Shown here: piece after piece, positions 1 to 64,000 of the stretch
How the letters are laid out: each line of letters starts with the position of its first letter
Position numbering within the stretch: position 1 is the first letter of the stretch
DNA from: Cardiobacterium valvarum
GTDB taxonomy: Bacteria; Pseudomonadota; Gammaproteobacteria; Cardiobacteriales; Cardiobacteriaceae
Length of the DNA stretch: 64,000 bases
Assembly: GCF_900460955.1 (NCBI RefSeq)
Contig: NZ_UFUW01000001.1
Location: 124,001 to 188,000 of the forward strand
Direction of reading: 5' to 3'
Notes under the pieces: generated by a model
Database searches by the model: none
Seen by the model: the letters and a program-made list of their open reading frames with translations, nothing else
What the model was told of the DNA's origin: nothing
Made by a program: the position numbers and the translations under genes

Positions 1-6
1 AACATC

Positions 7-903
7 ATGAAATCTCTACGCAAAATGACCACGCTGGCGGCGGCAACCCTCCTCGCCTGCGCTTCCAGCTCTGCCTGGGCGGACGGTATCGGTGCGTCCC
101 TGCTCACCCAGCAGCACCCGTTTTATATTGAGCTCGCCGATGCGATGAAGGCGGAAGCGAAGGCGCAGAACGTGCCGCTGGAAGTCGCCATTGCCAACCA
201 GGATCTCAGCAAGCAGCTCGCCGATATTGAAGACATGATTGTCAAGGGCGTGGACGTGCTGGTCGTCTCGCCGGTGGACAGCAAGGGTGTACTGCCCGCC
301 ATTCAGAAGGCGCAGAAGGCAGGTATCAAGGTCATCACCGTTGACGTGCCCGCCGAAGGGGTAGAAGTGCTGTCCTACGTCGGCACCGACAACTACAAGG
401 GCGGCGAAAAAGCGGGCGAATTGATGGCACAGGTGCTGAACAACAAGGGCGAAGTTGCCATCATCAATTACCCGACGGTGCAATCGGTGGTCTCGCGTAT
501 TGACGGCTTCAAGAAAGCGCTGGAAGGCCATCCCGAGGTGAAAATCGTCGCCGAACAGACCGGCATCACCCGTGCTGAAGCGCTGGCTGCCGTGCAGAAC
601 ATGTTGCAGGCGAACCCCGATATTGATGGTATCTTCGGCTTTGGTGACGACGCCGCGCTGGCTGCTGCGGTCGCGGTGAAATCCGCCGGATTGCAGGACA
701 AAGTCAAAGTCATCGGTTTTGACGGCATGCAAGAAGCGCGCGACGCGGTTGATAACGACCCGGTCATGGTCGGTGTCATCCGCCAATATCCCGACCAGAT
801 GGGCAAGAAAGCGGTAGAAACGGCTGTCGCCGTCATGAAGGGCGAAACCGTTCCGGCGCAGCAGCCGATCGAACCGGGCGTGTACACCGGCAAAGCGCAG
901 TAA
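7..903 (+). CDS. Sugar ABC transporter periplasmic binding protein (RbsB type)
   Basis: Periplasmic monosaccharide-binding protein of 298 aa that delivers a sugar to the ABC importer encoded just downstream. Residues 1-25 form a signal peptide ending SAWA. The rest has the type I periplasmic-binding fold of the RbsB family: an early QQHPFY segment, DLSKQLADIEDMI, VVSPVDS, a hinge-region DVPAEGV, and GFGDDAALAA and VIGFDG in the C-terminal lobe. The family binds ribose, allose, galactose or related sugars, and the exact ligand cannot be read from sequence. It is the first gene of a four-gene operon with the ATPase, permease and a sugar kinase. The window opens only 6 bp before its start, so its promoter lies outside. 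Confidence 0.9.
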   Translation: MKSLRKMTTLAAATLLACASSSAWADGIGASLLTQQHPFYIELADAMKAEAKAQNVPLEVAIANQDLSKQLADIEDMIVKGVDVLVVSPVDSKGVLPAIQKAQKAGIKVITVDVPAEGVEVLSYVGTDNYKGGEKAGELMAQVLNNKGEVAIINYPTVQSVVSRIDGFKKALEGHPEVKIVAEQTGITRAEALAAVQNMLQANPDIDGIFGFGDDAALAAAVAVKSAGLQDKVKVIGFDGMQEARDAVDNDPVMVGVIRQYPDQMGKKAVETAVAVMKGETVPAQQPIEPGVYTGKAQ

Positions 904-907
904 TGCC

Positions 908-2437
908 ATGACAGCGGCAGCGCCTGCCCTTTTGAATTTGCGCGACATCAGCAAAAGCTTCACAGGCGTTGCCGCGCTCAGGGGCATCAACCTCACCATC
1001 CACGCCGGGCAGGTGCACACCCTGCTCGGCGAGAATGGTGCGGGCAAATCCACCCTCATCAAAATCTTAGCCGGTGTGCATCAGGCCGACAGCGGCACGA
1101 TGCTGCTGGACGGCACGCCATACCGCCCCGCCAATCCACGGCAAGCGGCAGCGCGCGGTATCGCCGTAGTCTTTCAGGAACTCAGCCTGTGCAACAACCT
1201 GACCGTGGCGGAAAACATCCTCGCCACCCGCGAACCGGCGCGTTACGGCATCATCAACCGCAAAGCGCTGTACCGCCGCGCCCGTGAACTGGTGCAAGAC
1301 CTCAACCTGCCGATAGACGTGGAAGCGCGCGTTGCCGACCTCTCCATCGCGCAGCGGCAGCTGGTAGAAATCGCCAAAGGCCTCAGTCACGACGCCCGCG
1401 TCATCATCCTCGACGAACCGACCTCCTCACTTTCCGACGCCGAAGCGGAAATCCTCTTTGCCATCATTGCCCGCCTCAAAGCGGCGGGGAAAGCTGTCAT
1501 CTACATCTCGCACCGCATGGAAGAAATCATGCGCCTCTCCGATGCCATCACCGTGATGCGCGACGGCGAATACATCGCCACCCTGCCGCGCGAAAAAACC
1601 ACGGTGGACGAACTCATCCGCCTCATGGTCGGACGGCGGATGGAACAAATGTACCCGCCGCGTCTGCCGCAGACACCTGCCACAGACGGCGTCCCGCCCG
1701 CGCTGGAAGTGCAGCATTTCAGCCATGCCCACGCCTTCCGCGACATCAACTTCGCTGTGCATCCCGGCGAAATCCTCGGTTTCTTCGGCCTCGTCGGCGC
1801 AGGCCGTTCCGAAGTGATGAACGCCATCTTCGGCATGTTGTCCGCGAGCGGCACCATCCGCCTCGATGACGAAACCGTGCACATCAAAAATCCGGTAGAA
1901 GCCATCCACTACGGCATCGGCTTCGTCACCGAAAACCGCAAAGAACAGGGGCTTGTCCTCAGCCACCCCGTCCGCAGCAACATCAGCATGGCGGCGCTGA
2001 AACGCTTTGCCGCCCGCCTCGGCTTCCTGCGCTTTGCCGCCGAAAAACAGGCTGCACAAGGCGAAGTCGCCCGGCTTGCCATCCGCACCGCCTCGCTCGA
2101 AGCGGCAGCGGCAACCCTCTCCGGCGGCAACCAGCAAAAAATCGTTCTCGCCAAATGGCTTGGCACCTACCCGCACGTCCTCATCCTCGACGAACCGACG
2201 CGCGGCGTGGACGTCGGCGCGAAATACGAAATCTACCGCATCATCCGCCAGCTTGCTGCCGAAGGCACCGCCATCCTGCTCATCTCTTCCGAACTGCCCG
2301 AACTCACCGGCCTTGCCGACCGCATCATCGTCATGCACGAAGGCACACAAAGCGCCACCCTCGCCCAGGCCGACTTCAACCCGCAAACCATCATGGCCGC
2401 CGCCACAGGACAACTCCATGTCAGCCCCAGCCCTTAA
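908..2437 (+). CDS. Sugar ABC transporter ATP-binding protein (RbsA type, two ATPase domains)
   Basis: Cytoplasmic ATPase of 509 aa with two tandem ABC domains, as in RbsA, MglA and XylG. Domain 1 (about residues 8-245) has Walker A GENGAGKST, the degenerate signature LSIAQRQL and Walker B VIILDEPTSSL. Domain 2 (about 265-500) has a degenerate Walker A region (GLVGAGRSE), the signature LSGGNQQK and VLILDEPTRGVD. That asymmetry is normal for the family. The ATG lies 4 bp after the binding-protein stop, and the 3' end overlaps the permease start by 20 bp, so the genes are translationally linked. It powers import of the monosaccharide; the substrate is unknown. Confidence 0.93.
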   Translation: MTAAAPALLNLRDISKSFTGVAALRGINLTIHAGQVHTLLGENGAGKSTLIKILAGVHQADSGTMLLDGTPYRPANPRQAAARGIAVVFQELSLCNNLTVAENILATREPARYGIINRKALYRRARELVQDLNLPIDVEARVADLSIAQRQLVEIAKGLSHDARVIILDEPTSSLSDAEAEILFAIIARLKAAGKAVIYISHRMEEIMRLSDAITVMRDGEYIATLPREKTTVDELIRLMVGRRMEQMYPPRLPQTPATDGVPPALEVQHFSHAHAFRDINFAVHPGEILGFFGLVGAGRSEVMNAIFGMLSASGTIRLDDETVHIKNPVEAIHYGIGFVTENRKEQGLVLSHPVRSNISMAALKRFAARLGFLRFAAEKQAAQGEVARLAIRTASLEAAAATLSGGNQQKIVLAKWLGTYPHVLILDEPTRGVDVGAKYEIYRIIRQLAAEGTAILLISSELPELTGLADRIIVMHEGTQSATLAQADFNPQTIMAAATGQLHVSPSP

Positions 2438-3377
2438 CCCCACCTTGCACCGCCTGATGCGCCAATACGGCGGCATCATCATCGCCCTCATCGTCCTCTG
2501 CACCGTCTTCGCCCTCAGCAACAGCCGCTTCCTGACGCTGGCGAACTTCATGAACATCTTCCAGCAAGTTGCCGTCGTCGCCATCGCCGCCTTCGGCATG
2601 ACCTGGGTCATCCTCCTCGGCGAAATCGACCTCTCCGTTGGCTCCATCATCGCCGTCGCCGGCATGGTCGGCGCCCAAGCCCTTGCCCTCGGCACCGGCT
2701 TCCCGCTCGCCCTGCTCCTCACCATCGCCGCCGGTGCCCTGCTTGGCGCGGTGAACGGCATCCTCACCGCCCGCCTCCTCCTGCCCTCCTTCATCGTCAC
2801 ACTCGCCACCATGAGCATCTATCGCGGCCTCGTCAGCCTGCCCACCGGCGGCGCTCCGGCGATGATTAGCGACAGCAACTGGCAGGCCATCGGCGCCAGC
2901 AGCTTCCTTGGTCTGCCGCTCATCATCTGGATACTGCTCATCCTCTTCCTCGCCAACCACATCGCCCTCTCCATGACCGTCTTCGGGCGGCAGACCTACC
3001 TCACCGGCGGCAACCGCGAAGCCGCGCTCTACTCCGGTATCCGCGTCGGGCGCGTGAAAATCATCGTTTTTACCCTATCCGGCATCATGTCCGCTATCGC
3101 CGGCATCCTCCTCTCCTCGCGCCTCTACTCCGCGCAGACCAACGCCGGCGTGAGCTACGAGCTCGACGCCATTGCCGCCGCCGTTCTCGGTGGCACCAGC
3201 CTTTCCGGCGGCGTCGGCACCATCCCCGGCACCCTCATCGGCGCGCTCATCATCGGCGTCCTCAACAACGGCATGAACATGCTCTCCATACACTACTTCA
3301 TCCAGCTTGTCGTCAAAGGCGTGGTCATCCTCGTCGCCGTCTGGCTGGATGTGCGCGCCAAACAACGCAAGGACTAA
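2418..3377 (+). CDS. Sugar ABC transporter permease (RbsC type)
   Basis: Inner-membrane permease of the BPD_transp_2 family, 319 aa with about 8-10 hydrophobic segments. The ATG at 2418 (MSAPALNPTL) was chosen over a longer reading frame that begins inside the ATPase gene. It gives the usual family length and a short polar N-terminus before the first membrane helix. The C-terminal region with AAVLGGTSLSGGVGT and then GVLNNGMNML is typical of RbsC/XylH permeases and contacts the ATPase. The start overlaps the ATPase gene by 20 bp and the kinase start follows 3 bp after its stop. Confidence 0.92.
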   Translation: MSAPALNPTLHRLMRQYGGIIIALIVLCTVFALSNSRFLTLANFMNIFQQVAVVAIAAFGMTWVILLGEIDLSVGSIIAVAGMVGAQALALGTGFPLALLLTIAAGALLGAVNGILTARLLLPSFIVTLATMSIYRGLVSLPTGGAPAMISDSNWQAIGASSFLGLPLIIWILLILFLANHIALSMTVFGRQTYLTGGNREAALYSGIRVGRVKIIVFTLSGIMSAIAGILLSSRLYSAQTNAGVSYELDAIAAAVLGGTSLSGGVGTIPGTLIGALIIGVLNNGMNMLSIHYFIQLVVKGVVILVAVWLDVRAKQRKD

Positions 3378-3380
3378 CCC

Positions 3381-4340
3381 ATGCCCACAAAAATCCTCAC
3401 CATCGGCGAAATCCTCGTCGAAATCGTCGCGACAACCAAAGGCGACGGCTTCCTCGAAGCCCAACCCCTCACCGGCCCCTACCCCTCCGGCGCGCCCGCC
3501 ATCTTCATCGACCAGGTCGGCAAACTTGGCGCCGCCTGCGCCATCATCTCGCGCGTCGGCGATGACGACTTCGGCACCCTCAACCTGCGCCGCCTCGTTG
3601 CGGACGGCGTTGACACCAACGGCATCGCCATCGCGCCCGGCGAAAGCACCGGCAGCGCCTTCGTCCGCTACCGCGAAGACGGCAGCCGCCGCTTCGTCTT
3701 CAACATCGCGCACAGCGCCTGTGGCCGCCTCGAAAAAACCCGGGCCGCCGCCGACCTCATCCACGAATGCAGCCACCTGCACCTCATGGGCAGCGCCCTG
3801 GCCGCCCCCGGCATGCGCGCCCTCGCCCTTGATGCCCTGCACACCATCAAAGCGCGCGGCGGCAGCATATCGTTTGACCCCAACCTGCGCCGCGAACTGC
3901 TTGACACCCCCGGCCTGCATGAAGCCCTGCAACAAACCCTGGCGCACACCGACATCTTCCTGCCCTCCGGCGACGAGCTCTACCTTTTCACCCGCGCACA
4001 AAACGAAGAAGAAGCGATAGCCGAATTGCTGGCGCGCGGCATCGCGGAAATCATCCTCAAACGCGGTGCAGCGGGCGCGAGCCATTACAGCCAGGCAGGC
4101 CGCGTGGACATCGCCGCACATAACGTGACAGAGACCGACCCGACCGGTGCCGGCGACAGCTTTGGCGGCGCCTACATCGCCCTCCGCAAAAACGGCGCGG
4201 GCATCGCGACCGCCCTGCGCTACGCCAACGCCGCCGGCGCCCGCGCCGTGACCTGCGTCGGGCCGATGGAAGGCACCTCGACCAAAGCCGAACTGGATGC
4301 CCTGCTGGCGGCTAACAGTAAGAAGCATGTCTCCGCCTGA
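3381..4340 (+). CDS. PfkB-family sugar kinase
   Basis: Cytoplasmic ATP-dependent sugar kinase of the ribokinase/PfkB superfamily, 319 aa. The N-terminal strand (ILTIGEILVEI) and GAPAIFIDQVGKLGA form the sugar site. The second PfkB signature DPTGAGDSFGG near residue 250 holds the anion hole and the catalytic Asp. As last gene of the sugar ABC operon it probably phosphorylates the imported monosaccharide. It is more divergent than RbsK, and the substrate could be ribose, a ketose or another hexose. An intrinsic terminator follows. Confidence 0.87.
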   Translation: MPTKILTIGEILVEIVATTKGDGFLEAQPLTGPYPSGAPAIFIDQVGKLGAACAIISRVGDDDFGTLNLRRLVADGVDTNGIAIAPGESTGSAFVRYREDGSRRFVFNIAHSACGRLEKTRAAADLIHECSHLHLMGSALAAPGMRALALDALHTIKARGGSISFDPNLRRELLDTPGLHEALQQTLAHTDIFLPSGDELYLFTRAQNEEEAIAELLARGIAEIILKRGAAGASHYSQAGRVDIAAHNVTETDPTGAGDSFGGAYIALRKNGAGIATALRYANAAGARAVTCVGPMEGTSTKAELDALLAANSKKHVSA

Positions 4341-4370
4341 TGCGTGTTGATGACGACGACGTTTGGGCAT

Positions 4371-4400
4371 AAAAAATCCCCGCCTGAGCGGGGATTTTTG
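4371..4400. terminator. Bidirectional rho-independent terminator
   Basis: AAAAATCCCCGC-CTGA-GCGGGGATTTTT is a symmetric hairpin flanked by A and T runs. It lies between the convergent sugar kinase and phosphatase genes and can serve both. Confidence 0.9.
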
Positions 4401-4411
4401 CGCATGCAGCC

Positions 4412-5704
4412 TCAGGGCTTGAGGGCGGCGCTGGCGATGCGGTTGAAGTCGTCCATCGGGCAGTAGCCGTTGGCGTCGGTCGGGCAGTCGGTCAGTTTCA
4501 GGGTGACGCGCTGTGGCGGGTTTTTCTCGTCCAGTACGCTGTCGTCGCGCAGTTGTTGCGTGCTTTGGTAGAGGTACTCGATTTTCATCAGTGCTTTGCC
4601 GTCTTTGTCGCGCCATTGTTCAAACAGCACTTTGCCGCTGATCGGTGTTTTTTCGTACTGGTCGGGCAGTTGGTAGGGAGCGGCATTCAGCAGTGCCAGC
4701 AGCGAGGCGACGTTGGAGTCGTGGCCAACCAGCAGCACGGTGCGCGCTTTTTGCGCATCCTTGATGAGCGGGTGGTCGTAGCCGTGGTCGGCAAAGCTGT
4801 TCTGGATGAAGGCAAGCAGCGGTGAAGCGGCTTCTTTGGCGAGCACCGGTGAGGTGAAGAGGACATCGGTGTAGATGTTTTTGAGATCCACGATGGCCTG
4901 CCATTCTTCGGCCGTCTTGATTTTGCCCCAGGCGACATCCGTTTCCGGGTAGCCTTCGTAGTATTGCAGGATGAAGCTGTCGGCGGCGCCGGTACCGTTA
5001 CGCAGCGGGCCTTTGGTGCCGGGTTCTTTATTTTGCGCGAAACTCAGGCTGTTTTTGATTTTGTCGAGGTCGCACTGTTTTTCTTTTTCGCAGGTGGCGG
5101 AATGGTCGTAATCCAGCACGTTTTCGAGGATTTGGTAGTTTTTCGCAAGGCGTTGGTTAATGTCTGCGAAACCGCCCGCACCGAGCATCTCGTCGATGGA
5201 TTTTTCAGCCTTGGCGGTGAAAGCGTCGTCAACAGGGCTGCGCACGATGGGGTTGAAGGTGTTGTCCATTTTGCCCACTTCTTCAAGATTGTGGACGGGC
5301 AGGTCGCAGCCGGGGAAGGCTCCCTTGACGAAGCTTTTGCCGGTATCAATAGTGCGCGGCAGGCTGTTGGTGTAGATAAGCAGGTCATCTTTGGTCGGGC
5401 AGCTGTCTTTGCTGGTCAGGCCGGTGTCATCAAGCCAGGTGCGGACGTAGTGGGCGATGCGGGTTTCGAGTTCGCTGCCGCGCGTGGTGAGGTGGCCACC
5501 TTCAGCTTTCCAGGTCGGCCAGGTGTGCGGGGTGGCGTCTGCCAGCGCGCTGCCATAGCCGATGAGCGGGGCGCGGATGCCGTGACGGCTGAGGATGACG
5601 GCTTTTTCGAGTTTGTAGCCGTCTGGCACAGCCGTGGTATCCGCCTGGGCGCTCGTGGCGATGGTCGCGGCAGCGAGGGCGGTGATGAGAAGGGTCTTTT
5701 GCAT
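4412..5704 (-). CDS. agp: Periplasmic histidine-acid phosphatase, glucose-1-phosphatase (Agp)-like
   Basis: Secreted acid phosphatase of 430 aa, histidine phosphatase branch 2. The start MQKTLLITALAAATIA was chosen because it opens a clean signal peptide (cut near SAQA, residue 21) and has GGAG 8 nt upstream; a 9-residue longer start lacks this. The catalytic LSRHGIRAP motif follows at about residues 38-46, and the proton-donor region VGHDSNVASLL lies near residue 320. The flanking TPHTWPTW, LTTRGSELE and PISGKVLFEQW match what I know of E. coli Agp better than phytase AppA. It probably releases phosphate from glucose-1-phosphate and similar esters. Confidence 0.85.
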   Translation of the reverse strand: MQKTLLITALAAATIATSAQADTTAVPDGYKLEKAVILSRHGIRAPLIGYGSALADATPHTWPTWKAEGGHLTTRGSELETRIAHYVRTWLDDTGLTSKDSCPTKDDLLIYTNSLPRTIDTGKSFVKGAFPGCDLPVHNLEEVGKMDNTFNPIVRSPVDDAFTAKAEKSIDEMLGAGGFADINQRLAKNYQILENVLDYDHSATCEKEKQCDLDKIKNSLSFAQNKEPGTKGPLRNGTGAADSFILQYYEGYPETDVAWGKIKTAEEWQAIVDLKNIYTDVLFTSPVLAKEAASPLLAFIQNSFADHGYDHPLIKDAQKARTVLLVGHDSNVASLLALLNAAPYQLPDQYEKTPISGKVLFEQWRDKDGKALMKIEYLYQSTQQLRDDSVLDEKNPPQRVTLKLTDCPTDANGYCPMDDFNRIASAALKP

Positions 5705-5735
5705 GGTGAGCTCCAGTTTTTGGATTGGCAACGAT

Positions 5736-5777
5736 AAAGGGCGGTAAGGGATGTGGGGTCATCCTTTACCGCCCTTT
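5736..5777. repeat. Imperfect 18-bp inverted repeat upstream of the phosphatase
   Basis: The arms AAAGGGCGGTAAGGGATG and CATCCTTTACCGCCCTTT pair with one mismatch around a 6-nt loop. It lies between pilZ and the phosphatase gene, about 30 bp upstream of the latter's start. No strong T-run follows on either strand. It could be a weak terminator for the pilZ operon or an mRNA 5' structure. Confidence 0.6.
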
Positions 5778-5901
5778 GGTTTTATACCAGTCCCGGAAAA
5801 GAATCTGCGTGTGTTAGCGCGCCTTTGACACTTTCTGTCTGCGGCGCGCAGCCTTATCAGCTTAATTCCCGGGATGGGTATTGGTTGGTGGTGTTCGGTT
5901 T

Positions 5902-6276
5902 TTACATGGTAGCCGTCGGTAGTCCGCTGGCGAGTGATTTGCCGAGCCCCGCTTCGATGATTTCGCGGATGCGCGGCGCTTCTTTGCCTCTGAGCTGAAC
6001 GCCGACGCCGGGCATGCGGCGTGAGGCTTTTTTCGGCGGGTTGAGCCAGACGATGCGGCCAGAGGCGGCGAATTTGCCGAGGTCGCCCGGCAGTTTGAGG
6101 AAGATGAAGACTTCCTGCTCAAGGCTGTAGGTTTCTTCGGTGGGAACAAAGATGCCGCAGCCATCCACGTAGGGCATGTAGTATTGATAGAGGTCTTTGA
6201 GGTCGTCAATGTTGACTTTGATGACACCCTGTTTGAGTTTGGATTGGCCTTGGGTGGCCGGAGCGGGTTCACTCAT
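5902..6276 (-). CDS. pilZ: Type IV pilus assembly protein PilZ
   Basis: Small cytoplasmic PilZ-domain protein of 124 aa, needed for type IV pilus assembly in related bacteria, where it works with the pilus ATPase PilB and FimX. The start MSEPAPATQGQ gives normal family length and a 4-bp ATGA overlap with holB; a longer frame only reads into holB. Conserved features are GVIKVNIDD, YMPYVDGCGIFVPT, GRIVWLNP and GVGVQL. As in P. aeruginosa PilZ, the c-di-GMP-binding RxxxR motif is not evident at the N-terminus, so it is likely the non-binding pilus-assembly type. The tmk-holB-pilZ order matches Pseudomonas. Confidence 0.93.
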   Translation of the reverse strand: MSEPAPATQGQSKLKQGVIKVNIDDLKDLYQYYMPYVDGCGIFVPTEETYSLEQEVFIFLKLPGDLGKFAASGRIVWLNPPKKASRRMPGVGVQLRGKEAPRIREIIEAGLGKSLASGLPTATM

Positions 6277-7220
6277 AGTGTGTGGTTCCTTTTGTCGTAG
6301 GTTTCCAGCAGCAGGGCTTTGATGTTCAGGGTTTGCCCGATTTGTTGCCGGTCCGGACGGCGCAGTTCGCTGAGGCGTGCGTTGAGGGTGTGCAGGCGGT
6401 TCAGGTCGAGTCCTTGCAGGGCTGCGTCGTGTTCGCGCAGGCGATTGTGCCAAGTTTGCCCATGGGTGTCCAGTTGGCGGTAGGCGATGAGGGCGTGCAG
6501 CTGGTTTTGCAGGTAGTCGTTGCTCTGGTTGTCTTTCAGACGGTCAAGACGGTGCAGGTAAGCGGTCGCTGTCTGCGGGTTGGCAAGGTAAGCGATGAGT
6601 TCGCCGATGTCGGCCATGGGGTCAGGCGCGTCAGGGTGGGCGGCAGCGCGGTGTGGGTTGTCGTGGTGCAGGTTGAGGGCGGCGTCGGCTTGTTCGGGGG
6701 TGAAGTGGTGCGCGGTAATCAGCCAGTCGTGTGCCTGTTGGTAGCTGGGTTTGGGCAGGGTGACAATGTGGCTGCGGCTGAGGATGGTAGCTTTCACGGC
6801 GCGGCGGTTGGTGGCGCTGAGGATGAAGCGGCTGTGCGTCGGCGGTTCTTCCAGGGTTTTGAGCAGGGCGTTCAGCGCGTAAGGGTTGTAGTTGTCGATG
6901 GCGCCAAGGTAGATGAGGCGCTGGCGACCGATAGCGGGGGTGGTTTGTACGGTGTCGCCGATGGTGCGGATGTCTTCAATTTTGCAAGGCTCGTAGTAGC
7001 TCGCCGTGTCAGGATGGGTGCCTTGCGCGAGCAGGTGACAACTTTTGCAGTGACCACAGGGGCGGGCGGCAGGATCAAGGCAGAGGGTGCGCCGGATGAT
7101 GGCGTCTGCCATGTCGTCAGCGTTACCGCGCTGCGGGTCAAGCAGGAGCAGGGTGGAGGGCAGGTTGTCGGCCAGGCGGTCCAGGCCGCGATAGTGCAGG
7201 TCAGTCCAAGGCAGGGGCAT
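6273..7220 (-). CDS. holB: DNA polymerase III subunit delta'
   Basis: Clamp-loader subunit of 315 aa from the start MPLPWTDLHYRG. It has the delta'/RuvB-like AAA fold with a degenerate nucleotide site, a zinc-binding cluster CGHCKSCHLL near residue 75, and the sensor region LNALLKTLEEPP followed by FILSAT and ILSRS. A 27-residue longer start reads into the upstream intergenic repeat and is unlikely. Its stop overlaps the pilZ start by 4 bp. The gap to tmk (133 bp) holds a repeat, unlike the tight spacing elsewhere in the cluster. Confidence 0.92.
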   Translation of the reverse strand: MPLPWTDLHYRGLDRLADNLPSTLLLLDPQRGNADDMADAIIRRTLCLDPAARPCGHCKSCHLLAQGTHPDTASYYEPCKIEDIRTIGDTVQTTPAIGRQRLIYLGAIDNYNPYALNALLKTLEEPPTHSRFILSATNRRAVKATILSRSHIVTLPKPSYQQAHDWLITAHHFTPEQADAALNLHHDNPHRAAAHPDAPDPMADIGELIAYLANPQTATAYLHRLDRLKDNQSNDYLQNQLHALIAYRQLDTHGQTWHNRLREHDAALQGLDLNRLHTLNARLSELRRPDRQQIGQTLNIKALLLETYDKRNHTL

Positions 7221-7265
7221 GTGTTGATTGGGGTTTGAGTTAAGTGGTTCATCTGAGGTTTCGTC

Positions 7266-7312
7266 CTGCGGACGAATGCTCCTATCCCATCCCTTCCCCA
7301 CGGGGAGGGGTT
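7266..7312. repeat. Hairpin repeat remnant between holB and tmk
   Basis: It contains the palindrome CGTCCTGCGGACG and then CCCTTCCCC-AC-GGGGAGGGG. The same two elements recur near 30805-30935, so this looks like a degenerate member of a dispersed intergenic repeat. Confidence 0.6.
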
Positions 7313-7353
7313 TATTGCGCTATGCGCGGTTATCTCGCTTGATGCCTTCCGCT

Positions 7354-7968
7354 TCAGGGGAGCAGGGCTTCAAGATGCGGGCGGATACGGGCGAAGACGG
7401 TATCCGGATCGCCTTCAGCATCTATCCAGCGGGCGTGTGGCGCGGTGGCGCGGGCGCGGTAACCGGCGGCGACGCGGGCATGAAAGTCGCTGTTTTCGTT
7501 TTCGAAGCGGTCGGCGCTTTGCCCACGTCCGCTCAGGCGGTCACGCGCGGTGGAACTACTGCTGCCAAGGATGAGGCTGAGATCGGGGACGCGGTCGGTG
7601 CCGCTTGCCTGTTCAAGAGTAGCAATGGTAGCGGCGGGGATACCACGTCCGTAGTGCTGGTAGGCATAGGTGGCGTCGCGGTAGCGGTCGCTGATGTACC
7701 ACGCGCCACGCGCGAGGCAGGGCAGGATGGTTTGTTCGAGGTGGGCACGGCGGGCGGCGAGGATGAGCAGCAGTTCGCTGATGGGGTCGGCGTGGGTGGC
7801 GGGGTCAAGCAGGATGGCGCGCAGTTGTTCACCAAAGGGGGTACCGCCCGGCTCGCGGCCAAAGCAGGCTTCGATATGGTTGGCGCTGCACCACGCACGG
7901 ATGTGGGCGAGTTGGGTGGTTTTGCCGACGCCTTCGCCGCCATCCAGCGTGATGAAGCGACCGTTCAT
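7354..7968 (-). CDS. tmk: Thymidylate kinase
   Basis: Phosphorylates dTMP to dTDP with ATP for DNA synthesis. 204 aa, normal length. The P-loop GGEGVGKTTQ sits at residues 9-18; FGREPGGTPFGEQLR is the DR-loop/LID-approach region and ISDRYRDATYAYQ carries the DRY-type substrate motif. The start overlaps the mltG stop by 4 bp (ATGA), and holB follows downstream as in other Gammaproteobacteria. Confidence 0.96.
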   Translation of the reverse strand: MNGRFITLDGGEGVGKTTQLAHIRAWCSANHIEACFGREPGGTPFGEQLRAILLDPATHADPISELLLILAARRAHLEQTILPCLARGAWYISDRYRDATYAYQHYGRGIPAATIATLEQASGTDRVPDLSLILGSSSSTARDRLSGRGQSADRFENENSDFHARVAAGYRARATAPHARWIDAEGDPDTVFARIRPHLEALLP

Positions 7969-8978
7969 GGTTTGTTTTGTTGTTTTTTCAGGTAGTCAGC
8001 GACGGCTTGTTGGTGTTCTTCATAGGTGGCGCTGAAGGTGTGGCCACCTGTGCCGTCGGCGACGAAGTAAAGGCTGTCGCCGTCTGCCGGATGCAGTGCC
8101 GCTTCGATGCTGGCTTTGCCGGGCAGGGCGATGGGGGTCGGTGGCAGACCTTTGTTGATGTAGGTGTTGTAGGGGGTGTCGGTTTGCAGGTGTTTGCGGG
8201 TGAGGTCGCCGTGGTAGTCTGCCGCGCCGTAGATAACGGTCGGGTCGGTTTGCAGCAGCATGTTTTTTTGCAGGCGGCGGGTGAAGACGCCTGATATTTG
8301 CGGACGTTCGGCAGCGACGCCGGTTTCTTTTTCAATGATGGAAGCAAGGATAAGTGCTTCGTAGGGGGTCGCAAGCGGCAGGCCCTCGGCGCGGCTTGCC
8401 CAGGCTTTTTCGAGGGTACGCTGCATTTCGTCGTACATGCGCTTCAGCATGTCGAGGTCGGTCGTGCCCCGGTTGAACTGGTAGGTCTCAGGCAGGAACC
8501 ATCCTTCGGGGTTGCCTTGCAGGCCAAGCAGGGTGGCAACTTCCGCATCGGTCTTGCTGTTCAGGGTGTGTTCAAGGCCGGCGGTCTGTCTGAGGGTCTC
8601 GCGCAGGTCTTTGAAGGTTTTGCCTTCGATGACGGTGACACTATACACGACGACTTTGCCGTTGGTGATGTCGTTGATAAGCGATGGCAGGGTGGCGTTC
8701 TCGTCAATGCGGTAGTCGCCTGCTTTGATATTGGCAGCTTGCGGGTTGAGGCGGGCGTAGAGCGGCAGTACCCAGTCGCTGCCACTGATGATACCCCGGC
8801 GAATGAGTTCGCGGTTGAGCGTGGCTAGGGTATCACCGCGCTTGACGGTGACGATGCCGTCGCCTTCGGCAACGAGCGGGGCATTCAGGGTTTTTTGGTA
8901 TTGCAGGTAGAAGATGCCTGCCCCCCAGCCGACAAGCAGGATGATGGTGAGGAAGAGGTTGAGCAGCAGGCGCTTCAT
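7965..8978 (-). CDS. mltG: Endolytic murein transglycosylase MltG (YceG)
   Basis: Inner-membrane lytic transglycosylase of 337 aa that cuts nascent glycan strands and is thought to set their length. It has an N-terminal membrane anchor (about residues 6-26), a LysM-like region (VKRGDTLATLNREL), and the YceG catalytic domain with ASIIEKETGV, whose Glu is the expected catalytic residue. Near the C-terminus, TPYNTYINKGLPPTPIA is characteristic. It overlaps fabF and tmk by 4 bp on either side. The pabC gene often found between fabF and mltG is absent here. Confidence 0.95.
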   Translation of the reverse strand: MKRLLLNLFLTIILLVGWGAGIFYLQYQKTLNAPLVAEGDGIVTVKRGDTLATLNRELIRRGIISGSDWVLPLYARLNPQAANIKAGDYRIDENATLPSLINDITNGKVVVYSVTVIEGKTFKDLRETLRQTAGLEHTLNSKTDAEVATLLGLQGNPEGWFLPETYQFNRGTTDLDMLKRMYDEMQRTLEKAWASRAEGLPLATPYEALILASIIEKETGVAAERPQISGVFTRRLQKNMLLQTDPTVIYGAADYHGDLTRKHLQTDTPYNTYINKGLPPTPIALPGKASIEAALHPADGDSLYFVADGTGGHTFSATYEEHQQAVADYLKKQQNKP

Positions 8979-10246
8979 GCCGCATACCGCCGGAAGAGAA
9001 TGCTGGCGTTGGTGCCGCCGAAGCCGAAGGAATTGGACAGGGCAATGTCAATGAGCATCGGGCGGGCTTGGTGCGGGACGTAATCCAGATCGCAGCCTTC
9101 GCCGGGATTATCGAGGTTGATGGTCGGCGGGGCGGTTTGATCGCGCAGGGCGAGCAGGGTGAAGATGGCTTCGAGACCGCCCGCTGCGCCGAGGGTGTGA
9201 CCGGTCATGGATTTGGTACTGCTCACTGCCAGTTTGTAGGCGTAGTCGCCAAAGGCTTTTTTAATCGCGCGGGTCTCGGCAATATCGCCGGCCGGGGTCG
9301 AGGTGCCGTGGGCGTTGATGTAATGCACGTCTTCGGGGGCGATGCCCGCATCTGCCAGGGCCAGGGCCATGCAGCGTGCTGCACCTGAGCCGTCTTCGCA
9401 TGGGGCGGTCATGTGGTGGGCGTCCGAGCTCATGCCCATGCCGATGATTTCGCCGTAGATAGTGGCACCGCGTGCAAGAGCATGTGGCAGGGATTCGAGG
9501 ATGATGACGCCGGCACCGTCACCGAGGACGAAGCCGTCACGGTCTTTGTCCCACGGGCGTGAGGCCTGTTCGGGAGCGTCGTTGCGGGTTGAGAGGGCTT
9601 TGGCAGCGGCAAAGCCGGCGATACCCATGTCGTTACCGGCACTTTCTGCGCCTCCTGCAATCATCACATCGGCATCTCCCATCTGGATCATGCGGTAGGC
9701 CTGGGCGATGGAATGGGTGGCGCTGGCGCAGGCAGTAACGGTAGCAAGGGTCGCGCCGGTGATGCCGTAATGGATAGAGATGTTGCCCGCAATCATGTTG
9801 ATGATGTTACGCGGGACGTAGAAAGGCGAGACACGTCGGGCGCCGCGCTCCAGGAATTCGCGGTAACCGTCCAAGGTGCCAGGCAGGCCACCGATGCCGG
9901 AGCCAATGATGATACCGGTGCGCTCGCGCAGGGTGGAGTTGTTACTGAAATCAAGGCCGCTGTCTGTGATGGCGTCTACCGCTGCGGCGTAGCCGTAGTG
10001 GATAAAACTGTCCATTTTGCGGGCTTCTTTGGCGTCCAGGTAGCGGGTGAGGTCAAATCCCTGCACGGAACCGCGAAAACGCACGGGCAATGCCGACGGG
10101 TCATAATCGGTGATAGGGGTGATGCCGCTTTTGCCTGCGAGGATGTTGTCCCATGCGCTGGCGATGCTGCTGCCGACGGGGCTAATGATGCCCATGCCGG
10201 TCACGACGACACGAGGTATGGCTCTGTGGGTAGTTTGTTGCGTCAT
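8975..10246 (-). CDS. fabF: 3-oxoacyl-ACP synthase II
   Basis: Condensing enzyme that elongates acyl-ACP with malonyl-ACP in type II fatty-acid synthesis. 423 aa, thiolase fold. The catalytic Cys lies in TACASA (about C173), with active-site His residues in NAHGTSTPAGD (H313) and STKSMTGHTLGAAGG (H350). The family signatures GSGIGG and SNSFGFGGTN are present. It lies downstream of acpP with a hairpin in between, and its stop overlaps the mltG start by 4 bp. Confidence 0.97.
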   Translation of the reverse strand: MTQQTTHRAIPRVVVTGMGIISPVGSSIASAWDNILAGKSGITPITDYDPSALPVRFRGSVQGFDLTRYLDAKEARKMDSFIHYGYAAAVDAITDSGLDFSNNSTLRERTGIIIGSGIGGLPGTLDGYREFLERGARRVSPFYVPRNIINMIAGNISIHYGITGATLATVTACASATHSIAQAYRMIQMGDADVMIAGGAESAGNDMGIAGFAAAKALSTRNDAPEQASRPWDKDRDGFVLGDGAGVIILESLPHALARGATIYGEIIGMGMSSDAHHMTAPCEDGSGAARCMALALADAGIAPEDVHYINAHGTSTPAGDIAETRAIKKAFGDYAYKLAVSSTKSMTGHTLGAAGGLEAIFTLLALRDQTAPPTINLDNPGEGCDLDYVPHQARPMLIDIALSNSFGFGGTNASILFRRYAA

Positions 10247-10264
10247 GTGTTTCTGCCGTTAAGG

Positions 10265-10304
10265 GATATAAAAAAAGCCACAGCAGTGGGTACTACCGTG
10301 GCTT
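10265..10304 (-). terminator. Terminator or attenuator between acpP and fabF
   Basis: Read on the minus strand, AAGCCACGG and then GTGGCTT pair around a loop and are followed by seven Ts. It lies between acpP and fabF, so it probably lets acpP be made in excess with only part of the transcripts reading through. Confidence 0.75.
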
Positions 10305-10318
10305 GCCTTTCGACCCGC

Positions 10319-10555
10319 TTAGCTGTTGGCTTTGACGTAGTCGATGGCGGTTTGCACGGTGGTAATTTTTTCGGCGTCTTCGTCAGGGATTTCGCAGTCG
10401 AATTCTTTTTCCAGCGACATAACGAGCTCTACGAGGTCAAGGGAATCGGCGCCAAGGTCATCGATGAAGGCAGCTTCGGGTTTGATCTGTGCTTCATCAA
10501 CGCTCAGTTGTTCTGCGATCACTTTGATGACGCGTTCTTCGATTGAATTACTCAT
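10319..10555 (-). CDS. acpP: Acyl carrier protein
   Basis: Small acidic carrier protein of 78 aa that holds growing acyl chains on 4'-phosphopantetheine. The attachment Ser is in [10 protein letters not shown] (S38). The helix I region [13 protein letters not shown] and the acidic C-terminus are typical. The start has a purine-rich site upstream (AGGAAAAAAC). It sits between fabG and fabF and ahead of a hairpin terminator, consistent with high expression. Confidence 0.97.
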
Positions 10556-10629
10556 GGTGTGTTTTTTCCTAGGTTGTGATTGAGGGGTGCATTGTAAAAG
10601 GTTTGGGGGGTGTTTGCCACAGAGCGGCT

Positions 10630-11367
10630 TTATACCATATACATACCACCATTGACGTTGATGGTCTCGCCGGTAACGTAATCAGCCTGGGCAAGGAAGA
10701 GGACGGCCTCGGCGATGTCTTCAACCCGGCCAAGTTTTGCCAGCGGGATTTGCGCGGCAAGCTGGGCTTTTTGCTCTTCCGGCAATTTATCGGTCATGTC
10801 GGTCTGGATAAAACCCGGAGCGACGCAGTTGACGGTAATACCGCGTGAGCCGACTTCGCGGGCCAGGGATTTGGAAAAACCTATAAGTCCCGCTTTGGTA
10901 GCGGCGTAATTGGTTTGGCCGGCGTTGCCCATGATGCCGACCACCGACGTGATATTGATGATACGGCCACAGCGGGCTTTCATCATGTCACGCAGCACAG
11001 CTTTACTGAGGCGGTACACGCTGCTCAGGTTGGTATCAATGACCTTGTCCCATTCTTCCGGTTTCATCCGCATCAGCAGGTTGTCATGGGTGATACCGGC
11101 ATTGTTGACAAGGATAGCGACGGGAGCGAATTCTGCGGCAATCTCTTTGATGAGGGTTTCAACGGCATCGTTGTCATTGACCAGCAGTTTTTTACCGCTA
11201 CCCTGATAGCCTTTTTCAGCGATGTAATGGCTGATGGCTTCTGCACCGCTATCGCTGGTGGCCGTGCCAATGATGGTAGCACCCGCTTGGGCAAGCACAT
11301 CTAAAATGGCGCGACCAATGCCACGACTGGCACCGGTGATAAGGGCAACTTGATTATGCAGGTTCAT
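10630..11367 (-). CDS. fabG: 3-oxoacyl-ACP reductase
   Basis: NADPH-dependent short-chain dehydrogenase of 245 aa that reduces 3-oxoacyl-ACP. The Rossmann motif TGASRGIG begins at residue 11, NNAG lies near 88, and the catalytic residues are a Ser in NITSVVG (S141), Y154 and K158 in NYAATKAG. The PGFIQTDMT loop is typical of FabG. Its start overlaps the fabD stop by 4 bp. Confidence 0.96.
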
Positions 11368-12299
11368 GCTGTCTCCAGGGCTTGTCGTACGGCGGCGACG
11401 CTGTCAGGGTGATCAAAGGCGATAGTGCGCAGATTCTTATTAATACGCTTGTTCAGACCGGTCAGAACTTTGCCGGGGCCGGCCTCAATGAAGAGGTCAG
11501 CACCGTGCGCAGCGAGCGCCTCAATGCAGTCTACCCAGCGCACGGGCTGGTAGAGCTGGGCGCCGAGCGCTATTTCAACACCGGTCGCGGTATCGCGGGG
11601 CTTGGCATCCACGTTGTGAATGATGACGGCGTTTGTCGGTTGCCAGTTGATTTTGTTGAGGTGCAGGCTGAGTTGCGCAGCAGCAGCGCGCATCAGTTCG
11701 CAGTGTGAAGGAACACTGACGGTGAGCGGGACGGCTCGTTTGGCACCCGCCAATTTGGCATTCTCTATTGCTGTAGCAACGGCTTTGGCTTCGCCGGCAA
11801 TCACTACTTGTCCGGGGGAATTGAAGTTGGCGGCACTTACTTTACCAGGGGTGCGGTTGCAGACGCTGATAACGTCTTCATCGTCCAGCCCCAGGATAGC
11901 TGCCATGGCGCCTTCGCCTGTGGCGACAGCCTCCTGCATAATTTTGCCGCGCATGTGCACAAGTTGTATCGCTTCGGCAAAGGTCATGGCACTCGCTGCA
12001 CACAGCGCGGTGTATTCACCTAGGGAATGTCCCGCCATGTAAGACGCAGTGATGCCGCAGGTTTCATGCAGGATATCAGCACAGGCAATACCGGCGGCAA
12101 GCAGGGCGGGCTGGGTGATGGCGGTTTGATCCAGTTCACCGCTTGGGTTTTCTTGGGATATGTGCCACAAATTGAGTCCGAGGACGTCAGAGGCCTCAAC
12201 AAAACGGCGTTGTACGGCAGGATAGACTGTGGCCAGCTCTTTGAGCATACCGGCGCTTTGTGAACCTTGCCCAGGGAAGATGAGTGCGATGGTGGTCAT
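11364..12299 (-). CDS. fabD: Malonyl-CoA-ACP transacylase
   Basis: Transfers malonyl from CoA to ACP. 311 aa. The N-terminal FPGQGSQ motif, the nucleophile elbow GHSLGEY (S92) and the later VSVPSHCELM segment with the catalytic His are present. It lies 12 bp after fabH and overlaps fabG by 4 bp. Confidence 0.96.
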   Translation of the reverse strand: MTTIALIFPGQGSQSAGMLKELATVYPAVQRRFVEASDVLGLNLWHISQENPSGELDQTAITQPALLAAGIACADILHETCGITASYMAGHSLGEYTALCAASAMTFAEAIQLVHMRGKIMQEAVATGEGAMAAILGLDDEDVISVCNRTPGKVSAANFNSPGQVVIAGEAKAVATAIENAKLAGAKRAVPLTVSVPSHCELMRAAAAQLSLHLNKINWQPTNAVIIHNVDAKPRDTATGVEIALGAQLYQPVRWVDCIEALAAHGADLFIEAGPGKVLTGLNKRINKNLRTIAFDHPDSVAAVRQALETA

Positions 12300-12311
12300 A
12301 TACGCTCCTCT

Positions 12312-13280
12312 TTAGTAGGTAATAATACTTCCGCCCCAAACGAATCCGCCGCCAAAGGCTTCCAGCAGTAGTTTGTGGCCGCGCTGTATCGTACCGTTTT
12401 TAATGCCATAGTCCAATGCCAGCGGGATGGATGCGGCGGATGTATTGGCGTGTTCGGCCACGGTGAGGATGACTTTCTCCATCGGGAGGTTGAGGTGCTC
12501 TGCAGTCGCCTTGATGATGCGCAGATTGGCCTGATGCGGGATGAGAAAATCAATATTTTCCGCTTGCATGTGTTGTTGCTCAAGCAATTCACCCACCAGT
12601 CCAGATAACGTGCGCACGGCAACTTTGAAGACTTCGCGTCCTTCCATATGGATGAAAGGCAAACGGTCAGCAAGGCTGTCTGCCGGGGAACCGCTGCCGC
12701 GTGGCACCAGCAGTAGGTCCTTGTAGCGTCCATCACTGTGCAACACGGAGCCATGAATACCGGGGGTATCTGAAGCTTCAAGGATGACAGCACCGGCGCC
12801 GTCACCGAACAGAATGGCGGTGCTACGGTCACTCCAGTCCAGAATGTTACTGAAGACTTCTGCACCAATAACCAAGGCGCGTTTGCTGCTGCCCGCGCGG
12901 ATGAAATTGTCAGCTGTAGCCAGAGCGAAGACGAAGCCCGAGCAGGCTGCCTGCATGTCAAAAGCCGGGATGTTGCCGCAGCCCAAGCGCATTTGCAGTT
13001 GGCTGGCGTTACTGGGGAAAAGGTGTTCCGGTGTGGAAGTGGCGACAATGATCAGGTCAATGCTGGCGGGATCAATATTCGCCACTTGCAGGGCATCACG
13101 TGCGGCGTAGTAAGCGAGATCGGTGCTGCTTTCGTTGGCCGCTGCGATATGGCGTTGTTCGATGCCAGTGCGGGTACGAATCCACTCGTCGGATGTATCC
13201 ATCCGCTCGGCAAAGTCATGATTGGTCATGACCTGCTGTGGCAGATAGCTGCCAGTGCTGAGTATTTTGCTATAAATCAT
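12312..13280 (-). CDS. fabH: 3-oxoacyl-ACP synthase III
   Basis: Initiates fatty-acid synthesis by condensing acetyl-CoA with malonyl-ACP. 322 aa. The catalytic Cys is in QAACSGF (C113), the His in [10 protein letters not shown] and the Asn in [10 protein letters not shown], forming the Cys-His-Asn triad. The C-terminal FGGGFVWG is diagnostic. The start overlaps the plsX stop by 4 bp. Confidence 0.97.
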
Positions 13281-14323
13281 GCAGGGGTATCTTCTGCCGG
13301 AATGCGGGGTTGCGGTTGTTCGAGTTGCTTACGAATGTGACCGATGATGCCGTTGGTGATTTCTAGACGCGCGACGTTAATAGCATTGGCAAAGGCAAAA
13401 GCGTCGGCATTACCGTGACTTTTGATAACGATACCCTGCAAACCGAGCAGGGTAGCGCCGTTGTAGGTGCGTGGGTCGATGCGGCGTTTGGTGCGACGCA
13501 AAACCGGTAGGGAAAAGAGTGCGGCGATTTTGCTGAAGATGCTGTGCCGGAATTCTTGTTCCAAGGTGGTCTGGATGTATTTGGCGATACCTTCGACGGA
13601 TTTCAGGGCAACGTTGCCAACGAAGCCGTCACAAACCACGATATCCAAATGTTCTTTGAGGAAGATGTCGTTGCCTTCCACAAAACCGCAGTAATTGAGG
13701 CCGGTTTGTTCTAGCAGCTTGCTGGTTTCCTTGACGATGTCATTGCCTTTGATGGCTTCTTCGCCAATATTGAGCAAACCGACGATCGGTTGCGCTTTCT
13801 CATCCACCGCCTTAACCAGCTCCGAACCCATCACGGCAAATTGCACCAGCTGATCGGGTTTGGCATCAACATTTGCACCAAGATCCAGCCAGTGCACATG
13901 ACCGCCACGCGAAGGCACTACCGCACAGATGGCGGGGCGTGAGATACCGGGCAGCATTTTTAGGATGTAACGGCTGCTTGCCATTAACGCGCCGGTATTA
14001 CCGGCACTGACACAGGCCTGCGCGTCACCATCACGTACTGCCTCAATTGACTTCCACATAGAGGAATCGGTTTTATGACGCAGCACACTGGCAGGTGCCT
14101 CGTCCATGGCAACAACCTGGGTGGTATGACGAATACAGATACGCCCGTCATCAATGGCGGGGAAGGCTTTGTGGGCGCGGATGGCGATCTCATCGCCGAC
14201 GATCAGCATATGAACGTCGTTATGCCGCTTTTGGATGAGGGCGATAGCGGTCAGCGTTACGTCCAAACCGATATCGCCGCCCATTGCATCAATGGCAATG
14301 ACGGGCGGCTTGTGCGTGCTCAT
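13277..14323 (-). CDS. plsX: Phosphate acyltransferase PlsX
   Basis: Converts acyl-ACP to acyl-phosphate for phospholipid synthesis. 348 aa. The N-terminal [11 protein letters not shown] is the family hallmark, followed by the [12 protein letters not shown] loop, LDLGAN and [11 protein letters not shown]. It lies between rpmF and fabH as in most Proteobacteria, with a 14-bp gap after rpmF. Confidence 0.97.
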
Positions 14324-14337
14324 GGCGCAGGCAGATT

Positions 14338-14538
14338 TTATTCTTCGATATCAATCTGTTTGTTGCTGGCGCGGACAATGACTTGACGGCCGCGATAGAA
14401 ACCATCTTTAGTAATGTGGTGACGCAGGTGATGCTCGCCGCTGGCTCTGTCGGTAGAAATAGTTTTACCGGTAAGAGCGTCGTGGGCACGGCGCATGCCG
14501 CGTTTTGAGGGGGTTTTACGATTCTGTTGAACGGCCAT
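14338..14538 (-). CDS. rpmF: 50S ribosomal protein L32
   Basis: Basic 66-aa protein of the large ribosomal subunit. The N-terminus [20 protein letters not shown] is characteristic of the proteobacterial L32 that lacks the zinc-binding cysteines. Its start overlaps the yceD 3' end by 23 bp, a normal arrangement. Confidence 0.97.
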
Positions 14539-15091
14539 GAGAATTCTCCTTAGCTTCCAGTAAGTCTTTCAAAGCCGCAAACGGATTGGGTTGCGCGTCT
14601 GCCTGCGGCAGGGGGTCTTGCGCGCCGATCTGCGGCAGGCTGCAATTATCATGCTTGGCAATCATCGGCATCGCCAGCAGGACTTCTTCTTCAATAAACC
14701 ACGCCAAGTCCAGTTCGTCCCCGGCGCAAATCAGGGTTTCGCTGCCATCGGCCACTCTATCTTCCAAAGATTGGTCCCGAATCAGGACATAATCAAAGTC
14801 ATGATCAACGGTAAGCTCCAGCGGCTCTAGGCAACGCTGACATTCGGTATGCAAGACAGCACGCACATCACCGCTTAAACGGGTTTGTCCGTGCTTGTCG
14901 ATCTGTCCTTCAAGGGTGTAGTGCACGACGTCATCGCGCGTCCCCGTCCATTGTCGCAATGTTTCCGTTTCTGCCAGTGGCAGTGTGCCGGAATCACGGC
15001 AACGGTTTTTGGCATATGCCCATGGGTCAAAATGCCGTAACGGCGGGGTCGCAGGGTGGCGCATCATACTCTCAACATTTTGGGCTGTCAA
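14516..15091 (-). CDS. yceD: YceD family protein (DUF177), 23S rRNA accumulation protein
   Basis: YceD/DUF177 protein encoded directly ahead of rpmF in nearly all Proteobacteria. In E. coli it is linked to 23S rRNA accumulation. 191 aa as drawn; a start at the second or third Met ([10 protein letters not shown], residues 9-10) is equally possible. It has the conserved Cys pair [12 protein letters not shown], then DFDYVLI and a Glu-rich C-terminal region ([11 protein letters not shown]). First gene of the fab cluster transcript. Confidence 0.9.
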
Positions 15092-15102
15092 AGCGATAAA
15101 TC

Positions 15103-15972
15103 CTAGCCAATCTGATGGTTGGCTGCAAAATGCAGGTACACAATATCCGAAATTTCGCGGATGACATTACTGCGGCTGGTAATCCAGCTCGAATAATTTC
15201 CCGCCGCGGTGCCCTTTTCGATAACGGCGGAAATCGTGTAGGGGTAGCTGCGGCCGTTTGCCTTGCATTCGATGACGCCGAAATTGCCGCAGAGCATCGC
15301 GGTAGAGCCGGTTTTGTCGTACACCGTAGCGGTTTGTGGCACGAACTGTGTTTTCGAGCGGATACGGTCGGGATTGGGGATGGACATGATCTGTTTCAGG
15401 AACTGTGCACCGGGCAGCTGATTCGCCCACATGGCGCGGAGGAAACGGTCATAGTCAGCGACGGAGGCACGATTGCGGTAAGTACGTCCCTGAGCGGGAA
15501 TATTCTCGACGATTTGAATATTGCGGAAAATCTGTGGAGCCTGTTTTTTCAGCATCCACTGCACGCCTTCCGGCCCGCCGAGGCGTTTGAAGAGATGGTT
15601 GGTGAACTCGTTGTTGCTGGAGACCACCATGCCGCGCATTTCGTTTTGCACCCGCTCGCTCATTGGATAGAGAGCAGCATCTTTCACAAAATGGGTTAGC
15701 AGATAGGCCTGGATGACAAACGGTTTGACCAGGCTGGCGCATTGCAGCGGCGTATTGGCATTGATTTGCGCCAGTGGGCGGTTGGCAACCAAATCATGCA
15801 CCAGCCAAGCGGTACGTTCATCGCTTGCCAGACGACCTTCCGCGCGCAATTGCTGCACGCGTTCATTGATGGCCTGTTCGAGTGGCGTAGCGGCATGAGC
15901 GGAAAGCGGCAGTGCGGCACCGAGGCCGAGCATCCCGCTGCGGCTCAGAAATTGACGTTTGGTGAGTAACAT
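15103..15972 (-). CDS. Exported beta-lactamase-fold serine hydrolase
   Basis: Putative periplasmic serine hydrolase of the class A beta-lactamase/penicillin-recognising fold, 289 aa. Residues 1-27 are a signal peptide (ending SAHA); KRQFLSRSG just before the hydrophobic core resembles a Tat motif but has KR rather than RR. The active-site series is SLVK (SxxK, near residue 80), SNN (in place of SDN) and DKTGS (KTG box near 220). It could be a peptidoglycan-active enzyme or a beta-lactamase-like protein, and substrate cannot be told from sequence. It lies 11 bp downstream of the yceD start on the same strand but upstream in transcription, so it may be co-transcribed into the fab cluster. Confidence 0.75.
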   Translation of the reverse strand: MLLTKRQFLSRSGMLGLGAALPLSAHAATPLEQAINERVQQLRAEGRLASDERTAWLVHDLVANRPLAQINANTPLQCASLVKPFVIQAYLLTHFVKDAALYPMSERVQNEMRGMVVSSNNEFTNHLFKRLGGPEGVQWMLKKQAPQIFRNIQIVENIPAQGRTYRNRASVADYDRFLRAMWANQLPGAQFLKQIMSIPNPDRIRSKTQFVPQTATVYDKTGSTAMLCGNFGVIECKANGRSYPYTISAVIEKGTAAGNYSSWITSRSNVIREISDIVYLHFAANHQIG

Positions 15973-16143
15973 GGCGATGGATAAACAAACAGTAACGTGA
16001 GCGCTTATTCTAGCAAAGCGACTGTAGAGTGGCGCTAAAAATCATGATGAAGAGAACCGTCGCTGGTGGATGCAAAAATCCGCCGCACGTTTTTCCGTTC
16101 AACGTGCTGACGTCCTGCCGACATGGGGGCACCATGCGGACGA

Positions 16144-16172
16144 TTTAGCTGTCTGCCAAGCTCGCTTACAAT
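16144..16172 (+). promoter_or_regulatory. Possible sigma-70 promoter for the paralogue-fadD operon
   Basis: TTTAGC, a 17-bp gap and TACAAT at 16167-16172 lie about 30 bp before the first paralogue's start. The -10 is good and the -35 is weak. Confidence 0.4.
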
Positions 16173-16203
16173 ATTGCCCTTCATTCACCAACCGGAAATC
16201 TCC

Positions 16204-17019
16204 ATGACCGACTTCAGCCTCAGCCTTCCCGACAAGCACCTGAAAATGAAGGCTGTATTTGCCGAAACGCCATCGAACATGATTATTGGCGCGCTCTTTT
16301 TATTGCTCCTCGCTGCCGGTATTTTCTGGTGGGCAAATAACCTCGCCCGCTCTGCATATACGGACTACCAAATTCAGCGAGGACCACATCACATCGTGCC
16401 GGGGGCCGATATTGACGGGAAATGTGAGGCCCATGCTTATATCCTGACCATTTGTGATACCAAGATCCGTACCGATAGCCAGACGCTGGACAAACATTTT
16501 GCCTTCTTCGACCTCAGTTTTGATGACTACAGCGTCTATGCCATCGCGCCCGATAATAGCTCCGATCAAATCACGCTCAGCCTCGCTGCCGATAAAGCCA
16601 TCAATCGCCTGATTTTTGCCCTATGCGTTGCCGGAGTCGGCCTTGTTTGTATTAGTTTTGCTTTTTATCGCGCCTTTATTGACAGGTCTCGTATCAGCGC
16701 TCTTTTGCGTGGCTTGAACCGTGCAGACGCCCAGCCGTGGCAGTTAACCACTATAGATGCGTTTGTGGATGACGACAAAATCAAACACTACATGGTCGAT
16801 ATCCATGGCACGGAGCGCAAAATAACGTTTAGTTTCGGCAAAAAAATGGAACCGTGGCTGCTGGACGTGAGCGGTGATACCGCCCGCCTCCTCGCCTTCG
16901 CACCTGCCGACGGCGGGGCGGCCGTGCCGTTTGACCGCAAACTCAAAACCATCGGCGGCCTCAACAAAAGCGAGCGGCAGGCACTGATCGCCGAACTCGA
17001 ACGCATCAGCGGTCAATAG
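16204..17019 (+). CDS. Hypothetical two-TM membrane protein, paralogue of the next gene
   Basis: Unrecognised inner-membrane protein, 271 aa from the ATG at 16204 (MTDFSLSLPDKHLKMK). An upstream ATG would add 27 residues of unlikely composition. One hydrophobic helix lies at about residues 24-44, a second at about 138-160; between them is a roughly 90-residue soluble domain and after them a basic/acidic C-terminal domain. The C-terminal stretch LLAFAPADGG, then VPFDRKL, IGGLNKSERQALIAELERI is repeated in the next gene, so the two are diverged tandem duplicates. A role linked to FadD is suggested only by position. Confidence 0.75.
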   Translation: MTDFSLSLPDKHLKMKAVFAETPSNMIIGALFLLLLAAGIFWWANNLARSAYTDYQIQRGPHHIVPGADIDGKCEAHAYILTICDTKIRTDSQTLDKHFAFFDLSFDDYSVYAIAPDNSSDQITLSLAADKAINRLIFALCVAGVGLVCISFAFYRAFIDRSRISALLRGLNRADAQPWQLTTIDAFVDDDKIKHYMVDIHGTERKITFSFGKKMEPWLLDVSGDTARLLAFAPADGGAAVPFDRKLKTIGGLNKSERQALIAELERISGQ

Positions 17020-17026
17020 CCCCCGT

Positions 17027-17974
17027 ATGGAAATCATTGATATCGAATTACCCGCCCGTCCGCTGAAAATCAGGCGGTTCGGGCGCTATACCTTTCTTTT
17101 CCACGAATTGATGGTTCTGTTGCTGTTCTGCCTGGTCTATTACGTCGGCAAGGGAAATTTCCAGACATTTCGCGATATTTACGATGACTATCAGGCCAGG
17201 CATACCGCCACACCGCTGGCACAGGCCACCGTTTCCAGCGAACGGAAAAGCGGTATTTTCAGCACAGAATACCGCTACACCGTGCACTACAAGGGCATCA
17301 GCATAGAAGGGAATTTCAGCTATCTCGGCAGGATGGCGGATAACGGTCGTGATGCCCAGGCCATCAGGCTGACAGATGCGCGGGGAAGCCGCATCACCAT
17401 TGATCATGCCATCGAGACCCTGACGCGGCGTGTCTTTTACGCCATTGGTGGATTGTGCTGCATCCTGCTGTTCCTGCTCACACCGGCCCTCATGTTTTTT
17501 ATTAACCTGAGGCGGCAACGGATATTGGCCGGAGCGCTGAACCGTCGCGGTGCCTACCCGTGGTGGCTAACCGTTGTGGATGTACTGGAATTGGGTGGCA
17601 TTGCCTATTTCCCCAGCATTCATGGCACCCCCCGCCGCGTGGTGCTGGCGTTTGACAGAAATTACAGCCTGTCGTGGTGGTATGTCGAAAATGACGCCAT
17701 GCCGCTGACACTGCTTGCCGAGTACGACAAAAACCTGAATATCGAAGACCCATTCAAAGACAGCCCCGCCATCATCCGTCGGGCGGTGAAAAACCATTTA
17801 CCCGTTAAACGTATCCTTGCCTTTGCTCCCAAAGACGGCAGCGAGACCGTGCCCTTTGACACCGAACTCAGCAACATCGGCCGCCTGAAACGTGCCGAAC
17901 GCAAAGCCCTCATCGCTGCTCTGGCGGACATTGCAGCGGCCTACTCAACCACCGTTTACAAAGGACTCCCATGA
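17027..17974 (+). CDS. Hypothetical two-TM membrane protein, tandem paralogue
   Basis: Unrecognised 315-aa membrane protein starting 7 bp after its paralogue. Hydrophobic helices lie at about residues 21-40 and 140-165. The C-terminal half has ILAFAPKDGS, VPFDTEL and IGRLKRAERKALIAALADI, matching the end of the preceding protein, and a shared YPWWLT/QPWQLT motif follows the second helix in both. Its stop overlaps the fadD ATG by 4 bp, so translation is coupled. Function unknown; a membrane partner of fatty-acid uptake or activation is one possibility. Confidence 0.75.
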   Translation: MEIIDIELPARPLKIRRFGRYTFLFHELMVLLLFCLVYYVGKGNFQTFRDIYDDYQARHTATPLAQATVSSERKSGIFSTEYRYTVHYKGISIEGNFSYLGRMADNGRDAQAIRLTDARGSRITIDHAIETLTRRVFYAIGGLCCILLFLLTPALMFFINLRRQRILAGALNRRGAYPWWLTVVDVLELGGIAYFPSIHGTPRRVVLAFDRNYSLSWWYVENDAMPLTLLAEYDKNLNIEDPFKDSPAIIRRAVKNHLPVKRILAFAPKDGSETVPFDTELSNIGRLKRAERKALIAALADIAAAYSTTVYKGLP

Positions 17975-19689
17975 CGACGACAGACGACATCCCCCGCCCG
18001 TGGCTGGCGAGCTACCGCGCTGAAGTCCCGCACGACTGTGCGGGTGGCGAATACCCAAACCTTGCCGCCTTCCTTGAAGCCATGTTCGCCCGCCATGCGG
18101 CGCTGCCTGCCTTCAGCAACTTCCGCCGCACCCTGAGCTTCGCCGAAATCGGCGAACGCGCCCGTGCATTCGCCGCCTACCTGCGCCACGACCTCGGCTA
18201 CCAGCCCGGCGACCGCCTCGCCCTGATGATGCCGAACATCCTGCAATTCCCCATCTGCCTCTACGGCTGCATGCTGGCGGGCGTGGTCGTCGTCAACGTC
18301 AACCCGCTCTACACCGCGCGCGAACTTGAGCACCAGCTGAACGACAGCGGCGCGCGCGGCATCGTGCTGGCGGAAAACTTCACCCGCAGCGTCGCCGAAG
18401 TGCGCCCGCAAGTGCCGGGGCTCAAAGACATCATCGTTACCTGCTACGGCGATGAAATGGGCTGGTTCTGGTCGCCCATCGTTGATTTCTACGTGCGCCA
18501 CATCGGCAAACTTGTGCCGCCTTACTACCTGCCGGACGTCATCGCCTTCAAAAAAGCCCTGCGCAAAGGGCGCTGCCTGCCCTATGCCCCGCACCAGGCC
18601 GCGCCGGATGACATGGCCATGCTGCAATATACCGGCGGCACGACCGGCGTTGCCAAAGGCGCGATGCTCACCCACGCCAACCTGCTCGCGAACGCCGCCC
18701 AAATCAACCTGTGGATCGGCTCGTACAACATCGGCCCGGATGACGTCCTCATCACCGCGCTGCCGCTCTACCACATCTTCTGCTGCACCATTAACAGCAT
18801 CGCCTTCAGCGGGCGCGGCGCGCATTCCGTGCTGGTGACGAACCCTCGCGACATCAAATCCTTCATCACCATCCTGCGCCGCCACCCGCCAACCATGCTG
18901 ACCGGCGTCAACACCCTCTTCAAAACCCTGCTTAACACCAAAGACTTCCGCCGCCTCGACTTCTCGCGCCTGCGCTTCGTGATTGCAGGCGGAATGCCGC
19001 TAGAAAAAACCGTCTCGGACGAATGGCAGCAGCTCACCGGCAACATCATCGTTGAAGGCTACGGCATGACCGAAACCTCGCCGCTCATCAGCGTCAACCA
19101 GATGGACACCAAGGCCTACAACGGCACCATCGGCTACCCCATTTCCGGCACCGACGTCAGCCTGCGCGACGACGACGGCAAGCTTGTGCCGCTGGGCGAG
19201 CCAGGAGAAATGTGGGTGCGCGGTCCGCAAGTAATGAAAGGCTATTGGCGCCATGAAGAGGAAACCCGCCGCGCCATGCAGGACGGCTGGCTGAAAACGG
19301 GCGACATCGCGCAGATGCAGCCGGACGGCGCGCTGAAAATCGTTGACCGCAAAAAAGACATGATCCTCGTCTCCGGCTTCAACGTGTACCCCAGCGAAGT
19401 TGAAGCCGTGCTGGCGCAACATCCGGACGTGCTGGAAGTGGCGTGCATCGGCGTGCCGAACGAAGGCTCGGGTGAGAAAGTCAAAGCCTTCATCGTGCCG
19501 CGTGCGGGCGCGAAGCCGACGGTAGAAGCGCTGCAAAAATTCGCCAGTGCCAACCTCACCGCCTACAAACGGCCAAAGGTGTATGAATTTTGCGACGAAC
19601 TGCCGAAATCCAACGTCGGCAAAATCCTGCGCCGCGAACTGGTGGCACGGGAAAAAGCCAAAGCGGCGCAAAATCAGAACCCCGCCTGA
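17971..19689 (+). CDS. fadD: Long-chain-fatty-acid-CoA ligase
   Basis: Activates exogenous long-chain fatty acids to acyl-CoA by way of an acyl-adenylate. 572 aa, close to E. coli FadD (561). The ATP-binding P-loop YTGGTTGVAKGAM lies near residue 218, the adenylation motif GYGMTETSP near 365, and the FACS signature region DGWLKTGDIA through IVDRKKDMILVSGFNVYP near 450. The C-terminal KSNVGKILRREL contains the catalytic Lys. It is translationally coupled to the upstream paralogous membrane proteins and followed by a strong terminator. Confidence 0.95.
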   Translation: MTTTDDIPRPWLASYRAEVPHDCAGGEYPNLAAFLEAMFARHAALPAFSNFRRTLSFAEIGERARAFAAYLRHDLGYQPGDRLALMMPNILQFPICLYGCMLAGVVVVNVNPLYTARELEHQLNDSGARGIVLAENFTRSVAEVRPQVPGLKDIIVTCYGDEMGWFWSPIVDFYVRHIGKLVPPYYLPDVIAFKKALRKGRCLPYAPHQAAPDDMAMLQYTGGTTGVAKGAMLTHANLLANAAQINLWIGSYNIGPDDVLITALPLYHIFCCTINSIAFSGRGAHSVLVTNPRDIKSFITILRRHPPTMLTGVNTLFKTLLNTKDFRRLDFSRLRFVIAGGMPLEKTVSDEWQQLTGNIIVEGYGMTETSPLISVNQMDTKAYNGTIGYPISGTDVSLRDDDGKLVPLGEPGEMWVRGPQVMKGYWRHEEETRRAMQDGWLKTGDIAQMQPDGALKIVDRKKDMILVSGFNVYPSEVEAVLAQHPDVLEVACIGVPNEGSGEKVKAFIVPRAGAKPTVEALQKFASANLTAYKRPKVYEFCDELPKSNVGKILRRELVAREKAKAAQNQNPA

Positions 19690-19703
19690 TGCCACCGCAG
19701 CCA

Positions 19704-19733
19704 ACAAAAAACCCGCCGTAAGGCGGGTTTTTT
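19704..19733 (+). terminator. Rho-independent terminator after fadD
   Basis: AAAAAACCCGCC-GTAA-GGCGGGTTTTTT is a strong symmetric hairpin 15 bp after the fadD stop. Confidence 0.9.
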
Positions 19734-19743
19734 ATGCTTGGTA

Positions 19744-19920
19744 GGGGCCAGTATTTGTCCCGCTTGGTGGGCCCAGCAAATACGCCACTTGACGGGGCCA
19801 GTATTTATCCCGCTTGGCGGCTGTCCGCGAGGCCAGTGTTTATTCCGCTTGGCGGCTGCCCGCGAGCCCAGTATTTATCCCGCTTGACGGCTGTCCACGA
19901 GGCCAGTGTTTATCCGCTTG
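19744..19920. repeat. 35-bp tandem repeat array (CAAGCGG-core family)
   Basis: Units starting near 19796, 19831, 19866 and 19901 are spaced exactly 35 bp apart, each beginning GGCCAGTATTTATCCCGCTT (or a close variant) followed by GGCGGCTGTCC and GCGAG. Degenerate units start near 19746 and 19772. A further lone copy lies near 20011-20040. The complement of the core reads CAAGCGGGATAAATACTGG, which recurs around 44860-45000 and 62378-62470. No conserved ORF lies here. The whole 357-bp space between fadD and speG is this array plus the hairpin repeat that follows. Confidence 0.85.
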
Positions 19921-19952
19921 GCGCGCGTCCAAGCCTGAATCGTGCACGAAAA

Positions 19953-20008
19953 AATCCCTTCCCCCGCTTGCGGGGGAAGGTGGCCGAAGGCCGGAAGGGG
20001 GGAATAAA
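19953..20008. repeat. Dispersed double-hairpin repeat
   Basis: CTTCCCCCGCTTGCGGGGGAAG forms one hairpin and GGCCGAAGGCC a second, ending GGAAGGGGGGAATAAA. A copy of roughly 55 bp lies at 45043-45098. It has the look of a REP-type non-coding repeat. Confidence 0.8.
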
Positions 20009-20046
20009 AAACCAGGTTTTATCCCGCTTGGCAGCTTGCCGCGTGG

Positions 20047-20622
20047 TCAGGGGTTTGCCGTTAGCACGCGTTGCAGATATTCGTGCTGGAAGAGGCACAT
20101 CCGCGTGACGTCGCGGTACTGGCCGTTGATGAAGAATTCGTGGCGCAGGGTGCCTTCGGCCTGAAAGCCGATTTTCTCGTACACGTGCCGGGCGCCCGCG
20201 TTTTCCACATCAACGATGAGGTAGATTTTGTAGAGGTTCAGCACGCTGAAGCCGTATTCCAGTGCCAGTTCGGTGGCGCGGGTGGCGATGCCTTTGCCCT
20301 GATGGTCGGGTGCGACGATGATTTGGTATTCGGCGCGGCGGTGGATATGGTCGATTTCGACAAGTTCGACCAGGCCGGCGATGTTGTTGCGTTTGCCGCC
20401 TTCGTCCGGGCCGTATTCGATGACGAAGCGGCGTTCGCGCTGGTCGCGGATGTGTTCGTCGTAGAGGTGCGTCAGTTCGTCGAAGGTTTCGTAGGGTTCT
20501 TCAAACCAGTAGCGCATCACATTGGCGTTGTTGTCTAGGCGGTGCACGAAGTAGAGGTCGCCGCGTTCGAGCGGGCGCAGGCGGATGTCGGGCGGGGCTG
20601 TATCGGTGTGTTTGTTGAGCAT
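20047..20622 (-). CDS. speG: Spermidine N1-acetyltransferase
   Basis: GNAT-family enzyme of 191 aa that acetylates spermidine with acetyl-CoA, limiting polyamine toxicity. It shares long stretches with E. coli SpeG as I remember it: [43 protein letters not shown] and [11 protein letters not shown]. The acetyl-CoA loop DHQGKGIAT is present. An insertion of about four residues (DEGGKRNN) precedes the GLVELVE strand. It is transcribed toward the tandem repeat block. Confidence 0.93.
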
Positions 20623-20698
20623 GGCTGTGAATGATAGGTTCGCGTCGCCACAGGGTATGCCGCTTCCCGGGGGAAATCCACAGGCGGCGCAGAGGCAA

Positions 20699-20728
20699 TA
20701 AAAAAGCGGGGCAGGCCCCGCTTTTTCT
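20699..20728. terminator. Rho-independent terminator after dcuC
   Basis: AAAAAGCGGGGC-A-GGCCCCGCTTTTT is flanked by A and T runs and can act on either strand. It lies just past the dcuC stop. Confidence 0.9.
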
Positions 20729-20733
20729 TTCGC

Positions 20734-22158
20734 TTAGGTTGGCAGATGCAGCGGCACGAAAACGAGCGTATAGACGATGACCACGGTCAGGGCGGCCAGC
20801 GTCGGGACAGACGTGCGTTTGACCAGGAGCATCGGCGAGAGGTTGCCCGCGCCGCTCACCGCGACGATGACGCCTGATACCGGCGACAGGGTGCGGCCAA
20901 CGTTCGAGGCCTGTTGCATTGGCAGGATGAGGTAGGCGGGGTTGATGCCGAGTTTGTCCGCCAGTTTCGGTGCGATTTCCACGAAGGAATAAAATGCCGC
21001 GTTGCCGGAACCGGAAGCCACCACCACCAGCAGGGTGATGCCGACCAGTGCCAGCATCATGATGGTCGCTGCCGAGCCGCTCTTTTCCACCAGCGCAATC
21101 ATGTCATTGACGAAGCCGATGCTGCTCAGTCCTTCCGAGAACACGCCGGCGGCGATCAAGAGGATGACCACGCCGGCAAATGCTGCGCCCATTTCGCGGT
21201 AGGCAACTTCAAGCCCTTCGTAGAGTGCCTTGGCGCCTGAGCCTTGCTGTTCGCCTTTGCAGCGGTGGTAAAGGCTGCGGATGTATTCGATGACGAGGCT
21301 GATGATGAGGGTGAGCACGACCACCGCACCGAGCGACATTTCCGGCATGACCCGGCCGCCGATTTCGATTTTGCCGTCGAAGATGAGCATGCCGGCAATC
21401 GGCAGGAAGGGCAGCAGCATGTAAAACCACGGCGCCTTTTTCAGGGTGGAAAGGTCCATGCTGACGCGTTCGCCGCTGCTTTGGCTGACGAGGCCTTCGC
21501 GGCGGTCGCAGAAGGGTTGCCAAAAGAAGTGGGCGACGGCGGTGGCGAGGATAGCGAGCACGCTCATCGGGATCATGTAGGTGAAGGCGTAGCTTTTCAC
21601 CGAGATGTGCGCCTGTTCGGCGGCGAGTACCACATCCGGCGCGGTTGGCGCGAGGGTCATCATTGCCGTGGTGGCGCAGACGGCTGCCGCGCTGGGGCGG
21701 GAAATGCCGAGACTGGTGAGGATGGGGAACAGTGTCGCCATCAGGAAGGCGCCAAGCGCGGTTGCTGAAGAAATGGCGAACGAGAGCAGGCTGCCGATGA
21801 AGAAACCGCCGATCATCAGCACATACGGCGAGCGGATGTAGCCGAGCGGGTGCGAGAGGATGCGGATGACGGTGTCGTTTGCGCCGATGTGCGACATGTA
21901 GGCGGAAAAACCGATGAGCACCATGATGAGCAGGCCTAGACCGCCGCCCCGGTTCGCCATCAGGTTGTAGATGAGGTTGCTGATATCGACGTAAAACAGT
22001 CCCGTCGCCTTCTCGCCGCCGATGGGTTTGCCGAGGAAAGCCACGGCAAACAGCATCAATGCCACACCGGCGACGAAGAGCACGCCCTTGGCGTTATAGC
22101 CGCGAATGATGAGATAGCCCACCAGAAAAATGGTGAGAAAACCGATAATTAAGCTCAT
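20734..22158 (-). CDS. dcuC: C4-dicarboxylate transporter DcuC
   Basis: Inner-membrane carrier of 474 aa with 12 or so hydrophobic segments, of the DcuC family that exports succinate and exchanges C4-dicarboxylates during anaerobic growth. Conserved blocks shared with E. coli DcuC as I recall it include YMSHIGANDTVIRI, SSATALGAFLMATLFP, AHFFWQ, GLEVAYREMGAAFA and QASNVGRTLSPVSGV. The length is close to E. coli's 461. An FNR-like half-perfect site lies just upstream of the start. Confidence 0.93.
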   Translation of the reverse strand: MSLIIGFLTIFLVGYLIIRGYNAKGVLFVAGVALMLFAVAFLGKPIGGEKATGLFYVDISNLIYNLMANRGGGLGLLIMVLIGFSAYMSHIGANDTVIRILSHPLGYIRSPYVLMIGGFFIGSLLSFAISSATALGAFLMATLFPILTSLGISRPSAAAVCATTAMMTLAPTAPDVVLAAEQAHISVKSYAFTYMIPMSVLAILATAVAHFFWQPFCDRREGLVSQSSGERVSMDLSTLKKAPWFYMLLPFLPIAGMLIFDGKIEIGGRVMPEMSLGAVVVLTLIISLVIEYIRSLYHRCKGEQQGSGAKALYEGLEVAYREMGAAFAGVVILLIAAGVFSEGLSSIGFVNDMIALVEKSGSAATIMMLALVGITLLVVVASGSGNAAFYSFVEIAPKLADKLGINPAYLILPMQQASNVGRTLSPVSGVIVAVSGAGNLSPMLLVKRTSVPTLAALTVVIVYTLVFVPLHLPT

Positions 22159-22172
22159 GATGCACCTTTGGG

Positions 22173-22186
22173 TTGAGGAATATCAA
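22173..22186. promoter_or_regulatory. FNR-like site upstream of dcuC
   Basis: TTGAGGAATATCAA matches the FNR consensus TTGAT-N4-ATCAA at 9 of 10 positions. It is centred only about 21 bp from the dcuC ATG, too close for ordinary class II activation of a promoter just downstream, so it may be chance or a repression site. Confidence 0.3.
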
Positions 22187-22436
22187 GCGCACATTATCAC
22201 TTTCTTACAGTTTGTAAACACAAGTCCACGCAATATCCACAAAGTACGGCGTTTTTTTGTTTTTCCTGCCGTGAAAAAGCCGCCAAGCGGCGTTCAGGCG
22301 CAGGCGGTAAAAACGCGCCCTAATTTTTCCCTAAATCTCTCTCCCTACAATGCGCGCCATCGGCAGGAAGTGAGGGACCTGTCGATGCAGAAAATTCCAT
22401 AGCCATTTCCTTTATTTCACAAGCGGAGAGAACCTT

Positions 22437-23120
22437 ATGAAAAAAACCATCCTTGCCCCGCTCGGCCTCGCCATACTGCTTGCAAGCGGTGTAGCCGCTG
22501 CCAAAGGCGATAATGACCACGGCAGACACCGTGGCCCCGGCCCGCACGGTCCGCACCGCGAACTGTTCCAGGCCTTGCAGCAAAGCAAAATCAGTGCCGC
22601 TCAAGCCGTGGCCATCGCCGAGAAAGAAAGCGGTGCACGTGCTGATAACATTGAGCTGGAAATGAAACGGGGTCGCCCCGTTTATGACATTGACCTGCGT
22701 GACGACAAGCAGGAACACGAATTCCGCATTGATGCCACGAACGGTGAGATCATCAAGCGCGAAAGCGAGTACGAAAAAAACATGCCGCGCTACGCTACTG
22801 TGACCTTGAGCCAGGCGATAGAAACGGCCGAAAAAGAAGTGGGCGCGAAAGTGATTGACGCCGAACTCGAAGGCCGCCGTCAGGGACTGGTGTACGAAGT
22901 CAAGCTGCTGGCCGCTGACGGTGGACGCTACTTCGCCGAGATCAGCGCCGATGACGGCAAAATCCTGCGCGGCAGCAAGCCCATCGTGCCGCCGAATGCG
23001 GCAGATGCCGCTGAGGTGTTGCAACAGGAAGAACAGGCCGCACCGCCACTGCCTCCACCGCCGCCTGCTCCGGCAGGGCAGGACGGGGCACCGCCGTCAG
23101 ATGCTCCGGCGAAATCCTGA
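22437..23120 (+). CDS. Exported protein with two PepSY domains
   Basis: Periplasmic protein of 227 aa. Signal peptide at about residues 1-22 (ending GVAAA), then a His/Pro-rich stretch. Two PepSY repeats follow, about 50-105 (ISAAQAVAIAEKESGARA to DATNGEIIK) and 115-172 (VTLSQAIETAEKEVGAKV to SADDGKILR). The last 50 residues are a Pro/Ala/Gln-rich tail with runs of PPPPP. PepSY domains occur in secreted peptidase inhibitors and envelope sensors; the exact role is unknown. A clear terminator follows, so it is probably monocistronic. A TACAAT box at 22346-22351 may be its -10. Confidence 0.85.
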   Translation: MKKTILAPLGLAILLASGVAAAKGDNDHGRHRGPGPHGPHRELFQALQQSKISAAQAVAIAEKESGARADNIELEMKRGRPVYDIDLRDDKQEHEFRIDATNGEIIKRESEYEKNMPRYATVTLSQAIETAEKEVGAKVIDAELEGRRQGLVYEVKLLAADGGRYFAEISADDGKILRGSKPIVPPNAADAAEVLQQEEQAAPPLPPPPPAPAGQDGAPPSDAPAKS

Positions 23121-23137
23121 CATCGCCCGCCTGATCC

Positions 23138-23166
23138 AAGCGACAGCTCCCGGCTGTCGCTTTTTT
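23138..23166 (+). terminator. Rho-independent terminator after the PepSY gene
   Basis: AAGCGACAGC-TCCCG-GCTGTCGCTT is followed by TTTT. Confidence 0.9.
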
Positions 23167-23256
23167 GTGCTTGAACGGGTAGTGTAAAAACGCGCAACTT
23201 CCCGCAAAAGAAGGGAAAAAACGTGTCCAGAGGGCAAAACCGTTACATTACAAACA

Positions 23257-23265
23257 TGCTATACT
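23257..23265 (+). promoter_or_regulatory. Possible extended -10 promoter of opgD
   Basis: TGCTATACT is an extended -10 box (TGN plus TATACT), 41 bp before the opgD start. No good -35 is seen, as often with extended -10 promoters. Confidence 0.45.
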
Positions 23266-23306
23266 CGCGCGCCTCAAGAAACCCACACCATCACGAGCAT
23301 TTCACA

Positions 23307-24872
23307 ATGAACAGACGGGATTTCATCACCGCCACCGGTGCTATCGGTGCCGCCGTACTCAGCAGCAAAACCTTCGCTCAGGACAATCCCCAACAAGCCG
23401 AAGCTGATGTGCACAGTTTCGGGCGCGTCATCACCCTCGCGCAAGAACGCGCCAAAAGCCCCGATAACCCTGAGCAATACAGATTCGGTGGCATCTTTTC
23501 CGACCTGACCTACGATCAATACCGGGGCATCCGCTTCCGTCGTGAAGCTGATCCCATCCACGCCGCGAACGCCAACTCCCAGTTTGGCCTCGACCTCTTG
23601 CCGCCCGGCTTCTTCTATAAAGACCGCGTGCGCATTCATCTCGTCAAAGGCGGCAAGGCCGAAGAAATTGCCTTTGATCCGGGCGCCTTCGACTTCGATC
23701 CGAACCTGTTTGATGCCGCTAAACTTGAATTCCCCGACGACGTGCGTCAGGGACTCGGCTGGTCGGGTTTCCGTCTGCGCTACGCCATCAATTCGCCCGA
23801 TTACATGGATGAATTTGCCGTCTTCCAGGGCGCGAGCTACTTCCGCGCCATCGCCCGCGATACCCTCTACGGCCTCTCGGCACGCGGCCTCGCCCTCGGT
23901 ACCGGTGGCCCGGGCGGCGAAGAATTTCCGCGCTTCACCCAATTCTGGATCTACCAGCCGGAAGCGAACGACCGCAGCATCCGCCTCGAAGCCCTGCTGG
24001 AAAGTCCGTCGCTCACCGGCGCTTATGCGATGGAAATCATCCCCGGCGCGGAAACCGTCTTCCTCATCAAGGCCAGCCTCTTCCCGCGCAAGGATATCGA
24101 GCACTACGGCATCGCGCCGCTCACGTCGATGTATTTCTTCAGCCCCAGCCGCCGCGCCGCCATCAACGATTACCGCAACGCCGTACACGATAACGACGGC
24201 CTAGCCATGTACACCGGCGGCGAAGCGCGCCTGTGGCGACCGCTGTGCAACCCGCGCGATCTGCAATTCTCCGCCTTCATTGACGACAACCCGAAAGGCT
24301 TCGGCCTCTTGCAGCGCGCCCGCGCCTTCGACAACTTCCAGGACGCCGAAGCCCGCTACGACAAACGCCCCTCCGCCTGGGTCACCCCGCGCGGCAAATG
24401 GGACGAAGGCAGCGTCTCACTGGTCGAAATCCCCGTTACCAACGAATTTAACGACAACATCATCGCTTTCTGGTCGCCCACCGAACCGCTCAAAGCGGGG
24501 CAGCGTCACGACTTCGCCTACGACCTTACCTGGTCGCAGGCCGGCCCCGAATTTTCCGGGCGCGCGCGTATCGTCGGCACCCGTAGTGGTGCGGCGGTGA
24601 ACAACCCCGAACGCTTTACCTTCACCGTGGACTTCGCCATGCCCGAAGGCAGCGCTCCGCTGGATCCCGATACCCTGAAACTTGCGACCAATGCCAGCGC
24701 CGGTGAAATCCATGCCGTTCACCTCGTCCGCCTGCCGGAAGGCGGCAGACTGCGCGCCGCCTTCGACTACCAGCCGAAAAGCAACACCATGGCCGAGCTG
24801 CAACTGCGCCTCACTGATACTAACGGCGTCCCTGTCGCCGAAAGCTGGTTCTACCGCTGGGTGCCGCTCTGA
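23307..24872 (+). CDS. opgD: Periplasmic glucans biosynthesis protein, OpgD/OpgG family
   Basis: Periplasmic protein of 521 aa acting on the nascent osmoregulated periplasmic glucan backbone. The start at 23307 opens MNRRDFITATG, a twin-arginine signal like that of OpgD (OpgG uses Sec). The mature part has the MdoG domain: FSDLTYDQYRGIRFR, FQLDLLPPGFFY-like FGLDLLPPGFFYKD, FAVFQGASYFRA, GLSARGLALGT and a C-terminal Ig-like domain. The length is nearer OpgG (511) than OpgD (551), so the Tat signal is the main reason for the name. opgH follows after 184 bp. Confidence 0.87.
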   Translation: MNRRDFITATGAIGAAVLSSKTFAQDNPQQAEADVHSFGRVITLAQERAKSPDNPEQYRFGGIFSDLTYDQYRGIRFRREADPIHAANANSQFGLDLLPPGFFYKDRVRIHLVKGGKAEEIAFDPGAFDFDPNLFDAAKLEFPDDVRQGLGWSGFRLRYAINSPDYMDEFAVFQGASYFRAIARDTLYGLSARGLALGTGGPGGEEFPRFTQFWIYQPEANDRSIRLEALLESPSLTGAYAMEIIPGAETVFLIKASLFPRKDIEHYGIAPLTSMYFFSPSRRAAINDYRNAVHDNDGLAMYTGGEARLWRPLCNPRDLQFSAFIDDNPKGFGLLQRARAFDNFQDAEARYDKRPSAWVTPRGKWDEGSVSLVEIPVTNEFNDNIIAFWSPTEPLKAGQRHDFAYDLTWSQAGPEFSGRARIVGTRSGAAVNNPERFTFTVDFAMPEGSAPLDPDTLKLATNASAGEIHAVHLVRLPEGGRLRAAFDYQPKSNTMAELQLRLTDTNGVPVAESWFYRWVPL

Positions 24873-24888
24873 GGCAACACTATTCCAA

Positions 24889-24999
24889 GCCATAGCTGAC
24901 TCCATTGCTTTCTCAATGCAAGGCGGCGAGCCGAAGACAGTACAAATGAGTACGGCGAGGCTCGCCAACCCCGCAGGGGGAAGTAAGGGTATCGGCTAG
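24889..24999. repeat. Dispersed intergenic element between opgD and opgH
   Basis: About 110 bp containing CAAGGCGGCGAGCCGAAGACAG, TACAAATGAGTACGGCGAGG and CTCGCCAACCCCGCAGGGGG. Parts (GGCGAGCC with GGCTCGCC) form an inverted repeat. A shortened relative lies at 33164-33240. From memory it resembles short repeats common between genes of Neisseria. It is non-coding. Confidence 0.55.
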
Positions 25000-25000
25000 A

Positions 25001-25023
25001 AAGGGCGGGCATCAGCCCGCCTT
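25001..25023 (+). terminator. Hairpin after the opgD-opgH intergenic element
   Basis: AAGGGCGGGC-ATC-AGCCCGCCTT is a GC-rich hairpin with only a short T stretch. It could attenuate transcription from opgD into opgH. Confidence 0.5.
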
Positions 25024-25056
25024 CATGCCATATAACATCACCTGAACCTAGATTCC

Positions 25057-27126
25057 ATGAACACCACCATCCCCGCCGTGCCGCCGGAAGCCCCGCTCAA
25101 CATGCGGGTTCAGTCCCTGCGCAAAGCACCCGGCCGGCCGCCCATCCACACCCCGCTGCGTACCCACCTTGCCCGCCTCGTCGCCTTCGGTGGCGCGCTC
25201 GCCATCGGTACCTTCGGCAGCTGGCACATGCTCAAAGCTTTCGGCGACGGACGCAGCACCCTGTTGCAATACATCCTGTTTGTCTTCTTCGCGCTCACTT
25301 TCTACTGGGTTGCCTTTTCCACTACCGCTTGCCTCGCGGGGTTATTACCGCAGCGCCGTCACCAGGGCAGGCTTGACCCGCAAGGCGGTAAAGTCGCCCT
25401 GCTTATGCCCGTCTATGGCGAAGATCCGGCGCTGACCCACGCCGCACTGCTGGCGATGGCACAAGAACTCAGCCACACCGCGCTCGCCGACCGCGCCGAA
25501 ATCTTCATCATCTCCGACACGCAAAAGCCCGACGCCTGGCTGGGCGAAACCGCCGCCCTGCACGTCCTGCGCGAAAAATCGCCGCTCCCCGTCTGGTACC
25601 GCCGCCGCGCGCAAAACAGCGGGCGCAAATCCGGCAACGTCGAAAACTTCGTACGCCGTTGGGGCGGGCGTTACGCCTACATGATCATGCTGGACGCCGA
25701 TAGCCTGATGGAAGCCGACACCCTGGTCGAAATGGTCGCGCGCATGGACGCCGAACCGCGCCTCGGCCTGCTGCAAACCATGCCGCGCCTCATCGGCGGC
25801 AACTCCCTGCTTGCCCGCGCCATCCAGTTTGCCGGTGCCCTCTACGGCCCCATCGTCGCGCGCGGCGTCGCCGCCTGGCAGGGCGAAGACGGCAACTACT
25901 GGGGGCATAACGCCATTATCCGCGTCCAGGCCTTTGCCGACAGCTGCGGCCTGCCCATCCTGCGCGGGCGCAACCCTATCGGCGGCCACATCCTGAGCCA
26001 CGACTTCGTCGAAGCCGCCCTTTTGCGTCGCGCCGGCTGGCACGTGCGCATGGATCCCGATCTTGGTGGTAGCTACGAAGGCCTGCCGCCGACCCTGGAC
26101 GATCTCGTTGGCCGTGAACGCCGCTGGGCGCAGGGCAACATGCAGCACCTCGGCATCATCGGCAGCAAAGGCCTGCGCTGGCCGAGTCGCATCCACTTCC
26201 TCATCGGCATCGCCAGCTACATCATGAGCCCCATCTGGCTCATCATGCTCATCGTCGGTACCGGCATCACCGCGCAAACCCTCTTTACCAAGCCCAAATA
26301 CTTCACCAGCGCGCGCCAGCTTTTCCCCGACTGGCCGACTTTCGATCCCGAACGGATGCTGTGGCTCTTCTTCGCCGCCATCAGCCTGCTGCTCTTGCCC
26401 AAATTCATCGGCTGGATCCGCGTCCTCATCAGCAGCAAACGCCGCCGCGCCTTTGGCGGCACCCTTGCCGTCACCCAGGGTTTCATCGTCGAACTCATCA
26501 TCTCCACCCTCTACGCGCCGCTGCTCATGCTTATCCAGACGCGGCACGTTATCGATATCTTCCTTGGCCGCGACAGCGGCTGGCGCACGCAAAACCGCGA
26601 AGGTGCCCTGCTGCCGTGGAAAGACGCCATCAAGCGCAACCTGCTCTACGTCGCCATCGCCACCATCGTCCTCTGCGGCCTCATCTGGCAGGCGCCGAAC
26701 CAGATCATCTGGCTCTCGCCCATCATCATCGGCCTCTTCCTCTCGCCGTGGCTGTCGCGCCACAGCGGCAACACCCGCCTGGGTGGCTGGCTCGCAAAAA
26801 AACACATCCTGCTCATCCCCGAAGAAACCAGCCCACCGGCCATTGAGACCGCTGCTGAGGCAAACAGCACCGCCTTTGCCGCCTGCCGCAGCCGCCGCAT
26901 CCATGAACTGGGCCGCGACCGCGCCCTGGCCGCCGCCCATATCGCCGCCCTCGACCTGAACGCGCCGCAAAGCACCAAAGACCGTCTGCTGCACATCACC
27001 GCCAAGGCCAAACTGCAAGAAGCACAGCACTATGCCGAAGCGCTGAAATACCTGACCCCGCAGGAACTCATGCACACAGCGGGCTCACCGGAACTCATCG
27101 AAACCCTGCTTAACCTGCCCGAATAA
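25057..27126 (+). CDS. opgH: Glucans biosynthesis glucosyltransferase H
   Basis: Inner-membrane family 2 glycosyltransferase of 689 aa that polymerises the beta-1,2-glucan backbone of periplasmic glucans from UDP-glucose. Two helices lie near residues 40-100. The catalytic domain follows with VALLMPVYGEDP, MIMLDADSLM (DxD) and the Q/RxxRW motif ERRWAQGN near 350. A series of C-terminal membrane helices follows (about 380-590). It is shorter than E. coli OpgH (847 aa), mostly by a shorter N-terminal region. Confidence 0.93.
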   Translation: MNTTIPAVPPEAPLNMRVQSLRKAPGRPPIHTPLRTHLARLVAFGGALAIGTFGSWHMLKAFGDGRSTLLQYILFVFFALTFYWVAFSTTACLAGLLPQRRHQGRLDPQGGKVALLMPVYGEDPALTHAALLAMAQELSHTALADRAEIFIISDTQKPDAWLGETAALHVLREKSPLPVWYRRRAQNSGRKSGNVENFVRRWGGRYAYMIMLDADSLMEADTLVEMVARMDAEPRLGLLQTMPRLIGGNSLLARAIQFAGALYGPIVARGVAAWQGEDGNYWGHNAIIRVQAFADSCGLPILRGRNPIGGHILSHDFVEAALLRRAGWHVRMDPDLGGSYEGLPPTLDDLVGRERRWAQGNMQHLGIIGSKGLRWPSRIHFLIGIASYIMSPIWLIMLIVGTGITAQTLFTKPKYFTSARQLFPDWPTFDPERMLWLFFAAISLLLLPKFIGWIRVLISSKRRRAFGGTLAVTQGFIVELIISTLYAPLLMLIQTRHVIDIFLGRDSGWRTQNREGALLPWKDAIKRNLLYVAIATIVLCGLIWQAPNQIIWLSPIIIGLFLSPWLSRHSGNTRLGGWLAKKHILLIPEETSPPAIETAAEANSTAFAACRSRRIHELGRDRALAAAHIAALDLNAPQSTKDRLLHITAKAKLQEAQHYAEALKYLTPQELMHTAGSPELIETLLNLPE

Positions 27127-27137
27127 AGAAGGCGACC

Positions 27138-27440
27138 ATGCAAACCCTGCCCCTGCACCACAGCGGCCCGCTCGGCGGCATCCTTGAAGAAAGCGAGCGG
27201 CACCAAATCGTCGAAATGCGCCTGCGTGCGGGTAACGAAATCCCGCCCTACCAAAGCCCGGCGACCATCATCCTCATCACCCTGAGCGGCAGCGCGGAAA
27301 TTCACAGCAGCGTTGACGGCAGTACGGTAACCCTGCTGCCGGACCGCATCATCAGCCTCGCACCGCTGGAAACCCACAGCATCCGCGCCACCGCCGACAA
27401 CACCCACATCATCGCCATCAAAAGCGGCCCGACCACCTGA
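27138..27440 (+). CDS. Small cupin-like protein
   Basis: 100-aa protein with a single cupin-like beta barrel: RHQIVEMRLRAGNEIPPYQSP, ITLSGSAEIHS, LLPDRIISLAPLETHSIRA. The usual metal-binding HxH of motif 1 is missing (PPYQSP in its place), while one His remains in motif 2. No signal peptide. It lies 11 bp after opgH and may be co-transcribed. Function not recognised. Confidence 0.7.
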   Translation: MQTLPLHHSGPLGGILEESERHQIVEMRLRAGNEIPPYQSPATIILITLSGSAEIHSSVDGSTVTLLPDRIISLAPLETHSIRATADNTHIIAIKSGPTT

Positions 27441-27517
27441 ACAGGCGGCTGCCGCCGGTGGCAACATCTCCCGGCGCACTATACAATCCGCGCCCACACC
27501 AACCCACGGAAAACCCC

Positions 27518-29287
27518 ATGCTCGAAGACATCCGCGAAAAAAAGACCAACCGCATCACCTACGCCCTCGTCATCATCGCCGGTATCGGCATGCTGTTTAT
27601 CGGCGTTCCCTTCTTTAACCAGCCGGGCGGAGAGCGCGCCACCGTCGCTACCGTCAACGGCCACAGCATCCCGATCAGTGCCTACAACAACGTCTACCGG
27701 GAAATACAGCAGCAAGCCCCGGATCTGGGCGAAGCCGAGACCAAAGCCCGCACCCTGCGCCGCCTCATCACGCAAAACCTCTTCCAGCAGCATGCCCTCG
27801 ACAGTCGTTACATCCTGCCGGAAACCGCCCTCTACCGCATCATCAAAAGCCAGTTTGGCGACAACACCCAATACCAGCAATGGCTGACACAAAACCACCT
27901 CAGCGCCGAAACCTACCAGAACAGTGTGCGCAACGAACAAACCGTTGCCGCCTACTACCGTGCCCTGCTGAGTGACCCAGGCGATAACCACCCGCTCCTG
28001 CAATCCTACCTGCAAACGCTGGCACAAGAACGCGGCTACACCCTCTACACCTTGCCGCGTGCACCGCTGGCGGAGGCTGTTAGCGTCAGCGACGATGCCC
28101 TGCATGCCTACCACAACGCCCATCAAGATAACTACACCACGCCGGAAGCGGTGGACATCGACTATACCCTCTACGACATCGCCGACCTCGGCGCGAGCGA
28201 CGAACAAATCGCCGCTGCCCGCCAGGCCAGTGAAAAACGTAGTGGCCGCTACATCATCTTTGACGACAGTAAAACTGCCGCTGACGCTGCTGCTGCCATC
28301 CAGGCAGGCGAAAAAACCTTCGCCGACTACTGGCAGGCCGTTACCGACAAAACCACCGCCGGCGAAACCGGCACCCTCGACCCCGCCAGCAAAGACAAAA
28401 GCGTGACCCCGGAAATTGGCGAAGCCCTCTTTGCCCTGGCGGCAAGCGGCGACACCAGCCCTGTCATCAAAAGCGAATACGGCGACATGCTGATCGAACT
28501 CGGCAACATCGAAGCCAGCTCCCTCAGCGACGACGAACTGCGCCGCCTCGCCGCCCAACAAAACCTCGCCACCTACGACAGCCGTGCCAACCAGGCCTTC
28601 GACGCCGCGCAAAACGGCCAGCCGCTGCCCGCCATCACCGGCATCACCGGCGGCAACATCGCCAGCCTGAAAAACATCACCGCCGCCAGTACAGATGCCG
28701 CCTGGCTGCAAAACCCGAAAGTGCGTGAACAACTCTTCGGCGAAAAACCGCTGGCGGAAAATAAAACCGCCGACCCAGTCGAAATTGCGCCGCAACAAAC
28801 CGTCTTCTTCACCGTCACCCGCCGCGAAAAACCGCAGCCGCGCCCCTTCGCCGAGGTGAAAAACGACGTCGAACGTGACTACCGCAATGCCGAGGCGGAA
28901 AAAGGCCTGCAAACACGCGGCGAAGCCCTGCAAAAAGCCCTCAGCGAGAACAATCGCGACGAAGTCGAAAAACTCACGCGGGAATACGGTGTGGAAACCC
29001 TCACCCTTGAGCCGACTAACCGCTTCAGCGACAACCCGATCGTGCCGGCACTCTTCGAAAACCCGGCGCGCATCAGCACCCAGAAAAGCGCCAACGGTGA
29101 CCTCATCATTGCCCGCCTCGATAGCGTGCGCGACGGCGACATCAAAGCCCTGCCGGATAACATTCGCCAGGGCGCTGCCTTCACCTGGCAGCAACAGGAC
29201 ATGGCGACGACCTACAACAGCTACGGCGACTGGCTCTACCGCCACGCCAAGATCAAGGTCAACGAGGAAATGTTGCAACGCCAATAA
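27518..29287 (+). CDS. ppiD: PpiD-type periplasmic peptidyl-prolyl isomerase/chaperone
   Basis: Membrane-anchored periplasmic folding factor of 589 aa. The start at 27518 gives MLEDIREKKTNRITYALVII, a short cytoplasmic tail before one helix (about 12-32), as in PpiD. A SurA-N-like chaperone region follows (VNGHSIPISAYNNVYREIQQ, about 45-200), then a parvulin-like domain near 225-350 and a C-terminal region. The parvulin part is poorly conserved (GETGTLDPASKDKSVTPEI), so isomerase activity is uncertain. It helps outer-membrane and secreted proteins leave the Sec translocon in related bacteria. Confidence 0.85.
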   Translation: MLEDIREKKTNRITYALVIIAGIGMLFIGVPFFNQPGGERATVATVNGHSIPISAYNNVYREIQQQAPDLGEAETKARTLRRLITQNLFQQHALDSRYILPETALYRIIKSQFGDNTQYQQWLTQNHLSAETYQNSVRNEQTVAAYYRALLSDPGDNHPLLQSYLQTLAQERGYTLYTLPRAPLAEAVSVSDDALHAYHNAHQDNYTTPEAVDIDYTLYDIADLGASDEQIAAARQASEKRSGRYIIFDDSKTAADAAAAIQAGEKTFADYWQAVTDKTTAGETGTLDPASKDKSVTPEIGEALFALAASGDTSPVIKSEYGDMLIELGNIEASSLSDDELRRLAAQQNLATYDSRANQAFDAAQNGQPLPAITGITGGNIASLKNITAASTDAAWLQNPKVREQLFGEKPLAENKTADPVEIAPQQTVFFTVTRREKPQPRPFAEVKNDVERDYRNAEAEKGLQTRGEALQKALSENNRDEVEKLTREYGVETLTLEPTNRFSDNPIVPALFENPARISTQKSANGDLIIARLDSVRDGDIKALPDNIRQGAAFTWQQQDMATTYNSYGDWLYRHAKIKVNEEMLQRQ

Positions 29288-29316
29288 ACGCCGGCATCTT
29301 TCGCCTTGGCGAAAAC

Positions 29317-29350
29317 AAAGAAATCCGCTGCAATGCGGCGGATTTCTTTT
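29317..29350. terminator. Rho-independent terminator between ppiD and cueR
   Basis: AAAGAAATCCGC pairs with GCGGATTTCTTT, with A and T flanks. It lies between convergent ppiD and cueR. A smaller hairpin TTTCGCC-TT-GGCGAAA precedes it. Confidence 0.85.
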
Positions 29351-29384
29351 GCGCGAACCCAGCCATTACGCCGCTTGATGAAGC

Positions 29385-29795
29385 CTATGCCTCCGCTCCC
29401 TGCGGGTCATCCTGCTGCAAGCCGTCCAGAATCGCGCAGGCGGGTGTGTCGTCACCGTGGCAGGCATCGTGCCAGCGCTGTAATTCCGCCACCATCACCT
29501 GCAAGTCACCGATTTGTGCGCGCAGGGTGGCAATGTGTGCGGCGGTGAGCGCTTTCACTTCGCCGGCGTGGCGGGCGGGGTTTTCCTGCAAACGCAGCAG
29601 GGTGGCGATTTGTTGCAGGGAGAAGCCGACGGCGCGCGCGTGGCGGATGAAGTGCAGGCGGGCGAGGTCGGCGCTGTCGTAACTGCGGTAGCCCGCGGCG
29701 CTGCGCGTGGCGGGGGTGAGCAGGCCGCGTTTTTCGTAATCGCGGATTTGTTTGGCGGATAGACCCGTGTGGCGGGCGGCAGCGCTGATGTGCAT
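29385..29795 (-). CDS. cueR: Copper-responsive MerR-family regulator CueR
   Basis: 136-aa Cu(I) sensor that bends the copper-export promoter DNA. The start MHISAAARHTGLSAKQIRDYE puts the winged HTH at residues 1-70; an upstream Met adds 24 residues that read through the operator. After the dimerisation helix comes CHGDDTPAC, the C-x7-C metal loop of CueR/HmrR that binds Cu(I), Ag(I) or Au(I). It is divergent from copZ, whose promoter carries the matching dyad. Confidence 0.93.
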   Translation of the reverse strand: MHISAAARHTGLSAKQIRDYEKRGLLTPATRSAAGYRSYDSADLARLHFIRHARAVGFSLQQIATLLRLQENPARHAGEVKALTAAHIATLRAQIGDLQVMVAELQRWHDACHGDDTPACAILDGLQQDDPQGAEA

Positions 29796-29800
29796 GGGGG

Positions 29801-29831
29801 TTGACCTTGTCTGCGGGTAAAGGTTTATAGT
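29801..29831 (+). promoter_or_regulatory. CueR-type promoter of copZ-copA
   Basis: -35 TTGACC and -10 TATAGT are separated by 19 bp, the long spacer typical of MerR-activated promoters. The dyad ACCTT-N11-AAGGT sits inside the spacer and matches the CueR operator pattern ACCTTCC-N7-GGAAGGT. It drives copZ, whose ATG is at 29897. Confidence 0.88.
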
Positions 29832-29896
29832 GCCGCCCGACGCATGGGGCATGCAAGCGCGCGTCATCTTTTCAGTTTGTTTTTCAAGAGGTTTTT

Positions 29897-30106
29897 ATGC
29901 AACACATCACCCTGAATATTGACGGCATGAACTGCAACGGCTGCGTCGCCAGCGTCACGAAAATCCTGCAAGGCGTGGACGGCGTGGTTAGTGCCACCGT
30001 CAGCCTCGCTGACAAGCGCGCCGAGGTGGCGTTTGATGCGGCGAAGACCAGCCCCGAAGCGCTGATTGCCGCCGTGGAAGACGGCGGTTATGACGCGTCT
30101 TTATAG
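29897..30106 (+). CDS. copZ: Copper chaperone CopZ (HMA domain)
   Basis: 69-aa cytoplasmic heavy-metal-associated domain. The Cu(I) site is GMNCNGC (MxCxxC) at residues 10-16, and the rest follows the beta-alpha-beta pattern (VDGVVSATVSLADKRAEVAF, then VEDGGYDASL). It hands Cu(I) to CopA or CueR. First gene after the CueR promoter, followed within 11 bp by a DUF4240 gene. Confidence 0.94.
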   Translation: MQHITLNIDGMNCNGCVASVTKILQGVDGVVSATVSLADKRAEVAFDAAKTSPEALIAAVEDGGYDASL

Positions 30107-30117
30107 GGAGGTAATTG

Positions 30118-30735
30118 ATGACTCAGTTCAATGAATCCCGTTTCTGGCAGGCAATCGATACCGCGCATCATTGGAAAGGCGCGCATTGGTCAGAATACGA
30201 TCCGGACGAGCAGATCGCGTTATTGACCGATCACCTCGCTACTTGGAATCAGGAGGAATTGCTGCAATTCGAGCTGACGATGCGTCAAGAGCTGGCCAGA
30301 CTTTATACCGCCGAGATTATCGAGTTTTATACCGTCGTTTGGGGCGAATGTACGCCGACCAAGGCGGGCTATGATTTCGACGGCTATGTTTCTGATGATA
30401 TGTTCCTGTATTTCCGCTGCTGGATGCTGTTGCAGGGCAAGGCGTTTTGCGACGATATGCGTGCCGACATCAACCGCTTCGTGAGCGGCGGTTACAGCTT
30501 CGATATTGCCCGCTGTGACGGTGAAGGAATGTTGTATGTGACAGACAACGCCTATGCGGCAACGCACGGCGAGGAGGAAGATGCTATTCGTGATGCCGCT
30601 TATGATGCCGCCCCCGAACTCAGCTATGACGACGGCGATTTTGCCCTTGCCCGCGAACCGCTGCACGGCAGCGCCCTGCGTGCGCGTTATCCGCAACTGG
30701 TCGCCGAAATGGGCGCCTTGCGGACGGGGGCGTGA
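30118..30735 (+). CDS. DUF4240 domain-containing protein
   Basis: 205-aa soluble protein of unknown function. The ATG at 30118 was chosen, with GGGAGG 5-11 nt upstream; a TTG three bases earlier is possible. The N-terminal half matches DUF4240 as I know it: FWQAID, YDPDEQIALLTDHL, ELLQFELTMRQELARLYT, WGECTPTKAGYDFDGYVSDDMFLYFRCWMLLQGK. The C-terminal third is Asp/Ala rich. Lacking metal-binding clusters, it has no obvious copper role, yet sits in the CueR-controlled operon between copZ and copA. Confidence 0.75.
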   Translation: MTQFNESRFWQAIDTAHHWKGAHWSEYDPDEQIALLTDHLATWNQEELLQFELTMRQELARLYTAEIIEFYTVVWGECTPTKAGYDFDGYVSDDMFLYFRCWMLLQGKAFCDDMRADINRFVSGGYSFDIARCDGEGMLYVTDNAYAATHGEEEDAIRDAAYDAAPELSYDDGDFALAREPLHGSALRARYPQLVAEMGALRTGA

Positions 30736-30804
30736 TGTGGGTTTTCCGCAAACCATCAGCGCCTGCCCATCTTTCTCCGTGGAAAAATCTTTAATTATCA
30801 AAGG

Positions 30805-30935
30805 AAAGCCCCCTCTCCCGCTTGCGGGGGAGGGCTGGGGTGGGGGGTGTTCGTCCGCAGGACGATGCGGAAGACGACCCCATCCGTCACAGCGCGACAC
30901 CTCCCCCCGCAAGCGGGGAGAGGAGGGATTGCCCA
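30805..30935. repeat. Pair of inverted CT-rich hairpin repeats
   Basis: CCCTCTCCCGCTTGCGGGGGAGGG at about 30809-30832 and its near complement CTCCCCCCGCAAGCGGGGAGAGG at about 30901-30924 flank CGTCCGCAGGACG. The element resembles the copies near 7266 and 19953. It fills most of the 264-bp space between the DUF4240 gene and copA. It could form a large hairpin and reduce read-through. Confidence 0.75.
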
Positions 30936-30999
30936 CTGTTTTTAAAGATATTTTCTTGCCCTGCAAGATTGTAAATACCTATACCTAACCCTGAATCCC

Positions 31000-33159
31000 A
31001 TGCAACAAAAAGCCCGTTTTCAAATTACCGGCATGACCTGTCAGGCCTGCGCCGCGCGCATCGAAAAAGTCCTCAACAAAAAAGACTACGTCGTCACGGC
31101 GGGGGTGAACTTCGCCAGTGAAGAGGCGCAGGTCACGTTTGACGACAGTAAAACCAGCATCGCCGACATCATCGCCGTTATCCAGAAGACCGGCTACGGT
31201 GCGCAGGAAAAAACGGACGAGTTACCACAAGCCGCACCAGAAACGCATATCGGTTGGCGGCTGTGGCTGCTCTTTGCCATCAACATCCCCTTCCTTATCG
31301 GAATGGCGGGGATGCTGATCGGGCGGCATGACTGGATGCTGCCACCTTGGTGGCAGTTTGCGTTGGCGAGCGTGGTGCAACTGTGGCTCGCCGTGCCGTT
31401 TTACCGTAGCGCCTGGGCGAGTATCAAGGGCGGACTGGCCAACATGGACGTACTGGTCAGCATCGGTACCGTCGCTACCTACGCCTATTCCACCGCCATG
31501 CTCTTCCTTGTCCCGCTCGGCGAACATGGCCACGCGCATGGCGGGCAAATCTACTTCGAGGCGGGGGTGATGGTTATCGGCTTTGTCTCGCTCGGCAAAT
31601 ACCTCGAACACCGCGTCAAAAAGACCAGCCTGAACAGCCTCAGTCTCTTGCTCAAACTCACCCCGCCGCAAGTCATGGTCGAGCGCGATGGCCACTGGCA
31701 AACCCTGCCGCTGGATCAAGTGCAAACCGGCGACCACATCCGCGCCAATCATGGTGAGCGTATCGCTGCCGATGGCACCGTCGAGAGTGGCAGCGGCTGG
31801 GCGGACGAAAGCCACCTCACCGGCGAATCGCGTCCTGAAGCCAAAGAAGCGGGCAGCCGCGTCCTTGCCGGGGCGCTGATGAGCGATGGCAGTATTACCT
31901 ACCGCGCCGAACAGCTCGGCAGCCACACCCTGCTCGGCGACATGATGAACGCCCTGTCCGAAGCGCAAGGCAGCAAAGCGCCGATCGCGCGTCTCGCCGA
32001 CAAAACCGCTGCCATCTTCGTGCCGACCGTCGTTGCCATCGCCGTTGCCACCTTCATCCTCACCGGCTTCATTAAAGGCGACTGGACGCGCGCATTGATG
32101 CACGCTGTTGCCGTGCTTGTCATCGCCTGTCCCTGTGCCCTCGGCCTCGCCACCCCCGCCGCCATCATGGTCGGCATGGGCAAAGCCGTACAGTGCGGCA
32201 TCCGTTACAAAGACGCCGCTGCGATGGAAGAAGCCGCGCACGTCAATACCGTCGTCCTCGACAAAACCGGCACCCTGACCGAAGGGAAACCCAGTATTGT
32301 TGCCGCCTACACGCCTGCTGGCGACGAAGACAATCTCTACCGCCTCGCCGCTGCCGTCGAACAACACGCCGCGCACCCGCTCGCCCGTGCCATCGTGCAA
32401 GCGGCACAAACGCGCGGCCTCGACTTGCCGGAAACCTATGACGCCAAAACTGACGCTGGAGCAGGCATTCATGCACAGATCGTGGGCGTCGGCAGCGTCA
32501 AAGCCGGGAAACCTGACTATTGTGGCCTGCAGCTGCCCGCCGGGCTTGACTCCATCTGGCAGACAGCCAGCATCGTCGCCGTCGCCGTGGACGACTGCCC
32601 GCTTGGCGCCTTCGCCCTTGCCGACATCCCGAAAGCCGATAGCGCCGCCGCCATTGCCCGCCTGCACGCGCATGGCATTGCCACACACATCATGAGCGGC
32701 GACACGCAAAACACCGTCAGCCACATCGCTTCCCAACTCGGCATTGCCCAGGCCAATGGCGACATGAGCCCGCGTGACAAAGCCGCCGCCGTACAGGCGC
32801 TCAAAGCTGCTGGAAAGGTAGTCGCAATGGTCGGTGATGGTATCAACGATGCGCCCGCACTTGCCGCCGCTAACGTTAGTTTCGCCATGCAGGGCGGGGC
32901 GGATGTCGCCGCACACACCGCTTCAGCAACCCTGATGCAGCACAGCATCAATCAACTGGTGGATGCGCTGCTCATTAGTCGTGCCACCCTGAAAAGCATC
33001 AAACAAAACCTGTTCTTTGCCTTCATCTATAATGTGCTGGGTATCCCGCTTGCCGCACTCGGTTACCTCAATCCCATCATCGCCGGCGCGGCGATGGCGC
33101 TGAGTTCCATCTCCGTGCTGGGCAATGCGATGCGGCTGAAACGGGCAAAAATTGACTGA
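31000..33159 (+). CDS. copA: Copper-exporting P1B-type ATPase
   Basis: Inner-membrane Cu(I) exporter of 719 aa. One N-terminal HMA domain with GMTCQAC (C14, C17), a His-rich luminal loop (GEHGHAHGG), the actuator TGES near 274, the transmembrane metal site CPC (377-379) and the phosphorylated Asp D421 in DKTGTLTEGK. Later come HPLA and GDGINDAPAL. Membrane-end residues around YN and MxxSS (ALSSISVLGN) fit Cu(I) specificity. Last gene of the CueR operon; no clear terminator is seen. Confidence 0.96.
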   Translation: MQQKARFQITGMTCQACAARIEKVLNKKDYVVTAGVNFASEEAQVTFDDSKTSIADIIAVIQKTGYGAQEKTDELPQAAPETHIGWRLWLLFAINIPFLIGMAGMLIGRHDWMLPPWWQFALASVVQLWLAVPFYRSAWASIKGGLANMDVLVSIGTVATYAYSTAMLFLVPLGEHGHAHGGQIYFEAGVMVIGFVSLGKYLEHRVKKTSLNSLSLLLKLTPPQVMVERDGHWQTLPLDQVQTGDHIRANHGERIAADGTVESGSGWADESHLTGESRPEAKEAGSRVLAGALMSDGSITYRAEQLGSHTLLGDMMNALSEAQGSKAPIARLADKTAAIFVPTVVAIAVATFILTGFIKGDWTRALMHAVAVLVIACPCALGLATPAAIMVGMGKAVQCGIRYKDAAAMEEAAHVNTVVLDKTGTLTEGKPSIVAAYTPAGDEDNLYRLAAAVEQHAAHPLARAIVQAAQTRGLDLPETYDAKTDAGAGIHAQIVGVGSVKAGKPDYCGLQLPAGLDSIWQTASIVAVAVDDCPLGAFALADIPKADSAAAIARLHAHGIATHIMSGDTQNTVSHIASQLGIAQANGDMSPRDKAAAVQALKAAGKVVAMVGDGINDAPALAAANVSFAMQGGADVAAHTASATLMQHSINQLVDALLISRATLKSIKQNLFFAFIYNVLGIPLAALGYLNPIIAGAAMALSSISVLGNAMRLKRAKID

Positions 33160-33163
33160 ATGA

Positions 33164-33240
33164 TGCCAATCTCGGTTGCAAGGTGAGAAGGTGGTACGGC
33201 GAGGCAAGCCTATTCTTTGAGATTAGTTGCGACATACCGG
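33164..33240. repeat. Degenerate relative of the opgD-opgH intergenic element
   Basis: TTGCAAGGTGAGAAGG and GGTACGGCGAGGCAAGCC match parts of the element at 24889-24999, with the middle missing. The remaining 33240-33355 stretch shows no feature. Confidence 0.35.
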
Positions 33241-33355
33241 CAGGCGACGTTTTTTTATAGTCAGTTTCCAGTAGAACCGATATGGTATTGGCTCGCCTTG
33301 ATTATGCGTTTTCTCTATGACGTCACAAAGACGCACGAACGGATAAGTGTAAAGA

Positions 33356-33382
33356 CAAAAAATCGCCGCTTTCACAAGCGGC
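33356..33382 (-). terminator. Terminator downstream of the tRNA-Asn pair
   Basis: On the minus strand GCCGC-N9-GCGGC is followed by GATTTTTTG. Confidence 0.65.
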
Positions 33383-33402
33383 AATGGAGGATGAACGCGT
33401 TG

Positions 33403-33478
<76 letters not shown>

Positions 33479-33506
33479 ATAATGAAAATATCTAGAAGGA
33501 AAAATG

Positions 33507-33582
<76 letters not shown>

Positions 33583-33657
33583 ATACATTTGAGGCGGCGC
33601 ATTCTAAGCAGCTCGCCCTTTACCGTCAAGCAAGTATTTGACTATTTTCACAATAAG

Positions 33658-34875
33658 CTATTTTTGTTGGTAAATTTTCAGGAATGTGGCCAATTTGTCT
33701 AATGCGGAGCTGAGGTCATCTTTGTATTGCAGGAAGACGATACGGAAGTGATCCGGAGCATGCCAGTTAAAGGCGCGACCATGCACCAGCAGGATTTGTT
33801 TGTTACGCAATAAATCCAGAATGAAACGTTCGTCGTTATGAATACCGAAGCGTTTGGTATCCATTTTGACGAAACCGTATAACGCACCCATTGGCTTGAC
33901 CATAGACAACCCCGAAATTTCGCTGATTTTTTCGTAGGCAAGATCACGTTGCTCACGCAACCGTCCGCCGGGGCGGGTAAGATCGTAGATGCTCTGGTAG
34001 CCGCCCAAGGCAGTTTGGATAGTGTATTGCGCGGGGACGTTGGCACAAAGACGCATAGATGACAGCATTTCCAGTCCTTCAATGTAGCCTTTCGCCATTG
34101 CCAGATTGCCGGACAGAATCATCCAGCCGGAGCGAAAGCCGGCAGCACGGTAAGCCTTGGATAGACCATTGAGGGTCACGCAAAGGGTGTTTTCGACGAG
34201 AGAGGCAGTCGGCGTGTGTTTGGCGTCTTCGTAAAGGATTTTGTCGTAGATTTCATCAGCAAAAACGACCAAGCCATGTTCTTCGGCAATGGTCACGATT
34301 TCGCGTAGGATTTCCGGGCTGTACACGGCTCCTGTCGGGTTATTCGGGTTAATGATGACGATGGCTTTGGTGTTGGCATTTATTTTGGCGCGAATGTTAT
34401 CTATGGCAGGATTCCAGCCGTTTTCTTCATCACACAGGTAGTGCACAGCCCGTCCACCAGCAAGATTGACCGCCGCTGTCCACAACGGGTAATCGGGCAT
34501 CGGTATCAGGACTTCGTCGCCGCTGTCTAGCAATGCCTGCATGGCCATCACGATAAGCTCGGATACGCCATTACCCAAGATGATGTCGTCTACCGTCACA
34601 CCTTTTATACCAAGCCGTTGTGTCTCGTGCATGATGGCTTTGCGTGCGGCAAAAACGCCTTTGGATTCACTGTATCCCTGCGCCTTGGCAAGGTTAGCAA
34701 TCAAGTCTTCACGCACTTCATCGGGAGCATTAAAGCCGAATGGGGCGGGATTACCGATGTTGAGTTTGATGATGTCGTAGCCTTGTCGCTCCATCCGCAT
34801 CGCTTCCGCCAGAACGGGGCCGCGAATGTCGTAACAAACATTGTCCAGCTTGTGCGATTTGCCGATTTTGCGCAT
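33658..34875 (-). CDS. alaA: Alanine-synthesising transaminase AlaA
   Basis: PLP-dependent class I aminotransferase of 405 aa, the length of E. coli AlaA, which makes alanine from pyruvate and glutamate. The start MRKIGKSHKLDNVCYDIRGP was chosen: it has GGAG upstream and matches AlaA, while the longer frame adds 38 unrelated residues. Key sites are INPNNPTGAVYS, DEIYDKILYE (PLP Asp and Tyr) and LNGLSKAYRAAGFRSGW with the Schiff-base Lys. Confidence 0.93.
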   Translation of the reverse strand: MRKIGKSHKLDNVCYDIRGPVLAEAMRMERQGYDIIKLNIGNPAPFGFNAPDEVREDLIANLAKAQGYSESKGVFAARKAIMHETQRLGIKGVTVDDIILGNGVSELIVMAMQALLDSGDEVLIPMPDYPLWTAAVNLAGGRAVHYLCDEENGWNPAIDNIRAKINANTKAIVIINPNNPTGAVYSPEILREIVTIAEEHGLVVFADEIYDKILYEDAKHTPTASLVENTLCVTLNGLSKAYRAAGFRSGWMILSGNLAMAKGYIEGLEMLSSMRLCANVPAQYTIQTALGGYQSIYDLTRPGGRLREQRDLAYEKISEISGLSMVKPMGALYGFVKMDTKRFGIHNDERFILDLLRNKQILLVHGRAFNWHAPDHFRIVFLQYKDDLSSALDKLATFLKIYQQK

Positions 34876-34978
34876 GGTTTCTCCGAAAATGATGAAAGAC
34901 GTGGACTGCTTTGGAAGCGGGCAATATACGCTTCCGCATAATTTTCGGCAATGTGGCTCGAAATAGAGAATATGGGCA

Positions 34979-35000
34979 ATAAAAAACACGCTAATGCGTG
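34979..35000 (-). terminator. Terminator of the tRNA-Glu/Ala transcript
   Basis: On the minus strand CACGC-ATTA-GCGTG is followed by TTTTTT, 18 bp past the last tRNA-Glu. Confidence 0.8.
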
Positions 35001-35017
35001 CTTCGTGGATAACCGTT

Positions 35018-35093
35018 TGGCATCCCCAAGGGGATTCGAACCCCTGTTACCGCCGTGAAAGGGCGATGTCCTAGGCCTCTAGACGATGGGGAC
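35018..35093 (-). tRNA. tRNA-Glu(TTC)
   Basis: 76-nt tRNA on the minus strand. Acceptor GTCCCCA with TGGGGAT, anticodon loop CCTTTCACG region gives TTC, T-loop TTCGAAT and encoded CCA. It is identical to the copy at 35150. Confidence 0.97.
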
Positions 35094-35149
35094 AAAATGT
35101 GATAGAAACTACTTGGTTTGAGGATTCCCAAAATGACGTAATGCCGAAT

Positions 35150-35225
35150 TGGCATCCCCAAGGGGATTCGAACCCCTGTTACCGCCGTGAAAGGGCGATG
35201 TCCTAGGCCTCTAGACGATGGGGAC
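35150..35225 (-). tRNA. tRNA-Glu(TTC), second copy
   Basis: Same sequence as the tRNA at 35018-35093, 56 bp upstream in transcription. Anticodon TTC with encoded CCA. It lies 3 bp from tRNA-Ala. Confidence 0.97.
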
Positions 35226-35228
35226 ATT

Positions 35229-35304
35229 TGGTGGAGCTAAGCGGGATCGAACCGCTGACCTCCTGCATGCCATGCAGGCGCTCTCCCAGCTGAGCTATAG
35301 CCCC
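35229..35304 (-). tRNA. tRNA-Ala(GGC)
   Basis: 76-nt tRNA on the minus strand starting GGGGCTATAGCTCAG. Anticodon stem CCTGC/GCAGG encloses ATGGCAT, giving GGC. T-loop TTCGATC, encoded CCA. First of three tRNAs downstream of gltX. Confidence 0.97.
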
Positions 35305-35383
35305 GTATTCGGGAAGGCGCGCATTCTAGCAGAAACCGCGCCTTCGTCAACGGTTCACATTTATCTTGTACGAAGAATTTTAT

Positions 35384-36787
35384 TTATACCTGATTTTTCA
35401 GGACATATTCCGATGCAAATTGCAGGCGGCGCAGGATTTCTTCTTTATCAAGCAGCGATAGCGTGAGGGCCAAATCGGGAGATGGCGCGCCTCCGGTAAC
35501 AGCGAGACGCGCAGGTTGTCCGACTTTGCCAAAGCCGACTCCGTTGGCTTCCACGCAAGCGGCGACCGCATCATGCAAGGTTTCCTCGTTCACTACCGTC
35601 AATGTCTCAATGCGCGACTGTAAATCCTGCAACAACTGCACGGTATCTGCGCCCTTGAATGCCTTTTTCGCCGCGTCCGGCGGGAACGATTGCGGCGCCT
35701 GGAACAGCCAGGCCATGTTTTCCGCCATTTCCTTCAAGGTCTTGGCGCGTTCCTGATAATGCGGGATGGCGCGCAGCACGACCGCTTCATCCGGCGTGAT
35801 GCCGAGGGGGGCAAAGTGCGGTAACAACTGCAGCAGTAAATCGGCAGGCGTAGCTTCCTTCATATAATGCTGGTTCAGCCAGCGCAGCTTTTCCGTATTG
35901 AACGTGGAAGCGGCGCTGTGCACGTCCTCGATACGGAAAAACCGCAACATCTCGTCCATGCTGAAAATTTCCTGATCGCCATGTGCCCAACCGAGGCGGA
36001 CCAGATAATTCAAAATGGCCGGCGGCAAATAGCCTTCGCGGCGATAATCCAGCACGTTTGTTGCACCGTGCCGCTTGGACAAACGCTTGCCATCGTCGCC
36101 TAAAATCATCGGCACATGGGCAAAATCCGGCACGTCATAACCCAGTGCGCGGTACAAATTAATCTGCTTCGGCGTATTGCTGACATGGTCCTCACCGCGA
36201 ATCACCAGCGAGACTTTCGCTGCCGCATCATCGACCACCACACAGAAATTGTACGTCGGCGCACCATCCGAGCGACGGATGACCCAGTCATCAAGTTCGC
36301 TGTTATTGACCGTCACTACGCCGCGTACCTTGTCATGCCAGGTTACGCTGCCTTCTGTTGGATTCTTGAAACGCACCGCCGGCGTCACTCCCGGCACCGG
36401 CTCGCCGCCATCACGGTATTTACCGTTATAACGCTGCGGCAGCCCCAGCCGCTTCTGTTCCTCGCGCATCGCGTCCAGCTCCTCCGGCGTACACCAGCAG
36501 TAATACGCCTGCCCACGCGCAATCATCTCGTCAATAATCGCGTTGTATGCGTCAAAACGCTGGCTCTGATAGACAACCTCGCCATCATGATGCAGACCGA
36601 GCCAGTTCAGTCCGTCGAGAATCACCTGTGTGGACGCCTCGGTTGAGCGTTCGCGGTCCGTATCCTCGATGCGCAAGCGGAACGTCCCCTGATGCTGCCG
36701 GGCGTGCAGCCAACAATACAAAGCCGTGCGCACCCCGCCGATATGCAAATCGCCGGTCGGGCTGGGGGCAAAACGCGTAACAACCAT
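35384..36787 (-). CDS. gltX: Glutamate-tRNA ligase
   Basis: Charges tRNA-Glu. 467 aa from MVVTRFAPSPTGDLHIGGVR; a longer frame adds 28 unrelated residues. The HIGH-type motif is HIGG in that N-terminus and the KMSKS-type motif is KRLSKRHGA near residue 240. The C-terminal helical anticodon-binding domain follows. The zinc-type Cys cluster of E. coli GluRS is reduced to YCWCTPEE. Two tRNA-Glu genes lie immediately downstream on the same strand. Confidence 0.96.
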   Translation of the reverse strand: MVVTRFAPSPTGDLHIGGVRTALYCWLHARQHQGTFRLRIEDTDRERSTEASTQVILDGLNWLGLHHDGEVVYQSQRFDAYNAIIDEMIARGQAYYCWCTPEELDAMREEQKRLGLPQRYNGKYRDGGEPVPGVTPAVRFKNPTEGSVTWHDKVRGVVTVNNSELDDWVIRRSDGAPTYNFCVVVDDAAAKVSLVIRGEDHVSNTPKQINLYRALGYDVPDFAHVPMILGDDGKRLSKRHGATNVLDYRREGYLPPAILNYLVRLGWAHGDQEIFSMDEMLRFFRIEDVHSAASTFNTEKLRWLNQHYMKEATPADLLLQLLPHFAPLGITPDEAVVLRAIPHYQERAKTLKEMAENMAWLFQAPQSFPPDAAKKAFKGADTVQLLQDLQSRIETLTVVNEETLHDAVAACVEANGVGFGKVGQPARLAVTGGAPSPDLALTLSLLDKEEILRRLQFASEYVLKNQV

Positions 36788-36888
36788 AAAAACCTCACAA
36801 AAAAACAAAAAACGGGCGCCATTGTAGCGCACCCCGCCTGAGGCGGATTCATGCATAATACCGCGCTTCAAACCAACCGGAGCCCATC

Positions 36889-38292
36889 ATGACCCCCAGC
36901 GACATCCTCGGCCTCATCCGCGACGAAGACGTCAAATACCTTGACCTGCGCATCACCGACAGCAAAGGCAAAGAACACCATGTCACCTATCCCGCCGACA
37001 TTGACGAAGACTTCTTCGAAGAAGGCAAAATGTTCGACGGCTCCTCTTTCCCCGGTTGGAAAGGCATCCACAACAGCGACATGATCCTCTTGCCCGATCC
37101 GGCGACCGCCTACATTGACCCCTTCTACGCCGAAAAAACCCTGAACATCACCTGCGACATCATCGAGCCGGACACCATGCAGGGTTACGCCCGCGACCCG
37201 CGTTCCCTCGCCCGTCGCGCCGAGGCCTACCTCAAATCCACCGGCCTGGCCGACACCGCCTACTTCGGCCCCGAGAACGAATTCTTCGTCTTCGACGAAA
37301 TGAAATACCAAACCAGCATGCACAAAGTCATGTTTGAAATCGTCAGCGAAGAAGGCATCTGGAACAGCGCTGCCGACCTGCCGAACGGCAACAGCGGCCA
37401 CCGCCCGAACATCAAAGGCGGCTACTTCCCCGTTGCGCCGGTAGATTCCCTGCACGACCTGCGCGCCGAAATGTGCGAACTGCTGACCCAGGTCGGCCAG
37501 GGCGTCGAAGTCCAGCACCACGAAGTCGCAACCGGCCAATGCGAAATCGGGATGCGCTACAACACCCTGGTGCGCAAAGCCGACGAAGTCCAGCAGCTCA
37601 AATACATCATCCATAACGTCGCCTACGCCGCCGGCAAAACCGCGACCTTCATGCCCAAACCGCTGGTTGGCGACAATGGCTCCGGCATGCACGTCCACAT
37701 CTCGCTCTACAAAGACGGCAAAAACCTCTTCAGCGGCGACGGCTACGGCGGCCTCACCGACATGGCGCTCTACTTCATCGGCGGCGTCATCAAGCACGCG
37801 CGCGCCCTGAACGCCTTCACCAACCCCTCCACCAACAGCTACAAACGCCTCGTGCCGCACTTCGAAGCGCCGATTATGCTCGCCTACTCCGCGCGCAACC
37901 GCTCAGCCTCCATCCGCATCCCCTACATCACCAATCCGAAAGCGCGGCGCATCGAAATCCGCTTCCCGGATTCCACTGCGAACCCCTACCTCGCCTTCGC
38001 CGCGCTGCTGATGGCGGGTCTTGACGGCATCAAAAACAAACTGCACCCGGGCGAGGCGATGGACAAAGACCTTTACGACCTGCCGCCGGAAGAAGCGGAC
38101 AACATCCCGCAAGTCGCTTTCTCGCTGGAAGAAGCACTGGATGCGCTCGAAGCGGACAACGCCTTCCTCAAACAGGGCGACGTCTTCAACGACGACCTGC
38201 TGCGCGGCTACATCGAACTCAAACGCCAGGAAGTCGAACGGATGCGCCTGCAAGTGCACCCGCTTGAATTTGAGCTCTATTACAGCTGCTGA
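36889..38292 (+). CDS. glnA: Glutamine synthetase type I
   Basis: Assimilates ammonia into glutamine. 467 aa, dodecameric GSI-beta type. It has [12 protein letters not shown] (about 50-61), the metal-binding [21 protein letters not shown], and the ATP-binding region [21 protein letters not shown]. The adenylylation Tyr is in [10 protein letters not shown] near residue 398, implying GlnE control. Divergent from gltX; CATAAT near 36853 may be its -10. Confidence 0.97.
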
Positions 38293-38297
38293 TTCCA

Positions 38298-38328
38298 CCG
38301 CCTGCCACCAGCCATGAGTGGCAGGCGG
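38298..38328 (+). terminator. Hairpin after glnA
   Basis: CCGCCTGCCAC-N9-GTGGCAGGCGG is a perfect 11-bp stem 6 bp past the glnA stop. No U-tract follows, so it may stabilise the 3' end rather than terminate. Confidence 0.6.
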
Positions 38329-38421
38329 CAAACCTGATTCGCCGTCACGAGAGCATTGCGAAGCGGAAAAGACCGCTCAAGCGGCGATGCAACGAACGTC
38401 AGGGACTTTTGGGGGAAGTGG

Positions 38422-38450
38422 TTAAGCACTCCTACCAAGCGTTCTATAAT
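38422..38450 (+). promoter_or_regulatory. Possible promoter of the CBM9-like gene
   Basis: A consensus -10 TATAAT at 38445-38450 with a weak -35 TTAAGC 17 bp upstream. The gene starts at 38504 with AGGAGA in front. Confidence 0.55.
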
Positions 38451-38503
38451 CCGTCCGACGCCCCGCTTGGGACGTATTCCCATCTCTTAATCAGGAGAAA
38501 CAC

Positions 38504-39256
38504 ATGAATCCGAACTACCGTTACCTGCTTGTTGCTGCCCTGCTCAGCGGCGGTGTTGCCGCTTGGGCCGCGCACACCCCGGTGATCAGCCCGAATTACG
38601 GCATGAGCCAATACGACGTGGTGAAGCGCAGCGAAGCCGTTGCACTGGATGGCAAAATCAATGAAGACGTCTGGGAGCAAATTCCCGCTCTGGCCGGCAG
38701 TTTCCACTACCCCTGGGCGGAAAAAGAAGCCCCGGCAACCGTCTTCAAGGCTTTCAGCGATGGCGAGAACTTCTATTTCAGCTTTGTCGTCAGCGACAAG
38801 CAGGTGCTTACCAGCGAGCATTGGAGCGATGAAAGCACCGTGGACGGCGAAGACCGGGTCGAACTTTTCTTTGCAGGTGAACCGATTGACCGTCCGGGCG
38901 AAGCAGGCATGAGCCGCTACTACGCCATTGAAGTCGATTCCCAGGGACGGGTGCACGACTATGCCATCGATTACTACCGCAAATTCGACAGCAGCTGGAA
39001 CCTGCCGGGGCTGGAAAGCAAAGCCGAGCTGACGGCAAACGGTTACAGCGTCGAAGGCAAAATCCCGCTGAAAACCCTGCAAGACCTGAAACTGCTGCGC
39101 GATGGCACCATGCGCACCGGCGTTTTCCGCGCCGAATTCTCGCCGAGCGGCAGTGCGGAACCGGTGATGGAATGGATCTCGTGGGTCAACCCGAACACGC
39201 CACAGCCGGACTTTCATGTGGACAGTGCGTTCGGCATCTTCCGCTTCCTGCCGTAA
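38504..39256 (+). CDS. Secreted CBM9-like domain protein
   Basis: Exported protein of 250 aa with a signal peptide (about 1-22, ending AWA). The rest looks like a single carbohydrate-binding family 9-like beta-sandwich: AVALDGKINEDVWEQIP, FKAFSDGENFYFSFVVSDKQV, DRVELFFAG, YYAIEVDSQGRVHDY, and GYSVEGKIPLKTL. Such stand-alone domains are found in periplasmic sugar-binding and heme/cytochrome-associated proteins. Ligand unknown. It is monocistronic, with its own promoter and terminator. Confidence 0.75.
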   Translation: MNPNYRYLLVAALLSGGVAAWAAHTPVISPNYGMSQYDVVKRSEAVALDGKINEDVWEQIPALAGSFHYPWAEKEAPATVFKAFSDGENFYFSFVVSDKQVLTSEHWSDESTVDGEDRVELFFAGEPIDRPGEAGMSRYYAIEVDSQGRVHDYAIDYYRKFDSSWNLPGLESKAELTANGYSVEGKIPLKTLQDLKLLRDGTMRTGVFRAEFSPSGSAEPVMEWISWVNPNTPQPDFHVDSAFGIFRFLP

Positions 39257-39271
39257 CGGCGGACGGGCAAC

Positions 39272-39301
39272 AAAAAAACGGGCGCAAAGCCCGTTTTTTT
39301 A
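39272..39301. terminator. Bidirectional terminator
   Basis: AAAAAAACGGGC-GCAAA-GCCCGTTTTTTT lies between the convergent CBM9-like and P19 genes. Confidence 0.92.
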
Positions 39302-39315
39302 TGCAGCCGTGCCGC

Positions 39316-39870
39316 TTAGTTGTTCACTTTCGGCGACGGTTGACCTTTGTCCTTATCGAGGCCGGTGTATTTGAATTCGTAGGACACGTCAAACGGTTTC
39401 CACCATTTGCCCACGCCGGTTTCTTCGTCGGTGTGGCGGTGCATGCCGGCCTTCGGCGGCGGCTCGATGTGGTAGGTCACTTTGTAGTTGCCCACGCCGA
39501 GCATTTTGATGTTCTGCCCATAGTGCGGGCCGTCGCTGGCGACCATCGGCATGAAGATGCCTTCCTGTTTCTCTTTGGTGTCAAGATTTTCCAGAGTGTA
39601 GGAGATGGTCAGGTACGGCATCCATTCACCTTCGCCAAAGCCGTTCTTGTTGCCTTTGGTGGCGTGGATGTCCGCTTCGAGGTGGATATCCGATTCTGCG
39701 GCAGGCAGTCCCATGCCACGCGGTTCCATTTCGACCGGTTGCAGGTACACGGCGGCGATTTCCATCTCGTTGATGGTTTGCGGTTCGCCCGCCGGGTATT
39801 CGGTGAAGGCATAGGCGCCGGTAGCGGTCAGCAGCATGGCAGCAGCCAGTGCGGTTTTTTTGATGCTCAT
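39316..39870 (-). CDS. Periplasmic iron-transport protein, P19/FetP/Tp34 family
   Basis: 184-aa periplasmic metal-binding protein working with the FTR1-type permease encoded just upstream. Signal peptide at 1-21 (ending GAYA). Family features include MEIAAVYLQPVEMEP, ESDIHLEADIHA, MPYLTISYTLENL, IFMPMVASDGPHYG and the His pair region GMHRHTDEETGVGKWW. In Campylobacter and UPEC relatives these residues bind Cu and Fe in a dimer. It lies 18 bp after the permease gene. Confidence 0.88.
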   Translation of the reverse strand: MSIKKTALAAAMLLTATGAYAFTEYPAGEPQTINEMEIAAVYLQPVEMEPRGMGLPAAESDIHLEADIHATKGNKNGFGEGEWMPYLTISYTLENLDTKEKQEGIFMPMVASDGPHYGQNIKMLGVGNYKVTYHIEPPPKAGMHRHTDEETGVGKWWKPFDVSYEFKYTGLDKDKGQPSPKVNN

Positions 39871-39888
39871 GGGTACCTCCTATAAGGT

Positions 39889-41793
39889 TTACGAGCGGTT
39901 GGAAGATTCTTTCGGTTTGCGGATAAACAGCACCCACAGTGCAAAGAGCGCCGCGAGCAGCAGCACGATTTGCGGCAAGAGGGTTTCCCAGTAAGGCGCG
40001 ATGCCGAGCCAGTTGGTCATCCAGGCGGGAATGGCGGTGCCGTCGCCGATGAGGGTAGGAGTGAAGGCTTTGCCCTCAATGAGCTCCGCGACACCTTTGC
40101 CGGCGAAGATGAAAGCCATCAGGTACATGAAAATGCCGGTGAACATGAAGAAGGGTTTGAGCGGCAGGCGCACCACGCTGTAGCGCATGATGAGGTAGAT
40201 GACAGCGAGGATGACGACGCCAACGGCGAAACCGCCTGCAAGATAGCCGTAATCCGGCGCGGTTTTCGCTTCGGCGGCAAGGGCGAAGTAGAAGAGGACG
40301 GTTTCCGCGCCTTCACGATAGACGGCAAGGAAGCTGGTCAGCCACAGGCCGATGAGCGAGCCCTGGCTGAGCGAGGTGCCGATTTTCTTTTCGAGGTAGG
40401 CTTTCCAATGCTGCGCCTCGACTTTCGAGAGCAGCCAGTAGCTCATGCCGAAGAGCATGACAGTGGCAATGAGCATGGTGACGCCTTCGAGGATCTCCCG
40501 CCCGGCAGCGGCGTTCGCGAGCAGCCATTTGAAGAGCAGGGCGGTCACGACGCTGGCGGCAAGCGCCCACCACACCGAGCCGGTGATAATTTTTTGCTTG
40601 TCGCCATGACCGCTTTTGTGGATGTAGGCGATGACGGCGGCGACGATGAGCAGCGCTTCCAGCCCCTCACGCAGGATGATGGTGAGGCTGGCGATGAAGA
40701 GGGCGAAGCCGGTGGTACTGCCGCCGAGCATGTCCATCGCCTTGTCCATGTTGACGGAGAAGGCGGTAATTTCGGCTTGGATGGCGGCTTCGTCCTTGCC
40801 GGCGTTCATCAGGCCAACGAGTTTGGTGAAGTGGCCTTCCAGCTCAGTTTTGAAAGCAGTATCGCGGGCGCCGATGGCGTTTTCCATGCCGCTCGCCTCA
40901 AAAACATCGAAGTAGGCATCCTGCACCTGGCTGACCGCTTTTTTCGTATCCCCTGCCTGATAGGTCGCCTTCGCCCCACCCAGAGCAGTGAAGAGCTCAC
41001 CGCGCACCGCCGTCCAATCCTTACCGCTATCGGCGGTAGCGGCAGCATCATCTGCTGCCACGGCAGTGACCGGTGCGGGGACGTCTTGCAGCGCTTCTTG
41101 CACGTCATCCAGCAGTGTGGTCACGCTGTAACCAAAGCTGCTGATATTGTCGTCCGATTCTGCCTGCTTCATGAGCGCGGCGAATTTGCGGTTGATGACT
41201 TCCGCTGCGCGCGCCGATTTCTGCATGCGGATGGTGGTTTCCATGTCACTGTTCTTGAAGCCGTCGTACTGCGCCTGTTGCACGCGCGCCTTCGCCTCAG
41301 CGGGATTCTTCTTCTCAAAAGCGCTGACGGCGGCGGCAAGATGGTCATCCATCGCCTGATACGCCGCCGCCCAGCCGGGGTCAATGCCTTCCAGTGCGCT
41401 ATGCGCGCCGTGCGCCACCAGCTTGTGCCCGCTTTCCAGCGTCGGTACCACCGCGCGCACTTCGTCGCGCAGCGCTTGCAGGCGGGCGGCGACGGCGTCT
41501 TTCGGCTCACCCTGGCTGATCATGCGGCGGATGGCGCCAAATTCCGCTTCCATCTCGGCGCTCTTCTTCGCGGAAATATTGATACGGATCGGCCCTTCCA
41601 GATTCTCGAAGACCTCAAAATAGGCCATCTGTACTTTTTCCTTGGCCTCATCAACCTTGTCCGCCTGATAGAGTTCGTTGGTAGCATCCAGCCGTGTGGC
41701 GATGTCCTCGGCAAAAGCACGATAATCCTGGGCAAAGACAGGCAGGCAGCAAAGGAAAAAGAGGGGAAGGAGAAGATGGCGGAGGGAGGTCAT
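39889..41793 (-). CDS. FTR1-family iron permease with periplasmic N-terminal domain (FetM-like)
   Basis: Inner-membrane iron permease of 634 aa. The start MTSLRHLLLPLFFLCC gives a signal peptide (ending VFA); a longer frame adds 13 residues. Residues 25-360 are a helical periplasmic domain with three repeated blocks (KVQMAYFEVFENLEGPI, RVQQAQYDGFKNSDMETTI, QVQDAYFDVFEASGMENAI). The C-terminal third has seven membrane helices with the two FTR1 motifs REGLEALLIV and REGAETVLFY (RExxE). It is paired with the P19-type protein, an arrangement that imports ferrous iron in UPEC and Campylobacter. Confidence 0.9.
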   Translation of the reverse strand: MTSLRHLLLPLFFLCCLPVFAQDYRAFAEDIATRLDATNELYQADKVDEAKEKVQMAYFEVFENLEGPIRINISAKKSAEMEAEFGAIRRMISQGEPKDAVAARLQALRDEVRAVVPTLESGHKLVAHGAHSALEGIDPGWAAAYQAMDDHLAAAVSAFEKKNPAEAKARVQQAQYDGFKNSDMETTIRMQKSARAAEVINRKFAALMKQAESDDNISSFGYSVTTLLDDVQEALQDVPAPVTAVAADDAAATADSGKDWTAVRGELFTALGGAKATYQAGDTKKAVSQVQDAYFDVFEASGMENAIGARDTAFKTELEGHFTKLVGLMNAGKDEAAIQAEITAFSVNMDKAMDMLGGSTTGFALFIASLTIILREGLEALLIVAAVIAYIHKSGHGDKQKIITGSVWWALAASVVTALLFKWLLANAAAGREILEGVTMLIATVMLFGMSYWLLSKVEAQHWKAYLEKKIGTSLSQGSLIGLWLTSFLAVYREGAETVLFYFALAAEAKTAPDYGYLAGGFAVGVVILAVIYLIMRYSVVRLPLKPFFMFTGIFMYLMAFIFAGKGVAELIEGKAFTPTLIGDGTAIPAWMTNWLGIAPYWETLLPQIVLLLAALFALWVLFIRKPKESSNRS

Positions 41794-41821
41794 GGGATTC
41801 AACTCAGTAAATAAGAACCGA

Positions 41822-41834
41822 TATTGTGACAATA
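41822..41834. promoter_or_regulatory. 13-bp palindrome upstream of the iron permease gene
   Basis: TATTGTGACAATA is a perfect odd-centred palindrome 29 bp before the permease ATG and about 150 bp before the divergent cupin gene. A good operator candidate, but the regulator is unknown. Confidence 0.35.
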
Positions 41835-41981
41835 AGCACGGCCATGCGCAATTTCAACTTGATTACCCGCCTGTATCCACAGGAGAAACAGCATGCGGTA
41901 TAGCGCAGCTGATAAATGTAAATGTCAGAAATTCGCATTTAGTCGTATAGTCAGGTCTTCATTCACAACCGGAGCCATCCC

Positions 41982-42326
41982 ATGAAAAAAGTCCTGATCG
42001 CCACCGCCATTGCTGCTCTCACCCTGCCTGGCCTCGCCGCCGAACCTGTCGGCAAGGTGCTTGCTGGTGAAGGTAAAGTCTTTAAAAACAGCCACGGCAC
42101 AGTAGTACGCAAGGCGCTGAAAAAAGGCGAGAAAATTGACAGGCACAACCACGAAGGCGAAGACATCATCTTCAACGTCATGCAGGGCGCGATCAAAATC
42201 ACCCTGAACGATAGCGAAGAGCATGAACTGAAAGCGGGCGACGCCCTCGTCTTTAACGGCAAAAACTTCATTGCGGGGGAGGCAACCGATGACACGCTGG
42301 TTGTCATCACCCTGGTTAAAGAATAA
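41982..42326 (+). CDS. Exported cupin-domain protein
   Basis: 114-aa protein with a signal peptide (about 1-19, ending LAA) and a cupin fold. Motif 1 is KKGEKIDRHNHEGEDIIFNVMQG (HxH plus Glu) and motif 2 is LKAGDALVFNGKNFIAG without its His. A partial metal site is thus likely. Divergent from the FTR1/P19 pair and followed by a truncated cytoplasmic copy of the same domain. Function unknown. Confidence 0.8.
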   Translation: MKKVLIATAIAALTLPGLAAEPVGKVLAGEGKVFKNSHGTVVRKALKKGEKIDRHNHEGEDIIFNVMQGAIKITLNDSEEHELKAGDALVFNGKNFIAGEATDDTLVVITLVKE

Positions 42327-42353
42327 GGCGAACAGCCACTAACGGAGGATGCG

Positions 42354-42621
42354 ATGAGCAATCAATCAGGTACCGTCCTGAGCGGCGAAGGTGAAGCCTT
42401 GGCCAACCGCCACGGCGAGATCGAACGCATCATCCTGGCAAAAGGAGACAGCATTGCGCACCACAAGCACCCCGGCCGGGATACTGTCAGCCGTCGTCCT
42501 GAACGACAGCGAAAAATACACGCTGCACGCGGGCGATACCTTCGCCTTCAACGGACGGCACCACTTCACGGCAGGTGCAGCGGCGGATACGGTCGCTATC
42601 CATATCACTATTCGGGAATAG
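42354..42621 (+). pseudogene. Frameshifted cupin paralogue
   Basis: The first part (MSNQSGTVLSGEGEALANRH to HHKHPGRD) and a second frame (VVLNDSEKYTLHAGDTFAFN to TIRE) both match the preceding cupin gene. Between the HxH site (His codon at 42468) and the LND codons at 42499 there are 28 nt, against 51 in the intact copy. A net loss of 23 nt shifts the frame. It has its own RBS (GGAGG) and no signal peptide. In the first frame translation continues to 42683 with unrelated residues. Confidence 0.8.
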
Positions 42622-42681
42622 TCGCGGCAAAATCCTGTGACTGTATGCGGAAACTCGAAGCAGATGCACACAGGCAAAGGT

Positions 42682-42706
42682 AAAGCGGGGTTCGCCCCGC
42701 TTTTTT
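42682..42706. terminator. Rho-independent terminator between the cupin pseudogene and rng
   Basis: AAAGCGGGG-TTCG-CCCCGCTTTTTT is a UUCG-loop hairpin with a T-run on the plus strand. It also lies just past the rng stop. Confidence 0.9.
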
Positions 42707-42721
42707 CATGCCGCTGCCTGT

Positions 42722-44185
42722 TCACCCCAGTGCGATGTCGTATTGGCCGTAGCGGTAGCCCGCATCCACTTGCAGGCGGATGGGGATTTTCAGGAGCGCT
42801 TGCAGGTCGGAGAAGGTCAGCGATTCCTCTTCGCGGATGAAATCGATGAGATCCAGCGCGGCGACGATGGTCATCATCTTCGGCTTGAAGTCGCGCGCCT
42901 CGCGCATGAGGTCGCGGAAGAGTTCGTAGGCGATAGTTTCGATGGTTTTGACATAGCCGCGCCCCTGACAAGCGGGGCAGGGTTCGCACATCACCTGGCG
43001 CAGACTTTCCCGCGTGCGCTTGCGCGTCATTTCGATGATGCCCAGCGGTGAGAGCGGGCTGATGGTGTATTTGCTGCGGTCGCCGGCGAGTGCGTCAAGC
43101 AGCGCGTCCATCACGCCCTGCTGGTGTTCGGGGGTGTTCATGTCAATGAAATCCAGCATGATGATGCCGCCGAGGTTGCGCAGGCGCAGTTGCCGGGCGA
43201 TGGCGCGCGCTGCTTCGAGGTTGGTTTTGTAGATGGTGTCGTCTTGCGAGAGTTTGCCGACGAAGGCGCCGGTATTGACGTCAATGGTGGTCATCGCCTC
43301 GGTCTGGTCGATGATGAGGTAGCCGCCGGATTTGAGGGCGACGTGGCGTTTCAGTGCCAGCGCGATCTCCTCCTCGATACCGTAGCGCTCGAACAGGCTG
43401 CGGTCACCGTCGTAGAGTTCGAGGCTGGCCGCCATGTTACCGAGGAAGTTGTCGGCAAAGGCCCGCATCTGTTTGTAGGCGTCGGGGTGGTCAACCACGA
43501 TGCGGCGCACTTCCGGGGTGACGTAGTCGCGCAGCACTTTTTGATACAACGGCAGTTCGCCGTAGATGAGGGTGCCGGGGCGGGAGTGGCGCTGCTGGCA
43601 GAGGATGTTTTCCCAGACGCGTTGCAGGTATTGCATATCGGCGCGCATCGCCCAGAGACCGGCAGACTCAATCGCGGTGCGGACGATAAAGCCGCCCTGC
43701 TTGCCTTCGTGGAAACCGGCGACGGCTTCGCGCAGGCTTTGCCGCTGTTCTTCGGAGGAGATTTTTGCCGAGATGCCGATGTCTTCGGCGGTCGGCAGAT
43801 AGACGAGGAAACGCGAGGGGATGGAGATTTCCATGGTCAGCCGCGCGCCCTTGCTGCCGATGGGGTCTTTCAGCACCTGCACCAGCAGCGACTGCCCTTC
43901 GCGCATCACCTCGCTGATGCGGGTCGGCGGCTTGTCGCCGCGCCGCACCACGTTCTTGACGTGCAGGAAACCGGCGCGTTCCAGGCCGATGTCGATAAAA
44001 GCGGCATCCATCCCCGGCAGGACGCGCTGCACCTTGCCTTTGTAAATGTTGCCGACGATGCCGCGCTTGCGCTCACGCTCGACAAAAATATCCTGCAACA
44101 CGCCGTCGCCGAGCAAGGCGACGCGGGTTTCATAGGGAGTATGGTTGATGAGAATCTCGGTGCTCGCCGTTACGTTGTCTGCCAT
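42722..44185 (-). CDS. rng: Ribonuclease G
   Basis: Endoribonuclease of the RNase E/G family, 487 aa (E. coli 489), which matures the 16S rRNA 5' end and degrades some mRNAs. N-terminal ILINHTPYETRVALL, then the S1 domain (GNIYKGKVQRVLPGMDAAFIDIGLERAGFLH). Catalytic Asp residues are in TTIDVNTGAFVG and GGIIMLDFIDM. The Zn-link CxxC is CEPCPACQGRGY near 405. It starts 1 bp after the maf stop, the order found in E. coli. Confidence 0.96.
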   Translation of the reverse strand: MADNVTASTEILINHTPYETRVALLGDGVLQDIFVERERKRGIVGNIYKGKVQRVLPGMDAAFIDIGLERAGFLHVKNVVRRGDKPPTRISEVMREGQSLLVQVLKDPIGSKGARLTMEISIPSRFLVYLPTAEDIGISAKISSEEQRQSLREAVAGFHEGKQGGFIVRTAIESAGLWAMRADMQYLQRVWENILCQQRHSRPGTLIYGELPLYQKVLRDYVTPEVRRIVVDHPDAYKQMRAFADNFLGNMAASLELYDGDRSLFERYGIEEEIALALKRHVALKSGGYLIIDQTEAMTTIDVNTGAFVGKLSQDDTIYKTNLEAARAIARQLRLRNLGGIIMLDFIDMNTPEHQQGVMDALLDALAGDRSKYTISPLSPLGIIEMTRKRTRESLRQVMCEPCPACQGRGYVKTIETIAYELFRDLMREARDFKPKMMTIVAALDLIDFIREEESLTFSDLQALLKIPIRLQVDAGYRYGQYDIALG

Positions 44186-44186
44186 G

Positions 44187-44774
44187 TCAACTCCCTAGCG
44201 CCTGCAAAAACTCGCCGCTGCAACCCAGCTCGCAGAAACCCTGCCACAGCGCTTGCAGCGGCAGCCCCACCACGTTGTAAAAATCACCGGTGATGGCGGA
44301 AACCAGCACGCCGCCGCGCCCCTGAATGCCATAGCCGCCCGCCTTGCCCAGCGATTCACCGCTGGCAAGATAGGCGCGCAGGAGGGCGTCGGGATGCTCA
44401 GGCATGGTAACGCTGCTGCATGCGACGTGGGTGAAGCGTTCATGGCGGCAGCGCATGGCAAGGCCGGTGAAGACCTGATGCTGCCGTCCGGAAAGCTGAC
44501 GCAGCATGGCGAGCGCTTCGGCGTTGTCCTGCGGCTTGGCGAGAATGGCGCCGTCGCAGGAAACGACCGTATCGGCGGCGATGATGAGCGCGTCGGGAAA
44601 ATCAGGGGCGACCGCCTCCGCCTTGGCACAGGCCAGACGCAGCACCAGCTCCGGCGCAGTCTCACCCGCCAGCACACTTTCATCAATGGCAGGTTCGGCG
44701 GTGGTGAAATCCAGACCGAGCATTTGCAGGAGAAAAGCGCGGCGGGGAGAGGCGGAGGCGAGGACGATTTGCAT
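44187..44774 (-). CDS. maf: Maf-like nucleoside triphosphate pyrophosphatase
   Basis: House-cleaning dNTP/NTP pyrophosphatase of 195 aa from MQIVLASASPRRAFLLQML; the longer frame upstream only reads through intergenic repeats. Maf signatures are the ASASPRR loop, the AADTVVSCDG catalytic region and GKAGGYGIQG. The place directly before rng matches yhdE of E. coli, so dTTP/UTP is the likely substrate. A GGAACACC-like weak RBS precedes the start. Confidence 0.92.
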   Translation of the reverse strand: MQIVLASASPRRAFLLQMLGLDFTTAEPAIDESVLAGETAPELVLRLACAKAEAVAPDFPDALIIAADTVVSCDGAILAKPQDNAEALAMLRQLSGRQHQVFTGLAMRCRHERFTHVACSSVTMPEHPDALLRAYLASGESLGKAGGYGIQGRGGVLVSAITGDFYNVVGLPLQALWQGFCELGCSGEFLQALGS

Positions 44775-44852
44775 AAGGAACACCGGACGGAAAGATGACG
44801 GCATTATATCGGTGGCGGCGCGGGGTGGCGTAGTGAGCCATTTCGTCCGGAT

Positions 44853-45012
44853 GGCGCCAAGCGGGATAAATACTGGATTGACGGCGGTGAGCAAGAGATA
44901 ACGCAAGAAGCAGGCGATGCCTGCTCGGTGGGCTAAAGCCCACCCTACGATGCTGCCAAGCGGTGTAAACACTGGATCCGTCAAGCGGGATAAACACAGA
45001 CCCTGCCAAGCG
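44853..45012. repeat. CAAGCGG-family repeats with a GCAGGC hairpin repeat
   Basis: Copies of CCAAGCGGGATAAATACTGG or variants lie near 44857, 44954, 44977 and 45003. Inside the block, 44908-44949 reads AGCAGGCGATGCCTGCTCGG and TGGGCTAAAGCCCACCCTACG, two hairpins repeated with changes at 52503-52550. The block lies between ccmI and maf. No gene is supported in 44775-45132. Confidence 0.8.
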
Positions 45013-45042
45013 ACGGCAATAGGCTTTGCGCGTCAGTGCAAT

Positions 45043-45098
45043 ATCCCTTCCCCCGTTTACGGGGGAAGGTGCCCGAAGGGCGGAAGGGGGGAATAAAG
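45043..45098. repeat. Second copy of the double-hairpin repeat
   Basis: CTTCCCCCGTTTACGGGGGAAG and GCCCGAAGGGC, ending GGAAGGGGGGAATAAA, closely match 19953-20008. Compensating changes keep both stems (CGCTTGCG versus CGTTTACG; GGCCGAAGGCC versus GCCCGAAGGGC). Confidence 0.8.
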
Positions 45099-45132
45099 CT
45101 GCCAAGCGGCGCAATCACGCGCCCCAAGGCGG

Positions 45133-46248
45133 TTAAGGCAGTTCGATCATCACAGCGGCGTCGCCGGCAGCGGTCGTTTCCGCTTCAGCCACCCGGGTGC
45201 CGCTGACGTTGCCATCGGCGCTCAAAATCGCGCGGTAGGTGAGCTGCGGATGCTGGCTGATGCTCTCGCCGGTCATGCTGTCGCGGTCGGTGAGCTCGAT
45301 GCTTTGCCGGGCAGCAGGGGCGAGGGCGCGCACAGCGAGCGGTATTTTTTCGCCCGGCAGGCTGGCGCTGACGTAGAGACGGGCTTTATCCGGCAGGGCA
45401 GCAAGCGTGTCCGCCGCGATATGCACGGTGATGGTTGGTGCGGCGGCTACCTTGCCGTCTGCGGCGGGCGGGATGAGACGGTAGAGCGGATGGTCGGGCG
45501 CGAGGTCGCGGCGCAGTTCCGCCCACAGCGGCGCGGCGAGATCAGCCTTGCCGCTTTGTGTGTAACCCGCTGCCAGCAGGACTTTGGCGAGCGGGTTGGC
45601 GCTTTGCGCGCGCAGGATGGCCTCAATATCGGCGGGCATGGGCTTGTCGGGATAGGCAAAGAGGGTGGTCTGCGCGTAGTCGAGGGCGATGGCGGCGTCA
45701 TCGGGGGCGAGGCTGTGCGCGCGGGCGTAAATCTGCGCCGCCGGCGGGTATTGCTCGTTGCGGCTGTAACAGCGGGCAAGGGTGCCGAGTTGCGCAGGAT
45801 CGCGGCGGTCAATGCGCGCCTGCAAGGCCTGACAGTAGATGGCGAGACTTTCTTGCGGCACGCGCTCAATGTCGCCGAGGTACTGGCTGCGCATGAGGGC
45901 AGGGGCGAGTTGCTGTTGCAGGTTGTGCCAGCGGTCGCCGTTACGGTCGGCCTGCTGCCACAGGGCGATGGCGGTCGCGACGGCAAAGAGGGCAAAGGGG
46001 TAGAACCACGGCGGCAGACGGGTCGCAGTCGGCGTTTTGCCCGCGCGCAGGGCTTTGAGTTCGTGGTAGAGACGGTAATCGCGCTCGTCCTGCCCCGCCG
46101 GATCATCGGCGGCGCGCCAGGCGGCAATCAGCGCGCGCTGCTCGGCGGCAGGATCGGCGGGCGCGTGGCGGCGGTGTGCCGCGCGCAGCAGGGGCAGGAG
46201 GGCGAGGAGGGTGAGGAGGAGTGGCGGGAGGAGGTAGGGCATGGGCAT
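45133..46248 (-). CDS. ccmI: Cytochrome c maturation protein CcmI
   Basis: Apocytochrome c chaperone of System I, 371 aa. An N-terminal helix (1-22) and a second near 82-98 flank a cytoplasmic loop (EQRALIAAWRAADDPAGQDERDYRLYHELKAL). A periplasmic TPR domain follows (about 120-260; QLGTLARCYSRNEQYPPAAQIYARAHSLAPDDAAIALDYAQ, given here as adjacent blocks), then a beta-rich C-terminal domain. A start two codons later is possible. Last gene of the ccm operon, 35 bp after a Sel1-repeat gene. Confidence 0.88.
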   Translation of the reverse strand: MPMPYLLPPLLLTLLALLPLLRAAHRRHAPADPAAEQRALIAAWRAADDPAGQDERDYRLYHELKALRAGKTPTATRLPPWFYPFALFAVATAIALWQQADRNGDRWHNLQQQLAPALMRSQYLGDIERVPQESLAIYCQALQARIDRRDPAQLGTLARCYSRNEQYPPAAQIYARAHSLAPDDAAIALDYAQTTLFAYPDKPMPADIEAILRAQSANPLAKVLLAAGYTQSGKADLAAPLWAELRRDLAPDHPLYRLIPPAADGKVAAAPTITVHIAADTLAALPDKARLYVSASLPGEKIPLAVRALAPAARQSIELTDRDSMTGESISQHPQLTYRAILSADGNVSGTRVAEAETTAAGDAAVMIELP

Positions 46249-46283
46249 TTGTCGTTAAGTGGGGGCGTGCTTACAGAAGGACT

Positions 46284-47597
46284 TCATGGTTTGTTGTTGC
46301 CTGTTTTGTCGAGGTCTTGCAGGATTTGCTGTGCGGCTTGTTGCGCTTCTTGGTCGCCTGTTTGGGCGGCGACTTTTTCATACCAGGCGCGTGCTTTGTC
46401 ATAGTCCCGCGTTATGCCCTGGCCGTTTTCGTAGAGGGCACCGGGGTTGAATTGGGCTTTGGCATGACCTTGCACGGCGGCTTTTTCGTACCAGGTGCGC
46501 GCTTGGGCGTAGTCTTGCGCGACGTCCCGGCCTTTGTTGTAGAGAACGCCAAGGTTGTATTGGGCTTTTGCATGACCCTGTGCAGCGGCTTTTTCGTACC
46601 AGATGCGCGCTTGGGCGTAGTCCTGCACGACACCCCGGCCTTCGGCGTAAAGGACACCGAGGTTGTATTGGGCATCGGCATCACCTTGGGCGGCGGCTTT
46701 TTCGTACCACGCACGCGCTTGGGCGTAGTCTTGCGTTATGCCCTGTCCGTTTTCGTAGAGGAAGCCGAGGTTGAATTGCGCTGCGGCATGACCCTGAATA
46801 GCGGATTTTTCAGTCCATTCTCGCGCCTTGGCATAGTCTTGTGGCACACCCAGCCCCTTATAGTAAAGATCGCCTAGATTGTATTGGGCGATGGCATTGC
46901 CTTGGGCAGCAGATTTTTCGTACCAGGCACGCGCTTGGCCGTAGTCCTGCGCTATGCCCCAGCCATTGTCGTAAAGAATGCCGAGATTCTGTTGGGCATC
47001 AGCATCACCTTGGGCGGCGGCTTTTTCCCACCACGCGCGCGCTTTGGCATTATTTTTCGGCACGCCTTGACCATTGCCGTAGAGTACACCGAGGTTGTAT
47101 TGAGCTTTGGCATCACCTTGGGCGGCGGCTTTTTCGTACCACGCGCGCGCCTGACCGTAATCCTGCACAACGCCTTGGCCGTTGCCATAGAGGAGTCCGA
47201 GGTTGTATTGGGCACCGGCATCACCTTGGGCGGCAGCCTTTTCATACCACGCACGCGCTTGACCGTAGTCCTGTGCCACACCCTGGCCTTTGGCGTAGAG
47301 GATACCGAGGTTGTATTGCGCGTTGGCATCATCTTGTGCGGCAGCCTTTTCATACCACGCACGCGCTTGCGCGTAGTTCTGCGCGACACCTTGGCCTTGG
47401 TTGTAGAGGATACCCAGATTATTTTGCGCAGCAGCATCGCCCGCTGTTGCGAGGGTTTGCCATTTTTCCAGCGCGGTGGCGTAGTCCTGCTGTTCGTAAG
47501 CCTGCAAGGCGGTGGTCCTCAGGGTTTCTTTCTCGCTGTCGCTCAAGGCATGGGCGGCGGTTGTGGCGAGGAGGAGGGCTAAGTAGAGGGTTTTCAT
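46284..47597 (-). CDS. Exported Sel1-repeat protein (10 repeats), ccm operon
   Basis: 437-aa periplasmic solenoid. Signal peptide 1-18 (ending AHA), a capping region (LSDSEKETLRTTALQAYEQQ to LATAGDA), then ten consecutive 36-residue Sel1-like repeats of the form AQYNLGxLYxxGxGVxQDYxxARxWYEKAAAQGDA from about residue 57. No cysteines, so unlike the disulfide-rich Helicobacter Hcp proteins. Third of three Sel1 genes between ccmH and ccmI, spaced 14 bp from the one before. Probable protein-protein scaffold; function unknown. Confidence 0.88.
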   Translation of the reverse strand: MKTLYLALLLATTAAHALSDSEKETLRTTALQAYEQQDYATALEKWQTLATAGDAAAQNNLGILYNQGQGVAQNYAQARAWYEKAAAQDDANAQYNLGILYAKGQGVAQDYGQARAWYEKAAAQGDAGAQYNLGLLYGNGQGVVQDYGQARAWYEKAAAQGDAKAQYNLGVLYGNGQGVPKNNAKARAWWEKAAAQGDADAQQNLGILYDNGWGIAQDYGQARAWYEKSAAQGNAIAQYNLGDLYYKGLGVPQDYAKAREWTEKSAIQGHAAAQFNLGFLYENGQGITQDYAQARAWYEKAAAQGDADAQYNLGVLYAEGRGVVQDYAQARIWYEKAAAQGHAKAQYNLGVLYNKGRDVAQDYAQARTWYEKAAVQGHAKAQFNPGALYENGQGITRDYDKARAWYEKVAAQTGDQEAQQAAQQILQDLDKTGNNKP

Positions 47598-47611
47598 GGT
47601 CTGTTTCCGCT

Positions 47612-48586
47612 TTATTGGGAGATTTTTTGCAAGGCTTTTTGCGCGGCTTGCTGGATTTCTTTGTCATCCGTTTGTGTGGCGGCTTTTTCGAACCACGCGC
47701 GGGCTCTGTTGATGTCTTTCGGCACGCCCCGGCCTTTGCGGTAGAGGACGCCGAGGTTGTATTGAGCTTGGGGAACGTCCTGCGCAGCAGCCTTTTCCCA
47801 CCATTCGCGAGCTTTGCCGTAGTCCTGCGGCACATCTTCGCCTTGGTAGTAGATAACGCCGAGGTCGTATTGCGCCTCGGCATGACCTTGGGCGGCCGCC
47901 TTTTCGAACCAGACGCGCGCTTGGTCATGGTCCTGCGGCATGCCCCGGCCGTTGTCGTAGAGTATGCCGAGGTTGAACTGCGCTTCAGCATGGCCTTGGA
48001 TGGCAGCTTTTTCATACCACGCGTGTGCTTGGCTGTACTCCTGTGCCACGCCCCGACCGTTGTCGTAGAGGATGCCAAGGTTGAATTGGGCTTGGGCGAG
48101 ATTCTGTGCGGCAGCTTTTTCCCACCAGGCGCGCGCTTGTCCGTAGTCCTGCGCTACGCCTTGACCGTTGGCGTAGAGGAGGCCGAGGTTGTATTGGGCT
48201 GCAGGGGTGCCCTGCCCAGCGGATTTTTCCCACCACGCACGCGCCTCGTTGTAGTCCTGTGTTACACCTTGTCCGTCTTTATAGAGAAGACCGAGGTTGA
48301 ATTGGGCTTCGGCATTATCTTGGGCGGCGGCTTTTTCAAACCACGCACGCGCTTGGGCATAGTCCTGCGCGACGCCTTGACCTTTATCGTAGAGTGAGGC
48401 GAGGTTATTTTGTGCAGCGGCATCGCCCGCCTCAGCGAGGGGTTGCCATTTTTCCAGCGCGGTGGCGTAGTCCTGATGTTCGTAGGCCTGTTGGGCAGCG
48501 GTCATCAGCATTTCTTTTTCGCTGTCGCTCAAGGCGTGGGCGGTAGTCCCGGCGAGGAGGAGGGCTAGGCAGAGGGTGGTTTTCAT
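47612..48586 (-). CDS. Exported Sel1-repeat protein (7 repeats), ccm operon
   Basis: 324-aa periplasmic protein: signal peptide (1-19, ending AHA), a cap (LSDSEKEMLMTAAQQAYEHQ), then seven 36-residue Sel1 repeats. The last 34 residues (RARAWFEKAATQ, TDDKEIQQAAQ, KALQKISQ) differ from the next Sel1 protein by one residue, and the DNA downstream of both stops is the same. This points to recent duplication or gene conversion. It lies 14 bp after the preceding Sel1 gene. Confidence 0.88.
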   Translation of the reverse strand: MKTTLCLALLLAGTTAHALSDSEKEMLMTAAQQAYEHQDYATALEKWQPLAEAGDAAAQNNLASLYDKGQGVAQDYAQARAWFEKAAAQDNAEAQFNLGLLYKDGQGVTQDYNEARAWWEKSAGQGTPAAQYNLGLLYANGQGVAQDYGQARAWWEKAAAQNLAQAQFNLGILYDNGRGVAQEYSQAHAWYEKAAIQGHAEAQFNLGILYDNGRGMPQDHDQARVWFEKAAAQGHAEAQYDLGVIYYQGEDVPQDYGKAREWWEKAAAQDVPQAQYNLGVLYRKGRGVPKDINRARAWFEKAATQTDDKEIQQAAQKALQKISQ

Positions 48587-48600
48587 GGTCTGTTTCCGCT

Positions 48601-49359
48601 TTATTGGGAGATTTTTTGCAAGGCTTTTTGCGCGGCTTGCTGGATTTCTTTGTCATCCGTTTGTGTGGCGGCTTTTTCGAACCACGCGCGGGCTTTGTTG
48701 ATGTCCTTCGGTACACCCTCGCCGTTGTAGTAGAGGGCGCCGAGGTTAAAGAGTGCCCTGGCATCATTTTGGGCGGCGGCTTTTTCATACCAGGCGCGTG
48801 CCTGATCGTAGTTCTGTGCTACGCCCTGCCCGTGTTTATAAAGGATACCGAGGTTGTATTGCGCTGCGGCATGGCCTTGGATGGCGGCTCTTTCCGTCCA
48901 TTCACGCGCTTTGCCGTAGTCTTGCGGCACGCCCAGCCCCGTGTAGTAGAGATCACCCAAATTGTATTGGGCGACGGCATTGCCCTGAAGAGCAGCTTTT
49001 TCATACCACTCGCGTGCTTTGCCGTAATCCTGCGGCACGCCATGTCCTTGGGCGTAGAGAAGGCCAAGATTGGTTTGTGTCCGGGCATCGCCCTGGGTGG
49101 CTGCTTTTTCCAGCCATTCGAGCGCTTTGCCGTAATCCTGTGTTACGCCTTTTCCTTCGTAATAGAGGACGGCAAGATTGCTTTGCGCGGCGGCATCGCC
49201 CGCCTCAGCGAGGGTTTGCCATTTTTCCCGTGCGGTGGCGTAGTCCTGCTGTTCGTAAGCCTGCTGGGCTGCGGTCATCAGCGTTTCTTTTTCGCTGTCG
49301 CTCAAGGCATGGACGGCGCTTGCGGCGAGGAGGAGGGCGAGGCAGAGGGTTTTGTGCAT
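48601..49359 (-). CDS. Exported Sel1-repeat protein (5 repeats), ccm operon
   Basis: 252-aa periplasmic protein. Signal peptide MHKTLCLALLLAASAVHA, then the cap and five Sel1 repeats ending in the shared KALQKISQ tail. The leader is nearly identical to that of the Sel1 gene at 51101 (MHKTLCLALLLAASAAHA), and GGAGAACCCC upstream gives a clear RBS. First of three Sel1 genes after ccmH, 30 bp from the ccmH stop. Confidence 0.88.
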   Translation of the reverse strand: MHKTLCLALLLAASAVHALSDSEKETLMTAAQQAYEQQDYATAREKWQTLAEAGDAAAQSNLAVLYYEGKGVTQDYGKALEWLEKAATQGDARTQTNLGLLYAQGHGVPQDYGKAREWYEKAALQGNAVAQYNLGDLYYTGLGVPQDYGKAREWTERAAIQGHAAAQYNLGILYKHGQGVAQNYDQARAWYEKAAAQNDARALFNLGALYYNGEGVPKDINKARAWFEKAATQTDDKEIQQAAQKALQKISQ

Positions 49360-49389
49360 GGGGTTCTCCTGGGGTGGCTTGGGCGCGGG

Positions 49390-49845
49390 TCAGTTTTTTT
49401 CTGTTTCAGCGACCCATTGCTGTAATTCGCGTTTTTCAGCGTCGCTCAAGCGGTGGGCGACGGGATGGCGGCGGCGCGCGCGCCACCACCAGGCGGCAGC
49501 GGCGAGCATTGCCGCAAACGGCGCGAGCCACAGGGCGAGGGTTTGGCTTTTCAGCGGCGGGTCGTAGGTGACGAAGTCGCCGTAGCGCGCTTGCAGCCAG
49601 GCGGCGATTTCGCTATCGCTGCGGCCTTCCTGGATTTGCCGCGCGATTTGTTCGCGCAGCTGGCGGGCGAGCGGCGCGTTCGATTCGGCGATGTCGCTGT
49701 TCTGGCAGGTGGGGCAGCGGGTTTTTTTGATGAGTGCCTGGTAGCGCGCGTTGTCGCCCGGCTGGGTGAATGCCGGTGCGTCGCTCAGGGCGGCATGGAG
49801 CGGCAGGGTGCAGGCGAGGAGGAGGGCGGGAAGGAGGCGCTTCAT
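49390..49845 (-). CDS. ccmH: Cytochrome c maturation protein CcmH
   Basis: 151-aa membrane-anchored thiol oxidoreductase that keeps apocytochrome CxxCH motifs reduced for heme ligation. Signal peptide 1-18, then the active site RCPTCQN (C44, C47) and DSNAPLA-like ESNAPLARQLREQI. A C-terminal helix (about 103-122) is followed by an RRR stop-transfer and ERELQQW-like KRELQQWVAE. It has the short form without a fused TPR domain, which is supplied by ccmI. Its start overlaps the stop of an upstream Sel1 gene by 4 bp. Confidence 0.94.
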   Translation of the reverse strand: MKRLLPALLLACTLPLHAALSDAPAFTQPGDNARYQALIKKTRCPTCQNSDIAESNAPLARQLREQIARQIQEGRSDSEIAAWLQARYGDFVTYDPPLKSQTLALWLAPFAAMLAAAAWWWRARRRHPVAHRLSDAEKRELQQWVAETEKN

Positions 49846-51104
49846 GGTTTTTTGCCGCCGGTCTTGTTGAGGTCTTGCAGGGCTTGCCGCGCGGCTTGTT
49901 GCGCGAATTCATTGTCTTCTTGCGCGGCGGCTTTTTCATACCATTCGCGCGCTTTGGCGAAGTCCTGCGGCACACCTCTGCCGTCGTTGTAGAAGTTGCC
50001 GAGGTTGTATTGGGCGGTGGCATTGCCCTGTGCGGCGGCTTTTTCGTACCACGCGCGTGCTTTGCCGTAATCCTGCGCGATGCCCTGTCCGTTTTTGTAG
50101 AGGACGCCGAGGTTGAGTTGCGCTTTGACGTTGCCTTGTGCGGCGGCTTGTTCCAGCCATGCCCGCGCTTTGTCGTAATCCTGCGCGACGCCGTGCCCGT
50201 TTTTGTAGAGGATGCCGAGGTTGTTTGCTGCGGCGGCACTGCCCCGGGCGGCGGCTTTTTCCCACCATTCGCGCGCTTTGTCGTAGTCCTGCGCGACGCC
50301 CTCTCCGTTTTTGTAGAGCAGGCCGAGTTTGTATTGGGCGTCGGCATGTTCCTGGGCGGCGGCTTTTTCCCACCATGCGCGCGCTTTGTCATCATCCTGC
50401 GGCACGCCGTCGCCGTTGTCGTAGAGGAGGCCGAGGTTGTATTGTGCGGCGGCATCGCCTCGGGCGGCGGCTTTTTCGTACCAGACGGCGGCCCGGGCGC
50501 AGTCCTGCGCGACGCCGTCGCCGTTGTCGTAGAGGAGGCCGAGATTGTATTGCGCGGCGGCATGGTCTTGCGCGGCGGCTTTTTCCCACCAGTCGCGCGC
50601 TTTGCCGTAGTCCTGTGCCACACCCCGGCCATCGGCATAGAGGAGGCCGAGGTTGTATTGGGCATCGATATTGCCCTGGGCGGCGGCTTTTTCGTACCAC
50701 GCGCGCGCCCGGTCATCATCCTGCGGGATGCCGTGCCCTTTTTCGTAGAAGACGCCAAGGCTGTATTGGGCTTCGGGGAAGCCTTGCGCGGCGGCTTTCT
50801 GCAACCATGCCAGCGCTTGGGCGTCGTCCTGCGCGACACCGTTGCCGCCGCGATGGATGCAGAGGAACAGGGCGTATTGCGCGGCGGCATCGCCTGCGCC
50901 CGCGAGGGGGCGCAGTTTTTCCAGCAAGGCGGCGTAGTCCTGTTGTGCATGCGCCTGCGCAGCGACGGCTAGCAGGGCGGCTTTGTCGCTGTCGCTCAGG
51001 GTGCGGGCAATATTGGCAGCGGCTCTTTTTTTGCCGCCGCTCAGGGCGTAAGCCACACCGGCGATGAGGAAGACGATAAGGAGGATCGGGAGGAGGATCT
51101 TCAT
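49842..51104 (-). CDS. Membrane-anchored Sel1-repeat protein (10 repeats), ccm operon
   Basis: 420-aa protein. The N-terminus MKILLPILLIVFLIAGVAYA is hydrophobic and followed by GGKKRAA, so it may be an uncleaved anchor rather than a signal peptide. A linker and cap precede ten 36-residue Sel1 repeats from about residue 74; the first is one residue longer (HRGGNGVAQDD). It has 4-bp overlaps with the preceding Sel1 gene and with ccmH, so all three are translationally coupled. Function unknown. Confidence 0.88.
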   Translation of the reverse strand: MKILLPILLIVFLIAGVAYALSGGKKRAAANIARTLSDSDKAALLAVAAQAHAQQDYAALLEKLRPLAGAGDAAAQYALFLCIHRGGNGVAQDDAQALAWLQKAAAQGFPEAQYSLGVFYEKGHGIPQDDDRARAWYEKAAAQGNIDAQYNLGLLYADGRGVAQDYGKARDWWEKAAAQDHAAAQYNLGLLYDNGDGVAQDCARAAVWYEKAAARGDAAAQYNLGLLYDNGDGVPQDDDKARAWWEKAAAQEHADAQYKLGLLYKNGEGVAQDYDKAREWWEKAAARGSAAAANNLGILYKNGHGVAQDYDKARAWLEQAAAQGNVKAQLNLGVLYKNGQGIAQDYGKARAWYEKAAAQGNATAQYNLGNFYNDGRGVPQDFAKAREWYEKAAAQEDNEFAQQAARQALQDLNKTGGKKP

Positions 51105-51769
51105 GGCTGTTTTCCGGCTTTTTTATTGAGGTCTTGCAGGGCTTTTTGTGCGGCCTGCCGGGTTTCTTCGTCGCGGGTTTGTGCGGCGGCTTTTTCGAAC
51201 CAGGCGCGTGCTTTGGCGCTGTTCTGCGGTACGCCCCGGCCTTTGTTGTAGAAGATGCCGAGGTTGTATTGAGCTACGGGAAAGCCCTGGGCGGCGGCTT
51301 TTTCCCACCAAGCGGCGGCTTGGGCGTCGTCCGGCGTGACACCTATGCCGCTTTCGTAGATGAGGCCAAGGCGGTATTGGGCTTCGGGTGAGCCTTGCGC
51401 GGCAGCTTTTTCCAGCCACGTACGCGCTTTGGCGTGGTCTTGCGCGCCGCCTTCGCCGCGCTGGTAGAGGACGCCGAGCATGTATTGGGCAGTGATGTTG
51501 TTTTGGGCAGCAGCTTTTTCCAGCCATGCGCGCGCTTGGGTGCTGTCCTGCGCGGTGCCGTCGCCTTGGTAGTGGAGAAGGCCCAGGGTGAGTTGGGCTT
51601 CGGCATCGCCTGCTTCTGCGAGGGTTTGCCAGTGGGCAAAGGCGGTGGCGTCATCCCCCTGCTTGCCGGCGGTGATGGCGGCCTGGCGCAGGGTTTGGCT
51701 TTCTTCCGCCGTCAGGGCATGGGCGGCACTTGCGGCGAGGAGGAGGGCGAGGCAGAGGGTTTTGTGCAT
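51101..51769 (-). CDS. Exported Sel1-repeat protein (4 repeats), ccm operon
   Basis: 222-aa periplasmic protein. Signal peptide MHKTLCLALLLAASAAHA, cap region (LTAEESQTLRQAAITAGKQG), then four Sel1 repeats and a tail (TRDEETRQAAQKALQDLNKK) related to the tails of its neighbours. GGAGACCCCC upstream gives an RBS. It begins 19 bp after ccmG and overlaps the next Sel1 gene by 4 bp. This is the most diverged of the five and might be nearest the founding copy. Confidence 0.87.
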   Translation of the reverse strand: MHKTLCLALLLAASAAHALTAEESQTLRQAAITAGKQGDDATAFAHWQTLAEAGDAEAQLTLGLLHYQGDGTAQDSTQARAWLEKAAAQNNITAQYMLGVLYQRGEGGAQDHAKARTWLEKAAAQGSPEAQYRLGLIYESGIGVTPDDAQAAAWWEKAAAQGFPVAQYNLGIFYNKGRGVPQNSAKARAWFEKAAAQTRDEETRQAAQKALQDLNKKAGKQP

Positions 51770-51788
51770 GGGGGTCTCCTAATGCGGT

Positions 51789-52316
51789 TTAGTCGAGCAG
51801 CGGCTGGAAATGGGTTGCCCAGTCTTGCGGGGTGAGCGGGCCGGCGTGGCGGTAGCGGATGGTGCCGTCGCGGCCGATGAGGTAGGTTTCCGGGGCGCCA
51901 TAGACGCCGAGGTCGGTGATGAGGCTGCCGTCCGGGTCGCGCAGGTTCAGGCGGTAGGGGTTACCGCTTGTTGTCAGCATGGCGGTGGCGTCGGCGATTT
52001 CGTTTTTGTTATCCGCCGGCCAGTTGACGCCGATGATGGGGATTTGCGCGGAGCGTTCGATGAGGTAGGGGTGTTCGACGCGGCAGGCAGGGCACCAGCT
52101 GCCCCAGATGTTGATGAGGTAGGGCGTGTCCTGCGGCAGGTCGGCGTTGGTGTAGCGGCGGCTGTCGTCGAGGGCGGGCAGATCGAAGGCGGGGAGCGCC
52201 CGACCGGTGGTGACGGAGGGCAGTTCTTGTGGATTGTGGCCGAGGCCGCTCGCGAAGAGGGCGATCAGGGCGGCAAAAGCGACGAGGAGGAGGATGGCGA
52301 TGTGGGGTTTTTTCAT
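51789..52316 (-). CDS. ccmG: Thiol:disulfide interchange protein CcmG (DsbE)
   Basis: 175-aa membrane-anchored thioredoxin that reduces apocytochrome c or CcmH. An N-terminal anchor (5-24), then DLPALDDSRRYTNADL, the active site GSWCPACRVEHPYL (C75, C78), IIGVNW and YGAPETYLIGRDGTIRYRHAG with the cis-Pro region typical of CcmG. Normal length. It follows ccmF after a 279-bp gap with repeats, and precedes two Sel1 genes. Confidence 0.94.
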   Translation of the reverse strand: MKKPHIAILLLVAFAALIALFASGLGHNPQELPSVTTGRALPAFDLPALDDSRRYTNADLPQDTPYLINIWGSWCPACRVEHPYLIERSAQIPIIGVNWPADNKNEIADATAMLTTSGNPYRLNLRDPDGSLITDLGVYGAPETYLIGRDGTIRYRHAGPLTPQDWATHFQPLLD

Positions 52317-52595
52317 GGATGGGGAATGGAGGGGGGGGATGTGCAGCGTATTTTACGATGCGCCTCAAGGCCGCCGTGCACCCTTTTCCGGGATGGCGGC
52401 TGTCAAGCGGCGTGGTTGCTGGGTTTGTAGAGATATTGTCTGCAACGTCTCAAAATCAAAAAAGCGCGTCGTTTCCCTGTTTGGCAGTCGCGCTTGCCCG
52501 AGACGCAAAAAAGCAGGCTGCGCCTGCTCGGCGGGCTGTAGCCCGTCCTACGCCCCCGTCAAGCGGCGTACATGCGGGGGCTGTCGCGCGCTTTT
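52317..52595. repeat. Intergenic repeats splitting the ccm operon between ccmF and ccmG
   Basis: This gap holds CTGTCAAGCGGCGTGGTTGCTGG (at about 52388) and CCGTCAAGCGGCGTAC (at about 52556) of the CAAGCGG family. Between them, AAGCAGGCTGCGCCTGCTCG and GGCGGGCTGTAGCCCGTCCTACG match the repeat at 44908. The hairpins could act as an attenuator inside the operon. No gene is seen. Confidence 0.75.
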
Positions 52596-54503
52596 TCAGG
52601 CGGTATCCGCCTGTGCCCGTCTGCCGCCCATCGCCAGCACGGCACCGAGCGCCATGAGCAGGCCGCCGATCCAGATCCAGCTGATGTAGGGTTTGTACTG
52701 GACGCGGATAGCCCAAGTGTCAGTGTTTATGGCTTCACCAAGGGCGACATAGAGGTCGTGCGTGGCTGTCACGCGGCGCGCGCTTTCGGTCATCGGCATG
52801 GTGCTGGTGTGGTATTGCCGTTTGCTGGGGGTGAGGACGGTGAGCGGTGTGCCGTCGTTTTTTTGTACGAGGATTTTGCCGACGGTCGCGCTGTAGTTCG
52901 GGCCTTCTTCGGCGGTGAGCGCGGTGAGGGTGAGGCGGTAGTCGGCGATGTTCACGCTCGCGCCCTCTTTGATGCTGTGATCTTCTTCGATGCTGTACTG
53001 GTTGGCGGCGGTGATAGCGAGCGCCAGCACGATGTAGCCGAGGTGGGCGAGTTGCATGCCGTGGTAGGGGCGGCTGGCAGGGATGCGGTGGTACAGGCGG
53101 TCAAGGTAGTCGAGCGGGATGGCGCTGGCGGCAAAGGTAGCGCAGGCGACGGCGGTGATGGTGCGCCATTGCCAGGCATCTGCCGCATGGCAGATGGCGA
53201 GGGTGGCGATGGCGGCGGCAGTCGTCATGATGGCAAGGCGCGGGAGGAGGCGGCGGGCGCGGTCGCGTTGCCAGCGCAGGAGCGGGCCAACAGCGAGGAA
53301 GATGAGGCTGGCGAGTGCCAGCGGCACGATGAGGCGGTTGTAGTAGGGCGCGCCGACGGAGATTTTGCCAAGGTTCAGGGTGTCGGCCAGGAGCGGATAG
53401 AGGGTGCCGGTGAAGACGGTGAGGCAGGCGCCCGCCAGCAGCCAGTTGTTGGCGAGGATGCCGGTTTCGCGGGCGAGCAGGCCGTGGCGGGCTTCGCTTG
53501 CGAGTTGTGGCGCACGCAGGATGAGGAGGATGAGTGCGGGCAGGGTGTTGGCAATGATGAGGGCGAGAATGTACACGCCTCTGGTCGGGTCGGCGGCGAA
53601 GGCGTGCACGGAGGTGAGGACGCCGGAGCGGACAAGGAAGGTGCCGATGAGGCTGAGGGTGAAGGCGCTGATGGCGAGCAGCGCCGTCCAGGTGCGCAGG
53701 CCGCCGCGTTTTTCGCTGACGATGAGGCTGTGGATGAGGGCGGCGCCGATGAGCCACGGCATGAGCGAGGCGTTTTCGACGGGATCCCAGAACCACCAGC
53801 CGCCCCAGCCGAGTTCGTAGTAGGCCCAGTAGCTGCCCAGCGCGATACCGAGGGTGAGGGCGCCCCAGGCGGCGAGTGTCCACGGACGGGCGCGGCGCAG
53901 GGAGAGAGTATCAAGGCGGCCTTGCCAGAGGTTGGCGAGGATGATGGCGTAAGCGACGGCGAAGCCGACGTAGCCGGTGTAGAGCAGCGGCGGATGGAGG
54001 ATGAGGCCGGGGTCCTGGAGTAAGGGGTTGAGGTCGGCGCCGTCAAACGGGGCGGGCAGGATGCGGGTGAAGGGGTTGGAGGTGAAGCCAATGAAGCCGG
54101 TGAAGCCGACGCTGATGTAGCCGAGGATGGCAAGGGTTTTGCCGCGCACGGCGTCCGGCAGGTCGCGGCTTTTCGCAGCAAAGGCCGCCGCCCACCAGGC
54201 GAGGATGGTAATCCAGAGCAGCAGTGAGCCTTCGTGTCCGCCCCAAACGGCGGTCGCACGGTAGTACCACGGCAGGAGGCTGTTGCTGTGGGCGGCGATG
54301 TAGCGCACGCTGAAATCGTTGGCGAGGAAACCGTAGGCGAGGGCGGCGATGCTGAGGGCGAAGAGTGCCGCCTGGGTTTTGGCTGTGCTCACGGCGATGG
54401 CGCAGGCGCGGCGTTCGTCCGCGAGCAGGGCAGGGATGGCGGCCTGGATGAGGGCGAGCGCACCGGCCAGCCATAGCGCGTAGTGTCCAAGGGCGATGAT
54501 CAT
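52596..54503 (-). CDS. ccmF: Heme lyase subunit CcmF
   Basis: Large inner-membrane protein of 635 aa that, with CcmH and CcmI, attaches heme to apocytochrome c. About 15 hydrophobic segments. The WWD heme-handling motif is WGGWWFWDPVENASLMPW near residue 230. HEGSLLLWITILAWW, PGLILHPPLLYTGY and conserved periplasmic His residues are present. Size close to E. coli CcmF (647). Its start overlaps the ccmE stop by 4 bp. Confidence 0.96.
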   Translation of the reverse strand: MIIALGHYALWLAGALALIQAAIPALLADERRACAIAVSTAKTQAALFALSIAALAYGFLANDFSVRYIAAHSNSLLPWYYRATAVWGGHEGSLLLWITILAWWAAAFAAKSRDLPDAVRGKTLAILGYISVGFTGFIGFTSNPFTRILPAPFDGADLNPLLQDPGLILHPPLLYTGYVGFAVAYAIILANLWQGRLDTLSLRRARPWTLAAWGALTLGIALGSYWAYYELGWGGWWFWDPVENASLMPWLIGAALIHSLIVSEKRGGLRTWTALLAISAFTLSLIGTFLVRSGVLTSVHAFAADPTRGVYILALIIANTLPALILLILRAPQLASEARHGLLARETGILANNWLLAGACLTVFTGTLYPLLADTLNLGKISVGAPYYNRLIVPLALASLIFLAVGPLLRWQRDRARRLLPRLAIMTTAAAIATLAICHAADAWQWRTITAVACATFAASAIPLDYLDRLYHRIPASRPYHGMQLAHLGYIVLALAITAANQYSIEEDHSIKEGASVNIADYRLTLTALTAEEGPNYSATVGKILVQKNDGTPLTVLTPSKRQYHTSTMPMTESARRVTATHDLYVALGEAINTDTWAIRVQYKPYISWIWIGGLLMALGAVLAMGGRRAQADTA

Positions 54504-54958
54504 GGCTGTTGCTGGCTTTGGTGCTGGTAGCCGCTGCGTTCCAGATCAGCTTTGAGTTCGGGCGGCATATAGTTTTCGTCGTGCTTGGCGAGGATTTCAT
54601 CCGCCTGAAATTCACCGTCGGCGCGCAAGGTGCCGCGCGCGATGACACCCTGTTTCTCGCGGAAAAGGTCGGGCAGGATGCCGGTATAGCGCACGTCAAG
54701 CGGCGGGTGGCGGTAATCGGTGATGCGGAAGTGCACGGTCAGACTGTCGCCCTCGCGTTGCAGGGATTTTTCTTCCACCATGCCGCCGACACGGATGCCG
54801 GGCTGATCAAGCGGCGCGGCATGAACGGCGATTTGTTCCAGCGAGTAGTAGTGGTTCAAATCGTTCTGCATGGCGTAGAGCAGGAGGGCTACGGCGGCGG
54901 CGAAGGTGGCGAAGATGAGGCTGATGAGGGTGAGGCGTTTTTTTCTAGCGGGAGTCAT
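54500..54958 (-). CDS. ccmE: Heme chaperone CcmE
   Basis: 152-aa membrane-anchored periplasmic chaperone that binds heme covalently and passes it to CcmF. An N-terminal anchor (about 9-29), the OB-fold domain ([19 protein letters not shown] and [22 protein letters not shown], as separate blocks), and the heme-binding His H126 in [12 protein letters not shown]. It overlaps ccmD by 14 bp and ccmF by 4 bp. Confidence 0.96.
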
Positions 54959-55121
54959 CGTGTTGTTTCAGGGTGTCAAGGGTGTGTTGCAGGCGGCGGC
55001 GGCGGCGCGCGGTGAATACGTGAATGGCGACGAGGGCAGCAAGCGTGAGGCCGTAGGCGGTCCAGACGTAGATGCCGTGCGCGCCCATGCGCAGGAATTC
55101 ACTGAGGCTGGCGAGGGACAT
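54945..55121 (-). CDS. ccmD: Heme exporter protein CcmD
   Basis: Small membrane protein of 58 aa that helps release holo-CcmE from CcmC. The start [20 protein letters not shown] at 55121 was chosen, as it matches the usual CcmD N-terminus and has GGAAA upstream; a start 12 codons earlier would overlap ccmC. One helix (about 15-35) is followed by a basic stretch ARRRRRLQ. It begins 1 bp after the ccmC stop and overlaps ccmE by 14 bp. Confidence 0.9.
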
Positions 55122-55122
55122 A

Positions 55123-55854
55123 TCAGGTTTCCAGTTGGCGGCGGATGCGGTGCTCAAGAATCAGGTTGCCGACAGCGCGGATGAGATAGTCGGCAAAAAG
55201 AGCGTAGAAAGCGAGCAGCGTGATGACGAGCGGGCGCAGCATGGTGCCGTCAATACTGGGGCCGTCGGCGCGAAAGAGCGTCGCCCCCTGATGCAGCGAA
55301 TTCCACCACACCACCGAATAATGAATGATGGGGATGTTGATGACGCCGACAATGGCGAGGATGGCAGCAAGACGGTCGGCCTGGTCGCGTTCCTCAATGC
55401 TCGCCTGCAACAGCAGGTAAGCGAGATAGAGGAAGAGCAGGATGAGTTCGGAGGTGAGGCGGGCGTCCCAGGTCCAAAACGTCCCCCAGGTCGGTTTGCC
55501 CCAAATCGCGCCGGTCGCAAGCGCCAGTGCCGTTATCAACGCGCCGTACGGGGCAGCGGCGCGCGCCATCCAGGCGGCAAGGCGGCTGCGCCAGACGAAA
55601 TGCATGAGCGAGACGGCGGCAAGGAAGATATAAATGCTCATGGAGAGCATCGCGGCGGGGACGTGCAGGTAAATGATGCGGAAACTGTCTTTTTGCTGGT
55701 AATCCGGTGGCGCGAAGGCGAGACCCCAGACGATGCCGACGGTGAGCAGTAACCAGGCAAGCGGCGTCAGCCACGGCAGGATGTGCCTGCTCAGGCGCTC
55801 AAAACCGGCAGGACTGCCCCAGTGTTGCAGGCGTTTATGCAGAGTGCTTTTCAT
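55123..55854 (-). CDS. ccmC: Heme transporter CcmC
   Basis: Inner-membrane protein of 243 aa, six helices, that loads heme onto CcmE. The start [20 protein letters not shown] was chosen; the longer frame adds 53 residues of low-complexity upstream sequence. The WWD motif is [20 protein letters not shown] near residue 120, with heme-ligand His residues in [11 protein letters not shown] and [14 protein letters not shown]. First gene of the ccm operon here. The ccmA and ccmB genes that usually precede it are absent. Confidence 0.95.
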
Positions 55855-56195
55855 GATGATGGGAGATGGGGATTTACGGAAAGCATTATAAGGGAGGGAA
55901 TGCGGGAATGGCCGCGACACTAACTGTGGATATGGGTGGTGTTTGTGATGTTCTTCGATGTTGTTTAGTGTCTTTACGTGTGAGTTAGTGAAGTATTGTG
56001 GTATATTTATCACTGGTGTTGAAACTTTGTGCGACTGCCATGGGTTAGTATCGCATAAAATTTCAATATTATTGCGACAGGTGATGAAATTAGGCGCAAA
56101 ATTCTAAAGGCATTTTTCTATGATGCGCCGCGAAAGAACAGAGGGTTTTATCAACATCCGTCTTTCGCATTTCATCAACAATCAGGAGAATTACT
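55855..56195. other. AT-rich divergent intergenic region between ccmC and arcB
   Basis: This 341-bp region is much richer in A and T than the flanks and should hold promoters for the ccm operon (minus) and the arc operon (plus). A TATGAT at 56119-56124 is a possible -10 for arcB. GCATAAAATTTCAATATTATTGC near 56052-56074 is a loose dyad that could be a regulator site. No perfect FNR/ANR box was found. AATCAGGAGAA just before arcB is its RBS. Confidence 0.5.
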
Positions 56196-57200
56196 ATGGC
56201 CTTTAATCTGAAAAATCGTCATCTGCTCAGCCTGGTACACCACTCTGAACGGGAAATTCGCTACCTGCTCGATTTGTCCCGCGATTTGAAACGGGCGAAA
56301 TACGACGGCACCGAGCAGCCCAAACTGACGGGTAAAAATATTGCGCTAATTTTTGAAAAAACCTCTACCCGCACCCGCTGCGCGTTTGAAGTCGCCGCGC
56401 ATGACCAGGGGGCACACGTGACCTATATCGGACCGGGTTCTTCGCAAATCGGGCATAAAGAAAGCATGAAAGATACTGCACGCGTCTTGGGCAGAATGTA
56501 TGACGCCATCGAATATCGCGGTTTCAGCCAAAAAATTGTTGAAGAATTGGCTGAATATGCCGGCGTACCGGTCTTTAATGGCCTGACCGATGAATTCCAC
56601 CCGACGCAAATGCTCGCCGATGTCCTCACCATGATTGAACACAGCGACAAACCGCTGCATGAAATCAAATATGTCTATATTGGTGATGCCCGCAATAATA
56701 TGGGTAATTCCTTATTGCTGATTGGCGCTAAACTCGGTATGGATGTGCGTATTTGCGGTCCGAAAGCCTTATTGCCGGAAGATAAACTGGTGAAAATGTG
56801 CGAAGGCTTTGCCAAAGAAAGTGGCGCACGTATTACAGTAACTGACGATATTGATAAAGCGCTGAAAGATGTAGATTACGTTCATACGGATGTTTGGGTA
56901 TCGATGGGCGAACCGCTGGAAAGTTGGGGAGAACGCATCAAGATTCTCCTGCCATATCAAGTCACTCCGGAATTAATGAAACGCAGCGGCAATCCAAAGG
57001 TAAAATTCATGCACTGCCTGCCGGCATTCCATAACAGCGAAACGAAAGTGGGTAAAGAAATTGCCGAGAAATATCCGGAGCTGAAAAATGGTATTGAAGT
57101 AACGGAAGATGTTTTTGAATCGCCGATGAATATCGCTTTTGAGCAAGCGGAAAACCGTATGCACACCATTAAGGCCGTCATGTATGCCAGCCTGACCTGA
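56196..57200 (+). CDS. arcB: Ornithine carbamoyltransferase, catabolic
   Basis: 334-aa transcarbamylase. The carbamoyl-phosphate site is [11 protein letters not shown] (S57-R61), HPTQMLAD lies near residue 135, DVWVSMGEP is the ornithine-type SMG loop and MHCLPAFH near 272 holds the catalytic Cys. The pairing with carbamate kinase implies the catabolic direction, citrulline plus phosphate to ornithine and carbamoyl phosphate. It uses more A/T-ending codons than the ccm genes. No arcA precedes it. Confidence 0.93.
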
Positions 57201-57209
57201 GGAATTGTC

Positions 57210-58139
57210 ATGAGAATTGTCATTGCTTTGGGTGGGAATGCGCTCTTGCGGCGTGGTGAACCGCTCACGTTTGAAAACCAGCGGCAAAATATCAAGATTG
57301 CTTGCGAGCAGATTGCCAAAGTTTGGCCGAATAATGAGTTGGTGATTGCGCACGGCAACGGCCCGCAAGTTGGCCTGCTGGCGCTGCAAGGTGCCGCTTA
57401 TACTGAAGTTCCGACTTATCCGCTGGATGTTCTGGGCGCGGAATCAGTCGGCATGATCGGCTATATGATTCAGCAGGAATTGGGCAATCTGGTGCCGTTT
57501 GATGTGCCGCTGGCCACGATTCTGTCACAAGTCGAAGTCGACAAGAACGATCCGGCCTTTAAAAATCCGACCAAGCCCATCGGCCCTGTGTATAGCAAGG
57601 AAGAAGCCGAACGTCTGGCGAAAGAAAAGAATTGGTCCATTGCGCAAGATGGCGATAAATACCGCCGCGTTGTTCCCAGTCCTTTGCCAAAACGGATTTT
57701 TGAAATCCGCCCGGTCAAATGGTTATTGGAGCGCGGCAGTATTGTGATATGCGCCGGTGGCGGCGGCATTCCGACATATTATGATGAGCAGCATAATCTG
57801 CACGGGGTAGAAGCCGTTATTGATAAAGATTTGTGCTCTGCTCTGCTTGCCGAAAATCTTGATGCCGATTTGTTTATTATCGCGACCGATGTTTCCGCTG
57901 CCTTTATTGATTGGGGCAAGGATACGCAAAAAGCGATTGCCAGTGCGCATCCCGATGCTATTAAAGAAATCGGCTTTGCCAGCGGTTCGATGGGACCGAA
58001 AGTGCAGGCTGCCATTAATTTCGCCCGATATAGCGGCAAAGACGCAGTTATTGGTTCGCTGTCCGATATCGTCGATATTGTCAAAGGTAAGGCGGGTACG
58101 CGTATCAGTACGAATGTAACAGGTATCAATTATTATTGA
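57210..58139 (+). CDS. arcC: Carbamate kinase
   Basis: 309 aa. It makes ATP from carbamoyl phosphate, the energy-yielding step of the arginine deiminase pathway. [15 protein letters not shown] at the N-terminus, [48 protein letters not shown] and [13 protein letters not shown] are all family signatures. It begins 9 bp after arcB with GAGGAATTG in front. Confidence 0.96.
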
Positions 58140-58208
58140 TTCAATCTGGTGACGGATGGGGAATATCTCCCCATCCATTCATAATTATCCCAGACTAAGG
58201 AATTATTT

Positions 58209-59732
58209 ATGGAAACGGCTAAAAAGAAATTTGTCTTTCCTTCTGCATTCACGATTCTCTTCGTCATCCTGATTATTGCCGTTGGCCTGACGTGGATTGT
58301 GCCATCCGGTTCTTATTCTAAATTAACTTATGATGGCATCAATAATCAATTTGTGGTCAAGACGTATCAGCAGGATGATAAAACGTATCCTGCTACCAAG
58401 GAGACGCTGGATCAGCTCAATATCAAAATAGACCTGAATAACTTCACCGAAGGTACGATTAAAAAACCGATCGCCATTCCGGGGACTTATCAACGGGTGC
58501 AGCAGAATCCAAAAGGCATTGGTGATATTGCGGAAAGCATGATTCACGGTACGATTGAAGCTGCCGATATTATGGTATTCATTTTTACCCTCGGCGGCAT
58601 GATTGGCGTTATCAATAAAACCGGTGCTTTCAATTCCGGTCTGATGGCACTCGCGCGGCGTACTAAAGGCAATGAATTCATGATCGTCTTCAGTGTCTCT
58701 GTGCTGATGGTGATAGGCGGTACCACTTGCGGAATTGAAGAAGAAGCGGTAGCGTTTTATCCCATTTTGGTGCCGGTATTCCTTGCCCTCGGTTATGATG
58801 CGATTATCTGCGTCGGTGCTATTTTCCTCGCATCTTCCATGGGTACGGCATTCTCGACCATTAACCCCTTCTCGGTCGTGATTGCTTCCAATGCCGCCGG
58901 TATTCCCTTCACTGAGGGTATAGGATTCCGCGCCGTCGGTTTGGTATTGGGTGCCGCCTGTGTCATCTATTACCTCTACTGGTATGCGAGAAAGATTAAG
59001 GCCAATCCCGCTTTTTCTTATACCTATGAAGACCGGGAAAGTTTCCGCGAACAGTATATGAAAGGGTTTGACCCGAATGCCGTGGTCGAATTCACCGTGC
59101 GCCGCAAATTGATTCTTGCCCTGTTCTGTATCGCCTTCCCGATTATGGTGTGGGGGGTTATGGCCGGCGGCTGGTGGTTCCCGCAAATGGCCGCTTCTTT
59201 CCTGACCATTACCATCATCATTATGTTCATCTCCGGCCTGAAAGAGAAAGAAATCGTTGATTCTTTCACGCATGGCGCATCCGAACTGGTCGGGGTGTCA
59301 CTGATTATCGGCCTTGCGCGCGGCGTCAACCTGGTGCTGGAACAGGGCATGATTTCCGACACGATTCTGGACTATACCTCACAACTGGTCAGCGGTATGC
59401 CGCCCAGCCTGTTTATCCTCGGCCAGCTCGTGGTCTTCATCTTCCTCGGCCTGGTTGTGCCTTCTTCCTCCGGCCTCGCCGTGCTTGCCATGCCGATTAT
59501 GGCGCCGCTCGCCGACGCAGTCGGCATCCCGCGCTTCATCGTGGTTTCCGCCTACAACTGGGGGCAGTATGCCATGCTCTTCCTCGCACCGACGGGGCTG
59601 GTGCTGGTTACGCTGCAAATGCTCAATATCCCCTTCAACAAGTGGGTGAAATTCGTCATGCCGATGATTGGCGCGCTGCTGGTGATAGGCGCAACGCTCC
59701 TGATCATCCAGGTGTCAATGTACAGTCACTAA
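58209..59732 (+). CDS. YfcC/ArcD-type basic amino acid antiporter
   Basis: 507-aa inner-membrane transporter of the YfcC/DcuC-related superfamily with about 12 helices. A periplasmic loop at about residues 35-110 is unusual in length. Features include GGTTCGIEEEAVAFYPILVP, STINPFSVVIASNAAGI, GASELVGVSLIIGLARGVN, LVVPSSSGLAVLAMPIMAPL. In arc operons such proteins act as arginine/ornithine (or citrulline/ornithine) exchangers; that role is inferred from position. Strong terminator downstream. Confidence 0.82.
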   Translation: METAKKKFVFPSAFTILFVILIIAVGLTWIVPSGSYSKLTYDGINNQFVVKTYQQDDKTYPATKETLDQLNIKIDLNNFTEGTIKKPIAIPGTYQRVQQNPKGIGDIAESMIHGTIEAADIMVFIFTLGGMIGVINKTGAFNSGLMALARRTKGNEFMIVFSVSVLMVIGGTTCGIEEEAVAFYPILVPVFLALGYDAIICVGAIFLASSMGTAFSTINPFSVVIASNAAGIPFTEGIGFRAVGLVLGAACVIYYLYWYARKIKANPAFSYTYEDRESFREQYMKGFDPNAVVEFTVRRKLILALFCIAFPIMVWGVMAGGWWFPQMAASFLTITIIIMFISGLKEKEIVDSFTHGASELVGVSLIIGLARGVNLVLEQGMISDTILDYTSQLVSGMPPSLFILGQLVVFIFLGLVVPSSSGLAVLAMPIMAPLADAVGIPRFIVVSAYNWGQYAMLFLAPTGLVLVTLQMLNIPFNKWVKFVMPMIGALLVIGATLLIIQVSMYSH

Positions 59733-59742
59733 CCGCTGCAAC

Positions 59743-59770
59743 AGGCCGCCATTCGGGCGGCCTTTTTTTT
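59743..59770 (+). terminator. Rho-independent terminator of the arc operon
   Basis: AGGCCGCC-ATTC-GGGCGGCCT is followed by eight Ts. Confidence 0.93.
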
Positions 59771-59820
59771 ATAAATGCCGTATCATTACCGGATAACGCC
59801 CATCATCCAAGGATTACCTG

Positions 59821-60291
59821 ATGCCGAAAGAAAAGCTGCTGGACAATATCGATATCCGGATTCTGCGTGCCTTGCAAAAGAATGGCCGTCTGCATAATAA
59901 TGAATTGGCGCAGGAAATCGGCTTGTCCAATTCTGCCTGTTTACGGCGGGTCAATATTCTTGAAGAGAATGAAATTATTGACCATTACACGGCCATTCTT
60001 AATCCACAAAAATTGCATTGTCCGTTATCCGCTTATGTCTTCGGTTCATTTATTGAAGAAGATAACAGCAAACGTGAGCGCTTTATCTTTGAGATGAAGC
60101 TGGTGCCAAATATTGTGGAATGTCATTTAATGGCAGGGGATTATGATTTTGTCGTTAAAATTCGTGCTGCCGATCTGGATGAATTTCACCGCATCAAGAC
60201 TAAATATTTGAATAAAGAAACCGGCGTCAAAAACGTTAAATCTGAAATTGTTTTGCAAACCATCAAAGATTCCACTGAGTTACCGCTCTGA
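59821..60291 (+). CDS. Lrp/AsnC-family transcriptional regulator
   Basis: 156-aa regulator. An N-terminal HTH (LDNIDIRILRALQKNGRLHN and NELAQEIGLSNSACLRRVNI, as two blocks) and a C-terminal RAM ligand domain (VPNIVECHLMAGDYDFVVKIRAADLDEFH). It sits just after the arc operon in the same direction but beyond a terminator, so it probably senses an amino acid of that pathway. Its target is inferred, not shown. Codon use is A/T-rich like arcBC. Confidence 0.9.
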   Translation: MPKEKLLDNIDIRILRALQKNGRLHNNELAQEIGLSNSACLRRVNILEENEIIDHYTAILNPQKLHCPLSAYVFGSFIEEDNSKRERFIFEMKLVPNIVECHLMAGDYDFVVKIRAADLDEFHRIKTKYLNKETGVKNVKSEIVLQTIKDSTELPL

Positions 60292-60412
60292 ATCATGTGT
60301 TTTTTTTGTGCAAAAGTGGGGCGGTGAGGCGCTCCATTTTTGTTTAGTAAAAAGTCTGTCTATTATTAGTTTTTTGTGTGTGCAGTAGCTGTCCGCCATA
60401 AAGAGGGCAAAG

Positions 60413-60418
60413 TATAAT
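60413..60418 (+). promoter_or_regulatory. -10 box of the cstA operon
   Basis: A consensus TATAAT lies 31 bp before the small gene upstream of cstA. CTGTCC 18 bp further upstream is a weak -35. Confidence 0.5.
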
Positions 60419-60448
60419 ACGCGTGAATTCACACCGAGGTAATCATCC

Positions 60449-60664
60449 ATGAGAAAAGAAGGTGAAAACCTGTTCAAATGGTTGTGGCGCAAATACACCG
60501 AGTTCTGCGACGAAGCGGGCTTGTCCCAGCCCGGCGCATGTCGGCGTTGTGTGCCACTGGTGAAGGAAGATCCTCCGCTGCAATGGCCGGACGGGTTGCA
60601 AAAGCACAATGACGAGACGGCGCGTCATGCCGCCGCGAATCAGCAGGATTCGTGCGAGTTGTAG
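60449..60664 (+). CDS. Small cysteine-containing protein upstream of cstA
   Basis: 71-aa polar protein with GAGG upstream and its own -10. It contains LFKWLWRKYTEFCDEAGLSQ and then GACRRCVPLVKEDPP, with a CxxC pair, and a final CEL. This recalls short gammaproteobacterial proteins with a GACRxCVP motif (perhaps DUF5363), but I am not sure. It differs from YbdD, the usual small partner of CstA, which is normally downstream. It lies 39 bp before cstA. Function unknown. Confidence 0.65.
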   Translation: MRKEGENLFKWLWRKYTEFCDEAGLSQPGACRRCVPLVKEDPPLQWPDGLQKHNDETARHAAANQQDSCEL

Positions 60665-60703
60665 GCGCAGTGTCATTTTTTTGTCTTTTAGTCAGGAGTC
60701 TTT

Positions 60704-62287
60704 ATGGTTCTTTTCTTTTTCTGCGTAGCCCTGCTGGTGGCGGGTTACTTCATCTATGGCACGCTGATGGAGAAAATCTTCGTCATCAAGCCGCAACGAC
60801 AAACACCCGCCTACGCTATGGGCGACGGCGTGGACTATGTGCCAATGTCGCGCCTGAAAGTGTGGTTGATCCAGGTGCTCAATATCGCCGGCACCGGGCC
60901 GATTTTTGGGCCCATTCTCGGCGCGCTCTATGGCCCGGTCGCCATGCTGTGGATCGTTGTCGGCTGCGTCTTTGCCGGCGCCGTGCATGATTATTTCTGC
61001 GGCATAATCTCCATCCGTAACGGCGGCGCCTCCATCCCGACCATGGCCGGACGTTATATCGGCGCGCCGATGAAGCACATTATCAACTTTATCGCCCTTA
61101 TCCTGCTGGTGCTGGTCGGTGTCGTTTTCGTCACCAGTCCCGCTGGTCTCCTCACCAGCCTCACCGAACAGGTACTGGGACGCAGTGGTGAGGCGGTGAT
61201 GAAAGGCAATCCGCTGCACGACAATCTGGCGCTGACTTGGGTTTGCATCATTTTTGTGTACTACATCATCGCAACCCTGCTGCCCATTGATAAAATCATC
61301 GGCCGCATTTATCCGCTCTTTGGCGCGCTGCTGATGTTCATGACCGCTGGTATGCTCTTCGGCCTGCTCTTTGAGGGCATCCCGCTCTTCCAGACGGTTG
61401 GCCTGCAAAACGGCGTTTCCCTCAGCGATTTATTCACCAACTTCCAGCCGAAAGGTGGCAATGTGCTGCCCATCTGGCCGCTCATCTTCGTCACCATCAC
61501 CTGCGGTGCAATTTCCGGCTTCCACGCCACGCAAACGCCGATGATGGCACGCTGTACGGAAAATGAACGCGAAGCCCGCTTCATTTTCTACGGCGCGATG
61601 ATCACCGAAGGCGTAATTGCGCTCATTTGGTGCATGGTCGGTATCAGCTTCTACCCCGATGTGCAGGTACTGCAAGAGACCATCAGAACCGGCACGCCGT
61701 CCAAAGTTGTCTATGATGCGGCGATGGGCATGCTTGGCACCTTCGGCGGCATCCTCGCCGTGCTCGGCGTCGTTGTACTGCCGATTACCTCCGGCGACAC
61801 TGCCTTCCGTGCTGCCCGTCTGCAAATTGCCGAATTCTTGAACAGCTACGGTCTGGACGCGGATCAGCGCAACCTGGTTAAACGCCTGATGATTACCGTG
61901 CCGCTTTTTGTGCTTGGCATCATCCTGACTAGAATCGATTTCAGCGTGCTGTGGCGTTATTTCAGCTGGGCGAACCAAACGACGGCAACTATTATGCTGT
62001 GGACGGCAGCGGCCTATCTCTACCGCCACGGCAAATTCCACTGGGTGTGTACTATCCCGGCGGTTTTCATGACGCAAATTTGCGCCTGCTACCTCTTCTT
62101 CGACCAGAAGATCGGTTTCGGCTGGATCTGGGCGAAAGTGGGTCTCGGTGAACCGGTACGCCTGTGGCAGGCAGCCATGACCAGCGGCGTAATCGTTGCA
62201 GCAGTCTTCACCGTGCTGTTCTTCATCGCCTTCAAACCGGATCATGCCAAAGCCGTTGGCGGTATGGCACCGGTACTGGATGACTGA
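60704..62287 (+). CDS. cstA: CstA-family peptide/pyruvate transporter
   Basis: Inner-membrane carbon-starvation family protein, 527 aa, about 14 helices. Family motifs are NIAGTGPIFGPILGALYGPVA, GAVHDYFCGIISIRNGGASIP and GFHATQTPMMARCTENEREAR. It is shorter than E. coli CstA (about 700 aa), resembling the compact forms of the family. CstA/BtsT proteins take up pyruvate or peptides. A terminator follows. Confidence 0.9.
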   Translation: MVLFFFCVALLVAGYFIYGTLMEKIFVIKPQRQTPAYAMGDGVDYVPMSRLKVWLIQVLNIAGTGPIFGPILGALYGPVAMLWIVVGCVFAGAVHDYFCGIISIRNGGASIPTMAGRYIGAPMKHIINFIALILLVLVGVVFVTSPAGLLTSLTEQVLGRSGEAVMKGNPLHDNLALTWVCIIFVYYIIATLLPIDKIIGRIYPLFGALLMFMTAGMLFGLLFEGIPLFQTVGLQNGVSLSDLFTNFQPKGGNVLPIWPLIFVTITCGAISGFHATQTPMMARCTENEREARFIFYGAMITEGVIALIWCMVGISFYPDVQVLQETIRTGTPSKVVYDAAMGMLGTFGGILAVLGVVVLPITSGDTAFRAARLQIAEFLNSYGLDADQRNLVKRLMITVPLFVLGIILTRIDFSVLWRYFSWANQTTATIMLWTAAAYLYRHGKFHWVCTIPAVFMTQICACYLFFDQKIGFGWIWAKVGLGEPVRLWQAAMTSGVIVAAVFTVLFFIAFKPDHAKAVGGMAPVLDD

Positions 62288-62306
62288 TCCTTGCTCCTGC
62301 AAGAGC

Positions 62307-62331
62307 AAACGGCGCTGCGGCGCCGTTTTTT
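62307..62331 (+). terminator. Rho-independent terminator after cstA
   Basis: AAACGGCGC-TGCG-GCGCCGTTTTTT, 19 bp past the cstA stop. Confidence 0.9.
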
Positions 62332-62377
62332 GTGCCCGGTGGTGGATGGATGGGCGGCAGGTATTTGACAGGGTGGT

Positions 62378-62471
62378 ACCAAGCGGCGTGAACACTGGGC
62401 CTGCCAAGCGGCGTAGTTACTGGCTTCGTCAAGCGGCGTAAATACCGGCTCCGTGTCAGACGGGATAAATG
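62378..62471. repeat. CAAGCGG-family repeat cluster
   Basis: Three full units of about 24-26 bp, CCAAGCGGCGTGAACACTGG, CCAAGCGGCGTAGTTACTGG and TCAAGCGGCGTAAATACCGG, plus a partial CAGACGGGATAAATG. They lie between the convergent cstA and DUF4198 genes, after the cstA terminator. Confidence 0.82.
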
Positions 62472-62473
62472 AA

Positions 62474-62493
62474 AGCCACCCCGAAGGGTGGCT
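62474..62493 (-). terminator. Terminator after the DUF4198 gene
   Basis: AGCCACCC-CGAA-GGGTGGCT; on the minus strand it has a TTCG loop and is followed by TTCATTTAT. Confidence 0.75.
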
Positions 62494-62515
62494 GTGGAGA
62501 CTTGTGGCGATGAGC

Positions 62516-63319
62516 TCAGAGCGGCAGGACTTCGAGGCCGGCGACGTATTCGTATGTGTGCGGCGCATCTTTGACGAGTGTGCTTGGCACTTCGTGTTCG
62601 ACGGAAATCCAGTACATGCCTGGGCCCGGCCAGTCAATATTGAGGTTGCCGTCCTTGTCGCTTTTGAGTTCGATGAAGTCGTGGGTGCGGTAGCGCAGGC
62701 CGTCTTTGGCGAGGCGGACGCGCGTGTCAGGCAGTGGTTTTCCGTCGTAGAGGACGCGGATTTTGGCTGTCTCGCCCGCGTAGAGTTCGTTCGGATGAGT
62801 GAGGTATTCGAAGTCCAGTCCTTTGGCGTCGGGTTTGACGGTGGTATCCGTCGGCTCGCCCAAGGTCGCAAAGGTTTCGATTTTCATGGTGAGCTGTTTG
62901 TATTTTTCCCGTTTTTTGTCCGCCATCGGGTTTTTTTGCTGGTATTTTTCCGGGCTGCCGCGCCAGCGTGTGTTTTCACCTTTGTCATTCGGGTAGTTGA
63001 ACTGGATGTATTCAAGGTTGTCGGTGAAGCGGTAGGTGCCTTGCTGGTTCAGCAGGGCGTCGTAGCTGGTGCGCAGTTTGCCGGCCATCAAGTTTTCTTT
63101 TTCGATTTCTTTACCGCTGGGGTCGTAGGCGTGCAGGCCGTCGGCCGGGCGGCCACGGTGGTTGACGTCGAAGGGGAAGTCGGCGCCGCCGCCGTCAATA
63201 GTGATGTAGTCTTTGTCACCGGATAGCTGGGTTGAGCTGGGGCGTATCCAGACGTTGTGGGCAAGGGCGGCTTCGGCGAGCAGCAGGGTGCAGAGGACTG
63301 CGATATGTTGGCGTTGCAT
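62516..63319 (-). CDS. DUF4198 domain-containing exported protein
   Basis: 267-aa periplasmic protein with a signal peptide (1-20, ending ALA) and His as the first mature residue (HNVWIRPSS). That arrangement is typical of DUF4198, related to NikK/CbiK-type metal-binding accessory proteins, where the N-terminal His can bind metal. Conserved blocks are YITIDGGGADFPFDVNHR, AGETAKIRVLYDGKPLPDTRV and DWPGPGMYWI. It follows the DUF2271 gene by 15 bp; the two are often found near PepSY reductases and TonB receptors, suggesting metal uptake. Confidence 0.85.
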   Translation of the reverse strand: MQRQHIAVLCTLLLAEAALAHNVWIRPSSTQLSGDKDYITIDGGGADFPFDVNHRGRPADGLHAYDPSGKEIEKENLMAGKLRTSYDALLNQQGTYRFTDNLEYIQFNYPNDKGENTRWRGSPEKYQQKNPMADKKREKYKQLTMKIETFATLGEPTDTTVKPDAKGLDFEYLTHPNELYAGETAKIRVLYDGKPLPDTRVRLAKDGLRYRTHDFIELKSDKDGNLNIDWPGPGMYWISVEHEVPSTLVKDAPHTYEYVAGLEVLPL

Positions 63320-63334
63320 GGTGTGTCCTTGTAG

Positions 63335-63853
63335 TTACGGGGTGAGGGTCAGGTGGATGTCGCCCAGTTCGCTTTTGCCGGCGGCACTGGCTTCGGTTTT
63401 GTCTTTGATGGGCAGGGTGAAAGGGATGGCGACGTTTTCAGTGCCGCCTTCTTCTCGTGTGGCCTCAACTTTCAGGGTGTAGCTGCCGTCTTTGAGTTTG
63501 GCAAGGCGCGAGTCGTCTGCCTTGATTTCAATGGTGTGTTTGCCAGGCTTGCGTGTCGCACCGGTGATGGCATCGGGCAATGGTTTCAGGCTGCGCCCGC
63601 CTTTGCGCCACCAGTTGCGCAGTTCTTTGAGGTATTTCAGGCCTTCTTGCGGGTTGTCCGCTTTGCCTTTGATGAAGTACCACAGGCTGAGGTGCTCAAC
63701 GAGTTTGCCTTCGCTGTCTTCTACCCACACGGCAACGTAGGGGCGGTGGTATTCGCTGCTTTTGATATCGGGTATGGTGATATCAAGGCTGAGGTTGAGC
63801 GCGCTGGCCGGAATGGTGAGGAGCAGGGCGGTGCTGAGGAGGTGTTTTTTCAT
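63335..63853 (-). CDS. DUF2271 domain-containing exported protein
   Basis: 172 aa from MKKHLLSTALLLTIPASALN, chosen for its signal peptide and the AGGAACC upstream; a longer frame adds 19 residues. The mature part fits DUF2271: RPYVAVWVEDSEGKLVEHLSLW, LKELRNWWRKGG, DAITGATRKPGKHTIEI, DGSYTLKVEATREEGG. These periplasmic proteins accompany flavin/iron reductase loci. Probable operon with the DUF4198 gene. A terminator on the same strand lies 110 bp upstream, so the operon starts here. Confidence 0.85.
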   Translation of the reverse strand: MKKHLLSTALLLTIPASALNLSLDITIPDIKSSEYHRPYVAVWVEDSEGKLVEHLSLWYFIKGKADNPQEGLKYLKELRNWWRKGGRSLKPLPDAITGATRKPGKHTIEIKADDSRLAKLKDGSYTLKVEATREEGGTENVAIPFTLPIKDKTEASAAGKSELGDIHLTLTP

Positions 63854-63963
63854 GAGGGTTCCTGTGTTGTTGGGGTGGGTGATAGTAGTATGGATAGTAA
63901 TTGTTCGCAATATAGATATTTTTTAGGTACGGCGTCAGGCAGGGTGATTATGGAATTTGGATG

Positions 63964-63991
63964 TTAAAAAAGCCGGTCGTGTGACCGGCTT
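63964..63991 (-). terminator. Terminator of a gene beyond the right edge
   Basis: AAGCCGGTC-GTGT-GACCGGCTT; on the minus strand it is followed by TTTTTAA, so it ends a minus-strand gene outside the window. Confidence 0.8.
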
Positions 63992-64000
63992 CGTGTGTTT

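Follow-up and report, generated by a model that had tools for sequence, protein, structure and literature searches.

Five Sel1-repeat genes sit among the cytochrome c maturation (ccm) genes of Cardiobacterium valvarum, in the 64,000-nucleotide stretch of DNA that was analysed here (the window). We think it probable (about 0.6) that ordinary Sel1 solenoids of the periplasm have expanded at the species level, and that these copies have settled in the ccm unit, which expresses them. Any partners of these proteins most likely lie outside the set of dedicated System I factors. One subfamily of exported Sel1 solenoids, from a family spread through the genome, would have expanded locally, and its genes would have entered the ccmG/ccmH and ccmH/ccmI joints once this species had split from the congener. 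The genes would be transcribed with ccmG, ccmH and ccmI, with selB translationally coupled to ccmH, and their products would be exported to the periplasm, presumably by Sec. There each protein would form a curved alpha-solenoid, predicted to bind other proteins or peptides. The ccm unit would serve mainly as an expression site, and a cell that lost all five, with no polar effect on ccmH or ccmI, would be expected to keep largely normal c-type cytochromes.

Gene order and junctions of the ccm locus

Following the direction of transcription, we named the five Sel1 genes selA to selE. The locus, on the minus strand, reads ccmC-D-E-F, ccmG, selA, selB, ccmH, selC, selD, selE, ccmI (55854 to 45133, Table 1). 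Two Sel1 genes thus lie at the ccmG/ccmH joint and three at the ccmH/ccmI joint, all on the minus strand, in agreement with the first-pass annotation. Five genes at two joints flanking one gene amount to more than a single stray insertion, a point that we count against the preferred reading. The genes ccmA (near 587 kb) and ccmB (near 1448 kb) are both distant from this locus.

Table 1. Features of the ccm locus in coordinates of the window, in transcription order; repeat numbers are Pfam counts.
Feature	Position	Strand	Description
ccmC	55123..55854	(-)	
ccmD	54945..55121	(-)	58 aa, Pfam CcmD 1.5e-11
ccmE	54500..54958	(-)	
ccmF	52596..54503	(-)	
ccmF-ccmG gap	52317..52595	(-)	interspersed-repeat copy; terminator-like stem 52529-52511
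ccmG (DsbE family)	51789..52316	(-)	
selA	51101..51769	(-)	exported Sel1 protein, 222 aa, 4 repeats
selB	49842..51104	(-)	Sel1 protein, 420 aa, 9 repeats
ccmH	49390..49845	(-)	CPTC motif intact
selC	48601..49359	(-)	exported Sel1 protein, 252 aa, 5 repeats
selD	47612..48586	(-)	exported Sel1 protein, 324 aa, 7 repeats
selE	46284..47597	(-)	exported Sel1 protein, 437 aa, 10 repeats
selE-ccmI spacer	46249..46287	(-)	leftover start ATGAAGTCC..., reads MKSFCKHAPT stop
ccmI	45133..46248	(-)	membrane part, TPR domain and Ig-like domain all present

Packing of the genes is tight. The 4-bp overlaps claimed earlier between selA and selB (51101-51104) and between selB and ccmH (49842-49845) are both real by coordinates and read ATGA. 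The remaining gaps measure 19 nt (ccmG-selA), 30 nt (ccmH-selC), 14 nt (selC-selD and selD-selE) and 35 nt (selE-ccmI). A CCATGAAG context is common to the selA/selB joint, the selB/ccmH joint and the leftover start in the selE-ccmI spacer. This spacer starts ATGAAG, like ccmH, and comparison with ccmH and the sel genes gave no significant similarity. We therefore do not claim that a sel-ccmH block was duplicated in tandem and its second ccmH then lost.

Upstream, 279 bp separate ccmF from ccmG. This gap includes an interspersed repeat (~82% identity to copies elsewhere in the genome) and, on the coding strand upstream of ccmG, a terminator-like stem; in congener G002, ccmF and ccmG instead overlap, or nearly so. 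The five sel genes are therefore grouped with ccmG-H-I, and less certainly with the ccm operon in its entirety; ccmG-sel-ccmH-sel-ccmI may form a separate transcript. Translation as part of the ccm unit, as originally proposed, is thus supported for the tight unit with ccmG-H-I and is less sure for the operon as a whole. The arrangement fits a single unit running from ccmG to ccmI, preceded by the terminator-like stem; judged from the tight packing of the genes, co-expression of the sel genes with ccmG, ccmH and ccmI is very likely.

The ccm genes themselves are intact. CcmI is full length and keeps its TPR domain, which scores below the Pfam cut-off, and its Ig-like domain; CcmH keeps its CPTC motif. 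There is therefore no sign of functional replacement, and substitution of the Sel1 proteins for the CcmI TPR domain is ruled out by the full-length CcmI.

Related genomes and Sel1 genes elsewhere

The ccm joints of relatives were surveyed in the family, order and class and in 80 named loci, using a Sel1 profile trained on the repeats of the window itself; the profile also picked up known Sel1 loci among the sequences compared. No Sel1 gene preceded ccmH at any of 190 readable joints (family 6, order 18, class 97, named loci 69) or ccmI at any of 170 (family 6, order 16, class 89, named loci 59), counts that rest on readable joints, with a simple profile and ORF caller and with some loci truncated. 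Conservation with the ccm genes across genomes, as looked for in a System I component, was therefore found at none of these joints. Within the Cardiobacteriaceae, ccmH is present in 8 of 12 genomes, and none of the seven other ccmH-bearing genomes has a Sel1 gene in its ccm region. The first-pass annotation had put the Sel1 proteins forward as a System I component and suggested a search of related genomes for Sel1 genes between ccmG, ccmH and ccmI. Such genes are absent at these joints in the congener and in the family genomes read, and the proposal loses its footing at this level.

Both joints are empty in congener G002, which has simple overlaps at CCATGAAACGC (ccmG/ccmH) and CCATGATG (ccmH/ccmI). 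On the simplest reading, the Sel1 insertion would postdate the species split from G002. In three relatives the ccmG/ccmH joint is occupied by an unrelated nitroreductase gene. A conserved Sel1-ccm linkage elsewhere was considered and rejected; four loci had a Sel1 gene somewhere in the stretch read, always outside the F-to-I block.

The Sel1 family is widespread in the genome itself, with 108 repeat matches; apart from the five ccm-locus genes, at least 16 more carry such repeats, spread over 14 sites. Of the 16, nine start no more than 50 nt from, or overlap, an upstream gene on the same strand, and in three the overlap, with an unrelated upstream gene, is likewise 4 bp long. The coupling to ccmH is therefore not special; operon embedding and overlap are habitual for Sel1 genes here and do not mark a ccm function. 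By N-terminal cap, the nearest relative of the sel genes is a Sel1 gene 30 nt after trpE (61% identity), which a small cap tree places with selB-E at modest support (0.76). At least one other Sel1 gene, after a corC-like gene, is missing at the same place in congener G001. Some are conserved across the genus (one position follows a helicase gene, another is flanked by SPFH and NfeD-like genes), and another family member (G005) carries three exported Sel1 genes in tandem after rpoA-rplQ. Where no Pfam or NCBIfam match covers them, the names folP, helicase, corC and rplQ were read from the sequence by eye.

These observations weigh on the alternative that the Sel proteins are a lineage-specific System I accessory, whose solenoids would hold apocytochromes or scaffold CcmF-H-I and so extend or specialise the TPR work of CcmI. 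Genes for periplasmic-looking proteins that flank ccmH on both sides, in a tight unit with ccmG-H-I, would suit such a role, as would five intact genes under purifying selection. Second apocytochrome chaperones do exist, as exemplified by Shewanella oneidensis SirG beside CcmI (PMC6976685), and for human COA7, a Sel1 protein related in sequence and fold at the repeat level, haem binding has been reported (PMC10769979). SirG and the reported haem binding of COA7 speak for this alternative. We nevertheless judge it unlikely, given that no readable relative has a Sel1 gene at its ccm joints, that the same kind of coupling joins Sel1 genes to unrelated genes in this genome, and that the ccm genes and CcmI domains are intact. 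COA7 is, moreover, one of many Sel1 matches and not among the best, and its reported cysteine-based disulfide activity has no counterpart in the four of five mature proteins that are cysteine-free.

The Sel proteins and their history

All five proteins consist of tandem 36-residue Sel1-like repeats (PF08238), with whole-protein scores of 149-348 bits against a cut-off of 30.7 and Pfam Sel1 E-values of 1.9e-44 to 2.2e-107. Earlier counts of 4, 10, 5, 7 and 10 repeats (36 in all) agree with Pfam for four genes; for selB Pfam gives 9, and the total becomes 35. A signal-peptide-like N-terminal stretch was seen by eye in all five proteins, terminating in A-H-A in SelA, C, D and E, and the proteins look periplasmic, as had been claimed. 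The predicted mature SelA, C, D and E are without cysteine, which rules out a thiol-redox role for these four; SelB has two.

The predicted SelC model is a confident alpha-solenoid (mean pLDDT 92.9), and its best matches are solved bacterial Sel1 proteins from Oxalobacter, Legionella and E. coli (E 1.6e-14). The CcmI/CycH TPR domain (PF23914) is matched by CcmI and not by SelA-E, which match Sel1 instead. The best NCBIfam match of the five proteins is MerG (NF033786), at 80-207 bits versus a curated cut-off of 350. For SelB and SelC, the best solved relatives are secreted or periplasmic Sel1 proteins, namely EsiB (4bwr), LceB (8sxq), LpnE (6deh) and HcpC (1ouv). This likeness favors a second alternative, in which the Sel proteins would be host-interaction or envelope proteins like H. 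influenzae Msf, E. coli EsiB and Legionella LpnE, placed in the ccm unit by chance and expressed under respiratory control. In H. influenzae, Sel1 arrays differ between strains, with one to four genes at few loci (PMC4792463). The resemblance is restricted to the repeat level, however, and the Sel proteins showed neither a host-binding feature nor a signal for surface anchoring, leaving this alternative quite improbable.

Between the ribosome-binding site and codon 14, selA and selC are almost identical, the rest of the two genes being ~68% alike. The last ~90 nt of selC and selD, plus the 3' spacer, are identical, which points to local gene conversion. A common tail terminating in CCATGAAG is present in selA, selB and selE. 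The common start block, 3' ends and tails point to local copying between the two insertions. Outside the identical blocks synonymous divergence is ~0.65 or more, a rough estimate near saturation, and the duplications are therefore not fresh. Third-position GC is 0.60-0.65 for selC-E and 0.73-0.85 for the ccm genes; recent foreign origin was not adopted on this basis, as the other Sel1 genes of the genome span 0.51-0.77 and composition is not diagnostic.

Values of dN/dS among the sel genes range from 0.08 (matching repeats of selC and selE) to 0.51. The five genes are intact, and these values show that they are under purifying selection. Such selection means that the proteins matter to the cell, which we also count against the preferred reading. 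It is very improbable that the genes are non-functional, with frames kept open because translation feeds ccmH and ccmI, as the overlap of the selB stop with the ccmH start and the young insertion might suggest, since dN/dS well below 1 (down to 0.08) indicates selection on amino acids, beyond open frames.

Our literature search found no paper on Sel1 genes inside a ccm operon, nor on Sel1 in Cardiobacterium. If the five genes are passengers, they are a warning against inferring function from operon position where a repeat-protein family spreads, even where start/stop overlaps resemble deliberate coupling. If they are true accessories, they would open substrate presentation, a poorly understood step in the maturation of cytochrome c, to tests in a simple system, and would be, to our knowledge, the first Sel1 proteins linked to System I.

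Comparison with known systems

CcmI, NrfG and SirG offer the closest functional parallel to an accessory role, each being a periplasmic alpha-solenoid (TPR) protein encoded with haem lyase genes; NrfG and SirG each serve single cytochromes. They belong to another repeat family, however, and CcmI is membrane-anchored, conserved across System I bacteria and present here too. That Sel1 and TPR solenoids act in cytochrome assembly elsewhere (COA7, CcmI, NrfG) is a further point counted against the preferred reading. COA7 (PDB 7mqz) is itself a Sel1 solenoid in a compartment equivalent to the periplasm and is reported to help in cytochrome oxidase assembly (PMC10769979). Its similarity to the Sel proteins lies at the repeat level only (8.8e-11), and a disulfide reductase activity is reported for it, whereas mature SelA, C, D and E contain no cysteine and SelB two. 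It is unlikely that this one lineage has recruited Sel1 solenoids as a System I add-on that would parallel mitochondrial COA7.

MerG, of phenylmercury resistance, is a Sel1-type protein recruited into the mer operon in a few lineages (PMC3466566) and thus likewise resides inside an operon of another function; the Sel proteins score far under the NF033786 cut-off and so are not MerG. EsiB, LpnE, LceB and HcpC share the fold and are the best structural matches, but are known or proposed effectors and host-interaction factors, with no genomic link to cytochrome assembly.

The SlrV/Msf arrays of H. influenzae, studied for macrophage survival, are lineage-variable, and deletion of four of their Sel1 genes lowered ccm, nrf, dms and tor expression (PMC4792463). 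The fall in ccm and nrf expression is another point that we count against the preferred reading; the result ties Sel1 proteins to anaerobic respiration through regulation and does not show a maturation role. Unlike the sel genes, these arrays lie outside the ccm operon, the main locus being flanked by prfA and by a gene for a putative transporting ATPase. They resemble the sel genes in encoding exported proteins of 36-residue Sel1 repeats, in varying in repeat and tandem-gene number, and in occupying lineage-variable loci between housekeeping genes.

The ccmG/ccmH junction and repeats

Three relatives from two genera carry a nitroreductase-family gene at the ccmG/ccmH junction, which is therefore a recurrent acceptor of unrelated genes. 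An interspersed repeat of ~180 bp with a terminator-like stem is present in several copies within this genome. Two cupin-like genes stand side by side in the window, the second apparently truncated by a frameshift.

Coordinates of features (L-numbers, fetched loci with their own numbering)
Feature	Position
Nitroreductase-family gene, ccmG/ccmH	L009:8928-9674
Same	L011:10260-11009
Same	L014:10250-10861
Repeat copy, between ccmF and ccmG	window:52317-52595
Repeat copy	L258:11958-12131
Repeat copy	L020:6237-6414
Cupin-like pair	window:41982-42683
Sel1 tandem	L139:4110-6351
Putative Sel1-C14 fusion	L018:2826-4514
ccmB; cytochrome c gene	L278:3810-4442; 7927-8589
ccmA; acyltransferase	L127:7240-7830; 8072-9874

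Sel1 genes at other loci

Three exported Sel1 genes stand in tandem immediately 3' of the rpoA-rplQ ribosomal genes in G005, another family member. Elsewhere, seven Sel1 repeats are fused to an apparent caspase-like (peptidase C14) domain, judged by eye.

ccm gene content and ccmA placement

The congener G001 (single 2.67 Mb contig) retains ccmB and a cytochrome c gene; ccmC, ccmF and ccmH were not found there, reflecting either gene loss or an assembly gap. In the genome of the window, a solitary ccmA, distant from the ccm operon, adjoins a gene for a choline/carnitine acyltransferase (600 aa), an uncommon find for a bacterium.
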